A DNA stretch of 64,000 bases, taken from assembly GCA_039707465.1 (NCBI GenBank), contig CM077645.1, forward strand, positions 140,449,503 through 140,513,502. Direction: 5' to 3'. The notes under the pieces are model-generated. The model was not told where the DNA came from, did not search any database, and saw only the letters and a program-made list of their open reading frames with translations. Below, in pieces: positions 1 through 64,000 of this stretch (position 1 is the first letter of the stretch; every line of letters begins with the position of its first letter). Origin of the DNA: Rhabdophis nuchalis (taxonomy: Eukaryota > Chordata > Lepidosauria > Squamata > Natricidae). A program made the position numbers and the translations under genes.

Positions 1-1560
1 TCTTGGCTCCTGATTCACTTCTTTCCAGCTCCATAGATTTCATTATTGGCAGAACTGATAGAGTTTTACAAGTGGTATCTTTCTTGACCGGACTCTATAT
101 CGTATTGGGTCAGCCAGGTCATTTCTAATTCATTTCTAGCAGGAAAAAAAACTATCTTCAGATGAAAGCTTTTTAGAAATCTAATCAAATGGCCAAAGTC
201 CCAAAAGTTTCATATGAATCTATAGCTTTAAAATCCCAAACTCCATTTTCAATAGGCTAACCAAAGTAAATTTTCTAAATGCCTTATAACTGTGTTAAGG
301 CTAAATGTTCACAAAATTCTTGCTTGCTGCTTTAAGTTTGAATACAGATTTCTGTCATTCCAAGGAATTCCTCATTTTGATGGATGAGACTTAGGGTTGA
401 TTGTTGCATAGCACTAAAGGGACAGTTAATGTATCTATCTGGCTTAAAGGTACAAATCCATAGAGAAAGATTTTGTTGAAAATTGTGTATTGACTTTGGC
501 CAAATCTCAAAAATCTAAATCTTTAGTTCTAAAGATAAAAAGGACCTTCTGTGACTCTACAAGATGAATTCAGAAAAGCAGTCTTTAGACCTCTTAAGGT
601 ATTATATAAAGTACCACCACAAGCATACCTTAATTCAAGCAAATCAGAGAGTAAAACAACACTGTTGTTGCTCTTGCTGTTGTTATGGTGGCACATTTTA
701 TGGGATTCTTGAAAATTAATTCCAATTAAAATTGGAAATTAGAATAAGTAACATGTGGATGCATTACATAGAGAACACATATTAGAAAATACTAATTAAA
801 TATCCCCACTATCTTCTCCTTAGCCTGAATTTATTAAACTTTAAATAGATCAAAGGGCACAGTATGTCATCAGGCATTTTGAATTAAAGCCACGTTGAAA
901 TCACCATGGTGACCAGATTATAGATGGCTCCTTTACTTCTGGTTTAAATAAAGGTTCAATCAGTGTGTCCACCATAAATCCTGGATTTTGTGGTTTATTA
1001 TAATTTGTCACTGGGGTCAGACACATTGGGTAGTCTTTTAGTCCTTGATTATTATTTTAATGAGGTACAATGAAAGACTTCCTAATTTTGATTGTGCAGA
1101 AGATATTAAATGTAAAGTTCATTTGCTGGGTTTTATTATAACTATGAGAGTTAGTTTTCCAAAGGCAAAAAGAAGACTTTATTTAATCACTTACTAATCA
1201 AAAGTCCTTTGTGTGAGGTTGAACAATTCATCTAACTGGTCCTGGAAGATTCATGGATATTGCAACCAAAAAGGTATATAACTGATCAAAAGGCAAAATA
1301 CACCTTGGGGTTTGGATTATTTACACACAGACATATTAGAATTAACATTGAGAGAGAGAATATTTGCATCTTGATTTCTGTAGTTGCAATATAGTCATGC
1401 ATAGTGAATTCTGATTCTGATTAATTTGGTAATCCTAATTATGTTTCAATTCCACCATGAAAGTTCAACTATCATATATTCGGACCAAATACTCTTCACA
1501 TCAATATAGCACTTGCTCCTTTTTACCATGTGCTTGAAATCAATAAATGTGTTGATCACT
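1..1560. other. AT-rich intergenic DNA, nothing recognised
   Basis: I see no long open frame, no recognisable transposon end and no extended tandem repeat here. Base composition is AT-rich with many stop codons in every frame. Confidence 0.5.
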
Positions 1561-1639
1561 GTACTCTCTAGTCCAGCAGACTTTGTGTATTGGTGGCCCT
1601 GTTGTGAGGGGGAGAAGGAAACTAGGCTGCATGAGTGGT

Positions 1640-1873
1640 GGACCAGCATGGATGCACATGCAAATCAACTGCAAGTTGAGCTGCGCACACATCCATGTGT
1701 ACACTAAACCACCGCTCACATTTGCTGAGTTGTGCATGCATGTGCGCCAGCCTGCTGCTCACGTGAGTCAAACTGCATGCACACATGTGGGCACCAGTCC
1801 ACTGCTTATGCAGCCCATTGTGAATAGGCCATGGTCTAGTAGGCCACCGCCTGGGAGTTGGGGACCTCTGGTC
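1640..1873 (-). mobile_element. Degraded hAT-like element fragment
   Basis: The right edge reads ggagttggggacctctg, the reverse complement of a CAGAGGTCCCCAACTCC end, close to the CAGGGGTCCCCAACC end of the element at 55.9 kb. The interior is a GC-richer patch full of TGCATG/CACATG steps that stands out from its AT-rich surroundings. I could not find the partner end or a target duplication, so this is either a truncated copy or a very old one. Short open frames across it are compositional accidents. Confidence 0.4.
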
Positions 1874-1879
1874 TAATCT

Positions 1880-4800
1880 GAACTAAGGATAGAAAGTTAA
1901 CCACACATAAACACATTAATGTGAAAAAGTAGTTATTTGAATTATTTGTTTAGAATCAGATACAGCCATACAGCAACCCAATAGTACTTTCAAACAAATA
2001 TTACAAAGTACCAGAAACCTTTTGTTAGATTTCTGACAAATAAGAGTGGGGAGGGAAGTTTTAAGGAAAAATCATTATTCCTCTACAAGATGTTTTGAAA
2101 ATTTTCTACATCAGGAAAACTTTAGTTGCTCAAGGATAATAGGAATTCATTGCATTGGAGCATATCAGCAACAAACCAGAGTTCTCTCCATAATATCCAA
2201 ATGACAAAAACGTACACCTAAAGCTCTTCAGAATCTAATTTACCCCTTCAGTTGTAAAAGAGAAGCATTTTCAGTGTTTACAGCCCATGTTCAGCATCCA
2301 CTTGAAGCAATTATCACTAAGATGCTTACAATTTTAACACTCACTTGTAGTAGTGTTTCTAATTATTCTATTTTGCTGTCTTCAGCTTGTTCAGAAAATC
2401 TGTCCCATCATCCTATTTACTAAATTCTTCATGCCACTAATGATCTTTTTCATCCCTATGGTTTTTACAGTTAGTCTTAATCATGCTGGTTTCTTTTTCA
2501 CTGTTTTAAAACTTGTATTTTACTGAGCGGTAAGCCTTATTCTTTATGCATCATATGCCTGATAACTAATTTCTTTTTTATGTAAACGAATCTATGTGCT
2601 TATAACGTATTCAAAAAAATCAGATTGTTGCAAGACTTTAGACGCAAGCTCCTTGTTTTCTAAAAAAAATCTGCTGTAACAGCAAACTGGCACTTAGAAC
2701 TTCTCTATTTCACTAGACTTGCCTTCTTCCAACTCTTTTCAATCCTGTTAAAATGTTCTCAGGAATGATAAGAGCTATTTTAATTACTGTAGATTTAGGT
2801 AATATAAGGACAGTAAAATAGGTAACTATCCATCTTCAACATGGTCACTGAGAGTAAAAAAAATCCTTGATGTCACATAATCAAAGATTGTTGATATAAA
2901 GTTGATATATCTGTGAAGTCAGAACTCACAGAGAACTAAGCCTTTTGGCCAGTGGTTGAGTTCAGAGAGGAGGAAAAATAGCAATTTTTTTTGTTTACTC
3001 TTGATCATTTCAAGCTGACCAAAACCTAAATCCTCATCTCATTCACTCAGGTTTCACTTTATCCATGCTTAAAATTATTTAAAATTATAGGATATAGAAG
3101 AGGGGAGAGATCACAGTCTTTTTCAGTGGGAGCACAAATGGCCTTTTTCAGTACAAGATAGTGAAATGTTATTTCTACAGCATCATCTGCTTTATTGAAT
3201 GTTCCATTAACACATGAATATGATAGCATTGGTCACAATTGCCTCTTTTTCACATCAACTTCACTTCATCTTACAATTCAGACTTCATCTTTGCTTGACA
3301 GATTTCTTGCTAGACAGACAGTTAACGACACTGATATTTGGTTGATCCGTAGCCAAAAATGAAGATCAGGATCTAGCTATCAAGGTAGTATGAACAATTT
3401 CTTTAATGGATTATTTCTTTTTTTTTAATGACCTTTAGAAATTATTGCAACTCAGTGATAATGTACATACTCTTGTATTCAAAAGATCTCAATGTTCATT
3501 TATTCTCCAGATATCCTACCTAAAGTGATGAAATCACAAAGTAATAGCAAGCCACTGTTGGTGATAGTTCAAGTATACCTCAGCTCAATTCTCTTTGATG
3601 ATTACAACATCCAGATTTCATATCATTGTGGAAGCTGTAGTTCAAATGCATGAATTAGAATCGGGATGTCTAGAGGAAACAATATTGAGCTAAATGGTCT
3701 AATCTAAACTGAAGTTAGATAGCTTTTAACTACTATATATATCATCTGCCTTTTCAAGATGGACCAATGTCAGAAAAATGGAATTACTAAGTCCCAAGAT
3801 TTGTCAACCAGGACAAGAAGGAGAAAAACATCCCCTAAATGGTTTATTTTCCTTTGTTTTAGCATCAGAATTCAATGCATGCCACTTTTCTTTAAAAATA
3901 AACATTTATTTCTGGCCTTTTCTCTCATCATTTCAACAATATAATTGTGGAAGATGTGAGTCATTTTATTGTTGCTAGTAGTAAACAACTAAAAATCAGA
4001 AAGCCTTACCAATCTATTGCTCATAGATCTGTACAGTATGTGCTTTCTGCCTTTTTATTTTGCTGTATAGCAACTTCCTCACAATATCCCTCCTAAATGT
4101 TTTGGATCCCCACTTCCAACATTCCTTATCAATGGTGGTAACAGTTTAAAAAAAAATCTAGAAGTTGCTGAGTTGGTAAAGATGATTCAAAAGCTTGGCC
4201 TGAAGGCAGTATTTTGTTCTCCTATTTTAGAGCTAAAGTGTTCAGCTTGTGAAAAGGCATCTTTCCCCTGTGGTTTATGAAACGATGCAAGTTATTGCTT
4301 ATCATTGATGTAGCAATGTTGCCACTTTGATAATTAATCTTGGGGAAACACCAAAACTTACAAAATGTCAATATCAGAAATTGGTGACAGGAAAGAAACC
4401 AACATTTCCCAGTCAGGGTTGAGCAACATTTTGTGCTTACCAAATATCGGAAAAAATTGGTTGGGGGTGGAGGGAGACAAAGGGCCTAATTTTAAATAAG
4501 AACAAACAGTAATATGTTACAGAATTTGTTCATTACTTTTACTTTGTATAATTGCATATCCTGTGAAATGTTAAATTCCATTATTTTACATGAAATGACT
4601 CTAAAATTACTCCAAGTTTTATATATATATAGAGAGAGAGAAGTTCACATTTATTGTTCAGTCTTTCAATAACTGCATTTAGTGATCTAGCAGATATCAC
4701 ATTCCTAAGATTTTAATTATTGCTTCATTGACTTCTTTTAATCTCATGCTTCACTGATTTTACCTATCCACTTTGGCTTCTGTTGGCATTATTTTTTAAC

Positions 4801-5311
4801 TCCTTCCACATTTTCCAAATATATCTGCCTTTTCAAAATCTTTGAGCTCTCAAGAAAATCTTCATAATATCAACTTTGTCAAATATAAAAGAATTATCCT
4901 GCTATGCAAGTTTAATTCTATTTCATCTATGTTGACAGAGAAAAGACTTAACAATATCTATTATTCATAGAACTTCTGTATTTGCTCAGAGTCTAATACT
5001 GAAACAGTTGTTCACATTTTAATCTATTTCTCCCTTTATGATATTTGACATGTAGCACTTAGGTGTCCACTTCTTATCAGCTTACCCTGGTTGGGCAGAA
5101 ATCAAGAGCATTTCATTTTTTACCTTTAGAGTTTTTACTGAAGATTTCCAAGAATGTTGTCATGTTCTGCTGATCACTATTGCAATAAAAAATGTGGCAC
5201 ATTTTTTATTGCAAAAAAATGTCACATGGCTAATCTCAATTTAAATCATTTTCTCCAATCTTCTTTTTGTGTGCGTTGCTTTAGTAATTTAATATTTCAT
5301 ATTTTCCTTCC
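1880..5311. other. AT-rich unique DNA, no gene seen
   Basis: No coding signal, transposon end or sizeable tandem repeat is visible apart from short poly-A/T runs and a small (TA)n(GA)n tract near 4620-4640. The short frames around 3760-3980 and 4220-4440 have no domain features and lie in low-complexity AT-rich sequence. Confidence 0.5.
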
Positions 5312-5743
5312 TGTCAGCTTTGCTTGCTTGCTATCGGCTCTCATAGAAATTGGGAGGGTGGGGGCATGGTATTTGGGAAGGGAATTATATGGTAGTGGAG
5401 GAGTTATGCAGAAGGGAGTGTTGTTCTCAACATTGTCGGTCCATGCTGATGGGCAATGTGTAGACTTGGTCAAGGCCAACCATCTCACATACCAACCTGA
5501 TGAGGCCTTTGGAAGATGCACCCCATATGACATCTTAGGGAGTTGCAGAATGGACAATGGGGTGCGGTAATTGGAGGGAGGGGACTGGATAATCACTTGA
5601 TATGTACTTGTTTGTGCCTTTTTGGCTCAGATCTTGCTTTCCTTTTCGCTGCTTTCAATTCATATCTAGTAAAAGTACTTTATCTCTATTCAAATGGAAT
5701 TGAGGTTTTTCTTTCTTGGATATTGAAGGAGGCATGCCTGACA
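5312..5743 (+). repeat. 5' LTR of the Gypsy element
   Basis: This direct repeat begins TGTCAG, ends CTGACA and is shared with the copy at the 3' end, including the stretches gggcatggtatttgggaag and tttggctcagatcttgc. It is about 66 bp longer than the 3' copy, mainly because of a segment near 5409-5452 and another near 5521-5536 that the 3' LTR lacks. The length difference means either deletions in the 3' LTR or insertions here after the copy was made. Confidence 0.88.
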
Positions 5744-6139
5744 TTAAGCAAGATCTGACTTCGCAACCATCCCGGAGTTAAAAGCTCCCAAATGTCTAAC
5801 CCCTATAGCGACCAGGAGAAGACAATGGCAGGGGCACAACAAGCTGACAACCAGAAGATGAATGGCAGGCAGCTGAAAGAGAGGATCTCATGACGACCCA
5901 TGCTTTACACCTTCTTCAGAAGGTTTGGGAACGAGGCTGCTTCCATGTAAATCTTGCTGAAAGGGAGAGTGGATTATCCAAGCAGGCAGAGAGGGGAGCA
6001 GAAGACCTGGCTAACCCTGATATGTCCCAGGGAATGGCTACCAGAGCTGGGCAAAAGGGAGGGGGGACAGCTGCTGCAACAGCAGCCACAGCAGTTCAAG
6101 CCCCTCCAAAAAGGGGGGGAAACCCCGAAGGCACTGTCC
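5744..6139 (+). other. Gypsy 5' leader
   Basis: Sequence between the 5' LTR and the first recognisable gag codons. No TGG-type primer-binding site is obvious directly after the LTR. The stretch carries ATGs and a glutamine/alanine-coding CAG-rich patch near 6070-6100 that probably belongs to the gag N-terminus in a broken frame. Confidence 0.5.
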
Positions 6140-6470
6140 CTCCTCTTGGAGTGAAGTATAGAGGAGATCCAAAAGAACTGGGGTTTTTTTTTAGTGCACA
6201 TTTCGGATTACATGCAAGAGTATGGTGAGGATTTCCTATTAGAAGTGGCCAAAGTGAGAAGGGTTATTATGGCTTTGGAAGGCAAAGTGGCTGCCTGGAT
6301 GGTGGCTTTGCGTAATGATGATTCCCCCCTGATGAGGGATTACCAGGTGTTTATGACAGCCCTGAGGAAATGCTTTGATGACCTCTTCCTAAATCAAAAG
6401 GCAAGAAGCAGGATGAAACCCTTCACCCAGGAGGGGAGGCCGGAGGATGAGTACACTCAGTAATTTCATG
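6140..6470 (+). pseudogene. Gag-like capsid remnant of the Gypsy element
   Basis: The translated segment contains the pattern of Ty3/Gypsy and sushi-type gag capsids: a Y-x-G-D-P-K start, then E-D-F-L-L-E-V-A-K, then A-A-W-M with a D-D-S-P-L-M-R-D-Y stretch and a K-C-F-D-D near the end. The same layout is known from the retrotransposon_gag family and from domesticated PEG10/RTL genes. Here the frame is shifted near 6190 and stops at 6461, so only a core fragment is readable. Downstream, 6470-6720 is gag C-terminal or spacer sequence with stops and no intact CCHC knuckle that I can confirm. Confidence 0.75.
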
Positions 6471-6735
6471 AGCTATTTGTGCATATTGGGGGTGGGCCAA
6501 GGAGGCACCAAAAGCAGAAAAGGAGCGGCATCAGGACCCAACTGCTACACTAGACATGGCCCAAAATTCACCCCGGCTGGGGAGAAGGAACCTGGCTGGC
6601 AGCTAGGGAGATGCTGTGAAACCACCTGGAAACATGGAAGGTGCTGGTGTCCTTCCTCCAGGCCAGGGGGAAAAGGAACCCTCCTATTCCATGGGAGAAA
6701 GCAAGACTGATTGAGATGATGACCTCTTGGTAAGT

Positions 6736-6969
6736 TCCCGATCAGGCTCCAAGACCATCCTAGTAGAATTAAAAGTACCCTCAACTGGAGCCCAGGGGAA
6801 GATGCTGGCCTTTTTAGACTCTGGATGCACCCAATATGTAATCAGCCCAGAGGTGATGGAGAAAATGGATCTGAGACTGAGAACTTTGAAAGTTCCTATT
6901 TCCTTTTGCCAATTGGATGGGTCAGTGGTTCATTCGGTTCATTTTGTAACCGAACTAGTAGAAATGTGA
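6736..6969 (+). pseudogene. Retroviral-type aspartic protease remnant
   Basis: The segment encodes a hydrophobic strand followed by F-L-D-S-G-C-T, the D-S/T-G catalytic motif of retropepsin-like proteases, and an I-S-P-E-V flap-like continuation. It lies between the gag and reverse transcriptase remnants as expected for a Ty3/Gypsy pol. The frame ends at a stop before the RT connection, so the polyprotein is broken here. Confidence 0.78.
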
Positions 6970-7842
6970 ATGGGAGATCACCAAGAAACCTTGAGTTTCA
7001 TCATTGCACCTGGTATGGATCAGCCCCTCATATTGGCATTACTGTGGCTGCGGAAATGGAACCCGCATGTGAACTGGAGGAAATGGGGGCTGCGCATTCA
7101 TTCCACTAAATCTTCAGAGCAGGAGGGGAGACTCTCCCACAAAGCCAGTGCTGAAACAAACCTAGCAGATGTGGTGCATGAGAAAATGGAAGAGGAGGAG
7201 AAAATCCCCAAAGAATATTGGGACCTCAGAGAGGTTTTCAGTGAAAGGGCTTCTGACAAACTACCTCCTTACTGTGCCACTGATTGCAGCATTGAGATCC
7301 TCCCAGGGGAAAAACTCCCTAAGCCTCAGATTTACTCGATGACCCCATGTGAGATGGAAGAATTACAAAATTTCATTGACAAAAATTTTAAAAGGGGATT
7401 CATACAACCCGCTAGACCACGGGTGGCCACACCCATCTTCAGAGAGAAAAAAGATGGCTTTTTCATCTGTGTGTCAACTATAAGAACCTGAATGCCATTT
7501 GTGTGGAAAACGTGTACCCTCTACCCCTCATGAAGGACATGTTAGTCCATTTGGGCAAAGGGAAAATTTTCACGAAGTTAGACCTAAGAGGAGCCTACTA
7601 CAGAGTCATAATAAAAGAGAGAGGTCAGTGGAAAACTGCTTTCAACTGCTCTTTGGAATGTTTCCAGTTTAGAGTACTCCTGTTTGGACTTCAGGGGGCA
7701 CCAGCGGTTTTCATGGAATAAATAAATGAGGTATTGCATGAATACCTGTACAAGGGAGTATTGGTTTATCTTGACAATATCCTTATCTACATGTAAACAC
7801 GTGAAAAACACATGACTTTGGTGCACTCAGTTCTCAAGAGAT
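6970..7842 (+). pseudogene. Gypsy reverse transcriptase, N-terminal part
   Basis: The first frame carries the E-Y-W-D-L-R-E-V-F linker and the P-x-R-V-A-T-P-I-F-x-x-K-K-D-G strand typical of Ty3/Gypsy RT. The next carries Y-P-L-P-L-M, the catalytic L-D-L-R-G-A-Y motif and F-G-L-Q-G-A-P. The YxDD box at about 7767-7778 reads Y-L-D-N, so the second catalytic aspartate is lost. There is a stop at 7489-7491, a stop at 7719-7721 and another shortly after the YLDN box. The RT then runs into an inserted LINE fragment. Confidence 0.88.
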
Positions 7843-8408
7843 TGAGATTTATTGAATTTATATACCGTCCTAACTCCCTTTCGGGACTCAGGGTGGTGTA
7901 CAGCCAACAGTAAGAATAGGTCATACAAAAACTAAAATCACATGTTAAAATATATTAAATAGATTGGCCTGCCAATTAAAACCCCCTGCTAAAATCAATT
8001 TAAAACTACGACAGGCTGGCAGCACAAAATAAATGGGTCTTCAGGGCCTGACGGAAGAGGCATAGGTCCGTGATCGTCCGTAGTTCAGGGGATAGGTCAT
8101 TCCAGAGGGCAGGAGCTGCCACAGAGAAAGCTCTCCCCCTAAGGGTCGCCAGCCGACATTGCTTGGCCGACGGCACCCTGAGGAGGCCCTCTCTGTGGGA
8201 GCAAACTGGTCAGTGGGAGATATTTGGCAGCAGGAGGCAGTCTTGCAAGTAGCCAGGTCCCTTGCCATGGAGCCCTTTAAAGATGGTCACTAATATCTTG
8301 AAGCGCACCCGGAAAGCCACAGGCAGCTAGTGCAGCTCACGCAGGAGAGGTGTCACATGGGAGCATCTAGATGCTCCCAAGATCCCCCACATTCTCAACT
8401 AACTGGAG
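7843..8408 (-). mobile_element. L2/CR1-group LINE 3' fragment nested in the Gypsy RT
   Basis: Read on the minus strand, this matches the C-terminal coding region and 3' tail of the L2-type LINE at 39.4-44.0 kb: the G-L-L-x-V-P-S and W-N-D-L homologous stretch, then a tail ending in a gagtcccgaaagggag hairpin-like motif and tcaataaatctc. Gypsy RT codons resume immediately at L-Y-A-K-L-S-K-C-E-F, which proves insertion into the older Gypsy copy. The element is 5' truncated. I could not define a target duplication. Confidence 0.85.
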
Positions 8409-9245
8409 CCTCTGGGCTGCTGAACTTTATGCCAAATTGTCTAAGTGTGAATTTCACCAGGAGAGAATCAATTATTTGTGATACTGTATTTCCCACATAG
8501 GCATTGAGATGGACCCAGAGAAAGTCCAGGCTGTTACTGAGTGGGCAGCTCCTCGCACCCACAAGCAACTACAAAGTTTTTTGGGGTTTGCTAACTTCTA
8601 CCACCAATTTATCCCCTCATTTTCTAACTTTGCACTGTCAATCATGAATCTCCTGAAATCAAAAGGAGAGGCTAAACCTAGGCCTGGTAAGTCTCTGTAC
8701 TGGACTATGTAATGCCAAGCAGCTTTCGAGAAGTTGAAGCGACTGTTTGCAGCTGAACCTGTTTTGAAATACCCAGACATGAATGCACCATTTGTGATTC
8801 AAGCAGATGCAAGTGACATGGCAGTGGGGACAGTGTTGCCTCCAAAAATGCAGAGGGAAAATTGCAACCTTGTGCATATACCTCCAGTAAGCTTACAGAA
8901 ATGGAAAGGAGATGGGCCATATGGTAAAAGGAAGATTTTGCCATCTGGTGGACCTTGATGACCTGATGATATTTCACGGAGGGGACGAAACACCCTTTTG
9001 AAGTATGGACTGATCATAAAAACTTGGAACTGTTGAAAACCCCGTGTAAGCTATCACCTATACAGGTACGTTGGGCACAGCATTTCAACCATTTCAACTT
9101 TACCCTAAAATACATCCCTGAAGGGAAGACCTTTATGGCAGATGCCCTGTCCAGGCTTCCCCAGTACAATAGCCCCAGACCAACTGTGGTTCATCCAGTC
9201 ATCCTGGCTAAGAACCAGGCTGCTTCAATGATTACTAGGAGTTAG
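8409..9245 (+). pseudogene. Gypsy reverse transcriptase C-terminus and RNase H
   Basis: Sequence resumes with L-Y-A-K-L-S-K-C-E-F-H and continues through the thumb motif F-L-G-F-A-N-F-Y. A stop near 8710 and later frame changes break the reading. The RNase H part has the I-Q-A-D-A-S-D motif (first catalytic aspartate) near 8799-8819 and the W-T-D-H-K-N-L-E motif near 9008-9031, followed by A-D-A-L-S-R-L-P, the usual end of Ty3/Gypsy RNase H. The frame stops at the end of this segment. Confidence 0.85.
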
Positions 9246-9315
9246 GGGTAGTGGATTTAGATGTAACCATGGACTTGATGCACAAACTGAAGGAAGGTCT
9301 CACAGCTAATGACTG

Positions 9316-10008
9316 GTTCAAGTAATATTCTTTTTTTTGTAAACAATTTTTGTTTTTATTTTTAAACAAACACAAACAAGTATAACAAAAAACAAAAAAC
9401 ATAAAGTCCATCTTCCATTACAAATTGTAGAAAATGTGTCAGTTGGTTACATACTGTACATCTCTTCCATAGTCATAATCATATCAAATCACATATTTCA
9501 GTTCAAATATATTTATATATATTACAATTATTATACCTCAACCTTCATTTGACTATCTTGTTTCCAGCCATTGGTAAAATTTATTCCAAATTTCATAAAA
9601 TTGTTCATTGTCTTGTTCTCTAATTTCAAATGTTAATTTATTCATCTCTGCACATTCCATAATTTTATAAATAATTTCTTGCTCTGATGGTAATTTGTCA
9701 TTTCTCCAATTTTTAGCAAAGACGATTCTAGCGGCTGTCAAAATATTCACAATTAGGTATCTCAAATTTTTGTCGAATGTTTCTAAATTAAGTCCAAGCA
9801 GGAAGAGTTCGGGTTTGAAATCTATTTGTTTTCCTGTTATTTTGTCCAACCATGTGTGGATCATATTCCAATAATTTTGGGCCTCCGAGCAAGTCCACCA
9901 CATATGGTAGTAAGTACCAGGCATCTGATGGCATTTCCAGCATTTTTGAGATTTGTTCTTGCTAATTTTTGAGATTCTTGAGGGTGATAGGTGTTCAAGT
10001 AATATTCT
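9316..10008 (-). mobile_element. 5'-truncated L1-type LINE nested in the Gypsy element, with target duplication
   Basis: The inserted body spans about 9332-9992 and is antisense to the Gypsy element. Its 3' end appears on the plus strand as a T-rich start. It encodes the end of an L1-type ORF2, including C-W-K-C-H followed by G-T-Y-Y-H-M-W-W-x-C, the conserved cysteine/histidine cluster of L1 C-termini. The host sequence gttcaagtaatattct occurs on both sides (9316-9331 and 9993-10008), a clear 16-bp target-site duplication from target-primed reverse transcription. The 179-codon minus-strand frame over 9553-10092 is a fusion of L1 codons with unrelated Gypsy sequence, and only the part inside the insertion is L1. 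Confidence 0.92.
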
Positions 10009-10014
10009 GATAAG

Positions 10015-10950
10015 TGCACCATGAAAGATGGTCTGGCCTGGGTAGGAGGCAAGCTGAATGTTCCTGCCAGCCTGAAAACTGTTGTCTTTCAAGGGGCCTA
10101 TGACTCAAGGATGGTGGGTCATTTTGGATTTGTGAAAACTTTGCATTTAATAAAAAGACAGTTTTGTTGGTCTTCCCTGAAAAAAAGACATTGAATCCTA
10201 TATAGCCCGTTGTCCTGTTTGTGCAGCTGCAAAGAGATTACCAGGAAAACCTCAAGGACTCCTTTATAGTTTTGCCTGCCTGTCGAGCTATCATAAAATT
10301 TTTGAAATAACCTTATTTGTGTGATCACTGATCTGCTCTCCAAACAGGTCCACTTTGTACCTTGTTCCAATGTCGCATCAGAAAAGCTGTTGGCTAAATT
10401 GTTTATACTACATGTGTATAGGTTACATGGAGTTCCTGAACTCATTATTTCAGACAGGGGGGTCCAATTCACCTCCCTCTTTTGGAAAGCGTTCCTGAAA
10501 TTAATAGGCTCTGCCTAGAGGCTAAGTTCTGCCCACCATCCGCAGACTAACAGGGTGTGTGAAAGAGCTAACTTGGTTCTGGAGCAGTACCTTAGGTGTG
10601 TTATATCAATTATCAACAAGGTAATTGGGTTGACTTTTTGCCACATGCAGACGTGGCATACAATAATTCAGTACATAGCAGTACTGGAATGACCCCTTTT
10701 AAAGTTGTGTTTGGCCAGGACTTTGTGCCCATTCCTGAATTGCCTCAAGAGAAGCCACAGATTTTGTCTGAGTGGAGTGATCAACTTCAACAGTTTTGGC
10801 CAATGACCCGCAAGGCCTTAGATGTGGCTCACCAAGCACACAAAAAACAAGCTGACAAAAAAAGGGCCAAGCCAAAACAGTACCAGGTTGGGGATAGGGT
10901 GTTTTTGTCCACTAGGTTTCTGCAAACCACCCAGAAATCAAATTAGGGCC
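10015..10950 (+). pseudogene. Gypsy integrase remnant
   Basis: The N-terminal zinc-binding region is degraded but recognisable around G-H-F-G-F-V-K-T-L. The catalytic core follows: T-D-L-L-S-K with the first aspartate near 10330, S-D-R-G-V-Q-F with the second near 10452, and C-E-R-A-N with the glutamate near 10561. The H-S-S-T-G-M-T-P-F box near 10676 and a basic R-A-K-P-K-Q-Y-Q-V-G-D-R-V-F stretch complete the Gypsy integrase pattern. Stops occur at 10516-10518 and near 10944, and frames shift at least twice. This would have inserted cDNA; this copy is dead. Confidence 0.87.
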
Positions 10951-11129
10951 AAAATATGTGGGTCCTTCTCCCATTGTCAAAATTATAAATCCTGTATCAG
11001 TGAAATTGAAATTGCCAAAAAAACCCTCAGGAGAATTTATCCTGTGTTTCATGTAAACTTACTGAAACTGGAACTCACTTCTTCCATGCGTTCACCCCAA
11101 CTCTCATTCCCTGTTCCCCTCCTATTGAA

Positions 11130-11312
11130 GGAGAGCAACATTTTGAAGTTAAAGAAATATTAGATTCCAGGAAACATAGAGGACACATCCAATATTTGGT
11201 GTACTGGAAACATTTTCCCCCTTCCCAGGCTGAATGGGTGAATAAATCTGATGTTAGGGCTCCCAGAATTTTACAGAAATTCTATGCCAAATATCCTGAT
11301 AAACCTTGATTT
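11130..11312 (+). pseudogene. Chromodomain of the Gypsy integrase
   Basis: Translating this stretch in one frame gives F-E-V-K-E-I-L-D-S-R, then Q-Y-L-V-Y-W-K, then A-E-W-V, and a C-terminal helix ending F-Y-A-K-Y. This matches the chromodomain layout: three strands with aromatic residues (Y, W, W) that can form a methyl-lysine pocket and a final helix. In chromoviruses this domain biases integration toward modified chromatin. It is interrupted by a stop at about 11161 in one frame reading, so it is a remnant. Confidence 0.82.
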
Positions 11313-11402
11313 TGATAAATGCTATTTATTGTTGCTCGTTATTGTTGTTTTAGTTTATTTTGTATTTCCCAAAGGTGATGTCCTTTCTGAAGGAGGGCTG
11401 GA

Positions 11403-11768
11403 TGTCAACCTCTACTTTGTTTGCTTGTCATAGAAATGGGGAACATTGGGGCATGGTATTTGGGAAGGGAATTATATGGTACTGGAGGAGTTATGCCAAT
11501 GTGTGGACTTGGTCAAGGCCAACTGTCTTGCATATCAACCTGTTGAGGCCTTTGGAAGATGCAGGGAGTTGCAAATTGGACAATGGGGTGGGGGAATTGG
11601 AGGGAGAGGGCTGGGTAATCATTTGATATGTACTTGTTTGCACCTTTTTGGCTCAGATCTTGCTTTCCTTTTCACTGCTTTCAATTCATATCTAGTAAAA
11701 GTACTTTACCTCTATTCAAATGGAGTTGAGGTTTTTTTTCTTGGATATTGTAGGAGGCATGACTGACA
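11403..11768 (+). repeat. 3' LTR of the Gypsy element
   Basis: It begins TGTCAACC, ends GACTGACA and aligns by eye to the 5' LTR over most of its length, with two internal segments missing. A purine-rich tract immediately upstream is the likely plus-strand primer. Confidence 0.88.
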
Positions 11769-12440
11769 GCTACCTTTTCGCCTTTGATTTTAATCAAAAA
11801 AGTAAGTTAAGTCTTCTCTAATAAGTCTTGTCTACCTTTTATTTATAGTATTCATTCCATTTCATTTCTTTAATTGGATTTTCTGGGCATGTATTGAAGA
11901 ATGCTTTGAATATATTTTGCAATATGGAATTTGGAATAATATCCATCTTAATGTCTTTGAGAAATTGACATTAAACTTTAGATCACTAACACTAGTAAAT
12001 TAAAGATCACCATCCATATAGCTCTTTGAAAAGCGCTATAAAGACATCTAAAAGTTATTTTTGATAACTCCATGCTTATCAGTTTTATTAAACGTTTGGC
12101 TCATTTTCTGCTTTATCTCCAGTGCAAAAAAAGAGAGTAATTGTTGCTGTTTGCCTTATTGATTGCCTGATTGATTAAGACACAACTTAGCAAGTAAAAC
12201 CTATCAAATGCAGCTCATTATGCAATATTTGCCACTTAGCAAACAAAATATATCAAATGCAGTTGGGCAGTGAAAGCAAGAGTTTAATAAACACCCGAAA
12301 GATATTTTTCCCTTGCTGATTATTATTATCATTTATCTGTTGCTTGAAATTTTGGGATAGAATTTGTAACCTATTTTACAAATGAGAGGATGTAAGGATA
12401 GATTCTGACAGGAGGTAGGGAGTTAGGGTTAAGATTGGGA
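11769..12440. other. AT-rich flank, nothing recognised
   Basis: I see no coding potential, transposon end or tandem array in this stretch between the Gypsy element and the palindrome that follows. Confidence 0.45.
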
Positions 12441-12441
12441 G

Positions 12442-12530
12442 ATGGAAGAATTGTATTACTTTGCAGTCATCTGGTCAACAGCTGTCAGAGTGCTACTGAC
12501 CAGATGAGTGCAAAGAAACATAATCCTTCC
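12442..12530. repeat. Imperfect palindrome, about 89 bp
   Basis: The left arm begins ggaagaattgtattactttg and the right arm ends caaagaaacataatccttcc; the arms are near reverse complements, with tcatctggtca / tgaccagatga inside. It would fold as one long hairpin. It may be the end of a small foldback or MITE, but I see no target duplication. Confidence 0.6.
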
Positions 12531-12544
12531 ATCCCCCCATCCTA

Positions 12545-12680
12545 TCAGAAATGATCCTTCTATCACCCTGCCATCAGAACCGATGAAGCTCCTTTGATGA
12601 AAAGTGAAACATTTTCTTTTTCTTCATCAAAGAAAAACAGTCCAGTTGCTGTTTTGAAGAAAAAAGCACCTTTGTGATAT
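12545..12680 (+). repeat. Possible Penelope-like or other retroelement 3' end remnant
   Basis: The stretch holds gatgaagctcctttgatga followed by gtgaaac and agtccagttgctg. The GATGA..GAAAC spacing is reminiscent of Penelope-like element ends, some of which carry hammerhead motifs. The cores are incomplete, so family and function are uncertain. Confidence 0.3.
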
Positions 12681-12834
12681 GTGTATGCATGTTTATGTAT
12701 ATGCATACACATAGAAACATACATACAAACTCACATCCATGTATATTCTCTTTGTGTTAAAATTCCTAAAGGATATGGAACAAAAACCATCAAAGCCATC
12801 AAAAATGATATATTGGGAAACTATTCCAAAAGAT

Positions 12835-12990
12835 TAATAAGGCATAGAGAGGCTTGCCTCATGTGCTGGAAAGTGCCGGTTCAAATCCCAGTAGAAGAAG
12901 TATGGCCAGCTGAAGAGGGCTAAAAAGCCCGAAATGGATTCATCCTGGTCTCTTAATTAATTATTAAATCATCCCTTAAAAATCTAAAAC
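12835..12990 (+). mobile_element. tRNA-headed SINE with hammerhead ribozyme, copy E
   Basis: A tRNA-like head ends in the pol III B box ggttcaaatcc. It is followed directly by a hammerhead fold and then a T-rich tail (gtctcttaattaatt) that runs into an (AT)n tract. The same head-ribozyme-tail order recurs in the copies at 20.2-22.3 kb. This copy belongs with copy F in a subfamily that has CUGAAGA at the core (position N7 = A). Confidence 0.75.
12904..12950 (+). ncRNA. Hammerhead ribozyme, copy E, core intact
   Basis: Order along the strand: stem I 5' GGCCAG, core CUGAAGA, stem II GGGCU with loop AAAA and AGCCC, then GAA, stem III AUG with loop GAUU and CAU, then C at the cleavage position (12944), then stem I 3' CUGGUC. 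All three stems pair, with one G-U in stem I. Beyond a UAU/U internal loop, AAG and CUU extend stem I by three pairs. All invariant hammerhead core positions are present (N7 may be any base). Self-cleavage is inferred from the fold, not shown. Confidence 0.78.
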
Positions 12991-14865
12991 ATATATATAT
13001 ATATATATTTAATAGGAGAATTAGTGCACGTATCTCAGAGCATAGGAATTCTGTTAAAAGACAAGTAAATACTTCCTCCCTTTTCCAGCACTTCAAAGCA
13101 TATATATATATATGTTACGGAATGTTACGGAATGCAGAGAAAATGTGAGAAATTCTTAATAGGCACAATTTCCCAAGTTTTTCCCAGGGCCTTTGTTAAG
13201 AGAAAGCCACATCTTTACTCTCACAGGAAGCCACATACTGGCTTCACTTAGAAGGAAAACATACCTATTTGGCATGTCTTAACAAAGTTTTTATTAATGA
13301 AATTCAGTAAGCTATGCACATGAGATACTCTAAAAGTTTCCAGATACAATATGCCATGGATAGGATCTCATGCTGTAAACTTTCAAATATTCTCAGTTGT
13401 TCACTCTGCTTGAGCTATCAAGGTTATGTTGCCATATAATTTATTTAGAGTTGTTAAAAGGGCATGTAGCAAAATCATCAGGCATTTCATCAAGCATCTG
13501 CTAGTCAGAAGGAAAAAAGCAATACATTTCAAAAATGACATTGAACATGAATGTCTACAGAGTACTTGACTATCATTGTATTGTAATATAAGTTAAAATG
13601 GAAAAAATTAGTATTGCTGAATATTTTATAAATTAATTAAACTGCATGCAGGCTTGATTTTGATCACTGAATAATATTTCTGTCCTTTAGCTACACAAAA
13701 CATTGTGAGTCATATATATATATTTCCATTTTGAAATTGAAAAATTTCCTTTTTGAAATCAATAAGAAAATACATATACTTTTTCATTTATGTTTATGCA
13801 TTTTGGACAACATTGTAATATTTTAACATTATCTCTCCAATCAAGCTCCCTTAAGTCCATTTCAACATATTACTTCAAAGGATATATGTAATTTTTGCAT
13901 ATTTCAATGGAGAAATGCACCTTAGTATTCTGAAAATAATCTAAAAAAGAAGTAAATTTATTGTTGTAACCACATATCATAGCATATAACATACCATAAA
14001 ATAGAATCAAAAGTCTAAATATGGCATAGTCACATTTTGGTTCATGTAATAATTTGCAGTATATTTCCATATAGTCAAAATTCTTTGGCTATTGCTTGGC
14101 CTTCTGGTGATGTGTTTTGTTGTATTTTCCCTTCAAATTAACAAGGATTAAGATATACTGTATTTTATTTAGCTGGATTTGATAATCTTATGAGAGAGAA
14201 GGTGCCCCATTATTTTGAAGTATTTAGATATTAAATTATAAAAGCTAGCCTGGAAAAAAGAAAGCCTTTTGAATTTAAAGCTGCAACAAATCTTTAAAAA
14301 TGCAGTCTTCTATTCATAAATCGTATAGCTCATATAATTCATAGTTACAACAAAAATAATGTTGATTGATATTTTCAGAAGGATAAATTATAGTACCCTT
14401 CAAATAGTAAGGTATCTGACTGTAATTAAGAATACAATTTTGAGATTATACTAATGTTTCAATATTTAAATCCTACCCTCTAAATAGTTTGAGGGAAATT
14501 ATTCTTAATTGTGCTACCCAAATAAATCAGACTTTGTCATCTTCACTTACTTCTGTCCACCACTCAGTAATGTTTGTACTACAATGCACATTGCATTCTT
14601 TTTTAAAGGAAGAATATATTTACAATATTCAAATATATTTTGGTTCACATTTAAAAAAAATATTTTAAAGTGTGAGAAAATGTGGTTTTTTTTAAAAAAA
14701 TGTTCCAGTTATTTTATAGGCCTCTTTTTTGAGCTAAACAGCAAAAAAAGTGTATAGACAATTGAATTAATTGAAACAAAAATCCAATACATTAATTGGA
14801 TTTTATGTATTAATTACTAAAAGAACTTGCTACATATATTAGGAAGAAAAGGGATGCAGTGTAAG
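12991..14865. other. AT-rich DNA with short (TA)n tracts
   Basis: Contains several (AT)n runs (near 12990, 13100, 13710) and a small duplicated gttacggaat at 13115-13133. I see no coding region or transposon end. Confidence 0.5.
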
Positions 14866-15263
14866 AAGCAGTGGGATTCACTTACAGTATCTTCCCTACC
14901 AGTTTGCAAATGTGAGTGCATTCACCTTGTCTGTGCATACACACCACCTCCTGCACATGCACAGTGCTCTAGTGGTGCATTTCTACTGATATGGACTGGT
15001 TCTCCAGGCAGCGCCATAGATGCTGCCATCTTGTTTCTTGCTTCTGCACAGAACTTTTTTTTTGCACTGCAGCATGTGCGCACAGCACGCATCAAGCAGG
15101 CACGCATGTGCAGTGTGCATGCCCATGAGCGAACCAACAGTAGTGACTGCCAGAACTCACCCCTGCAGTTACATTAGGGAGGGTGGGCGGAACCTCCCAC
15201 AGCCGCTGCTAACGGTTCATGCGAACTGGAGAGAACCATCTGAATACCACCTCTGAGTGTAAG
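14858..15263. mobile_element. hAT MITE with 8-bp target duplication
   Basis: The body is about 14866-15255. Ends read cagtgggattca at left and tgaataccacctctg at right, an imperfect terminal inverted repeat of the CAGNGGTG type. The 8-mer agtgtaag occurs on both sides (14858-14865 and 15256-15263), the length expected for hAT transposases. On the left three bases (aag) lie between the duplication and the CAG. There is no transposase, so it is non-autonomous. The interior is GC-richer, with many TGCATG/GCGCA steps. Confidence 0.82.
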
Positions 15264-15970
15264 CTTGAGACTCCTAATATCCTTGAAATACATAGATTCC
15301 TAAACATAAATGGAAGATTATTGACAGAAAGAAAGCAAATGTCAAACTTTAAAAAATGTTATTATTGATGACATTCATTCAATATCTGTTCTGAAGTAGG
15401 ATTAGCCAAAGAATGCTATGTAACAAGATAGAGGCCTTCTTGGTTCTGAGTGGAATACACTTTCCTGGCCGATGTGTAAGTTTACATTACAGGATCACAT
15501 TTTTCTGTTCTACTATGCCAAGATTGTGTACATTAACTTTGCACATAACAGGCATTCATTCTTATAGGATCAGATAAGCTCCACGTATCTACAGTACACA
15601 ATTTCTAAAAAGTCTGATTCACAGATAAATGTGATAAGCATTACAGGCAGTGGATAGAAAATAACTACTATAATACTTTTTCTGACAAATGGTATAATTT
15701 ACCAGATTTTACATGGTGGTATGTGAAAACAAGCAAAGAACCTGCCTTGATAGCCAGAAATGGCTCAGGCACAGCATTAACCATTGGCTTTGAGATGTAC
15801 ATGCCATCTCAGCTATCTTTTCCAAAGGGTGGGTACTGCAGTGGAGAGGCTCTTCTTCTGGATTCCAAAGTCAGAGTACTTTGACAGGATCCAGAGTAAA
15901 CCCTCTTTGCCAGTATAAGTAGGACAGCCTTGTTCTAATGGGACAAAATGATTCATCAGATAGCCTAAAC
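15264..15970. other. Unassigned AT-rich DNA
   Basis: No coding features or recognisable repeat ends seen. Confidence 0.45.
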
Positions 15971-16270
15971 CAGGGATGTCAAACTCAAGGCTGGATCCAG
16001 CCCATGGGGTGCTTAAATCTAGCTTCTGGGGCTAGCCTGGAAATGTGAAAAGACCAGCCCGCAGTGCCTCTGGCAGCTAAAACAGGCTGTGTGCTCCCCC
16101 ATGCCTCATTTCACCCTCCATGGCCTCCTGCAACACTCTGCCAGCTCAAAACGGGACAAAAAATAAGCTGAAAATGGACTGATATGTGCCCAAAAAACCA
16201 GGCCAAACAATGGGCTGAAAATGGCTGGCAGAGTACTGCAAGAGGCCATGTAGGGTGAAATGAGATGCCC
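15971..16270. mobile_element. hAT-like element, one end plus internal palindrome
   Basis: The left end cagggatgtcaaactca resembles the aggggtgtcaaactc end of the element at 26.7 kb. Inside, gcctcatttcaccctccatgg (16102 onward) and its approximate reverse complement ending agggtgaaatgaga (to about 16264) form long arms. The right terminal repeat is not found, so the copy is probably truncated. Confidence 0.5.
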
Positions 16271-17677
16271 CTAACCCCACATGTGTTAGGTCATTGTTAG
16301 ATGAAAGATTACTTTCAATCTACTCCCTGCAGACTCATTGAAGAAACATCTTCCCAACCTTCTTAGTGAGGACCACATTGCTTCATGCACTACCTTCAAG
16401 ACAATGTTTTTTCAGAGCTTCAAAGTATAATATCCCTTGGAATATTCACAGAGCTATAATACATTGTCTGATATATGACATGTATAGGAACTTCCAAATC
16501 GTTTGCTCCACTATCATGATTATCCCAGTTTTTATTCCTTTTTTCTGTTGTGTATTTTATGAATAATATTAGCATTTTACATCTTTGTCTTATATTTTTA
16601 TATATGCGCTTACATAAACATATACCTATCATTCCATAATAAAAACACTATTTGTATCTGCATTTGAACATGGGAAAACTGGCAATCTCTGTCATCCTGA
16701 TCAGCAATGTAAAACAGCCATCACAGAATTACATGCTTTTATTTTGCCCCTCACAGTGCTACAAATTGCTTCCAGAATACCATAAATTTATTTGCCTTTG
16801 CTATGCTTACCTTATGCATAGAAAATTTAACCAGGATTTGCTTAACAGCTGTAGGAATTCATTTGCCACCATCATGCATTAACTTCCTGAATGCATAATT
16901 GTTCATCAATGCATTGATACCTCTGAATGAAACATGCATCACTCACCATCTACACATTCTTGCATATGAACTCTGTTCAGTTTCTCAATTAGGGATGAGG
17001 CTGAGAATGTATAAAATTGGATAAATCATTTCCAGCCCTTTCTCATTTCTTAGCATTCTCAACTTCCTGATGTGACACAATATAATGTTCCCTGCGGTGC
17101 TTCTTCAGAAAAGGAGATAGTTTTTTGACAAATGCTTTTAATCTGAGGGAAAACAAAACACCTTTCTTGGTAGCTCTCTGATTTTTATGGAAGAGAAAAT
17201 GGAAGGCTGTTGAAACTTATTTTCTGCTTTAACGACGTTAGCACTTTCTGTCGAGTGAAAGAGTGCCATTTTGTTCCTGTGGCAAAATGTGCACTGAAAA
17301 AAATGTGATAGTCCACTTCCATAATTCACAGTGATATGGAATGAAGGGAAATTCTATTAATCCATCTGACATGTGAGAGTTACTTCTCACACTGATAAAG
17401 GAAATGGCAGTTATCAAAATAGGAGCAGAGACAGACTTTCCTGCCTTCACAAAAGAGCCAAGCTGTCACAAAAGACCTAAGCATGTGGAAATGGACAAGA
17501 GCTTTGCTACCTTAAATTGCTATAGCTGGAGTTACATTTGAAATAAGACACTTGCTGGAATTCTTGTTTGTACCCTTAACTATCCTTCTAATAAATATTA
17601 ATAATCAGAGCTTTTAGATGCTTACTAGGCAACCCCAGTGGTAAAATACCATTGGAGACAAGATATGCCAAAAAGAG
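16271..17677. other. Unassigned AT-rich DNA
   Basis: No coding exon, RNA gene or repeat end could be supported. Short frames on both strands show no domain features. Confidence 0.45.
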
Positions 17678-17879
17678 CAGTGTTGAAATTCAATTTCTTT
17701 TACTACCGGTTCTGTGGGTGTGACTTGGTGGGTGTGACAGGGGAAGGATATTGCAAAATCTCCATTCCCTCCCCACTCAGGGGTCACCCAGAGATGGTAT
17801 TTATCAGTTCTCCGAACTACTCAAAATTTCCACTACAGGTTCTCCAGAACCTGTCAGAACCAGTTGAATTTCACCTCTG
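17678..17879. mobile_element. hAT MITE, family member 1
   Basis: Ends read cagtgttgaaattcaa and ttgaatttcacctctg, a good terminal inverted repeat. The interior (ggcaggggaaggata-like and aaatctccattcc stretches) is shared with the copy at 54.6 kb, so the two are the same family. Flanking 8-mers aaaaagag and aaagatga match only partly, consistent with age. Confidence 0.78.
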
Positions 17880-20202
17880 AAAGATGAACCTATGTTCCAT
17901 ATCTCATTCAGAGATATTTCTTTAGCTTAACATAAGAAACAGAGTGACCATTGGGCAGTCAAAAAAGCAGTGGGAGTGACTTCAAGCTTACTGCTGACTT
18001 TTCCATTGAGTGTCCATGTAAAAAGCTGGGAGGGATAATCAGAAATGAACCTCCCTCCCTCCCTCTGAATTGATAAATGGATGAATGGCATAGGTTGGAA
18101 ATGGAGATTAGGGGTGCACTAGAAAGGCTTTGCAGGTTTGGTAGTATAAATAAGGGAATGCACAGATCAAAAAGGGTATGTAAGAGTTGCTGGAAAAGTC
18201 AAGTAGGGCATGAGGGGGATAAACGAGGTTATAAAAGAATACATGGAGATTGCAGGTGTGTGTGTGAGGTCGCACTAGTCGGAAGTGATAGATGAGGACT
18301 AGTATGGGTGGTGGGGGGCTGCCTAAAATGTGTTTCATAAGAACATGGGTAGGAGGAATGTGAATTGGAGAGGGTTACAAGAGGTACCACATAGAGCAGA
18401 GAAGATGAACATGAGTGGTGCAGGTTAGGAAGGATGCATTTTGATATGCAAGAGGTGCCATGTAGGTCAATAAGACACACAGGGGCTACATGGGTCAGAA
18501 AAGGCAAGCAGGTGGGGTGTGGGTGGAGGAGAGTGTGTGCAGGGGAAGAAGAGATGCCATGTAGTTCAAGGAAGGCCTAAAGGGAGTGTATACACTGGTA
18601 AAAGACATTCAGGGGAGTGCATGGTTTGGTACCAGCCAGGAAGAATGCACAGGAATTACTTTTCCTCCCCTTCCCCTCCCCTTTCAAATAACTGGTGCTG
18701 GGTGGGGGGAACCAAACAAGGGATTTGTTTGGCTGGGAAACTGTCATGGAATGTTGAAAATGAAGATCTCATGATTGTAGCAGCAACCTAGCAGCACTAA
18801 AGCTGCCACAATTTTCCCCTGTTTCATTCCTTCAGGTTTCAGGGGTTCTGACTTTTGAAGAAATTCTGTAAGTTAGTCCATTTGAGGTATCTTGGTTCAG
18901 AAATTGTTGCCCGATAAAGCATTATTTTGCCCAGTTAAAGGTCACGGTGAGAGTTTTATTAGTACATAAATTCCTCAGGTTAACTGTTCTTAGTCTAGAA
19001 TGCAAGGAAGGAAGGCTGAAATCATGAAAAGTATCATAAAGCATGAGCAAATCCTAAAAGCTCTCTGCTTCTTACAGCCAGATTAGCGAAGCAGCGTCTC
19101 TCAGGCATAGAATCTCGGGTGCTGACGAAATACTAATTATCATTTGTATAGAGCAGCAAAGCTTTTTCCAATGTTATTTTATATAACATTTCTTAGGAGT
19201 CTTGAGGTAAAAATAGCATTCAGTTTAACATTGTCTATTCCAGTTTATCCAAGGCACAGGGAGAAGGCATCATTAAAACTTGCCCAAGACACTTCCTAAG
19301 ACATATAAGATAAATTCCGCATGAAATCTGCACTCCCAAAGAACTCTCTTAATACTCCTTTAATTAATCCTTTGATTAACATTTGTAAAATGGAAGAATT
19401 CACCATAGAACCATCCTATTTAAGGGCTAATCATTAAACCATCTTATTTTAAACCCAAAGAGATTGGGGGAGGAAACAATAGAATGACTCTAGGCTGTAT
19501 GTTTGTCATATTCTTCTTTCTTCTTTCCCCATAGTTTAGTTTCCAACCTAAACCCTTGCTGATTATTTTCTGAATATTGAAGTAACACTTTGGATTTGAT
19601 TTCCTTTATTCTGGTAACTTCCTTCCTGCCCCAATCCAGTCATTTTACAGAATTAAGATCCTGGGCATCTAAGCAGCTCTTCCCTTTCCCTCTTAGCAGT
19701 TCTGCAGTCCTGCTTGTCTAGTGACAGCCCAACTCTTTCCCTCCCCATTTCTGCAGGACAGAAATGCATGGTTTCCACCCACCACCCAGATTGTGAGGAA
19801 CACAATTGCCAAGTGTGTTTTCCTGTTTCACCTCAAAATGACTGACTTCCATTTCTGAGGGATGATGAATAGTTTGTCTGCTGTGCTTCCTTATTTTGTA
19901 GGGAGATACCTCCACTCTAATTTGGACTGTGGTGGGAATGCCTCCGACTCTTGAGTCCCTGTCCCTTTGTCTTGGGTGCTGAACTTATTGGGGTTTGTTT
20001 TTCCCCCCCAGAGAGGACATACCCAGAGTTTAATACACTGAATCATTATACTTTGGAAGAGTATAATTGATTAGATCTTTAGATCCATTATCCATAATGC
20101 AAGAGCATAATTCATTAAATCTAGTTATTCATATAGTGTAATGATAGCCTTCTACTAGCTTTCAACAACACAATGATGAAATAGCTCTGTGCCCTGGTTT
20201 AT
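17880..20202. other. Unassigned DNA
   Basis: A purine-rich, GTG/GGA-rich patch at about 18060-18600 is compositionally distinct but shows no coding or repeat signature that I recognise. The remainder is ordinary AT-rich sequence. Confidence 0.45.
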
Positions 20203-20400
20203 TATTTTATATATGTTAGTTTTTATGAGCTGATCAATAAATTTAAATTTGAGAGACCAAGATAGATCTATTTCGAGCTTATTAGCTCTCATCAGTTGGC
20301 CACACCCCGCTGGGATTCGAACCGGGGCTGTAATGAATCCAAGGCAGAAGCCTAGCACTCCAGCCTAATCGGTTCTACCCTGTTTCATCAGCTAATCCAG
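20203..20400 (-). mobile_element. tRNA-headed SINE with hammerhead ribozyme, copy A
   Basis: On the minus strand: a tRNA-like head with B box ggttcgaatcc, the ribozyme, then a tail containing attgatcagctcataaaaac and aacatatataa. Upstream of the head lies agctgatgaaacaggg, similar to agctgagacagga at the same place in copy C. On the plus strand it is followed by module M1. Confidence 0.78.
20255..20301 (-). ncRNA. Hammerhead ribozyme, copy A, core intact
   Basis: Minus-strand order: stem I 5' GGCCAA, core CUGAUGA, stem II GAGCU with loop AAUA and AGCUC, GAA, stem III AUA with loop GAUC and UAU, C at the cleavage position (plus coordinate 20261), stem I 3' UUGGUC. All three stems pair with one G-U. 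Compared with copy B (GGCUAG / UUAGUC), the third stem I position changes from U-A to C-G on both sides, a compensatory change. Confidence 0.8.
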
Positions 20401-20429
20401 GAGTATTTAGTATATAGATAATTGTTTCC

Positions 20430-20560
20430 ACAACTTCCTGTAAGGGCCCCAATTAAGGGAGGAGACATGCTGTTTCCCTCTCTGCCTGTCGGCTCATCAC
20501 CAGAGACCATCTAGACAGAGAACCATTTTTTAGTTACGTTGTGTAATATTTTTTAGATGT
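20430..20560 (-). repeat. Conserved module M1 of the SINE cluster
   Basis: This block, containing ccccaattaagggaggagac and ggctcatcaccagagaccat on the plus strand, recurs at 21096-21215 and 21411-21530. In the two later copies it lies between successive minus-strand tRNA-ribozyme units, so it is probably part of the transposing or tandemly repeated unit. I do not recognise its origin. Confidence 0.65.
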
Positions 20561-20724
20561 GTGATATCTAAACACATATAACACTGCCTGATGATGACAA
20601 GTGAGATCTTGTCGAAATGTTGCAATAACATCTCCATGCTATATAAACGGGAAAATCCCCGAAGCCAGCAATGCCAGCATACCTACATCCGTGAAAATCT
20701 ACGAAAACATATATATACATATAT
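20561..20724 (+). repeat. Retroelement end with hammerhead-like motif (copy G), probably Penelope-like
   Basis: Positions 20588-20632 contain CUGAUGA, then one extra U, stem II GACAAG with loop UGAGAU and CUUGUC, GAA, and stem III AUGUU with loop GCAAU and AACAU, followed by C. Stem I does not pair, so as it stands this is a degraded or non-functional hammerhead. The downstream gaaaatctacgaaaacatat tail resembles Penelope-like ends in other vertebrates. A similar arrangement lies on the minus strand at about 38.34-38.42 kb. Confidence 0.45.
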
Positions 20725-20855
20725 TGCTTGATATGCTGGAGAGTGCAGGTTCAAACCCCAGTGAAGGTAGTATGGCCAGCTGAAGAGGGCTAATAAGCCC
20801 GAAATGGATCCATCCTGGTCTCTTATTTATTAATCAGCCCTTAAAAAAACTTAAC

Positions 20856-20866
<11 letters not shown>
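20725..20866 (+). mobile_element. tRNA-headed SINE with hammerhead ribozyme, copy F
   Basis: A tRNA-like head with B box ggttcaaaccc is followed by the ribozyme and a tail (gtctcttatttattaatcag, then cttaacatatata) that ends at a (TG)n tract. It is in opposite orientation to copies A, C and D. It shares subfamily features with copy E. Confidence 0.77.
20774..20820 (+). ncRNA. Hammerhead ribozyme, copy F, core intact
   Basis: Stem I GGCCAG / CUGGUC, core CUGAAGA, stem II GGGCU / AGCCC with loop AAUA, GAA, stem III AUG / CAU with loop GAUC, and C at the cleavage position 20814. Relative to copies A-D, stem II carries G-C where they carry A-U, and stem III G-C where they carry A-U. Both are changed on both strands of the helix. 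Confidence 0.8.
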
Positions 20867-20892
<26 letters not shown>

Positions 20893-20897
<5 letters not shown>

Positions 20898-20945
20898 GTT
20901 AGTTTTATGAGCTGATCAATCAGCCCTAACAGGAAGTTGTGAAAA
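20893..20945 (-). repeat. SINE tail fragment
   Basis: On the minus strand this reads as the SINE tail (tgatcagctcataaaac, taactaacacac) and is joined to acttcctgttaggg, which resembles the edge of module M. It is probably a leftover of another unit in the cluster. Confidence 0.5.
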
Positions 20946-20947
20946 CA

Positions 20948-21001
<54 letters not shown>

Positions 21002-21080
21002 CATCCATCCATCCATCCATCCATCCATCCATCCATCCATCCATCCATCCATCTATCTATCTATCTATCTATCTATCTAT
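20946..21080 (+). repeat. (ATCT)n / (ATCC)n microsatellite
   Basis: A tetranucleotide tract of TATC units, switching to CATC units at 21000-21050 and back. It produces a repetitive open frame with no coding meaning. Confidence 0.97.
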
Positions 21081-21095
21081 GTGTGTATACTTTGT

Positions 21096-21215
21096 TCCAC
21101 AACCCCCTGTTAGGCCCCAATTAAGGGAGGAGACATACTGTTTCCTTTTCTGCCTTTCGGCTCATCACCAGAGACCATCTAGACTGAAAGCCATGAGTTC
21201 CGTTGTGTGATTTTT
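21096..21215 (-). repeat. Conserved module M2
   Basis: Near-copy of M3 and closely related to M1. On the minus strand it lies directly 3' of the copy C SINE tail. Confidence 0.7.
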
Positions 21216-21222
21216 TAAAATA

Positions 21223-21395
21223 TGTGATCAATAAATAAGTCAGGGAGACTAGTATAGATCTATTTCGAGCTTTTTAGCTGTCATCAGCTAGCCACACCCT
21301 TACTGGGATTCGAACTAGGGCTGTATTACATGTTAGGCAAACGCCTTACCACTTTGAGCCACCAGGTTCTCTTCCTGCTCAGCTGAGACAGGAGG
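21223..21395 (-). mobile_element. tRNA-headed SINE with hammerhead ribozyme, copy C
   Basis: The most complete head of the cluster. On the minus strand it shows an A-box-like tggctcaaagtgg, then the B box agttcgaatcc spaced as in tRNA genes, then the ribozyme and a tail (gtctccctgacttatttatt). The head does not fold as a complete tRNA by eye, so it is a tRNA-derived promoter, not a tRNA gene. Confidence 0.8.
21247..21293 (-). ncRNA. Hammerhead ribozyme, copy C, core intact, one stem II mismatch
   Basis: Minus-strand order: stem I GGCUAG / CUAGUC, core CUGAUGA, stem II CAGCU / AGCUC with loop AAAA, GAA, stem III AUA / UAU with loop GAUC, and A at the cleavage position (plus coordinate 21253). 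The first stem II pair is C opposite C, a mismatch next to the core; the remaining four pairs hold. Beyond a UGU/U internal loop, GGG and CCC extend stem I. Confidence 0.76.
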
Positions 21396-21410
21396 ATAAG
21401 TATATACTTT

Positions 21411-21530
21411 GTTCCACAACACCCTGTTAGGCCCCAATTAAGGGAGGAGACATACTGTTTCCTTTTCTGCCTTTCGGCTCATCACCAGAGACCATCTAGA
21501 CAGAAAGCCATGAGTTCCATTGTGTAATTT
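21411..21530 (-). repeat. Conserved module M3
   Basis: Near-identical by eye to M2, about 315 bp away, and part of a tandem duplication that also includes the adjacent SINE. On the minus strand the M3 end runs straight into the copy C head. Confidence 0.72.
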
Positions 21531-21536
21531 TTTTTA

Positions 21537-21650
21537 TATGTGTGTTACGTTTTTGAGTTGATCAATAAATGTCAGGGAGACTAGTATAGATCTATTTTGA
21601 GCTTTTTAGCTCTCATAAGCTAGCCATACCATTACTGGAATTCATCTATA
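21537..21650 (-). mobile_element. tRNA-headed SINE with hammerhead, copy D, 5' truncated
   Basis: On the minus strand only the end of the head (gaattccagtaatgg) is left before the ribozyme. The tail (tgacatttattgatcaactc) continues into module M3. It is the second unit of the tandem pair with copy C. Confidence 0.74.
21579..21625 (-). ncRNA. Hammerhead ribozyme remnant, copy D, core lost
   Basis: The stems GGCUAG / CUAGUC, GAGCU / AGCUC and AUA / UAU are all still paired, but the core reads CUUAUGA where CUGAUGA is needed, and AAA replaces GAA. Both changed positions (G5 and G12) are invariant guanosines in hammerheads, so this copy should be inactive. It is a natural negative control next to copy C. 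Confidence 0.78.
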
Positions 21651-21654
21651 CTTG

Positions 21655-21700
21655 TGTCACAACACAATAAGTATATACTTGTGTTGTGACATTAGTATAT
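21655..21700. repeat. Palindrome
   Basis: tgtcacaacacaa and ttgtgttgtgaca flank a short taagtatatac-type spacer, giving a perfect short inverted repeat at the junction between copy D and the LINE fragment. Confidence 0.7.
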
Positions 21701-21703
21701 ACT

Positions 21704-22118
21704 TCGCTCCCACAGAGAGGGACTTCTCCGGGTGCCGTCCACTAGGCTATGCCAGCGGGTGACGCCCAGGGGAAGGGCCTTCTCTGTGGCGGGCCCAACC
21801 CTCTGGAATGACCTTTCCCCCGAAATTAGAACAACCGCTCCTTCCGTCAAAAACTAAAAACTCATTTCTTCTGCCTGGCCGGCTTGGGGTAATCGAATTG
21901 TTATTAGGGACTTTTTGGGGTCCAGTTGGGATTTTAGCGCAGGGTCTAGTTTAATTTATTTTAATTGTATTTATGCTTGTTGGTTTTATGTATGTATTTT
22001 TAAATTCCCTGTGCACCGCCTCGAGTCCCTTCGGGGAGAGAGAGCGGTTTTATAAATTAAAATTATTATTGTTGTTGTTGTTGTTGTTGTTGTTGTTATT
22101 ATTATTATTATTATTATT
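21704..22118 (+). mobile_element. L2/CR1-group LINE 3' fragment
   Basis: It starts within the coding C-terminus (cgctcccacagagaggg, matching the LINE at 43.56 kb), runs through the W-N-D-L region and ends with the gcaccgcctcgagtccc tail and a (TTG)n(TTA)n microsatellite. It is severely 5' truncated and sits between SINE copies D and B. Confidence 0.87.
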
Positions 22119-22124
22119 CCCCTG

Positions 22125-22312
22125 GCCTAGCTGATCAGGATAAGAACCAGTAGTCTAGTGGCAATTACAACTGCCTCACATGTAACACTTCCCTGGTTCG
22201 AATCCCAGTAAGGGTATGGCTAGCTGATGAGAGCTAAATAGCTCGAAATAGATCTATATTAGTCTCCCTTATTTATTTATTTATCAGCTCAAAAACCTAA
22301 CATACATATATA
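22125..22312 (+). mobile_element. tRNA-headed SINE with hammerhead ribozyme, copy B
   Basis: The head carries an A-box-like tagtctagtggcaatta and the B box ggttcgaatcc. The ribozyme follows, then the tail with ttatttatttatttatcag and aaaacctaacatacatata. An upstream agctgatcagga resembles the stretch before the heads of A and C. Confidence 0.79.
22218..22264 (+). ncRNA. Hammerhead ribozyme, copy B, core intact
   Basis: Stem I GGCUAG / UUAGUC (with two G-U pairs), core CUGAUGA, stem II GAGCU / AGCUC with loop AAAU, GAA, stem III AUA / UAU with loop GAUC, and A at the cleavage position 22258. An outer GGG / CCC helix follows a UAU/U internal loop, which is where natural hammerheads make the loop-loop contact that gives fast cleavage. 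Confidence 0.8.
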
Positions 22313-22871
22313 TTTGTTTTAACCATATTGCCAGTGAACCATTTAAAAGCTGATTTTTTTCCCCTTCCTCCTCTTTTTACCCAGCTTCAGATAAATGGTA
22401 AATCCGCTGACAGGTCCTTTGCCTCTTTACCCATTTAGGCTGTTTGATAGCTGGGTGAAACTGACAAGAGTTTGCAAGTTTCCCTTCTACCTGAAGTGAC
22501 AGCAAGCACAATTAAAGAGTCCATAGTTAAAACACATCCAAGTGGTGTTTGCTTGTTTTTAATGAGTAAAATGAACAGCTCAGGAAGGGGGAAATTTTTT
22601 TTCAAAAGAAATGATTTCTGCCCAGTTCTGAACTAGAGATCCCTTGCGTGTGAGACAAACACAATAGCTACTGCACTGCTACAATATTATTGCAGCTGCT
22701 GTTCTTATGGCAGGTTAATGAGCCAAAGTTGAAGCAACACAAGAAAGATATTTTAAACTGGTTGCTATGTTGGAATATGGGTGACTTTCCTGTCCATACT
22801 CCAGCAAGGTGAGGCAGTTACAGATTTTGTCTTTTGCTGTCCATAACTAACCTTTCATTGTATAATTCTGT
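22313..22871. other. Unassigned DNA
   Basis: No coding region or transposon end recognised between the SINE cluster and the large hAT element. Confidence 0.45.
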
Positions 22872-23044
22872 AGGTGACCCAGGGGTGGGTTTCTGGGGGT
22901 TCGCCTGGGATCGGGCGAACCCTTTCGTAAAATTTCCGGATCCCGAGCGATCCCTTTGGATCGTGGACCCGGAAGTAAGTCGCCGCTGCTAACTGCTGCT
23001 CCCAGCTGGGGCGGGCAGGCAGGAAAGCAAGCAAGGCGACTGCG

Positions 23045-23115
23045 CTGTCTTCTTTTTCCCTCAGCGAAGCGCCGCCTCCTCCTCGCCCATGCTTCGCTGA
23101 GAGAAAAAGAAGACA
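23045..23115. repeat. Hairpin in the hAT element
   Basis: ctgtcttctttttccctcag and ctgagagaaaaagaagacag form arms around a GC-rich loop. The ctgtcttctttttc motif recurs within the larger palindrome that follows. Confidence 0.8.
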
Positions 23116-23189
23116 GCCAGGCCGGCTCTCCGAAGGGGTCCTCCTTTCCCCTTCTCCATGGGGGTGGGTGGTGGGGGTGGGCCGCTCAC

Positions 23190-23753
23190 CTCGTCGCCCC
23201 ACAACCTGCGGCCGCTGCTGCCGTGACAACTCCGAAGAGCAGCTCTCGGGCCAGGAGCCACCGGCCAAAAAAAAAGAAAGCACACACACACACACAACCT
23301 ACTTCAGGCGGCGGGAAACACGCAAGGAGAATCCACTCCCAGCTGTCTTCTTTTTCCTTCTGCGAAGGGTACTGGCCGCTGGCAAAGCGGGGGGCTCGGG
23401 AAGGCGGCGGGAGCGCCTTTCCCCCCCCCCCTTCCCTTTGCTCAGCCACCTCTTCCCCCCCTACGCCTAGCCGCGAGTGGATTCTCCTTGCGTGTTTCCC
23501 GCCGCCTGAAGTAGGTTGTGTGTGTGTGTGTGTGCCGCCTTCCCGAGCCTCCCGCTTTGCCAGCGGCCAGTACCCTTCGCAGAAGGAAAAAGAAGACAGC
23601 TGGGAGTGGATTCTCCTTGCGTGTTTCCCGCCGCCTGAAGTAGGTTGTGTGTGTGTGTGTGCTTTCTTTTTTTTTTGGCCGGCGGCTCCTGGCCCGAGCG
23701 CTGCTCTTCGGAGTTGTCACGGCAGCAGCGGCCGCAGGTTGTGGGGCGACGAG
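23190..23753. repeat. Giant palindrome 1, about 219-bp arms
   Basis: Left arm 23190-23408 and right arm 23534-23753 are near-perfect reverse complements: ctcgtcgccccacaacctg at the left edge mirrors ttgtggggcgacgag at the right edge, and the (CA)n tract in one arm faces a (TG)n tract in the other. The 125-bp spacer holds an extra copy of the ggattctccttgcgtgtttc section in right-arm orientation. Confidence 0.9.
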
Positions 23754-24317
23754 ATGAGACCTGAACATTATTACTTTTCTATGTTCCTTCAGGGCAAAAG
23801 AAAGAAGCGCAGCCTCGCAAGCGCAGCGCTCCGAGGGGAAGGGAGGGAGACCTTTTTCCCCCTGGGTTGCTTTCGGAGCGGATCGTGGGGGCTGCAGGCC
23901 CTACGCACCTTGGGGGGGGGCACCCCAGAGACTAATCCGGCACACGTGGCAGCCGTTCTCCCCCCCCCAAGGCAGGCACACTGGCGCTTTCGCTTTGAAG
24001 TCAGCTCTGTCTCTTTAATGCGCGCTCCCGGAGCTCGGCGCGCCCACCCCGCCTGTATAACTGGAGTCCATGGAGTTGTATTGAGTTCAGAGGGAGGAAG
24101 TTGCCCCGGGTGCTGACAACCCACGCTACGCCACTGGGTCCGAGTGAGTGGCCGACTGGCCGGCGGGCGGGTAAGGAAAGTTGCTGCGCGCCCCAAAAAT
24201 CCTCTGGCCCACTGGCCGCGGTTGCTCGCTCGCTCGCTTGCTCGCTCACCCATCGGACGCCAGGTTCCTTCGTCCGGTGGATGGGTGAGAGAGAGAGTAA
24301 ATACAGCCAGCGGCTTC

Positions 24318-24838
24318 TCTGGCTCTCTGGTTCCCCCCTCCCTCCCTGTCTCTCTGTGTGTCTGTGCCTCTCTCTGTCTGTCTCTCTCCCCCCCCCCCAA
24401 ACCTCCTCAGCTCCTGGAAGTAGCCTGACCGGCTACTCTCGCTCTCTCTCTCACCCATCCACCGGACGAAGGAACCTGGTGTCCGATGGGTGAGCAAGCG
24501 AGCGAGCAAAGGCTTTTGAAGCAAAGGCTTCAAAGGCTGCCGGCTAGGAACAGCGCGCTACGCTGCGCGAACCCCCCCCCCGCCCCCTGCCAGTCGCGCT
24601 AACAGGGCGGGGGGGGGGTTTCGCGCAGTGTAGCGCGCTGTTCCTAGCCGGCAGCCTTTGAAGCCTTTGCTTCAAAAGCCTTTGCTCGCTCGCTTGCTCA
24701 CCCATCGGACGCCAGGTTCCTTCGTCCGGTGGATGGGTGAGAGAGGCTGAGGAGGCTTGGGTGGGTGGGGGGAGACAGACAGAGAGAGAGAGACACAGAC
24801 ACACAGAGAGACAGGGAGGGAGGGGGGAACCAGAGAGT
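24318..24838. repeat. Giant palindrome 2, about 240-bp arms
   Basis: The centre is near 24590 between gcccccccccc- and gggggggg-rich runs. Left-arm landmarks (gttcccccctccctccctg, aacctcctcag, cacccatccaccggacg, gctgccggctaggaacagcg) reappear inverted on the right (ctgttcctagccggcagcc, cgtccggtggatgggtg, ctgaggagg, cagggagggaggggggaac). A further copy of the cacccatcggacgccagg block lies outside at about 24220-24296. Confidence 0.88.
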
Positions 24839-25019
24839 GACAGACACACACAGAGAGACAGAGAGTGGGAGGGAGAGAAAGATAGACAGACAGAGAGAAA
24901 GAGAGAAAAAGAAAGAGAGACAGAAAGGAAAGAAAGAGAAAAAAGAGAGAGAGAAAGAGAGAAAGAGAAAGAAAGAGAGAGAGAGAAAGAGAGAAAGAAA
25001 GACAGAAGGAAAGAAAGAA

Positions 25020-25052
<33 letters not shown>
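24770..25052 (+). repeat. Purine-rich (GA)n-type simple repeat
   Basis: A long run of GAGA, GACA and GAAA units on the plus strand within the hAT element. It generates long charged or serine-rich frames on both strands that have no coding meaning. Confidence 0.95.
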
Positions 25053-25263
25053 ACTTATGACCACAATTAAGCCCAAAAGTTTGGTTGCTAACCAAGACCA
25101 TTGTTAAGTGAATTTCACATTTTCCAAATTGGCCACTCCCACCCGGTCACATGGCTGGCAAGCCACTCCTACCCGGTCACATGGCCGGCAAGCCACTCCC
25201 ACAAAGCAGGCCACACCCACAGAACCTGTTCCAAAAATTTTGAAACCCACCCCTGAGGTGACC

Positions 25264-26685
25264 CCAACCAAAATATTCAATCTCAGCCCCAAACTCTTAC
25301 TCTTTCTTCTTAGTTTGCTTAATTAATTTGTTTTCTTATACTCAATCTGAATTGTTGACCATGGTAGTCCAAGAGCTTTGTGTTAGCTTTCAGGAACTCA
25401 GTATTAAGATCTCTTTTTTAACCTGTAGACTGTAAATATTTTTAATCCTTTCATTTTATTTGCATGGTAGGAATCCACATACTAATTCACTCTTCATTTT
25501 TCTTTCTTGAACAGAAAGTATTGAATGTCCCATAATTTGTGAATCTCTTAAGAACTCTATCTTGTCTTTTATACTGCTAACTCCTTAAGATTTCTGTGCT
25601 GGCTTTTTTATTTTAACAATTCAAAATCTTACTAGTATGCACACTATTAACCATAACTATCCAATAACAAGAAATTATTTGATGGTCATATATTTATTAG
25701 TTCAAGTGTTGTTTAATAAAATGTATTGTTTAGTTATTAATTGCAGCTTTGTGTATGTATGCATGTTGTATGGATGTATGGTATATGTATTTGGTTCCTA
25801 TAAAACAAAAATATTTATAATACCTATAACATTAAAACTCTGAGAGAACTGGGGCTATTGCATTAACAAGTCTGAGAAGCAAATTTTCATTTAGTCCTGC
25901 AACAAAATCTATCTCATTTCATTAATCTCAAATGCTTAGCCAGAATTAAACCCATCCAAAACAAAAAGGCAGCCCAAAAGGACACCGCTTAGGACCATTA
26001 GACAACTTTTAAAGCTTTTTGACAAGCCAGGGAGGGAACAAACAAACCCTAAACCTCCACCTAAAAAGCTATAATGAACTTGGCACTTCCTCCTGAGATA
26101 ATTGCACAAGAAAGAAGATTCAAGACAGCCCTAATGGTAAGCATAAATTCTCCGTGAAAGGGGTGTATTATCTAATAGTTCAAGCTTCTGGAAGAACAGC
26201 AGGATTCTAAAGCATTGTTATCATTGTCATTGATAACACCCTAATCCTTAATTTGACTCTGGAATATTCACAGATAGAATATGTGCTGTTAATTTGAACT
26301 ATAGCAACGTCTATTTGATTTTCCAATCTCATGGGGAGAGGCCTACATATGATTGACCCCCCCTTGAAGATATAGATTCTGAGCCAAAGTAGATACTAGA
26401 TTTCATCCAGTCCAACCATTGCTACAGTTATATGGAATAAAATTATCTGATTCTCAATGTTGGATTGACAGGGTGCTAAATACTACACAACTGAAAAATG
26501 TATGCTTTCCTTCCTTACCGCAGCAAACAAGTTACAACATCTCTGTATCAGTTAGAAAGAAGACCAGAGGGATCAAAGTGCTCCCCATCACCACACTGCC
26601 AACAGACTGCCTTATAAATAAGAATCCAGTATCCTAAAACACAAAATCCAGGTTCCAAGATTCTGTAGCTCAAATCAGACTGAGA
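25264..26685. other. AT-rich DNA, nothing recognised
   Basis: No gene, RNA gene or repeat boundary could be supported here. Confidence 0.45.
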
Positions 26686-26836
26686 CTGTAGAGAAGGGGT
26701 GTCAAACTCCCATCGTCTCAGTGGTGTCACATGGCGTATCACGACTTTTCCCCCATTCGCTAAACCGGGCATGGCCATGGCCAATGTGTGATGCATCCAG
26801 CCTGCAGGCCATGAGTTTGACAGCCCTGCTGTAAAG
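26686..26836. mobile_element. Short hAT MITE, 135 bp
   Basis: The body is 26694-26828. The left end aaggggtgtcaaactcc and right end catgagtttgacagccctg form an imperfect terminal inverted repeat. Flanking 8-mers ctgtagag and ctgtaaag match at seven of eight positions. Its end sequence is related to the element at 16.0 kb. Confidence 0.82.
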
Positions 26837-27794
26837 AATCTAGAAATCTTGACTGTTTTCAGCTGCTAGAAGGATTGGGTGAAATCCAACACCCAGTAGT
26901 GACATTTCTACATATGGAGTCATTATTGTTTCCCACCGACCTTATCTCTGAAGCTGTTGCTACGGGCAGGTTTCAAAAGTGAGTGTGAATGCAAGGAAAG
27001 GCAATTACCTATTGAAACAAAATCCTTGTGGATTTAAAGTCCTACGTGTTTTTTTCTTCCCTCTTAACTAACAGGAATTCCACCTGTGCATCTTTTCTAG
27101 CTCATTTAAAGATAGAAAAAGCAGATTTTTCACACTCCTCAACTGCTGGTGCTTTGCAGACTCTAAAGGATTTTTCCTTATTATTAATTGCCCTTTGCGT
27201 TTTTGAGAAGAGTGTTTTAATTTTCTGTATCTCAACTTTCACTGTTACATATGAGAAGGCCTGAGGAGTAGGTGGCTGTTATTTTCCAGGCAACATTGCA
27301 TATTTATATCCTACCACAATACATGAAATCAGCCTGATGGATTAAGATCCCAGATGAGCTTAAAAGAGTTATAGGAGATTAGATCTCAAATATCTTTTAG
27401 TATACTTTCCTTGGTTCACTGCATTTTCTGCTTGCCTAACAGTGAGTTAAATATGAATCTGGCAGAATTCCAGATAGACTTATTCAAGCTTAAGAGCAGA
27501 CAATTGAGTGAACATTCAGTTTGCTTTCTGCTAGACATATTTTAATAAGAATGTTCCCAATGTAACACTTTGAACCAATGCATCTTCAAAACTGCTTCTC
27601 CAAGTTTTGTGATGCAATTCTTTCTTCAGTCAATTTTCCAGTTCATATAAAAATCCATGCATTTATACAAAGGACAGAAATATATATATTACATTTCACC
27701 AATATATACATTGGTGAAAATAACAGAATAAGTACAAAGAAACATTACTTACAAAATAAACCCTTTAGTTAATTATCCACGTGTATGTGTATAT
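26837..27794. other. Unassigned AT-rich DNA
   Basis: No coding or repeat signal beyond a short atatatacattggtg-type inverted motif near 27700-27716. Confidence 0.45.
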
Positions 27795-27930
27795 GGAGGC
27801 ATGATGGCTCAGAAGTTTAAGATGCTGAGCTTGTCAGGTGGAGCTGGCAGCCCAGGTTTGAGGCCCAAGCACTGTGCTCCTGTTCCTTGCCCCAGTTCCT
27901 GCTTACCTACAGTTCAAAAGCAAAAGTATA
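27795..27930 (+). mobile_element. Sauria-type tRNA SINE, 5' part
   Basis: The order of landmarks (atggctcagaagtttaaga, gctgagcttgtc, a degraded B box ggtttgaggcc, gttccttgccccagttcc, cagttcaaaagcaaa) is that of the squamate Sauria SINE head and body, recognised from memory. The copy is diverged and lacks a clear BovB-type tail. This is a main reason for assigning the window to a squamate. Confidence 0.75.
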
Positions 27931-28139
27931 CATATATACATTCACACACACACATTCATATACATTTGTATGTCATATATTTTGGTCCAATATATTCATT
28001 AAAATGTGTGTTTAGGGAAATTATAATTTCCAATTTCTATCTAAGTTTCATATATTGGGATAGATTTCCCTATCACAGAGAAGTGGTGTTGCAAGAAGGA
28101 AAAAGTTTGGACTTCCTTGAAACTAAAAAAAAAGAGCTT

Positions 28140-28300
28140 AAGTTAAGTTTAAGTTTATTCAAATTTGTATACCGCCCTATCTCCCCAAGGGGACTCAGGG
28201 CGGTGCACAGAAATATAAAATATAAAACAATACAGTACAAAACAGTTAAAAATAAATTAAATAAAGGACTGTGCTAAAATTTAGAATAGAAAAAGGGTTA
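28140..28300 (-). mobile_element. L2/CR1-group LINE 3' tail fragment
   Basis: Plus-strand ataccgccctatctccccaa and ggactcagggcggtgcac are the reverse complement of the tail shared by the LINE copies in this window. Only the 3' UTR is present. Confidence 0.78.
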
Positions 28301-29459
28301 AAATCAATCAAAAAGAATTGCCATAGAAGGATGGAAGAGAATAATTGACTGCATGACCAGATTTATTATCCACATCTTTCTTGCCTTACATTCATAAAAC
28401 TTACAGATGAATTTGATCTATTCACTGTCTGTCTTCTTTACTTATCTCAGGAGTGTTATGATGATCAGAGCTTATTGAAAGAAAGGTGTAATGAAAATGA
28501 ACTAAAACTACTCCTGTTAATTACATAACAGAAAAAAGGTTTTTACCTAAAAGCTCCGAAGATGAAAAACAATAGTTGTGTTTAAAGAGAGAAACTGTGG
28601 ATTCATGTAACTGAACTGATTTTATTTCAGTATTTCTTATCTTTGAGAAATCATAAATGATGTAAATTACTTGGACTTCATTTTGTAACTCTGGATAAAG
28701 GGAATTTTATTTCATAAAATCTAAACGTTTGCTTTCATCAAACACATGGGTTATGGTCTTAACCAACAAATTATAATTGCTAGTGTGCTGCTTTGGGAAG
28801 TGCTATTACCACCTAAAGCTATTTCAGTTTTTTATTAATGATTACTTTCTATGTTTGTTTGTTTTTAATAATTTTAATGTGTTTGTAGCTCTCCTGCAAA
28901 TGGCCATTTTTATGGGGTGATGAAGGATAGGAACCCTAAAATCAAAATGCAGTTTGATGGCACAACTTGACATCAAATGAGATAGGCCAACACTATTCAA
29001 ATATATTTTTTTAGGATTATAAATCTTAGACTCAGAAGCAATTCCGGATAAGTCTGGTCTGAGAATATAGGTAAATATCAAAGACAGCAGTCTTCCTTTG
29101 ATTCTTAGCTGAAGGATTATCTAATAAGAAATTCTTCTAGGTCAATGGGACTCTTGTGGTTAGGAAATTCTAAAAGTTTAGGTTCACACATCTTAAAGTT
29201 ACCAAGTTTGAGAAATGCTGCTGTAAGCAGAACACAGTTTTCCTCACAAATCACTGTTTTCGATGATAGCTGAATTCGGAGAACAATTGAACTGCCAGTC
29301 GTACTACTAGACAGAATCTGGTGACAGTCAGTGTTATCTGAGGCACAGGAAGAAGGACACAAACGAAGGACCAGTTCTTAGGAAAGTAATTGAAAGTTGT
29401 TGACCTTTGCTGCAGCAAAGTCAATGATAAGTTTTTAATTAATGTTTATCTGCCAGTCT
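28301..29459. other. Unassigned AT-rich DNA
   Basis: No gene or repeat end recognised. Confidence 0.45.
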
Positions 29460-30210
29460 AAAATTCTAGACATACAATTACCATTTCCAAACATTTGTTT
29501 GGAAATGGTATTGGACTCCATTAAGGTTATCATTGATAGACAAAAAAATTAGTAATAAATGTTGGAGATGTAATATGGAAGTGGGAACTTATGAACATAT
29601 GTGGTGTAAATGTGAAAAAATTTAAAAGTTTTGGCAACAATTGGAGGAAATGATGTTTGAAATGATGAAGAAAAGAATAACTTTGAGATCAGAAACTATA
29701 TTATTACTGATAATTAAGGAATTAGAATTAACAAAATATGAGAAAGAACTGATTAGAATTATGATTATAATGGGTAGAATTATAATAACAAGATACTGGA
29801 AAATAGAGGTAAATATTAAAATAGAAGAATGGTATTGTGAAATGTGGAAATTAGCCTTAAATGATAAAATGACTTGTGATATTAAATTCAGAGAGGGGGT
29901 CTATAAAAAAGACATTTTCTGGAAGACTTGGAACCCATTTGTGGACTATGCACTTGGAACTTTGGATGCCTCGACACCTGTACCCAGGGAACGCGGATTT
30001 TGGAGATCTTAAAGACAATTGAAGATATCCAAAGAACCAACTCTTCCTTTCGTTTTGTATAGCACCGGGTGGATTATTGATTATTGTTAAAAAAAAAAAA
30101 AGTAAATTTTATGTGTAGATGTATAATTTGTGGAAAATTATAATAAAAAAAATAATAATAAATAAAATATTACAAATAAAAAAAATAAAATAAAATAAAA
30201 TTCTAGACAT
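29460..30210 (+). mobile_element. 5'-truncated L1-type LINE with target duplication
   Basis: The body is about 29474-30196. The 14-mer aaaattctagacat lies on both sides (29460-29473 and 30197-30210). The coding part encodes the L1 ORF2 C-terminus: C-W-R-C-N, G-T-Y-E-H-M-W-C-K-C, a stop, then the 123-codon frame 29641-30012 that ends R-G-F-W-R-S. It is followed by a 3' UTR and an A-rich tail. The same cysteine/histidine signature appears in the antisense copy at 9.3-10.0 kb. The upstream end carries a small palindrome, ccatttccaaac / gtttggaaatgg. Confidence 0.9.
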
Positions 30211-30327
30211 GGAACTGATATGCAAGGCATCTTCTTTTAGTTTTCTCAGCAGTAGCTGTTTTCCTTTGTCTTTAAAATAAAATGGAAAAAAATCAATAAT
30301 TTATTTCTAATGAATATGGAAATGGTC
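30211..30327. other. Short unassigned spacer
   Basis: AT-rich sequence between the L1 copy and a hAT MITE. Confidence 0.4.
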
Positions 30328-30570
30328 AGGAATGGGTTGCTGCTGGCGTTACTGCCGTTTTGGTGTGTGCACTCTGCGCGCATGTGCATTTGCCTATAAT
30401 TAGATCTGTGCATGCGCAAAACATTAAATATGCCAAAAAACCATATGCGCCAACCGGTGAACTGGTTCAGGGGTATGGTGAGCCTGCCATCCCTACCTGT
30501 TTGGTGACCCAGTCGCAATTTCTACTACCAGTTTCCCAAACAGGTGCGGACCAGTAGCAACCCACTACTG
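30328..30570. mobile_element. hAT MITE
   Basis: Left end caggaatgggttgctgctg and right end gtagcaacccactactg form a terminal inverted repeat. No clear 8-bp duplication was found. The interior has the gcgcatgtgcat and accggtgaactggttc stretches common to this group of elements. Confidence 0.72.
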
Positions 30571-31514
30571 AAAAGAGCCACAGTTGGAGGAAAGGCTGAT
30601 GCAGGTACAGAATTTCCCTACATATTTTGTTGAATTAGGTTCAAGAAGATACCTTTTCCTTCTCCTTCCTCCTTCCTCCTTCTTACTTCTTGCTTCCTCC
30701 TCCCCTTCTCCACACCTCTATCCTCACTTCTTCCAGTATGTTCTGAGGCATTAAACAACAGGGAAAAAAAACTAGTAAAAAAAAAACTCAGCTAGGCTAC
30801 CAAATCCTTCCTTGCATGTAGTTAATAGGCAAAATAATCTGAGAATCTGAGAATGTGTTCTGAGAATCAGTTACACTTTTAAAGGTCTTTTTAACACAGA
30901 GATTATTATTTTCCCTCTTATATTGTCCTATATATGATCCACTTTACATTCCCTGTACAAAATCCTGTTCCGTGCAGAAAGGAAACTACACACAAGCAAA
31001 AATTGCATTTGATGATAATTACATATTATAGCAATTGTTTGTGAGTGAATGAATGTGTGTGTGTGTCTGTGTGTCTCTCTCTGTGTGTGTGAAGCAGAAG
31101 CATCATTTTTAAAAAGATGGATTACCTTTTAGTAGTTCTATCTGAATCATTGATTGCTTCATTACCTAAAAATAGAGGCAAGATTATTGGGTATAATAAA
31201 TGCAGCAGCGAGCTATACGCAGACAAGATAATTCTGCTCTGACAAGAGAAAATAAAATACTTTAGAATATGTTCATGTTCTCTTGCTTTCATATTTTTTT
31301 AAAAAAAACCCAACTGAGGGATTATTAGTCTCATAGAAGAATTGGGAGAAAATCCAAATTTATATTTGAATATTAAACTATATCTGCTGTTCCAAAGACA
31401 GCAACTGGTAGAGCAGAAGGAATATATCACAGAAGCAGGAAGGGATTTGAATATCTGAGAACTTAACATTCTCAGGAATCATTGCGTTTCCCAGTTTTGT
31501 AAGCAGATGTTCCT
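30571..31514. other. Unassigned DNA with a pyrimidine-rich and a (TG)n patch
   Basis: A CTTCCTCC-rich patch lies near 30650-30720 and a (GT)n/(TCTC)n patch near 31055-31092. No coding signal. Confidence 0.5.
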
Positions 31515-32513
31515 ACAATTGTATTATTATTATTGTTATTATTATACATTCATTAATCATGAAACTCAGTCAACTGAACATTCAAAAATGCATCACAAAT
31601 ACCATTGATTGGTGCTAATTGTTGATACGGGTTGCAGCCAGCGTCCTAGGTATCGACTAAGTACCTTCTTAAAATATACGACGTTCCGAGTAGCACAGTT
31701 TTTTGCAGTTCCGCTGGTGTTATTGCAGGAAGCTGCAATTTGTTGATGTATCTTATAAAATTCTTGGACGTGATACCAAGTGCCCCAATGACAATGGGTA
31801 TCACTGTTACATGTTTCATCCATAATCGGATAGTTTTGATGGCCAGGTTGAGGTATTTTGTGATTTTTTCCAGTTTTTTTTCTTTGACTCTGGCATCTCC
31901 TCATACCGTGATGTCAATAATTTGTACATTTCAGCCCTCTACAACCATGATATCTGGCATGTTGTGTTCCAAATGACGATCCATCTGTATTTGAAAGTCC
32001 CACAAGATCTTCACCTTCTCATTTTCGGTAACTTTTTCAACTTTGTGTTCCCATGCCTTTTTGGATACAGGTTAGTTGTATTTTTTTACATAATGACCAG
32101 TGAATCAATTTAGCAACTTGGCCGTGTCTAGCTTTGTAATCAGTTTGTGCAATTTTGCTACATTTGCATATTAAATGTGAAACAGTTTCAACTTTATTGT
32201 TGCAAAGTCGGCAGTTTGGATTGTCTGAATTTTTGTATCTTTGCTTTCATGGCATTAATTTGTAGTGCTTGTTCTTGAGCAGCGAGAATTAAACCTTCTG
32301 TTTCTTTCTTGATGGTTCCCATTTTAAGTCATGTCCATGTCAAGGTGTCATTACATTTTCCTTCAATGTTTTTCAAGTGCTGCCCATTCAAAGCTTTGGT
32401 TTGCCATCTATTTAATCTTTCATTCAGCTGTTTTTCCTTATATTCTGTCTGTTTCTGTTGCTTTTATACTGTTCTCCATTTTCACAGTCTGTAGCAATTT
32501 TCCTGTACTTTAA
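31515..32513 (-). mobile_element. Non-LTR retrotransposon C-terminus and 3' end, R4/Dong-like (family uncertain)
   Basis: On the minus strand broken frames encode a C-x-x-C...H...C cluster (near 32165-32235: C-R-L-C, V-S-H-L-I-C-K-C), then V-K-I-L-W-D-F-Q-I-Q-M-D-R-H, P-D-I-M-V-V, a V-I-G-like patch and Y-L-G-R-W-L near the end. This order is typical of the C-terminal domain of vertebrate R2/R4-group elements that end in triplet microsatellites. The tail is the (ATT)-rich sequence at 31518-31550. Many stops and shifts make it a pseudogene. Confidence 0.65.
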
Positions 32514-32517
32514 GTGA

Positions 32518-32597
<80 letters not shown>
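32514..32597 (+). repeat. (ATT)n microsatellite
   Basis: About 26 ATT units. It is adjacent to the 3' end of the next LINE fragment and is most simply that element's tail or target. Confidence 0.97.
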
Positions 32598-32958
32598 GTG
32601 GTTAATCTTTGGTGAGATTCACAGCCTTTGGGGCTGGTTGGTAGCTTAACAGCTCGAGTCCTAACCAAGGACCTAAGAACTGTCAAGGTAATGTCAGAGG
32701 ATATAAGCTGTTCCAAGCAGGGTGGCCCTTTGTAGAGTCAGAATGCTCAAGTCTGGCAAACCTAGAACCTCCACATAGCGAGGCAGCTCCCTAGGTATTG
32801 TCCAAGGGCTCCAATCACAATTGGGACAACACATGACTTCCTCCTCCACAGTCGCTCAACTTCAATTTGCAAGTCCCAGCATTTTGTGATTTTTTCTTGC
32901 TGCTTATTTTCAATTCGTGCATCACCAGGTATTGCAATGTCAACGAACCATACTTTTT
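32598..32958 (-). mobile_element. R4-like LINE 3' end, second copy
   Basis: Begins on the plus strand with gtggttaatctttggtgag and contains cctaggtattgtccaagg and ccaatcacaattggg, the minus-strand equivalents of the I-G-A-L-G and P-I-V-I stretches in this group. It ends at the start of the next (ATT)n tract. Confidence 0.65.
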
Positions 32959-32959
32959 T

Positions 32960-32962
32960 ATT

Positions 32963-33036
<74 letters not shown>
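32960..33036 (+). repeat. (ATT)n microsatellite
   Basis: About 25 ATT units, again flush with the 3' end of an R4-like LINE fragment. Confidence 0.97.
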
Positions 33037-33039
<3 letters not shown>

Positions 33040-33275
33040 TAATCTTTGTTGAGATTCACAGCCTTTGGGGCTGGTTGGTAGCTCAACAGCTTGAGTCCTA
33101 ACCAAGGATCTATGAACTGTTAAGGTAATGTCAGAGGATATAAGCTGTTCCAATTTTATTCTGTGGTTAATCTTTGTTGAGATTCACAGCCTTTGGGACT
33201 GGTTGGTAACTCAACAGCTCGAGTCCTAACTAAGGACCTAGGAACTGTTAAGGTAATGTTGGAAGATATTGTTGT
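33037..33275 (-). mobile_element. Two more R4-like LINE 3' ends in tandem
   Basis: The sequence taatctttgttgagattcac appears at about 33040 and again at about 33167, each followed by the same cagcctttggg..ctggttggtag block and accaaggat/actaaggac. The two fragments abut at about 33157. With the copy at 32598 this makes three closely related ends within 700 bp. Confidence 0.7.
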
Positions 33276-35050
33276 TGTTGTTGTTGTTTACTCTTTAAAC
33301 CAGTGAAATTTCAACTTTTAGGTTCTACAGTGTACAATACAATGCAGCTATTGTTAGCATAATGGCTGTCATTGTGCAGCCAAAAGTGGAAAGACAATGG
33401 GAAATATAGTAAATATAGAGAAGATCATGCAAAAAATGAAGCATGGAAATGTTACAATTATTTCAGGAATTAGTTAAATGGCCTAGTCAGGATTGGGGGA
33501 AAAAAGAGAATGGGTTAACTGGTCTGAACAGATCCAAAGGTGCTTTTCAGGAGGCAACTGAACTCAGTGGGAGGAACTCAGTGGGCAAGTGATCTTCAGG
33601 TATACAAGATCTCCCTGAAAGTGATAAGTTATCTGTGAGAAAACAGGGACTGAAACAGATAAGTTCTTCAAACATATATACACATATGCTGAAAAAGATG
33701 AGGAGGAAGAGAGAGTTTGAAAATAAATTTAGATTTTAGAATTTTTGCTTCTTGATCTATAGATTCCAGAATAGATAACTGAAGAATTTTTGGAGGAAGA
33801 GAAGATCACTGGAGATAGAAGAAGATTGCACAATCTAGAATCATGTGTACCTTGTGTAATTTCTCAGGATCTGAATATTTCCTGATCAGGATCTGAATAT
33901 TTACTGATCTTTACTGCTCTGATCTAGAGCAGATAAACTAATATCTCATACGTGCAATCTAGTTTTTAGGTGATGACCACCTCAAAGTGTCAGGAAACAT
34001 TATTAATAATTTGGGGCACATTTATTCAGAAGAGAAGTCAGGAAGAATTTGAGTGTTACCAATAGTGTCATATTTTTTATCTGATTTAGATGATATTGAT
34101 TCATTGATCAGCACATGTCACATAAATTGTTGGATTGTAACAGGTGAAAGAATTCTCTTGAAAAAAAGGACTGGCTAGCTTCATTCCAATTTATTTTGTT
34201 TTATTAGCATATTTCATTAGAGAGAAGAGTAATTCATTTTCTCTCTCCCCCTCCTTTTTTAACTTTGAATTCAAACAAATGAGCACCATAGAAAGCATGA
34301 ATAGCTCACATGAAGCCATCTGCTTGTTCAAATATTGGGGAAAGTACGAAAATGAGATACATTTTTAACGAAACAATGATTTTTTTAAAAAAAGTTTGTT
34401 CATTTTTCAATATTGACATCTGGATTTGAGAGTTACTTCTGTAATGATCGTCTGAGGTAAATGTAATCTCTCTGAGTAGGAAAGGGTAAGCGTGTGGAGA
34501 ATTCAGTGCAATGGTTTAATTCTCTCTCTGCACAGTTTTTATTCATTTCCTGTCTTTTTTACCACTTTCTGCAGTGATTATAGAAAGTTATTATGTAGTC
34601 GTAATGCAAACAAGAAAAAAAATGATTTCCCTTCCTTCCATTAAAAAAAATTCTCCATATGTTGAGTAATAATTTCATTTCCTTGCAACATTAAAATATC
34701 TGCTGACAACAAAAGATCTCTCTTTAACTGGAACTGTTGTTTCTTTTTTAAAACTAATTGAGGTTGACTGGGGTGGAACTAGTACATAATTTCCTTACTC
34801 TTTTTTTGCTTTTCTTAACAAAGTCACACCATGACTTTGATTTCGGTAGAAATTTAGGCAAGGGTTTCAAAAGAGAGAAAATTTTCCAAAACACATTCAA
34901 AGCGTATTTCTGGATTCCAAGTTGCATCTTCAGCTTCACATCTGGTATCTGGGTATGGGGAAGAAATGTAGGGTAGGGAGGATCATTTTTATAATTCATT
35001 GGTCCATTATAATTCATTCGAGCTCTTTTCAGGGATGGATGTTCCTCCTA
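33276..35050. other. Unassigned AT-rich DNA
   Basis: A short (GTT)n tract at about 33270 follows the LINE ends. Otherwise I see no coding or repeat features. The short frames near 34750-35020 lack any domain signature. Confidence 0.45.
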
Positions 35051-35107
35051 GGAAAAGGGATATATCCCTTCCCTCCTGGGAAAAGGGATATATCCCTTCC
35101 CTCCTGG
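35051..35107 (+). repeat. Tandem duplication of a palindromic 28-mer
   Basis: The unit aaaagggatatatcccttcc plus ctcctggg is present twice in tandem. Each unit contains aagggatatatccctt, a perfect 16-bp palindrome. Confidence 0.9.
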
Positions 35108-36780
35108 CAGTCTGAAAATTCTTTAGAGAATTAAGAATAGACCAAGGCTACAAAAACTGATACCATTGCATTACCATTTGTATTTCTGTAGCTGAACTAC
35201 AAAAACTCTGCCTTGTTCATCTAGCGTGAGAGTAGGGTGCAGGCTACAATGCCCTTCTTTCTGTCTCTCCTCATCTCTGTCAACCTTCTGTCCCTGCTAT
35301 GCTCTCACTCACTGCAGTGTGTGTGAGAGTGTGTGAGTGTGACCCCTCTCTGTTGCTTTTTCTTGGCCATTGCAAACAATACTTTTCTCTTTTTTTTTGG
35401 TGACTTTACTTCCTTGCTGTCCTTCCTGCATTTTCTCCTGCAATGGTTCTCAATTCTTAATCCCTGCCAGAGGCAGTATTCAGCAGGTTCTGACCAGTTC
35501 TGGAAGTCAGATAGTGGTCAACTTATGGTAAAGAAGTTCACATCAGAATTATATGTATCTTACATATTACATGTATCATAGGGAGGTTAAGTATGATGTT
35601 AAAATAGAATGTGTATTTCATGTGTTCATTACTAGGGGTGGGGAGGATCAGTGGAGGGGGTAATCATAACCACATTTAATTGCTGAGCAGCAAATACTTT
35701 GGTCAAATGGCAGATAATGCTCCACAGCTCTCCCCTTGGTGTGCATTATTTTTCTCCATCTGGTGCATTATTTTCCAAGTTTGCTTCATTTGGTTTTTAA
35801 ATGTTAGCTAACAGCTGGTTGAAAGATTTTTCTGTTTGTTATTGTGCATGTCCATAGTTCATATTATTTTAAATATTCTCTGTAGCATTTAGCTTCTGTG
35901 GGCTTTTGATTTCCATCTAGAATTTTGTGTATTCTGAAAGAAACAGAAATGTTTCTTGAGTAAACTTGTCTACATCCTTTAAACCTCGACATATTTCCAA
36001 TGCATTTTAAGAATGGCTGCTATATGATTTATTTCTTTTGTTTGGGCTCTTGAGCTATTTTTATTTAGCGGAATGGGACATTTTTAATAAAATTAAGGAG
36101 ATTTTACTGAAGCAAACTAGTTCCAAGAAATTATATGATGTTAACATTCAGAAAAGTTTACAGTTTGTCGCTTGTCTATCTTGTGAGTTTTACTTACAAA
36201 TTTTCTCCAGCAATAGGCTGCATTTTAAAATTTGCTATTGAAAACTACAATGATGGCATCATGACAGCTAACCCCTTAAACATAGTGATAGTAACTGAAC
36301 TTGCTCAGAATGTTATGTGAATCTTCTATTTGAGAGGGAATTGATTAATCACATATGCTTTCTCCTGGCATAGCAATTTTCTTTTATTGCTGATTGTTTT
36401 TTAGTGTTACTAGCCATCTTTAATAACCATTTTACAGCTATCATTCTATAAGATGCACAGAATTGTTGGTAAATAAGCAGGCTTAGAAACTAAAATTAGA
36501 AATGAACATGCAAATAATCTGTGTGTTCATCCATATTTTCCATGTTTGGAGGAAATTGATAAATATCAGAGCTGAATGAAAATTGTTCCTCTGCCTCCAT
36601 AACTTTAGTTTAAATTTCATTCTTGAAATGAGCTCTTTTGTTACCTAGATTTACTCCTTCACGTAATTATTATCATTAGCCATACCCTTCTGACACTAAT
36701 AGGCAAACATCTTAAAGCTGTCTTAAAAGAACTTTAGATTTTGTATTTTCAATGAAATTCTGAGAGACCTTCCTATCTCT
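35108..36780. other. Unassigned AT-rich DNA
   Basis: Nothing recognised. Short frames near 35330 and 36040 show no domain features. Confidence 0.45.
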
Positions 36781-36799
36781 TCATTTGAATCAACAGATC

Positions 36800-37720
36800 C
36801 CACAAAAGTATTTTTTCGATTTTTGAAAAAGATGGAAGTCAGATAGTGTCAAATCTGAACTATATAACAGATGGATAAGATAATGAGATCCAACTTTGGT
36901 AGCCTGTAGGATGTAAAACCTAGTATTGTCATGTTGCATCACCATTTTCTTTTTATGCTTGTGAACTCTGCTTAATAATTGTTCACAGATTTTGAGTATC
37001 GCAATGTAGCATTCTGAATTGATAATGCTGTCACATTCAAGGAAAACTATGTGAGTGATATCGCCCCTTTCCCAAAATAACTATAACCGTGAGATTTCCT
37101 GTTGAAGCCAGGATTTGATTTTTCTCTCTCCACATGTAAAGCTTTGTGATGCTATTCCATAGTGTGACAGATCATTTCTGAGACATAATGATGAGCCAAA
37201 TTTCATTGACTACCACAATGCTGTAAAGAAATTTCTCACCTTCATTCTTGTAGCATGATAACAACTTTTGGAAATTTTCAGCTCTTGAGGTTTTCATCTT
37301 TGTTGTCAGCATGCAAATAACCCAACTTGCACAAACATTCAATATTAAAGGACATCAATAATGTTACCCACAAGTTTCTATATTATGCCAATCTTGACAG
37401 TGATTTCCTTTCTAGTGACTTATCAATTATCTTGACTCCATCACATTTTCTCATGTGAAACTCCTCAGTTGCTGTCTCAGGTCATCCATTCCATTCTTGA
37501 TTATACACATTAACACTCTTACATTTTTGTGATCCAGAAACACATGGTGACTGCTCACATCAACAACCTGCATTTCATACTACATTTCAATTGGAGGCCC
37601 TCCTTCTTTAGTCAAAAATTCAACACTGCTGTGTTGCTTCAACTGTATTGGCAAGTACAGGCTTCCATTTCACAAACAAAAGCAACACAACCTCTTCTAT
37701 GAGCAACTCTCTGCCAACTG
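36800..37720 (-). pseudogene. Mariner-like transposase relic
   Basis: On the minus strand, in shifting frames, the segment near 36840-36960 encodes M-Q-H-D-N-T-R and then Y-S-S-D-L-T-L-S-D-F-H-L-F, the pattern of the second and third catalytic aspartates of mariner (normally D,D34D with H-D-N-A and Y-S-P-D-L-A-P-S-D-Y). Here 29 residues separate the two aspartates, so a short deletion is likely. Upstream (37000-37720) the W-H-Y-G-I-like and R-V-N-F-F stretches fit the same family weakly. I found no terminal repeats. The element is dead. Confidence 0.62.
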
Positions 37721-38339
37721 AAATGAAAGAATAAATGTTAAAGAACATTCCAGAACTGTTAATGTATCCGTACCGCCATCTGCTGGCAATTATAGCACTG
37801 CATGCACTTCCATCGATTCAAACATTTGCATTTGTACCAAAGACTGAAGAAAAAGCATTGATGTTGGGGTAAGCTTAAGAGTTGAGTTCTTGACAAAATT
37901 AAATAGCAATTGGTTAAAAGCAAAATATAGTTTTGTCTATGATAATTTCAATTCTCTATAAACTGTTATTCTCTTTGCACTTGGTTATCTACATCCCTTT
38001 AAACAAATTGAAACCCACAAAAAATAAACAGGAATATATTGAGGTTCAGCTCTATGCATTGACATGCCTAATCCAAAGTTAAACAGAAAGTACACTGCAG
38101 CATACAAACTAATTAAGTTTTGAACAGAGGAGAGGTGTTTAATAAATACACAACAACACCACAGTTTACGGAAACTTCACTTTTATTGCTAAAACAATTG
38201 TCCATTCAAAGTTTAAACATTCATATGAAAATATGAAATATTACTCTCAAAGGATTTGAAACAAAGGAAACCTAAATCCTACTTCTATTATTATGATTTT
38301 GGACAATTATTAAGGAAAGATCCATAAATGTTAATTTTA
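37721..38339. other. Unassigned AT-rich DNA
   Basis: No feature supported, apart from ccgccatctgctggcaatta at 37772 which has the look of a repeat edge. Confidence 0.4.
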
Positions 38340-38420
38340 CTGCCAATTTCGGTTGTTGCAACTTTCAATGTGTAACATTCAGCCATCATCAGAGATGATA
38401 AATGGAATGTTGCAACTACT
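38340..38420 (-). repeat. Probable Penelope-like end with partial hammerhead core
   Basis: The minus strand reads ctgatgatggctgaatg, then ttacacattgaaag and ttgcaac. The CUGAUGA and GAAA blocks, followed by GTTGCAA, parallel copy G at 20.59 kb. Stem II is not convincingly paired and the copy looks decayed. Confidence 0.35.
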
Positions 38421-39394
38421 TCCTGCACATCACTGCTGCTTATATACCAATATCAGCTATTCCCATAGCCTTACTGTAACCATCATTCGGCACACAGCAC
38501 ATAATGTAATTGCAAAAATTACATAGCTTGTGGCTTCTCCTCCTCCCCCTCCCCCAAAAAAGGAGTGTATTTTCTCCCATCATTTAAGGTTGATTAATGG
38601 ATATGCCCTAAAAATGCAGCAATATCTTGTTCTTCTGTTAACAACTCTTCATGTGGATGAGCAACACTGGGGGAGGGGTGGATCATATTCTTATCTTAAA
38701 TGTGAAGGCCATCAGTATCATTTTGAAAGGTACATCACTGAGAAAGGCTGAGATGTTGATCACAAATTCTGTTCAGATTCTGACCATCACCTAGGCAGCA
38801 CAAACTGATCGGAGGACTGCTTCAAGAATTTTAATTACGTATTTTGTTATAGAAGATGCTTCTGATCAAAGAACATGGAATATGTATCTTGAACATTTAA
38901 GTCACAGGTTCAGAGCAGAAGGTTTTGTAAAGCAACAATTTAAAAAGTCAACATGAAAAAGGGGGTTCTGCAAATGAAGCACCGCCCATTTTTTAATGTG
39001 CATTGCCCAAATAAAAACACAATCATACAACACAACACATTGCACAAGGAAATTGCATAATTGCATGGGTCAGATTGACTTTTTTTTGATACCCCCTGTC
39101 TCTGACGAACACTTCTGCATGGAGCTATCCTATCTACTACATGCCTAAAAAGATAATATAGAAGAATTAAGCATGGCATTATTTGAACTTTTTATGACAA
39201 AAATCTCAAAAAAAGTCACAGTGACTCAAAAAGACACAGTAAGGGCTTTTAGAGCTTTCTCCCCCTAAGGTATACACTAAACCTCAGCTTAGATTTTACA
39301 TCAGGAATAAACAACATATTCCTGCAGGATTAGTTTGAAGGCTGTATTTCCTGACAGTGGTAGGTTAAGTTGAAACTTAATCATTTTCTTCCAA
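38421..39394. other. Unassigned DNA
   Basis: No coding region or repeat end recognised before the L2-type LINE begins. Confidence 0.4.
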
Positions 39395-40260
39395 CAATCT
39401 TCCGGTTGCTGCGAAGAAGATGGTGGCTTAGTCTGGAGCTCTGCATGGTCATGGAGCTCGTTGGCTTCGCTTTTCGTGCCCCCAGCCCCCGTTTTACCTT
39501 TTTGGAGGGCTGGGATCAGTGAGAGATCCACCCTGGCTTACCAGGGTGAGGTTTGAAGCTGCTATGGGAATGTAGACGACACCGGCGGCGGTGAGAGAGC
39601 TGGAGCTGGGGGGGGGCGTCCTCGGCGTCCTCGGCGTTTTCGCGGGGGCGGTGGACGCCTTGCTGCGTCGGAAGCCCGAAGGGAGAGAAACGGCCGGACG
39701 ATGGCTGGGGATGGCCGGAGAGGGCTGTGAGAGCTGGGACGGCGGTGAGAGCGTCTGGAGACCAGCAGCAGCAGCCTGTGGCAAGCCGGGGCGATGGAAC
39801 GGTGGTGGGAGCACCGAGAGGCCGGCGGCAGCGGCGACGAGGAGGCGGTGGTGAGAGCACCGGAATGGTGGGTGAGGTCCTCGGCGTCCTGGGGGCCAGA
39901 GGGGCAACGATGGACACCGGCCGGGCCGCCGGAGACGAGGCTGGCCTGACGGTGGGAGCGTCGCAAGGCCAGCGATGGAGGCGGTGGCTTGAAGGTGGGG
40001 GTGAGAGCCCCAAGATGGCGGTCGATGCTTGCGTTGCCCTCGGCGTCCTAGGGGCAGTGATAGACACCAGCCGGGCCGCAGGAGCCTTAAGACCTTTCAT
40101 TTTCTCAGAGACTTCTAAGACCTCTCGCCCTATGGGTCCTTTAAGACCCTTGAAGACCTCCCCGAAGTCCTTTTAAGACCTTGAGACTTTTAAGCCCTTT
40201 CGCCCTATGGGCTTTGTTAAGACCTTGAAGACCTCCTCCTTGATAAGACCTTGGAACGCA
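39395..40260 (+). promoter_or_regulatory. CpG-rich 5' region of the LINE with internal repeats
   Basis: Composition switches abruptly to GC-rich with many CpGs. The motif ctcggcgtcct recurs at about 39620, 39874 and 40038, with ggacaccggccgggccgcc / agacaccagccgggccgca following the last two. A second small repeat (ttaagaccttgaagacctcc, cgccctatggg) fills 40110-40240. Tandem 5' units are a known form of LINE promoter, so a promoter role is likely. Long frames on both strands here are products of this composition and may or may not include an ORF1. Confidence 0.6.
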
Positions 40261-40813
40261 ACAGCAATATAGAACTGAACTGAACTGAACTAAAATGTAA
40301 ATTTGTCCTCACTGAAGCACTTTAAAGCAATATGAATTTTTACCATCTATTTATTCATTTTTAACACCTATTATGAATTTATTTATATCTATCTATTTAG
40401 CCAACGATGTTTTTTTTTAAACAAAATCAATTTTAATTCATGACCTATGCATGTATTCCATTCTTACATGTTATACGCATTTATAGTTATTTATTAATTA
40501 TTTAATTGTTTATGCCTATGCCAATGTATTCCAGACTAGACCTATTACAGCTGTGAGAGTCTCCGCTCTCGCAGGTTTGGCCCTCCATTCTATCAAGGGC
40601 CCGCCTCGATGAAGGATTCATTGATCTGAAGAGGCGGGCGAAGCGCGGCCTAAGGGGGTTTTTAGCGGGTAGATTATTGTTAATTTTAGAGGGTACCAGG
40701 GAGGGGGGAGGGCATAATCAATCAAACAGAGAGGGCCAGGCTTGCAGTCGACGGAGGGAAGCGGAGGCCGGTAGGGGGGGGACACACAAGTCGTTCCAGT
40801 TGAGGGCATATCG
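40261..40813 (+). other. LINE 5' region between the CpG block and the coding region
   Basis: An AT-rich segment (40270-40540) is followed by tctccgctctcgcaggtttg and a GC-rich leader. A possible remnant of ORF1 or an insertion; I cannot tell which. Confidence 0.4.
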
Positions 40814-43761
40814 ATGCAGAGGGTCGTGGGGAGAGGCAGGGCCGAGGGGAGACAAGCTACATCCTCCCGGTTGTTGCCGCGCGGCTGTTGGCTAAAAACG
40901 GTTGGGCGCCACAACCCCTGCAAGCTAGGTGGTCAGGAAGTACAGAGCCAGGGCCTGCGGCTGATGTTTTGTAATGCCAGGTCCGTTGTCAACAAAGCCC
41001 CCCTCATTAGTGACCTTCTGTCAGAGGGGGACCCGGACCTGGCCGGAATCGCGGAGACCTGGTTGGGCCACGAGGGAGGACTCCCCCTCGTTGAAATGTG
41101 CCCACCAGGCTACCGCGCTTTTCATCAGCCCTAGGCAGGGGTGGTGGGGTAGCGGTCATTGTAAAAGAAGGTCTTGAGGCGAGAGAGACCATTGTGCCAC
41201 AGACTACCGGTTGTGAGTCTCTCTGTGTGAAGTGGGGCCTAGGGAGGCAGTTGGGCTTGCTGGTTGTATACCTGGCTCCCCGCTATGTAGCAGCAGCCCT
41301 GCCCGAGCTCCTGGAGGTGATCGCTACGGTGGCAGTGGAGACCCCCAGACTTGTAGTCATGGGGGACTTTAATCTGCCATCGATGGGCGAATCATCCGAG
41401 GTAGCTCGGGAGTTCATGGCTTCCATGACAGCCATGGACCTGACCCAAGTAATTCAAGGCCCCACTCACGAGGGTGGACATACACCGGATCTCATCTTTG
41501 TCTCAGGCCAATGGAAGAGTGATCTGGGTATAGGGGATATAGTCATCACGCCCTTGTCATGGTCAGACCACTCACTTCTCCGGCTCGACTTTCCGACCGC
41601 TGCTCCCCTCCGCAGGGAGGCGGAAACAGAGTCTCCAATCTGGTACCGCCCCAGGCGCCTGATGGACCCGGATGGGTTCCAGACGGCGCTTGGGCCATTT
41701 CCGGTATCCCTGACCCGTGCCCCGATGGAGGACCTCACGGCCGCATGGAATAGTGCGGCCGTGGGAGCCTTGGATCGGGTCGCGCCCTTGCGGCCTCTCG
41801 TGCGGCGGCGAAACACCCAGGCCCCTTGGTTTACCGAGGAGCTGAGGGTGATGAAACGCCGCAAGAGATGCCTAGAGAGAAGATGGAGGTCTACCCGATC
41901 TGGATCTGACTGGACACAGGTAAGAGCCCATTTACGGACTTACATTGTGGCGCTGAGAGTGGCCAAACGCCATCATTGCGCCACTCTCATAGCATCCGCA
42001 GACAACCGCCCTGCCGCCATGTTTAGGGTGACCCGTGCCCTCCTCCAACAGAGGGTGTGGGAAGCCCCGCTACAGGGTAGAGCAGAGGAATTTGTGACTT
42101 TTCTGCAGGAGAAAACCGCTCAGATACAGAACGAGTTAGCCCCCATTCATGGCCCAGTGGGATGCCACGAGAGAGATCTTGTTTGGGAGGAGTTTGACTC
42201 CGTTACTTCCGAAGATATGGACAGGTTACGTGGGCGACTGCGAGCCACCACATGTTTACTGGACCCGTGTCCCTCCTGGCTTGTACTGGCATCCTGGGAG
42301 GTGACACGAGGCTGGCTCCAAGAGGTTATCAACGCATCCTTAAGTGAGGGTTCCTTGCCTGCTTCCCTAAAAGAGGCGATGGTGAGGCCCCTCCTTAAGA
42401 AGCCCTCTTTGGATCCAGCTCTTTTAAACAACTATCATCCTGTCTCCAACCTTCCCTTTTTGGCGAAGGTTGTCGAGAGTGTGGTGGCACAACAGTTTCC
42501 CCGTCACCTGGATGCAGTTGATTATCTAGATCCGCGCCAGGTCGGCTTTCGGCCCGGGCATAGCACCGAGACGGCATTGGTCGCGTTGGTGGATTATCTC
42601 TGGAGGGCCAGAGATGGGGGTTGTTCCTCCATCCTGGTCCTATTAGACCTCTCGGCGGCTTTCGATACCATCGACCATGGTATCCTATTGCATCGGCTGG
42701 GGGGGTTGAGGGTGGGAGGCACCGTTTTGCGGTGGTTCTCCTCCTACCTCTCTGGCCGATCGCAATTTGTGTTGGCAGGGGGGCAGAGGTTGACCACGAG
42801 ACCCCTCACATGTGGGGTGCCTCAGGGGTCGGTCCTCTCGCCCCTCCTGTTCAACACATATATGAAGCCGCTGGGTCAGATCATCTGTGGTTTTGGGGTA
42901 GAGTACCATCTATACGCTGATGACACCCAGCTGTATATATCTACCCCAGACCACCCCAACGATGCCGTAGCGGTGATGTGCCAGTGCCTGGAAGCTGTGC
43001 AGATCTGGATGGGAAGTAATGGACTCAAGCTAAACCCGACCAAGACCGAGTGGCTGTGGTTTCCGGCGGCCCGGTTCAACCAGCTTACTCCATCGCTGGC
43101 CATAGGGGGCGAACATCTTGCCCCTGTGGATGGGGCGCCCAATTTGGGTGTCCTCCTGGATACCCGGCTGTCAATGGAAGATCAGGTGACAGCCGTGGCC
43201 AGGAGGGCGTTTTACCAGGTTCGCCTGATACGCCAATTGCGCCCCCTATTGGATCGGGACGCCCTTCGCACAGTCACTCATGCCCTCGTGACGTCCCGAC
43301 TGGACTATTGCAACTCTCTCTACATGGGGCTTCCCTTGAGGTGCACCCGGAGACTTCAGCTAGTCCAGAATGCAGCTGCGCGAGCAATTATGGGTACCAC
43401 AAGGTACACCCATGTAACACCGCTCTTGTGCGAGCTGCACTGGCTGCCTGTCGTCTTCCGGGTGCGCTTCAAGGTATTAATTATCATCTTTAAAGCGCTC
43501 CATGGCTCGGGACCTAGCTACTTGCGGGATCGGATCCTGCCTCATACATCCTCACGACCGATTCGCTCCCACAGAGAGGGACTTCTCCGGGTGCCATCGA
43601 CTAGACTTTATCAGCGGGCGACACCCAGGGGAAGGGCTCTCTCTGTGGCGGGCCCAGCCCTCTGGAACGACCTCCTCCCCGATATTAGGACCACCACAGA
43701 CCTCCGCTCCTTCCGTCTTAAATTGAAAACACGCTTTTTCTGCCTTGCCGGCCTGGGATAG
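40814..43761 (+). pseudogene. LINE endonuclease-reverse transcriptase (ORF2), one frameshift
   Basis: The product would nick target DNA with an APE-type endonuclease and copy the LINE RNA by target-primed reverse transcription. The start, in the frame 40814-41134, holds F-C-N-A-R-S-V (catalytic asparagine) and A-E-T-W-L (catalytic glutamate). At about 41131-41140 the reading shifts, and the remaining 41098-43761 frame (887 codons) holds V-M-G-D-F-N at residues 87-92 and S-D-H-S at 156-159, completing the endonuclease. Reverse transcriptase follows with [18 protein letters not shown] and intact Y-A-D-D (606-609), then a C-terminal region ending L-A-G-L-G. Only the single frameshift appears to separate it from an intact frame. 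The family is assigned from these motifs and its tail; L2 versus another CR1-group clade is not certain. Confidence 0.87.
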
Positions 43762-43964
43762 CTACTCCTCTGTTTTTAGGGTTTATTGGGGATCTCTAGT
43801 TAGATAGTTTTAACGGGTATTTTAGCACAGGTCACTTAATTTAATGTATTTTTAATGACATATGTATATAGTTATTGTTCTTATTCCTCCTGTGCACCGC
43901 CCCGAGTCCCTGTGGGGAGAGGGTGCGGTTTATAAGAAATAAATTATTATTATTATTATTATTA
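43762..43964 (+). other. LINE 3' UTR and (ATT)n tail
   Basis: Contains the conserved gcaccgccccgagtccctg / gggagagggtgcgg element, likely the structure recognised by the reverse transcriptase, and ends in ATT units. Confidence 0.8.
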
Positions 43965-46739
43965 ATCCTCTTGCTCTTCTTTTCTCTCTTCACCAAATTA
44001 GGCTGCTGGGGAATAAAATCCTTGTCTCCTGATGGAGGCCTGCTATCAGAATAGACCAAGGACCACAGTAGGGTAAGAATTACATATAGCTCTAGAGCTG
44101 AAGATTGCCTACCTCTTTGGTAAACCTTTAGTGTATTTAAACAAATACATCTGGCAATACAGACCTTTGAATTAATTAACATAAAGTCAGTCATGTGGGA
44201 AAGGTTCTAATTTAGTTTTCTTCCAGATGTGCTGACTTCCTATTCAATAATTTCATGTTTATGTTTTTTTTTTGTAAATGTTAATTTTCTACTTGGTGAC
44301 TTAATTAGGATTATTATTATTTATTTATAAATCTGAAATAGTGATTTCTATTTTACAACTTTACTCTGGTCCATTGTGTGGTTTTACAGGCCCGCTCGAG
44401 AATAAATTTCAACTGAATAACAAAGGAATCAGTTATGAATCTATTTCCATATTGATAGTCACATAGCAGAGATGATTCAGTTCCTATTGGCACAACCAAT
44501 ATGAATTGTTTCTAAAAATAATGGGAAAAATCACAGTCTATATTCAGACAAACACCGAGAATACAAAATATTACAGTTATAATAGCTTTAAAGCTTCATA
44601 TTCTTGGTTTGTGTGTGTGTAAAAATAATATTCTGACAAAAACTTTAAATAATAAGGAAGCTCATGGGTATAAAGTGCTCATATGTGCATCATTTGGAGT
44701 GTCCAGTTATGATGTTTGTTTAGATTGCCCTGAGAATCATTTTTTGACAAGTAGAAATGAATGAAAGAAGACTTGGATATATATTATGGCTTTTGCTTTT
44801 TGAAACTTAACTGCATAATTACACAAACAAAAATCAGATTTTTTGTGAATCTATTGGAGTGCTGCCATGCCGCCCGCAGAGCACCAGATGTCCCACATAA
44901 CTTCTTTAGATAAGCTGGCAAGAAAATCAGCAGGGGACAGTCAAGCTGTTGATTCTGTGTGGGTGCACAATATTCCACTTGATATGTTTTACTCCTCAGA
45001 GGTTCAATTATATCTATTTACATGACTTGTAGATAATGTACATTTGGGGAGAGGAGGAGAGAGAGACATCACCCCTCATGTAACTTTATCTCATAAGCCA
45101 AGACCAGAAGAATTGCACATTCAGGTCAGCTTTTCATAACAAACAAACCCGCAATTCATGGAAATTATTTGAACTTTGAGCATTTGATCTACTAATCTAA
45201 AATTATTCACGTCAACTTGATATACAATTGTCCTCCAACAGAAACCCCTGAATGGAAAACAAAGTTGAACGGAAAATTATACTTCATATAATATGAAGAA
45301 GTAAAATGAGACTGATACAGCTTGGCTATTTCCATTGCTTTATTCTCAATGGCTCTAAGAAATCTCTTACCTGCCTCTGGCCCCCTTTTTATTGTTTGTA
45401 CAGTATTTGGTGTCCAAATAACTCCTATTATATGGTAGATATACAGGTTATTAATTTTGGCTTTCTATCAGGGCCTTCTACCACTGGTATAATAATGTAA
45501 AATATGTGTCTGACCTGACTTATCTTCAGAGCAAAACTGCTTAAATCTTATAGCAGAGCAAAGTGTAGCCTGATGTTATTTGGCCTTGCTTATTTTCTGA
45601 TCTACTTTTCTAACCCATCTAAATGGTCTTGTTGTAAGTGACAGGGTCTCTTTTTTATTAGAAACGCATGATAATAAAATATCATAAATAAATAAATAAT
45701 ACAAATATTAAATAAATAAATGAAATGTTGACTCATATTACAACTAAATACACTTTCTGATGGATCATATATTCATTCCAGAACTAGGAAGTGAAATGAG
45801 AACATAAACACCATACGAAAGCACTTATTTGCAATTGAGACACATAGATAAAGTTACTGAATAGTATCAGGGTCAAATAACATATATGATTTATTGGCTA
45901 GAAATGTTGTTTGCTGTTACATATTATTTATGAGCCATTCATTTGAAAACGTGCTCAATGTCAAACAATCTTGTCTATTGCCACTACTATGTAAAAAATA
46001 CATCTTTTCATCATTATTATAAACAACATAACACTAAAACACTTTCTAATGTTCTTCAAACAATTCATATAAACAAAAAACCCTGTTCAGGCATTATCAG
46101 CGTTACTAATACAGAATCCTAATTTGTATGACACCTATTCTGTTACAAAACTTCTCTCCTAGAGACTTTAAGGCTTACATTTATAGCAGCCAATATCATT
46201 TGAATTATAATCGCAGAGTAGTTTCAGCAAGAGTGCTCAGCTTTCAGCAAATTTACCTATAATTTATCTCTATCAAAAAGAGTAGATAGATATAACAATA
46301 TGTTGCTAAAATTAGAGTGAATTCCATGTATACAACAGCAATATTGTATCACCTTGGAATAGAATTACTGTAATTGATTGATTCAACAGTTATTTCAAGA
46401 TTTTAACATAGAATGAAACTGGTTGGCAGAGAATTTAATATGGCTGTTGGTTTGATCTCTGAGCTTGACAATGCAAATGTTTCGTCACCATTCAAGGAGA
46501 CATTGTCAGTTCATTTGGAATTGTGCTTCTCTGTCAGAGCACAGGTCTTTAAATGCCTTTTTATGAGATGCAAATTAACCTGGAGATTGTTTGTTCAGAT
46601 GTTTCTGAATCATGGTCTGATTTTGGACTGCTTGATTGGCTGGCTGTTGTTGCTGGGCTGACAATTGTCTATGTGAGGCATATTAGGATTAGAGTTGTTA
46701 TCTAGGTGCTTCTGAATCATAATCTGGTTTTGGCTTGTT
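43965..46739. other. Unassigned AT-rich DNA
   Basis: No gene or repeat end recognised. A (GT)n patch is near 44605 and (AAAT)n runs near 45670-45720. Confidence 0.45.
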
Positions 46740-46764
46740 TGATAGTTTGAGCAGTTGGCTGTTG

Positions 46765-47226
46765 TTCTATAGGTGTGGCCTGCTTTGTGGGAGTGGGTTG
46801 CCAGCTATGTGACTGGGTGGGAGTGGCTTGCCAGTCATGTAACCAAGTGGGAGTGGCTTGTCAGTCAAGTGATTGAGTGGGTGTGGCCAACTTGTAAAAT
46901 GTGGTGAAACTCACTTAACAATGCTCTTGCTTAGCAACCAAAATGTTAGCTCAGAAACTTTGGCATTTGAAGCATGCAAGTCTTAAAGCTGTCAAGTTAC
47001 AAGACCCTTGCACCCCTAACCCTTTAGAAAAAGAAAAGCCCAGGGGTGTTCAAACTTGACAGCTTTAAGACTTGTGGACTTTAACTCCCAGATTCCTCCT
47101 CTCGCTCTTCACCTTGATGATGTGTGGATGGGTGGTGGGAGGGAGCTGGAACCGGTTCTAAATGGCACTGTAGATTTGTGGAACCTCTTCTATCGAAGAG
47201 GTTAGAACTGGCGAGAACCCACCCCT
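46765..47226. mobile_element. Composite hAT remnant
   Basis: The right end reads gcgagaacccacccctg, a good match to hAT ends in this window. At 46770-46950 the sequence is the reverse complement of the subterminal block of the 22.9-kb element (tgtggcctgctttgtggg, then repeated gggagtggcttg and a gtggtgaaactcacttaac stretch). A second hAT-like end, caggggtgttcaaacttgac, begins at about 47040, so two elements are probably joined or nested. Confidence 0.6.
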
Positions 47227-48127
47227 GACCTTCAGGATCATGGTTCAAGCAGTTCTTTCATTCTCAGCAATTGGTAGACTGAATTAATGTCAATATCTCT
47301 GTTTATTAACTTATTGGTGGAAAACAAGGATTCAAGGAATTATCTTTCTCTCCTTGATTTAATATATCATAACAGAGGTAAGGAAGAACACCTAAAAAAT
47401 AATGTTTTATTGTAGGTATGTGGTGGTCTTCATTATGTTGCCAACCATAGGCCAATGTTCTTTTCAATCTTCAGAAGATCTTCTGTGCCAGTCATGAACT
47501 CAGTGTAATTACAGGCTCAAGCATTGCAATATTGGGAATAACCATGTATATATGCTAGTATTCACTGAAGGAAGTTAGCAACCACCCCTCTTCTAAAAAA
47601 ATGAATTATTTTAGAAAATATTAAAAGGGAAGAATATTTCCCCTAAAAGGGAGGCAGAAACTCAGTCCCCCCACCTTTGTCAATGGGTCAGCCTATTCTA
47701 CATAACAAAGAGCTACCCCCTTCAGACAGAGCCATTTCATTTCCTTTTATTGCACCACCCCCAAGTTTCAACCAAACATAGCACACAAACAACCTACAAA
47801 GATATCTATGACCTCTGACAGCAACCAATCCGGATACTCTTCCTGTGTATCAAGAAGTTCAAAGCCCAGAGAGAGCATAAAACTCAGACACTTCTTCCCT
47901 TTTTCACACAGGATCTCCAAGGCATGTGATCTTGTCAATTAAACCATCTTTTCAAACAGGCTCCATGAATCCAGTGTCTTTTTCCCACTTGGAACTGAAT
48001 CCAGATGGACATTCCAACACCATTTTGTGAAAGAAGTTAATTTATTAACACAGTATTTTGAAAAGAACGTTTTTGTAATATTTGAAGTTAATTTTTAGAT
48101 ATGTATTTAGATACAATTTTTAGATAC
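47227..48127. other. Unassigned DNA
   Basis: No feature recognised between the hAT remnant and the truncated LINE. Confidence 0.4.
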
Positions 48128-49312
48128 ATTTGTGCGGGCAGGAGAGCAGAGGTCGACCCCGAGACCCCTCACATGCGGGGTGCCTCAGGGGTCGGTCCTC
48201 TCGCCTCTCCTGTTTAACGCATATATGAAGCCGCTGGGTGAGATCATCCGTGGTTTTGGGGTAGAGTACCACCTGTACGCTGATGACACCCAGCTGTACA
48301 TATCTACCCCAAACCACCCCAACGATGCCGTAGCGGTGATGTGCCAGTGCCTGGAAGCCGTGCGGATCTGGATGGGAAGTAACGGACTCAGGCTCAACCC
48401 GACCAAGACCGAGTGGCTGTGGTTTCCGGCTGCCCGATTCAACCAGCTTTCTCCAACGCTGGCCATAGGGGGCGAACATCTTGCCCCTGTGGATGGGGCG
48501 CGCAATTTGGGTGTCCTCCTGGATACCCGGCTGTCTATGGAAGAGCAAGTGACAGCCGTGGCCAGGAGGGCGTTTTACCAGGTTCGCCTGGTTCGCCAAT
48601 TGCGCCCCCTATTGGATCAGGACGCCCTTCGCACAGTCACTCATGCCCTCGTGACATCCCGACTGGACTATTGTAACTCTCTCTACATGGGGCTTCCCTT
48701 GAGGTGCACCCGGAGGCTTCAGTTAGTTCAGAATGCAGCCGCGCGAGCAATTATGGGGACCACCAGGTTCACCCACGTTACACCGCTCTTGCGCGAGCTG
48801 CACTGGCTGCCTGTCGTCTTCCGGGTGCGCTTCAAGGTGCTAACTATCATCTTTAAAGCGCTCCATGGCTCGGGACCTAGCTATTTGCGGGATCGGATCC
48901 TGCCCCATACATCCTCATGACCGATTTGCTCCCACAGAGAGGGACTTCTCCGGGTGCCGTCCACTAGACTTTGTCAGCGGGCGACGCCCAGGGGAAGGGC
49001 TCTCTCTGTGGCGGGCCCGGCCCTCTGGAACGACCTTCCCCCCGATATCAGAACGACCACGGACCTCCGCTCCTTCCGTACGAAATTAAAGACCCATTTC
49101 TTTCGACTGGCCGGCCTTGGATAGTCTCTCTGTCTATAGATTTTAAATGTATTTTAATGGGTTTTAATTTTTTAGCACGGGATAGCATTGTTTAATTGTG
49201 TTTTAATGTATATATTTTTGTATCTATTGTTTATATTGTTTTTAGTTCCTCCTGTGCACCGCCCCGGGTCCCTGTGGGGAGAGGGAGCGGTTAATAAATT
49301 CAAAGTTATTAC
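48128..49312 (+). mobile_element. 5'-truncated L2-type LINE, sister of the 39.4-kb copy
   Basis: It begins in the reverse transcriptase (just before G-V-P-Q-G-S) and runs through the 3' UTR to ggttaataaattcaaag. Nucleotide agreement with 42770-43940 is very close by eye, so both come from the same young family. Confidence 0.92.
48132..49122 (+). pseudogene. Truncated LINE reverse transcriptase with one nonsense codon
   Basis: The open part (48132-48920) holds [10 protein letters not shown] and Y-A-D-D and runs to S-S then TGA at 48918-48920. The longer copy at 43.5 kb has CGA at the same place, so this is a C-to-T change at a CpG. Beyond it the same frame stays open through R-E-G-L-L and W-N-D-L to L-A-G-L-G at about 49122. 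The catalytic N-terminal half is absent because of the 5' truncation. Confidence 0.9.
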
Positions 49313-49364
49313 ATACTTAGTGCAAATCTTCATATTACATAATGACAGGATTCAGTTCTATTGC

Positions 49365-49553
49365 ATTCCTTGCAGAGGTGGGTTGCTCCCAATTCAGCCC
49401 GGATTGGCCAAACTGGTAGTAGTGGAGGGAGGAGACTCCACCCACCCACCTGGATTCTTTTGCACATGCACAGAAGTGTTGTATGCGTGCAGGAGCGTGG
49501 GAGCTCACCTGAACCGGTAGTAAAAAAATTGGAAACCCACAATTGATTCCTTG
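49365..49553. mobile_element. Short hAT MITE, 173 bp, exact target duplication
   Basis: The body is 49373-49545 with ends cagaggtgggttgct and tggaaacccacaattg. The 8-mer attccttg is present exactly on both sides (49365-49372, 49546-49553). The gagctcacctgaaccggtag interior is familiar from snake genomes, from memory. Confidence 0.88.
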
Positions 49554-50871
49554 AGAATAATATCTATAAAATATCATAAAACCACTTTTCTATTCAAGTA
49601 AACATAGCAACTATAACAAAAGTGAAGTACAAAAAAGTAAGGGAAAATACATCCCATCCACTTGGATTATATATGGGTGATCCACTCTCAATGAACTTCT
49701 CTGAATCAAGGGTGCAAACCATTAAACAGAATCCAATAAAAAAAATGTAAACCACTTAGAAGTGTATAAGAAGCATATACCTTTTTATTACAAAAGCATA
49801 TACATCAAATACATTTGTTCATCAGACGATGTCAAGAGAGCATAGGATGTTTTTCAGATATCTACACTCTGGGAGGGGGAAAAAGTCTTCTCCATTAGCA
49901 AGGTAACCAGGTCAACATTCCACATCTTCATTGTAGAGTTGAAAAATAATTAAAGGACAGACTGTAGCGGCAACATCCAGAAAGAGGGGGTCAAAAAGTC
50001 AAGACAGTGATTGTAACAAAGCAAGTTCTATATTTTTTCTTTTCTTTTTTCAAACGTGCACTAATGTCACTGGAATGACTTTGACAGAAGTAAAGAAGTT
50101 CTAACTTGGCTGCCAAAATTCTGCCTGCAAAGATCAGTAACTGAAAGCTAGAAGCAAGAGGGAAATAGAAACCTCTAAAGAAAGTAAGTAGGCTGAGATA
50201 AGGGGAAAATAAACTACTGCCAATGCTACAAGGTGAAGTAGGCTAAGAAATCAATGGCATATAGGTCAAAACTATTTTTTATTGTAACAGCTGTAGCAAC
50301 AGAATCTTGCAAGTCTGAATGTGTTTTCCCCTCCCTCCTTCAGGGCAGATAATAAATATTAGGACTTAGGAAACTAACAAAATAATAATAACAATAAAGC
50401 TATGAAACTGTGTATGAGACAGAAAGGTTCTAATGGGAAAAAAGATAAAAATAAAGGTCTAGCCCAAAGCAAAGTTTAGGGTGGGAGGAAGTGGGGAGAA
50501 GTTGGGCTAGAAAGCCACAGTCCAAAGGAAATAAAGCGAATAAAAGATAAAGCTTCAACATTCAAGAGAAGAAGAAAAAATACACAGGAGGAAGGATAAA
50601 TATACATTTCCAACTTCAGTGACTCCAAAATGTTAAAATGGATCATGCCATGACCCAAGGACATGTTTTGCACTTTCACACCTGTTTCACTTTCATATTT
50701 GTTTCATACTTGTTTTTAAGAGTAAGCCAGAGATACAAGGGAGAAAGCACAAAGCATTTCCCAGAAGAACTACACTACCAATATGGAGTTTTACTCTTTG
50801 CAACTAACAAAAGAGAGAGAAGTCCCTTGAAGGTGCAAGAAGCTAGTTAACATGTGGTCATCCAACAGAGA
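49554..50871. other. Unassigned AT-rich DNA
   Basis: No coding or repeat feature recognised. Confidence 0.45.
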
Positions 50872-50903
50872 GGGTTAGGATTAGGGTTAGGGTTAGGGTT
50901 AGA
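50872..50903 (+). repeat. Interstitial telomeric repeat
   Basis: Five near-consecutive units: one variant ggattag step, then uninterrupted gggtta units. TTAGGG is the vertebrate telomere repeat. Confidence 0.93.
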
Positions 50904-54549
<3,646 letters not shown>

Positions 54550-54560
54550 TTAAACATAAC

Positions 54561-54811
54561 CTTGAACGCAGTGGTGAAATTCTATTTTCTTATTGGTTCT
54601 GTAGGCATGGCTTGGTGGGCATCATGTGACTTAGTAGGTGTGGCTTGGTGGGTGTGGCAGGGGAAGGATACTGCTAAATCTCCATTCCCACCCCACTCTT
54701 GGGCCAGCTAGAGGTGGTATTTGCCAGTTCTCCAAACTACTCAAAATTTCCGCTACTGGTTCCAGGTCCAGACCTTCTCAAAACCTGCTGAATTTCACCT
54801 CTGCTTGAATA
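54561..54811. mobile_element. hAT MITE, family member 2
   Basis: The body is 54569-54803 with ends cagtggtgaaattc and gaatttcacctctg. Flanking 8-mers cttgaacg and cttgaata match at six positions. The interior matches the 17.7-kb copy, including ggcaggggaaggata and aaatctccattcc. Confidence 0.85.
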
Positions 54812-54825
54812 GCAAGATAAATGTG

Positions 54826-55240
54826 GTTGGCAGACATTCGCCAACCTAGGCATAATTGTGCCTGAAAAGAAAAGTTTAGCTCAGTGTGAGCTACCTCTTC
54901 TATCATATGTCAGTGAAACATGGACACTAATCTCACAATCAATACAAAGCTATGAGTGACACAAAAAGCCATGGAAAGATACATGCTCAACATTACAAAA
55001 CAAGATAGAAAAACCTACACATGGACTTATACAAAAGTATAAGTTATCATCAAGAGAGTAAAAGAATTGAAATGGAAATGGACTGGTCACATAGCAAGAA
55101 GGACTGATGACAGGTAGATCAAGGCAGTCATAGAACAGATCCCACTTGATAAAAAAAACAAAACCCTACAACAGAGACCTAAAAAAGGTGGCAGAATATC
55201 ACCTCTGACTTAAAGTACCAAAAGTAATCAGCACTTTCCT
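54826..55240 (+). pseudogene. Non-LTR reverse transcriptase C-terminal remnant (RTE-like, uncertain)
   Basis: Read on the plus strand it encodes L-S-Y-V-S-E-T-W-T-L, M-E-R-Y-M-L, then L-K-W-K-W-T-G-H-I-A-R-R-T-D-D-R-W. That block (S-E-T-W and W-x-W-x-G-H-I-A-R) is a known C-terminal signature of some vertebrate LINE reverse transcriptases. Family placement is from memory and tentative. Confidence 0.6.
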
Positions 55241-55872
55241 CACAGTTGGAAAACCCCAAATCCCCAAATTTGCAAGCAGCATTTAATTGTTATGTGCTTT
55301 CTATCATAGCCACTAATTAGTTTTCCTATGGCATAAGGTCCTTGGTTGGTAATACCAATAATCTTTCTTGCAAACAGTCATTGCTAACAGTATATTTCTT
55401 GCATCCCTTCTATTTGCATCTTTCATGATAGTGATAGATAAAGTATGAAAGTCAATTGCAGATATGCCAATGGAATCCCATCAAATAATAACATTACATT
55501 TTACTCCCAACTGTTCTAAAATAATTCCGATTTTTGCCTCATGGTCAATATTGGTACATTTACTTTATTTTTATTTATTTTTTGTAGCTGATTTCCATTA
55601 TTTCCTTTTTTTAATTCCCCTCTGATCATACTATTTACAATTTCTTAGCAAATGCCTGTAAAAAAATTGTATCCATCTGTAGACTCAAGCTCTTACACAC
55701 ACACAAACTAAACAAAAACATATGCTTCAAGACATGTGCTAGCTTTTTAAAATGCCACAAGATGCTTTGGTTGCAATAGACTGTCAAGACATATAAAATT
55801 CTGGTGCTCTTTTCAGTAAAAGCAGTTCAAAATGGCAGCATAGTTAATTTTAAAACGTTTATAAGAGAGATG
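55241..55872. other. Unassigned AT-rich DNA
   Basis: No feature recognised. Confidence 0.4.
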
Positions 55873-55982
55873 ACCTAGATCAGGGGTCCCCAACCTTTTA
55901 TTGCACCAGGGACCGGTTTTATTTTAAACAAAATTCTGCGGACCGGCTGGCCTAGAGGAGGAGGGGGGAGGGGGAACAGGCG

Positions 55983-56110
55983 GCGCATGCGCACGTGGGG
56001 GGGGGGGAAAGTCGGCTCACTTGGCCCTCTAGGGCCTCCATCGGCGCGAACAGCCGCTCCTGCGCATGTGCACATGGGGGCCAGGGAGTCAGCTCACTTG
56101 GCCCTCTAGG
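55983..56110 (+). repeat. Direct repeat within the hAT element
   Basis: Two copies of a gcgcatgtgcaca-like block each followed by ggctcacttggccctctaggg (55985-56037 and 56062-56110). Confidence 0.75.
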
Positions 56111-56319
56111 GCAGTGGTGGGCAAACTTATTAGTCAATAGAGCCAAATATCAACAGTACCACTACTGAAATTTCTTTTGAGAGCCAAAAGGTGTGGCCTG
56201 TTTTATGGGAGTGGCTCAGTTGTTATGTGACCTGGTGGGCGTGGCTAACTTGGAAAATGTGGTGAAACTCACTTAACAGTCTTGCAAAATTTTGGGCTCA
56301 ATTGTGGTCATAAGTTCTT

Positions 56320-56323
56320 TCTG

Positions 56324-56391
<68 letters not shown>

Positions 56392-56425
56392 TCATTCATT
56401 CATTCATTCATTCATTCATTCATTC
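56320..56425 (+). repeat. (TTTC)n then (ATTC)n microsatellite
   Basis: A TTTC run that changes to ATTC units near 56393. Embedded in the nested hAT region. Confidence 0.95.
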
Positions 56426-56649
56426 TTCCATTTCTGGCTGGTCTTTGGTCTTCTGAAGATGGTAAAAATGGATTTATGGGCACTCGTTATATATAAAGGC
56501 AGCCCATGGCTCTTTGGGATGCTGGTTTGAATCCAGGAAATGACTCAGAGGATGTGATTCCTTTGAAATGACCACTGGGAGAAAAATAGCTCTTTAACCT
56601 GGTTAACCAAACAGGTAGTTTGAGGTGGAAGGAAATAGGAAAATAGATT

Positions 56650-56930
56650 TACTTCCTTCCATTGCCTCCCTCCCCCTTCCTCCCTTCTTTCCTTCCCTCC
56701 CTCCTACCCTCCATCCCTCTTTCTTTTTCTTTCTTTCTTTCCTTCCTTTCCTTCCTTCCTTCTTTCACCCCTCCCTTCCTCCTCCCTCCCCCTTCTTTCC
56801 TTCACTCCCTCCCTCCCTCCCACCCTCCATTCATCTTTCTTTTTCTATTTTTCTTTCTTTCTCTTTCTCTGTTTTTTTGTCTCTCTCTCTCTGTATCTGT
56901 CTCCCTCTCCTCCCTCCACCCATCTCTGTC

Positions 56931-56961
<31 letters not shown>

Positions 56962-57040
56962 CTGATTGCCTCTCTCCCTCTCTCTATTTCTGTCTCTCTA
57001 AGTCTGTCTCTCTGTGTGTCTATCATTCTCTCCCCCCCCC
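56650..57040 (+). repeat. Pyrimidine-rich simple repeat region
   Basis: CCTT, CTTT and TCTC units with a (TG)n patch at 56935-56962. It yields serine/proline-rich frames of about 180-196 codons that are not genes. Confidence 0.95.
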
Positions 57041-57052
57041 GGGAAGCAGCAG

Positions 57053-57297
57053 AGGGGCCGGCATGTCGGCTGGGGAGGTTATCCTGCAGCGAGCGAGCGG
57101 GGGGGGGGCGGAGGACCCAAGCTGCGACTACCTTAAGTGTTGCCGAGGCTGTCTGGGTGCCACACGGGACTGGAAGGAAGGTGGGCATGTGGCGCCCGGA
57201 TGGCGCTTAAGGTAGACGTAGTTCGGGTCCTCTGCCCACCCACCTGCTCACTCGCTGCGGGATAACCTCCCCAGCCGACATTCCGGCCCCTCCGGGT
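57053..57297. repeat. Palindrome in the hAT element, about 90-bp arms
   Basis: Left arm gaggggccggcatgtcggct to actaccttaag mirrors right arm cttaaggtagacgtag to agccgacattccggcccctc, with a roughly 60-bp spacer. It gives the element a foldback-like core. Confidence 0.83.
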
Positions 57298-57476
57298 AGC
57301 CCCGGAAAGTGCGCTGCAGTAGCTGTCAGAAGGAGCTGGTGGAGGCACACTCGGCCATCCTCTGCCCAGGAGGCTGCTCCCTCCTCCTCCTCCTCTTCGG
57401 CCCTGCGGCCGGTTCCTATGAAGCCATGGACCGGCACTGGTCTGCGGACCGGGGGTTGGGGACCCCTGATCTAGAT

Positions 57477-59138
57477 CATGATGTGAGTAAACTCATTGCG
57501 GCATTGTGTGATGATGTCACCACATACATACTCCTTTTGACATCAGACAAAACAACGATATGTATGTGGTTGTTACAAACTCCACTGAATCTATTTTAAA
57601 TTATGCTAAATCCTTCCTAAACCAGAGGATCCATAATTGTTATATATTACTTTTTATTATTACCTATAATAAGGTAATGATACCTTCCCTCATAGCTAAA
57701 TTTGCTCCTCAATGTTTTTCTCATTTAATAAAAACAAATTTCACTAAGTATTGATAATTGATGTATCAAGGCAGTCATGGGAGCAAAACAGAAGAAAAGA
57801 GCTAAAGTTTGGAAGTGTTTTCATTGAAGGCTTTTACCTCATATATAATTATGTTTATATAGTTATTTTTCCACATATCATCATTCATTTATGGAGGAAG
57901 ACTCCTAAGGAGAAGTCTTCTCCATACACTCCTCCCCACCAACACCAATCACTTACTTACCTTTCAAAGATCTCCAGAGTTCAGGACAATAAGGTAGGGA
58001 AGGAGGATATGTTGCTTTGTTGCTGGGCTATGTTTCACAATTCCACAAATGACCACCTTTTTTTCTGAACAAAAAATAACACCAGTGAAACTCTTGGTTT
58101 TCCTTTACTCGGGATATGTTAGTCTTAGTGCACAAACACTGGAAGAGCTAAGGTTCACATTGGGATACACAGCATGAGGTTTCTCAGAGGTCTGAGGCAA
58201 GTGGGCTTGTGCCTGCACCAAGCACCCCATGGTCCATCCAACCCCTGAGGCAACCCATGCTTCACTGAATGACTCATACATTCGTTTCACAATTCATCGG
58301 AGGAAGCAGGGATGAGAAATTGTTTGTAAAAATATTTTCACTTAATGGCCACCATGACATGTGACCATAATATATCCAGGTTATATTATGGTCAGATCTC
58401 AAACACTATCTGTGATTCAAGAACTACCTGTGTTTCTTTGTTGCCTTCTAGCCGGTGTTCAAATATTTTACCCTAGATTTTATAGCCCTGCATATATTAT
58501 CCTCAGATGGTCTTCATAATTCAGGATCATTCCCTGTCAGCCATGTCCTGTGCCACCAGAAGAAAGGACTATCAGACTCAAGTACTAGTGCAAAAAATAA
58601 GGTGAGTCTAGCTATAGCTTCTTGTTGAACATTTTCCTTTTCATTTCTACCTATAGTTAGGAGGGAGAATTAAACAGGATAAAAAAGGGTATGAGAGGGA
58701 ATAAGATTTATCCCTTCTCAATTTTGTCTAGAGTGGCTCCAACCCTGATCTATTTCCCCCCCCCCACTTTTCAGCCTAAAATACCGCCAAAGTCTACTAT
58801 TTTTTAGGATAGAAAATGACATTATTATTTATTACATTTATTGGCCACTCACCTAACCTCAGGGCAACATGATTCTTAGTCATCTTTTTCACCCAATGGT
58901 TGTCTGCAACTGGAGATTTATTTTGGAATAGCAGCAGACTGGATTAGTTGTAAAGCTATAAATTTTAATTTTACAGACTGAATAAGAACATATTTAAGGG
59001 CTTCTCATGTAAAGTGTTCCCATGTTTCTCTTTAATGCTGTACTGTTATCTATCATATTACACTAATATTCACTGAATTTTCCTTCACAGGAATAGAGGA
59101 TGTAACCCTCTGTTTTGCAGCTTATGTTAAACAGTAAT

Positions 59139-59189
<51 letters not shown>

Positions 59190-60894
59190 CATCTACAAGC
59201 TGAAGAAAGAGCAGTGATACCATCTACAAGCTGAAGAAAGAGCATAGAAAACTGTTTTGTTGATTGAAAAGGCAGAAGCAGAAGGTGAAACAACAGCTAA
59301 AATAGATGCTTCATTCTCTGTTTCAGATGCTGGTTATCAAAATGGAAGGAACTGTCTCCCTCTCCTCTTATATTTTCAGTCCAGTGATCCTAAATTCATT
59401 TTTCACCTCCTGATCTTCAGAAAAAAGCACCTGTGCTACAGGAATAATTGCAAATTGTAATATCTCCTTTCTTAAAGTCAAAGCTGCAAATATTTTACTG
59501 TCAGAGGTTGACAACAAATTTGTCCATCTGAAAAGCTTTTTCTGTACAACAAACCAACTCCTGTGGTGCGTGTTATTGTTTTATTTGCAATGCCCAAATG
59601 TCAGCAACTAAAAGTGATAGCTTATAGCTGAATAGAGCAAAGTCTAGGAGAGTGTTTGGCTAAATATCTTCAAGTTAGGCATGTTGGGGTAAATAAGACA
59701 CAGACTTTGCTACAGTTTGCCCTTGCTTTTCACATATCAGCCTTCTTGTATCTCACAAATAACCTGGTTTCTATAAAGAAAGGTTGGAAGATCTATTCCA
59801 GATTTAAGTTTTTCCTGATACCCCAGGAAATTATATGATATTTTATTTGGGATAGCCAAGGATTATCCATGTAGAGATTTGTGATTAATAATGGCGGTAT
59901 AATTGGAAAATCTGCCCTGATTCTAAAAAACAGAATTTCATTGGAAGAAATCCCAAAAATAAAATGTAGGAAGCAGTTAGATTGCCTTCTTAAAAAATCC
60001 AAAACCTGGGCAAGTAATAATCTGTACTTAAAATCTCTTTTATCCAAGTGGCACCCAATATTTTTGGTCCCAAATTTGTTCATAAGAATCTTCTTAAATA
60101 AGAATTTAGGATTTCATTCAATTAGATTTTTCTAACAACATACTCAACTGTTTTGTAGGTCTCTTTATAAACAAGGTAAATGTACTCAGAAACACAAAAA
60201 CCTAGCTTTTGTGGCTAGCAATGCTAGTGATTAGAGTGCCACCTTTGACACAGAGGCTCATCCTGTCTGACACCTATATTACCAGTAAGGTTCTTGGGTG
60301 AAGACCCCCTACTCATTTTGGTGAGTGACACAAACTAGAAGAGTCATGCTGGCTTGGACATTGATCAGATTAAAAAGTTCCACGTCATATTCAGGAATCC
60401 TGGATAATCTGGCAATAAATGGACTACTAGAATAAACCATACATTGACAAGACAAGAGTCCCTGTAATTGATTGAATGCCATGGCAACAATAGACCTAAT
60501 AAAGAGAAGATATATGACAGTACCATAAAAAGAAGTATGAGAAGCTGGGAAAATACCAAGACCTGGAGAAGGAATTAAAGAGAATATGGAAATTAAAGGC
60601 CAAAGTGGTCCCAATGGTAATAGGAACACTTGAGACTGTGACTCCTATGTTGAAAGAACAGCATCAGATTTCTCTGTCCAGAAGAGTGCAGTGTGAGGAA
60701 CAAATAAGATACTTTGCTGAACTCTCAAACTCCAGGCCTCTGGTACAAGACCCAAGATTGAGGAAGATTACCCATTAGGGCGATTAAGATTTTTTTCCCT
60801 ATACACACATACACATACTAACAAGATGGATGCAAGATGCACACATACACCCTGATTAAAAATAATAGTTGTAGCTCATGGCTGCCGTTGACTA
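57477..60894. other. Unassigned AT-rich DNA
   Basis: No gene or recognised element. It contains a (GAT)n tract at 59141-59188 followed by a tandem duplication of catctacaagctgaagaaag (59190 and 59221), and a ccccccccc run at 58759. Confidence 0.45.
59141..59188 (+). repeat. (GAT)n microsatellite
   Basis: About 16 GAT/ATG units. On the minus strand it reads as polyhistidine and is not coding. Confidence 0.95.
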
Positions 60895-61270
60895 TGTTGG
60901 GTTAATGAAAAGAAGGTCTAGGGTTGACATGATAGCAGTGTTTAAATATCTAAGGGGCTGCTATAAAGAAGAGTGGGGTCATTTACCCCCAGAATAGTTC
61001 TGAAGGCAGAACAAGAAACAATCGATGAAAAAAAATCAAAGAAAGAACCAACTTAAAATTGAGGAGAAATTTCATGACAGTGAGAACAATTAATCAGTGG
61101 AATGGCTTGTCTCCAGAAGTTGTGGGTGCTCCAGCACTGAAGGTTTTTAAGAAGAGATTGGACAACCATTTGTCTGAAATAGTATAGGGTTTCCTCCTTG
61201 GGCAGGCGGTTGGATTAGAAAACTTTCAAGATCCCTTCTAACTCTAGTTTCTGTTTTCTTATTCTGTTCT
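60895..61270 (+). mobile_element. CR1 LINE 3' end
   Basis: Codons resemble the CR1 C-terminus (M-I-A-V-F-K-Y-L-R-G near 60930-60960, then a Q-W-N-G-L-like stretch). The 3' end is the classic CR1 form, ggcggttggattagaa, followed by gatcccttctaactct and an ATTCT-rich tail. It has several stops and is 5' truncated. Confidence 0.85.
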
Positions 61271-62474
61271 GTCCTTGGTGCTCACTGAGCTTGGTTGTTT
61301 TCTTGCAGATACTAGGTAACATCAGCTCTAACAGGGGATGTGGGCTTGTTCTCATTGTATATACTAGTAGCTTGTCCTATCAGGGTTGCTAGGAGTAGTC
61401 TTGGTGGTTCTTTGAATGGACTATTGTTTATTGTTACCTTTTTTTGTCTGAGTTACTCAGTGAGCATCAAGTTCTGAGATCACCAAGGACCTTACACATA
61501 CACACAAATATATATACTTTAAACACACATACATTTTAAAATAGATGGAGGAAATGATTTTCTTCTGAAACGTTAACATGGATTTGGGTACATTTTGAAA
61601 TATGAAATGTAAATCAATGGGCCAAAATTTTTAATAAGAAGAGAAGTTCTGAAATCTGTTTTTTAAATATAAAAAAGTGATTTTAAGCCTGCTTTAGTTT
61701 TCTTGTATTTTCATGTATTCTTTGATTCATTATGGCAGAAAAGCACACCACTCAATAGCTTTGACTACAAGAGATTCCAGGAGCTACAAAAATCATATGG
61801 AGGTAATTGATTGTTTCCAGGTCTTTTTGAACCATATATGTGCTGAATTTGTTTTGTTTCTTTTTTTCTGTCATGTTTTGATTATTCAATGGAAACATCA
61901 GCAATAAATACAAAATAGTAGAATTAGAAACACTCAAAAATAATCTGCATAGTTTAATCCTCATGGAAATGCAGCATCTCTGGATGACATTGAAAAATTG
62001 TTCTGCTGCTTGAAGGCATCTACACTTTGCTTTTAGAGCAGCAACAAAAGCTGGGTGACCTCAAAGACCACAATAAACTGTTGTGTTTGTGTGAGGTCTG
62101 TGACACTTCTTCTGAAATCAATTTTGCAGCATTTATAGTTCTGCAAAGTCAGTATTTCTGTGCAGAAAAGGGCTGTGCCTCCTGAATTTGGGTGCACATT
62201 TGATTCTATTCATTTTTTAAAAAAATCTTGCAAATCACAAATGTCTTCCTCCACAGAGCAAAACAAATTTGAATTAAATAATAATAATAATAATGCCGAA
62301 AAACATGAAACTAACAGCTCAAGAGAGCACATAGTGGGTTAAAGATTATCCATTATAGACAATAGGAGACCTTGTAGGAATTCTCTTTTTGCACATTGAC
62401 TTCTGCTGAGAAGTGGGTACCATTGCTCAGTCAGACTGAAAGGATCATGTACTGCAGCAATAATTGAACCTAAC
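61271..62474. other. Unassigned AT-rich DNA
   Basis: No feature recognised except an (ATA)n patch at 62278-62295. Confidence 0.4.
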
Positions 62475-63400
62475 TACTGTATTTTTTGGAGTATAAGACA
62501 CATCCCAGTTTTGAACAGGCAAATAAAAAAAAGGTAGGTAGCTAGAGAGGGAGAGAAAGAGAGAGAAATACAGTAGGTAGGTAGGTAGAGAGAGAATAGG
62601 TAGGTAGGTAGATAGGTAGATAAAGGGAGAAAGGAAAAGAGAGAGAGAGAGAGAGAAATACAGTAGATAGGGGAGGAGAGAGATAGTAGGTAGGTATATA
62701 GGTAGATAGAGGGGCGGGAGAAATACAGTAGATAGGTAGGGAGAGAGTGTGTGTAGATAGGTAGGTAGGTAGAGGGATAGAGAGATAAATACAGTAGGTA
62801 GGTAGCGAGAGAGAGAGAGAGAGTAGGTAGGTAGGTAGATATTTCAAGGTGTATTTACCCATGTGCTTGAGAAGGAAATTGCTGTAGCACCTAAGGCTTT
62901 GTTTCTGCAGGCACAGCACTTGACCAACGTAATTCTAATCAGCCACTTTAACCAAACAGCTTTCCAAAAGGAAAATAAAACTTTCTGCACTCTGCAAGCC
63001 TCCCCAAAATGGCCCATTTTTTGTGTGAAAATGGGCCTGTTTTTCTTCAAATAAAAAGCATGACTAGCCTTGGGGGGACTTGCAGAGTGCTCGGGGGGGG
63101 GGCCAAAATGAGTAATAAATGAACCGTCAAAAAGATTGCATGCATAGCCTTATGGAGGCTTATAAAGTGCTGCTAGGGGCTGGGGGGAGAAAAAACAGCT
63201 CGTTCTAGGCTCATTTCTGCCCTCCCCAGCCCCCAGGAGCTCTCTGGAAGCCTCCATAAGGCTATGCACAGCCATTTTGGTGAAGGGGGCGGGGTTTCAG
63301 GAGGCAAAAAAATGCTGTATTCAATGTGTAAGACGCACCCAGATTTTCAGCCTCTTTTTAGAGGAAAAAGGGTGCATCTTATACTCTGAAAAATACAGTA
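62475..63400. mobile_element. DNA transposon with tactgtattttt terminal inverted repeats
   Basis: The left end tactgtattttttggagtat is mirrored by the right end atactctgaaaaatacagta. A related inner copy (tgtattcaatgtgtaagacg at about 63315) lies near the right end. No open frame of transposase type is visible. Two internal palindromes (actctgcaagcctcccc / ggggggacttgcagagt at 62987-63093, and ccttatggaggctt / aagcctccataagg at about 63150-63263) and AGGTAGGTAG-type simple repeats occupy the interior. A TA duplication is possible, because the ends can be read as TA-ctgta and tacag-TA. Confidence 0.72.
62535..62850 (+). repeat. (GGTA)n / (GA)n simple repeats
   Basis: Alternating ggtaggtag and gagagag tracts with recurrent aaatacagtag spacers, inside the terminal-repeat element. 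Confidence 0.95.
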
Positions 63401-64000
63401 CTTTGTTCTGTCAGGAAAACTTCAATGTGCCCAAAACATATATTTATGTTTTGCAAAGTGTAACGGTACAGTGATCAGCAGAACCTGCCTCTTATTTGCT
63501 GGATTAGTTCTGTGATACCAAAAAATGCATAAAACTCTAATTTTCTGCCATCGAATTCTTATCTAAATTGTAGCAGTTCAAATTTGGTCACATGAAGGAA
63601 AGTGTAAAAATTAGCAGTTAAAGAATTAAATGCAATTAATGTTATGGATGTAGAACTTATTTTGAATTGATTTTAAATGGTTAACTGTAGGGTCATTTTT
63701 CTACACGCCTGAAAATTCTATAAATAGAGCAATCCAAACAAATCCCAAAGTTGGATATTTTTCAGGGGTACTTTTTTCCTTCCCCTTCACCCCAATCAGA
63801 TTTATGCAGCAAGAGAAAATTAGTTGCACATTGGTGAGAAATGGTACTAGATCGAATGATTGAAGGAGGAGAAAAATACAAATCTAAGTCACATAGGAGA
63901 AGGCTCTAATATTAATATTAAAGATATATTTTGACTATCTTAGAGAGGCATAGATATAGCATCCCTTCTGAACAGAATCAGGTTTATTGCCTCCTTTCAG
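63401..64000. other. Unassigned DNA to the window edge
   Basis: No feature recognised. Confidence 0.4.

Follow-up and report, generated by a model that had tools for sequence, protein, structure and literature searches.

A dispersed hammerhead-bearing repeat family of Rhabdophis nuchalis with the predicted anatomy of a non-LTR retrozyme

Sm-alpha of schistosomes is a short, non-autonomous element with a polymerase III (pol III)-type head and a type I hammerhead ribozyme. The repeat family that we describe here from the squamate Rhabdophis nuchalis is alike on each of these counts, judging by description, the host of Sm-alpha being a flatworm. Sm-alpha is named in PMC6155905.

The closest described systems are the axolotl and newt retrozymes (PMC7229834), which in that text share with our family a type I hammerhead, head-to-tail repeats of ~330-350 bp, a GC content below 45%, a weak stem III closed by a palindromic tetraloop, and Penelope-like elements in the same genome. 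Unlike them, the present family has a squamate host, putative pol III boxes and a depletion of T-runs (the main text of PMC7229834 uses neither "pol III" nor "RNA polymerase III"), together with a fully palindromic 10-mer with a 3-bp stem III, two 3′ ends and head-to-head insertions. Penelope and Poseidon elements, as portrayed in PMC11167929, share its hammerhead and tandem arrangement, and also its presumed AC-rich site at which reverse transcription (RT) starts, AT-rich targets and two-strand extension; they are autonomous, with an RT/GIY-YIG open reading frame (ORF), whereas here the unit has 345 nt and the hammerhead is canonical. The amniote intronic hammerheads HH9 and HH10 (RF02275; PMC3088659, PMC6155905) also have an internal loop in stem I, but are described there as single conserved intron motifs, whereas the present family is high-copy and dispersed and its best match reaches 33.6 bits against a cut-off of 52. 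The squamate SINEs Squam1, Squam2 and Squam3 (PMC10702118, PMC7983390) likewise have tRNA-related heads, microsatellite tails and occasional tandem copies, and in Squam3 the tails consist mostly of (TAAA)n or (CTT)n and the end is L2-like; the term "hammerhead ribozyme" is absent from both papers, and the comparison with these families is one of descriptions.

A first-pass annotation of this DNA had named newt satellite DNA, Sm-alpha, Penelope-like elements and retrozymes as precedents, which we judge apt, the newt and axolotl repeats being closest (PMC7229834). It had known of no squamate SINE of such design, and we too found no reptile precedent in the literature, among the matches listed. 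Our preferred reading, to which we give a probability of roughly 0.7, is that the RNA of this ~345-nt repeat family is predicted to contain a type I hammerhead and that the spread of the family is most likely that of a non-LTR retrozyme driven by a pol III-type promoter.

Copies in the window and samples from the genome

The sequence analysed, called the window, is a 64,000-nt stretch of R. nuchalis (GCA_039707465.1, CM077645.1, positions 140,449,503-140,513,502, forward strand). S denotes the part made up of tRNA-like head, hammerhead and tail, X a module of ~150 nt, and A to F the window copies of S. The features are as follows.

12841..13002, plus strand: copy E, truncated head, hammerhead and tail (profile match)
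12904..12950, plus strand: hammerhead of copy E, intact, predicted cut after 12944 (HH9 32.3 bits)
20204..20375, minus strand: copy A, tRNA-like head, hammerhead and tail (profile match); X1 lies upstream on the same strand
20255..20301, minus strand: hammerhead of copy A, 47 nt, predicted cut after 20261 (core and 14/14 pairs intact; HH9 25.5 bits)
20401..20566, minus strand: module X1, next to copy A on its upstream side (profile)
20577..20708, plus strand: presumed Penelope-like fragment, 5′-truncated, with its own minimal hammerhead-like fold (at 20588) and the 3′ end CTACGAAAAC before (AT)n (sequence)
20721..20867, plus strand: copy B, truncated head, hammerhead and tail, directly behind the Penelope-like 3′ end (profile match, sequence)
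20774..20820, plus strand: hammerhead of copy B, intact, predicted cut after 20814 (HH9 33.6 bits)
20923..20964, plus strand: fragment of an X 3′ end, continuing into (TATC)n (profile match, 5.2e-5)
21073..21228, minus strand: module X2, downstream of copy C (profile)
21202..21369, minus strand: copy C, head, hammerhead and tail (profile match)
21247..21293, minus strand: hammerhead of copy C, closing pair of stem II (10.1-11.1) broken as C.C (pair check)
21387..21549, minus strand: module X3, flanked by copies D and C (profile, sequence)
21534..21697, minus strand: copy D, hammerhead and tail, with a head that is lost or replaced (profile match, sequence)
21579..21625, minus strand: hammerhead of copy D, two core bases broken (core check)
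22144..22311, plus strand: copy F, head, hammerhead and tail (profile match)
22151..22161, plus strand: putative A-box-like motif of copy F, TAGTCTAGTGG (sequence)
22195..22205, plus strand: putative B box of copy F, GGTTCGAATCC, located 44 nt 3′ of the A box (sequence)
22218..22264, plus strand: hammerhead of copy F, intact, predicted cut after 22258 (HH9 24.4 bits)

We take 20577..20708 to be Penelope-like, and the boxes of copy F are presumed from their consensus. The six copies lie where they had first been placed, with profile scores of 119.6-152.8 bits (E 4e-36 or better) from a profile built on the same six. Module X, absent from the first-pass annotation, is present as three copies and one fragment that alternate with the hammerhead part, and D, X3 and C form a head-to-tail dimer with a period of 332 nt. 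The first ATG of the Penelope-like fragment (20591) lies 118 nt from the fragment's end, a distance that supports the family name (compare PMC11167929), and this family is a possible partner of the repeat.

A 32-letter hammerhead core has 9,622 exact matches in the 1.92-Gb genome and 32,660 with at most three mismatches, and its reversed pattern has none; searches for relatives gave 0 matches in viral contigs and 0 in prokaryote genomes. The sample of S loci numbers 60, each chosen because it holds an exact core and all within the first 28 Mb of a single contig. Four of them (L016, L017, L031 and L032) were set aside as probable duplicates, with layout as the sole criterion, from the counts of S-X neighbours, X upstream of heads, spacing and GC, distal stem I, near-identity of unit-spaced pairs, the pooled A box, PLE-a end proximity and 5′ and 3′ end positions; they were kept among the 150 aligned genome copies described below, where identical rows were counted once in the covariation test.

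The hammerhead fold and its covariation

The RNA of the repeat is predicted to fold as a type I hammerhead ribozyme with an open stem I, of canonical form with a 3-bp stem III and an internal loop in stem I; it has the CUGANGA/GAA core and a UH cleavage site. The 47-nt layout first ascribed to all six copies is found with every core base in five of them (A, B, C, E and F), but not in D with its two broken core bases, and copy C, which had been taken as intact, is not so at the closing pair of stem II. Similarly, the hammerhead stands directly behind a B box in five of six copies (by eye), copy D being without a good one.

The claim that stem pairs are kept across two subfamilies by changes on both sides held: 83 of 84 pair cells are standard in the six copies, and 4 of the 14 pairs vary in both partners. 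These pairs make up eight two-sided cells, where shuffles average 2.7 and 0/500 have as many. Slid registers of the same copies are 28-46% paired. When the 10 differences between subfamily consensuses (ties settled by first occurrence) were placed randomly, all pairs and core bases were kept in 28 of 200,000 placements. Neither the number of pairs with two-sided change (reached in 32/500) nor that of pair types (481/500) was above shuffles in the six copies.

Covariation was also confirmed on genome copies. Since the alignment holds the best 150 of 159 model matches and is fitted to the model's structure, its pair counts lean towards that structure; its 150 copies give 96 distinct rows, with 96.7% of 1,334 cells paired. 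Two-sided cells numbered 71 against 19.7 (s.d. 3.4) in shuffles, the covariation score was higher than in all 500 shuffles, and covariation was present in all three stems; pairs with two-sided change (236/500) and pair types (413/500) were not above shuffles in these 150 copies. Position H17 is C in 118 copies and A in 32, with no G or T, and the palindromic stem III 10-mer is found in 134 of the 150, in two compensated forms. For distal stem I, 408 of 488 cells are paired (maximum 405 in 2,000 shuffles), and a register slid by one pairs almost equally (mean 0.73 vs 0.74, five pairs).

The assignment does not carry over to the Rfam hammerhead models at their curated thresholds, which gave no match in the window or in 15 genome loci. 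Below the cut-off of 52 bits, RF02275 (Hammerhead_HH9) is the hammerhead model for every copy that matches any: B (33.6 bits, 4.7e-6), E (32.3, 3.5e-6), A (25.5, 0.0019), F (24.4, 0.0041) and C (20.4, 0.083), with D unmatched; cmscan E-values are unreliable on simple repeats and palindromes, and miRNA models ranked ahead of HH9. Folded on their own, the 47-mers show no unusual stability (z -0.05 to -2.39), and stem III appears in none of them by minimum energy. Retrozyme monomers are characteristically stable and strongly self-paired; one natural unit, the single one folded, was no better folded than its shuffles (z -1.28, 12/100). The idea that module X is a second, decayed hammerhead was rejected: the 150 aligned matches of model R1 all fall in S and none only in X, and of nine weak matches inspected, eight are in S and the ninth is outside both S and X.

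If the fold was formerly active, the family might now be a decayed relic of inert sequence, a reading that we regard as distinctly unlikely. It would fit the broken copies C and D, the mean identity of 72% over 18 units, and a core or closing-pair defect in 34 of 150 sampled copies. However, the core is intact in 116 of 150, a rate biased upward because the loci were chosen for an intact copy, and the 9,622 exact cores and several tandem pairs with identical hammerheads argue against it.

A head-to-tail unit with a pol III-type head

The unit of ~345 nt comprises a tRNA-like head, the hammerhead, an AC-rich tail, module X (~150 nt) and a linker. X follows S at 67 of 145 S ends and S follows X at 46 of 102 X ends, the two adjoining at a constant register in both subfamilies. 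Same-strand neighbours are spaced 331-345 nt in 12 of 55 pairs, a tandem rate biased by the way in which the 60 loci were chosen; the C-D pair of the window has 332 nt. Unit-spaced pairs (n = 11) differ on average at 1.8 of 53 nt, against 7.2 between loci (0/20,000 resamples as low), and these tandem pairs could be local DNA duplications. The 3′ ends are two and sharp, at S and at X, and mostly continue into microsatellites, and the 5′ starts are diffuse, spread over the unit. X lies at most 80 nt upstream of nearly full heads in 43 of 79 cases, and a fixed monomer 5′ end at the head was not found.

The pol III-type head proposed from the window is borne out in genome copies by a B box in 16 of 18 units and an A-box-like motif in 12 of 18, spaced 44-45 nt apart in 10 units with both; the pooled A box is poorly conserved. 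ARAGORN called no tRNA, neither in the window nor in the heads of 56 loci. One tRNA-Arg lies in locus L026, outside the heads. The sense strand has 4 TTTT runs, against 20.6 in shuffled sequence (minimum 10 in 500 shuffles). Together, head and T-run depletion suggest a route to long multimeric RNA.

The original label of SINE is only partly right: the head is pol III-type and tRNA-like, but head and ribozyme together make up just a portion of a ~345-nt unit, which is repeated head-to-tail and has ragged 5′ ends and two alternative 3′ ends. A classical tRNA-derived SINE with an incidental hammerhead, its transcript monomeric and its copying done by a LINE, with X and the tandems as secondary insertions or duplications, would explain the two boxes, the S copies without an X match (L033, L036 and L044) and the dispersal of copies in tens of thousands. 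We nevertheless consider it unlikely, as the S-X register and the 331-345-nt spacing, the ragged 5′ ends and the 3′ ends of X's own speak against it, and a cut after the ribozyme of a monomer would part promoter from tail, whereas cutting a tandem transcript would release unit-length RNA. By its sequence, the anatomy of the unit is that of a metazoan non-LTR retrozyme (as set out in PMC7229834), with a type I hammerhead in head-to-tail repeats (~150-450 bp) and a GC content below 45% (42% over 18 units).

Insertion beside Penelope-like ends

The insertions often lie head-to-head, their tails pointing outward; close opposite-strand pairs in the first 100 exact cores comprise 11 divergent and 2 convergent ones. 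PLE-a 3′ ends lie within 80 nt of S or X in 13 of 20 cases (random mean 1.2, maximum 7 in 5,000). For Penelope loci we took 20 places from the top of the match list, passing over four in or near S loci; S or X is present in 8 of these 20 (1.3 expected), and head-to-head Penelope arms occur in 6 of them. An L2 motif gave 3 of 20 (random 1.1) for S/X proximity, a loose control because it lies ~20 nt before the true L2 end, and it is no control for the tails in the arm count. A shared preference for microsatellites could by itself explain the crowding with Penelope-like 3′ ends.

In PMC11167929, a Penelope-like protein of anole, used in purified form, extends the two strands at sites rich in AT. 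We infer that integration is of Penelope type and primed on two strands, because insertions are often head-to-head and stand beside Penelope-like 3′ ends far above chance. Sharing of 3′ end letters with the Penelope-like fragment was rejected as a general feature (mean match score 3.4 vs 2.3 at random, with 22% of random positions at least as good), being supported only in copy E.

The similar tails, head-to-head insertions and shared sites might also mean that S and X are a pseudo-LTR of an autonomous family in the genome, a non-autonomous Penelope-like piece whose ribozyme is Penelope's; Penelope-like elements do carry tandem hammerheads in pseudo-LTRs (PMC7761336). We think this improbable, the least likely of the readings, given a canonical hammerhead unlike the minimal one at 20588, the mismatch of terminal letters, and the finding of no GIY-YIG ORF in nine frames scanned, of 137 frames of at least 150 aa in 80 loci. 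The 345-nt unit itself is too short for an RT and GIY-YIG ORF.

Under the preferred retrozyme reading, transcription would begin at the head and, given the scarcity of T-runs on the sense strand, may run on into the next unit. Neighbouring ribozymes, perhaps paired via the palindromic stem III, would excise unit-length RNA, which would be joined into circles. A Penelope-type reverse transcriptase would then start at the S or X tail, at either end of broken microsatellite DNA, and the two resulting cDNAs would meet head-to-head.

Hammerheads of reptiles, birds and mammals, minimal Penelope-like ones aside, are isolated fixed motifs in the texts of PMC6155905 and PMC3088659, which hold that they arose by domestication of retroelements from lower animals. 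A squamate family that is dispersed in high copy number and bears an HH9-like hammerhead is a candidate source within amniotes. Penelope-like elements have been proposed as retrozyme partners from shared hammerheads and co-occurrence (PMC7761336), and the insertion anatomy described here, with its shared sites and head-to-head pairs, makes this partnership directly testable. More tentatively, and as a possibility that we hold to be doubtful, squamates may harbour living, pol III-driven, self-cutting RNA circles that a Penelope-type RT pastes in pairs at a broken microsatellite, with cDNAs head-to-head, and that are also the mobile stock of the fixed HH9-like intron hammerheads of amniotes. If the repeat is cut, circled and pasted back, as its layout makes likely and as is proposed for the salamander ribozyme repeats, it would be a possible living source of the few hammerheads fixed in amniote genes.

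Hammerhead fold in the window and across the genome

The first-pass annotation had claimed six copies of a tRNA-headed element carrying a hammerhead ribozyme, and sequence and profile comparison found all six, with A, B, C, D and F at 20203-22312 and E at 12.9 kb. In the window this hammerhead piece (S) comprises a polymerase III B box, the 47-nt hammerhead layout and a AAAACTAAC(AC/AT)n-like tail; the claimed B box ahead of the hammerhead was seen by eye in five of the six copies. Standard pairs fill 83 of the 84 pair cells of the six hammerheads. Furthermore, the stems were indeed kept through changes on both sides between the two subfamilies, with four pairs altered in this way, and the only conserved-core positions that distinguish the subfamily consensuses are N7, which is free, and H17, the predicted cleavage-site base (C or A). 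When the 10 subfamily changes were placed at random, all pairs and core bases survived in only 28 of 200,000 placements.

Four window hammerheads (A, B, E and F) have no defect; in C the pair closing stem II is broken, as are two core bases in D. Folded alone by minimum energy, five of the six 47-mers (all except C) form stem I and the greater part of stem II, none forms stem III, and their stability is unremarkable (z -0.05 to -2.39). The Rfam search proposed in the annotation gave no match in the window at Rfam's own cut-offs; under a permissive scan the hammerhead family reported was HH9 (RF02275, Hammerhead_HH9), the amniote intronic hammerhead. 5′ of copy D, positions 21647-21705 hold a near-perfect inverted repeat around TGTGTCACAACACAATAAGTATATACTTGTGTTGTGACA in place of the head.

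The hammerhead family is large: searching the 1.918-Gb genome with a degenerate 32-letter core gave 9,622 exact occurrences, and 32,660 when up to 3 mismatches were allowed; the reversed control pattern is absent at both settings. We sampled 60 loci of 4 kb, chosen for an exact core in the first 28 Mb of one contig, in which the hammerhead model R1 gave 159 matches, the best 150 being aligned. The covariation check on genome copies supported the fold, as the 96 distinct rows keep pairing in 96.7% of cells and carry 71 two-sided changes against 19.7 (s.d. 3.4) in shuffles; slid registers are paired in at most 44%. At H17, 118 of the 150 copies have C and 32 have A; the core is intact in 116, a rate biased by the choice of loci.

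The stem-III 10-mer is perfectly palindromic in 134 of 150 copies, in two forms linked by a compensated change. Newt and axolotl hammerheads likewise have palindromic stem-III loops and are reported to be more active as dimers (PMC7229834); because of this likeness, the S hammerhead may act as a dimer. Stem I seems to extend beyond an internal loop (UAU/U) by at least three pairs, and 408 of 488 distal cells are paired (shuffle mean 392.5, maximum 405 in 2,000 shuffles). A register slid by one pairs nearly as often (0.73 versus 0.74), therefore the exact distal pairing is not fixed. The predicted fold looks like a canonical natural hammerhead rather than the minimal Penelope form.

Composition of the repeated unit

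The SINE label is apt for the polymerase III-like head; it does not cover the larger unit, in which a module X of ~150 nt alternates with S, often at a tandem spacing of 331-345 nt. In 18 units (spacings 290-400; GC 42%, mean identity 72%), the B box is present in 16 and an A-box-like motif in 12, with 44-45 nt between them wherever both are present (10 units). Sense TTTT runs number only 4 (none in 15 units) against 20.6 expected and a minimum of 10 in 500 base-composition shuffles; AAAA runs number 72. The best-kept parts of S include the B box and the hammerhead core. The head resembles a promoter for polymerase III; ARAGORN found no tRNA in heads of the window or sampled loci.

Profiles matched 176 S and 137 X in the 60 loci. 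The profile reached 145 S ends, of which 67 are directly followed by X and the other 78 mostly enter simple repeat (by eye); S follows 46 of 102 X ends and is missing from 56. With a whole-unit profile (283 matches), within-unit 3′ ends cluster at the S tail and the X tail, and 5′ starts are dispersed. Same-strand hammerheads are spaced 331-345 nt in 12 of 55 neighbour pairs, a tandem rate biased by locus choice. Eleven unit-spaced pairs differ at a mean of 1.8 of 53 positions versus 7.2 between loci, so that such neighbours were probably born together. The D-X-C stretch of the window is a head-to-tail dimer of period 332. Sharing the same S/X layout, L013/L016, L015/L017, L018/L031 and L020/L032 are, on layout alone, probable segmental duplicates.

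Insertion anatomy and Penelope-like neighbours

Gaps between neighbours among the first 100 exact cores fall below 1 kb in 23 of 99 cases (0.33 by chance), 10 on the same strand (5 at 337-345 nt) and 13 on opposite strands (11 divergent, 2 convergent). In the 56 loci left after removing probable duplicates, neighbouring parts at most 150 nt apart are same-strand in 132 cases, divergent in 52 and convergent in 36, most convergent neighbours having a common microsatellite (by eye). A purified Penelope-like protein of the anole is reported to cut DNA at AT-rich places and to extend both strands, starting at an AC-rich internal site (PMC11167929). If each side of a break primed a cDNA, the two copies would join head-to-head and leave their tails facing outward, as in the layout observed; the arrangement of the insertions suggests that both strands are primed.

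Tail-to-tail X pairs flank a (TATC)n/(GATA)n array in sampled loci L013 (1587-1940), L037 (2535-2916), L053 (1632-1973) and L057 (2112-2483), as if insertions seed or target tetranucleotide microsatellites. Head-to-head S pairs in L067, L061, L058, L041, L029 and L009 are joined at similar points close to the B box. One arm begins at model position 56, and its partner at 48-51 in five loci and at 13 in L067; this recurrent junction can be read either as a snap-back point or as a self-multiplying inverted form. In L031 (2357-3304), a 316-aa open frame (Pfam ANF_receptor, 1.5e-23) lies some 100 nt away from an X module and is, by this match, a piece of a host receptor gene.

Other elements in the window and sampled loci
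20577-20708: fragment of 132 nt, which we take to be Penelope-like, ending 118 nt past its first ATG
20588-20642: minimal Penelope-type hammerhead-like fold (CTGATGAT, long stem II, GAAA), a different element ~130 nt upstream of copy B
41098-43761: L2-type LINE reverse transcriptase ORF, 887 aa, best matches in squamates
9553-10092, 6970-7491, 10596-10946: ORF fragments, presumably resembling L1 and gypsy-type retroelements
L014, L015, L022, L035, L047, L011: second Penelope-like 3′ end motif (AAAACCCGAACAACCAAAGACCTAC) near S/X

Two hammerhead kinds thus lie inside one kilobase. Among the best 120 of 7,982 scored matches to the L2 ORF, named squamates are the top 51 (P0001-P0051), the closest in part being snakes (Pituophis, 79% over 23% of the query; Ahaetulla, 65% over 56%), which makes a squamate the most likely host; the ORF is possibly a young copy.

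In the anole Penelope-like element, reverse transcription is reported to start 111-118 nt into the ORF (PMC11167929). The 20-letter end of the Penelope-like window fragment occurs 6,098 times in the genome when up to 2 mismatches are tolerated, compared with 84 for the reversed control, and 9 are present in the 224 kb of the 56 loci versus 0.7 expected. With up to 4 mismatches allowed, 13 of 20 ends have S/X no farther than 80 nt away, where random placement gives a mean of 1.2 and at most 7 in 5,000 trials; for the second motif it is 6 of 16 (1.0 at random, maximum 6). Conversely, 8 of 20 places fetched by the Penelope end contain S/X, against 1.3 expected from window density (maximum 7 in 20,000), with Penelope arms divergent in 6 and convergent in 2. 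An alternating purine-pyrimidine repeat follows 31 of 38 Penelope ends and 127 of 137 S tails (S ends leading into X counted), and a common preference for microsatellites would suffice to explain part of this crowding. Among the six window copies, only E shares terminal letters with the Penelope end. No Penelope ORF turned up among nine frames scanned out of 137 of at least 150 aa in 80 loci; these nine contain RVT_1, endonuclease, integrase and receptor domains and no GIY-YIG domain.

Proposed replication cycle

A limited literature survey found no reptile retrozyme or hammerhead SINE among the titles and abstract starts of the matches listed. Penelope-like partners had been proposed for retrozymes on the grounds that both carry hammerheads and co-occur (PMC7761336). 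The most likely course here, whose RNA and enzyme steps we infer, is that transcription would start at the head and run through tandem units, the hammerhead would cut the transcript into ~345-nt RNA, a host RNA ligase would close the circle, and a Penelope-type enzyme would reverse transcribe it from the S or X tail at both ends of a break.
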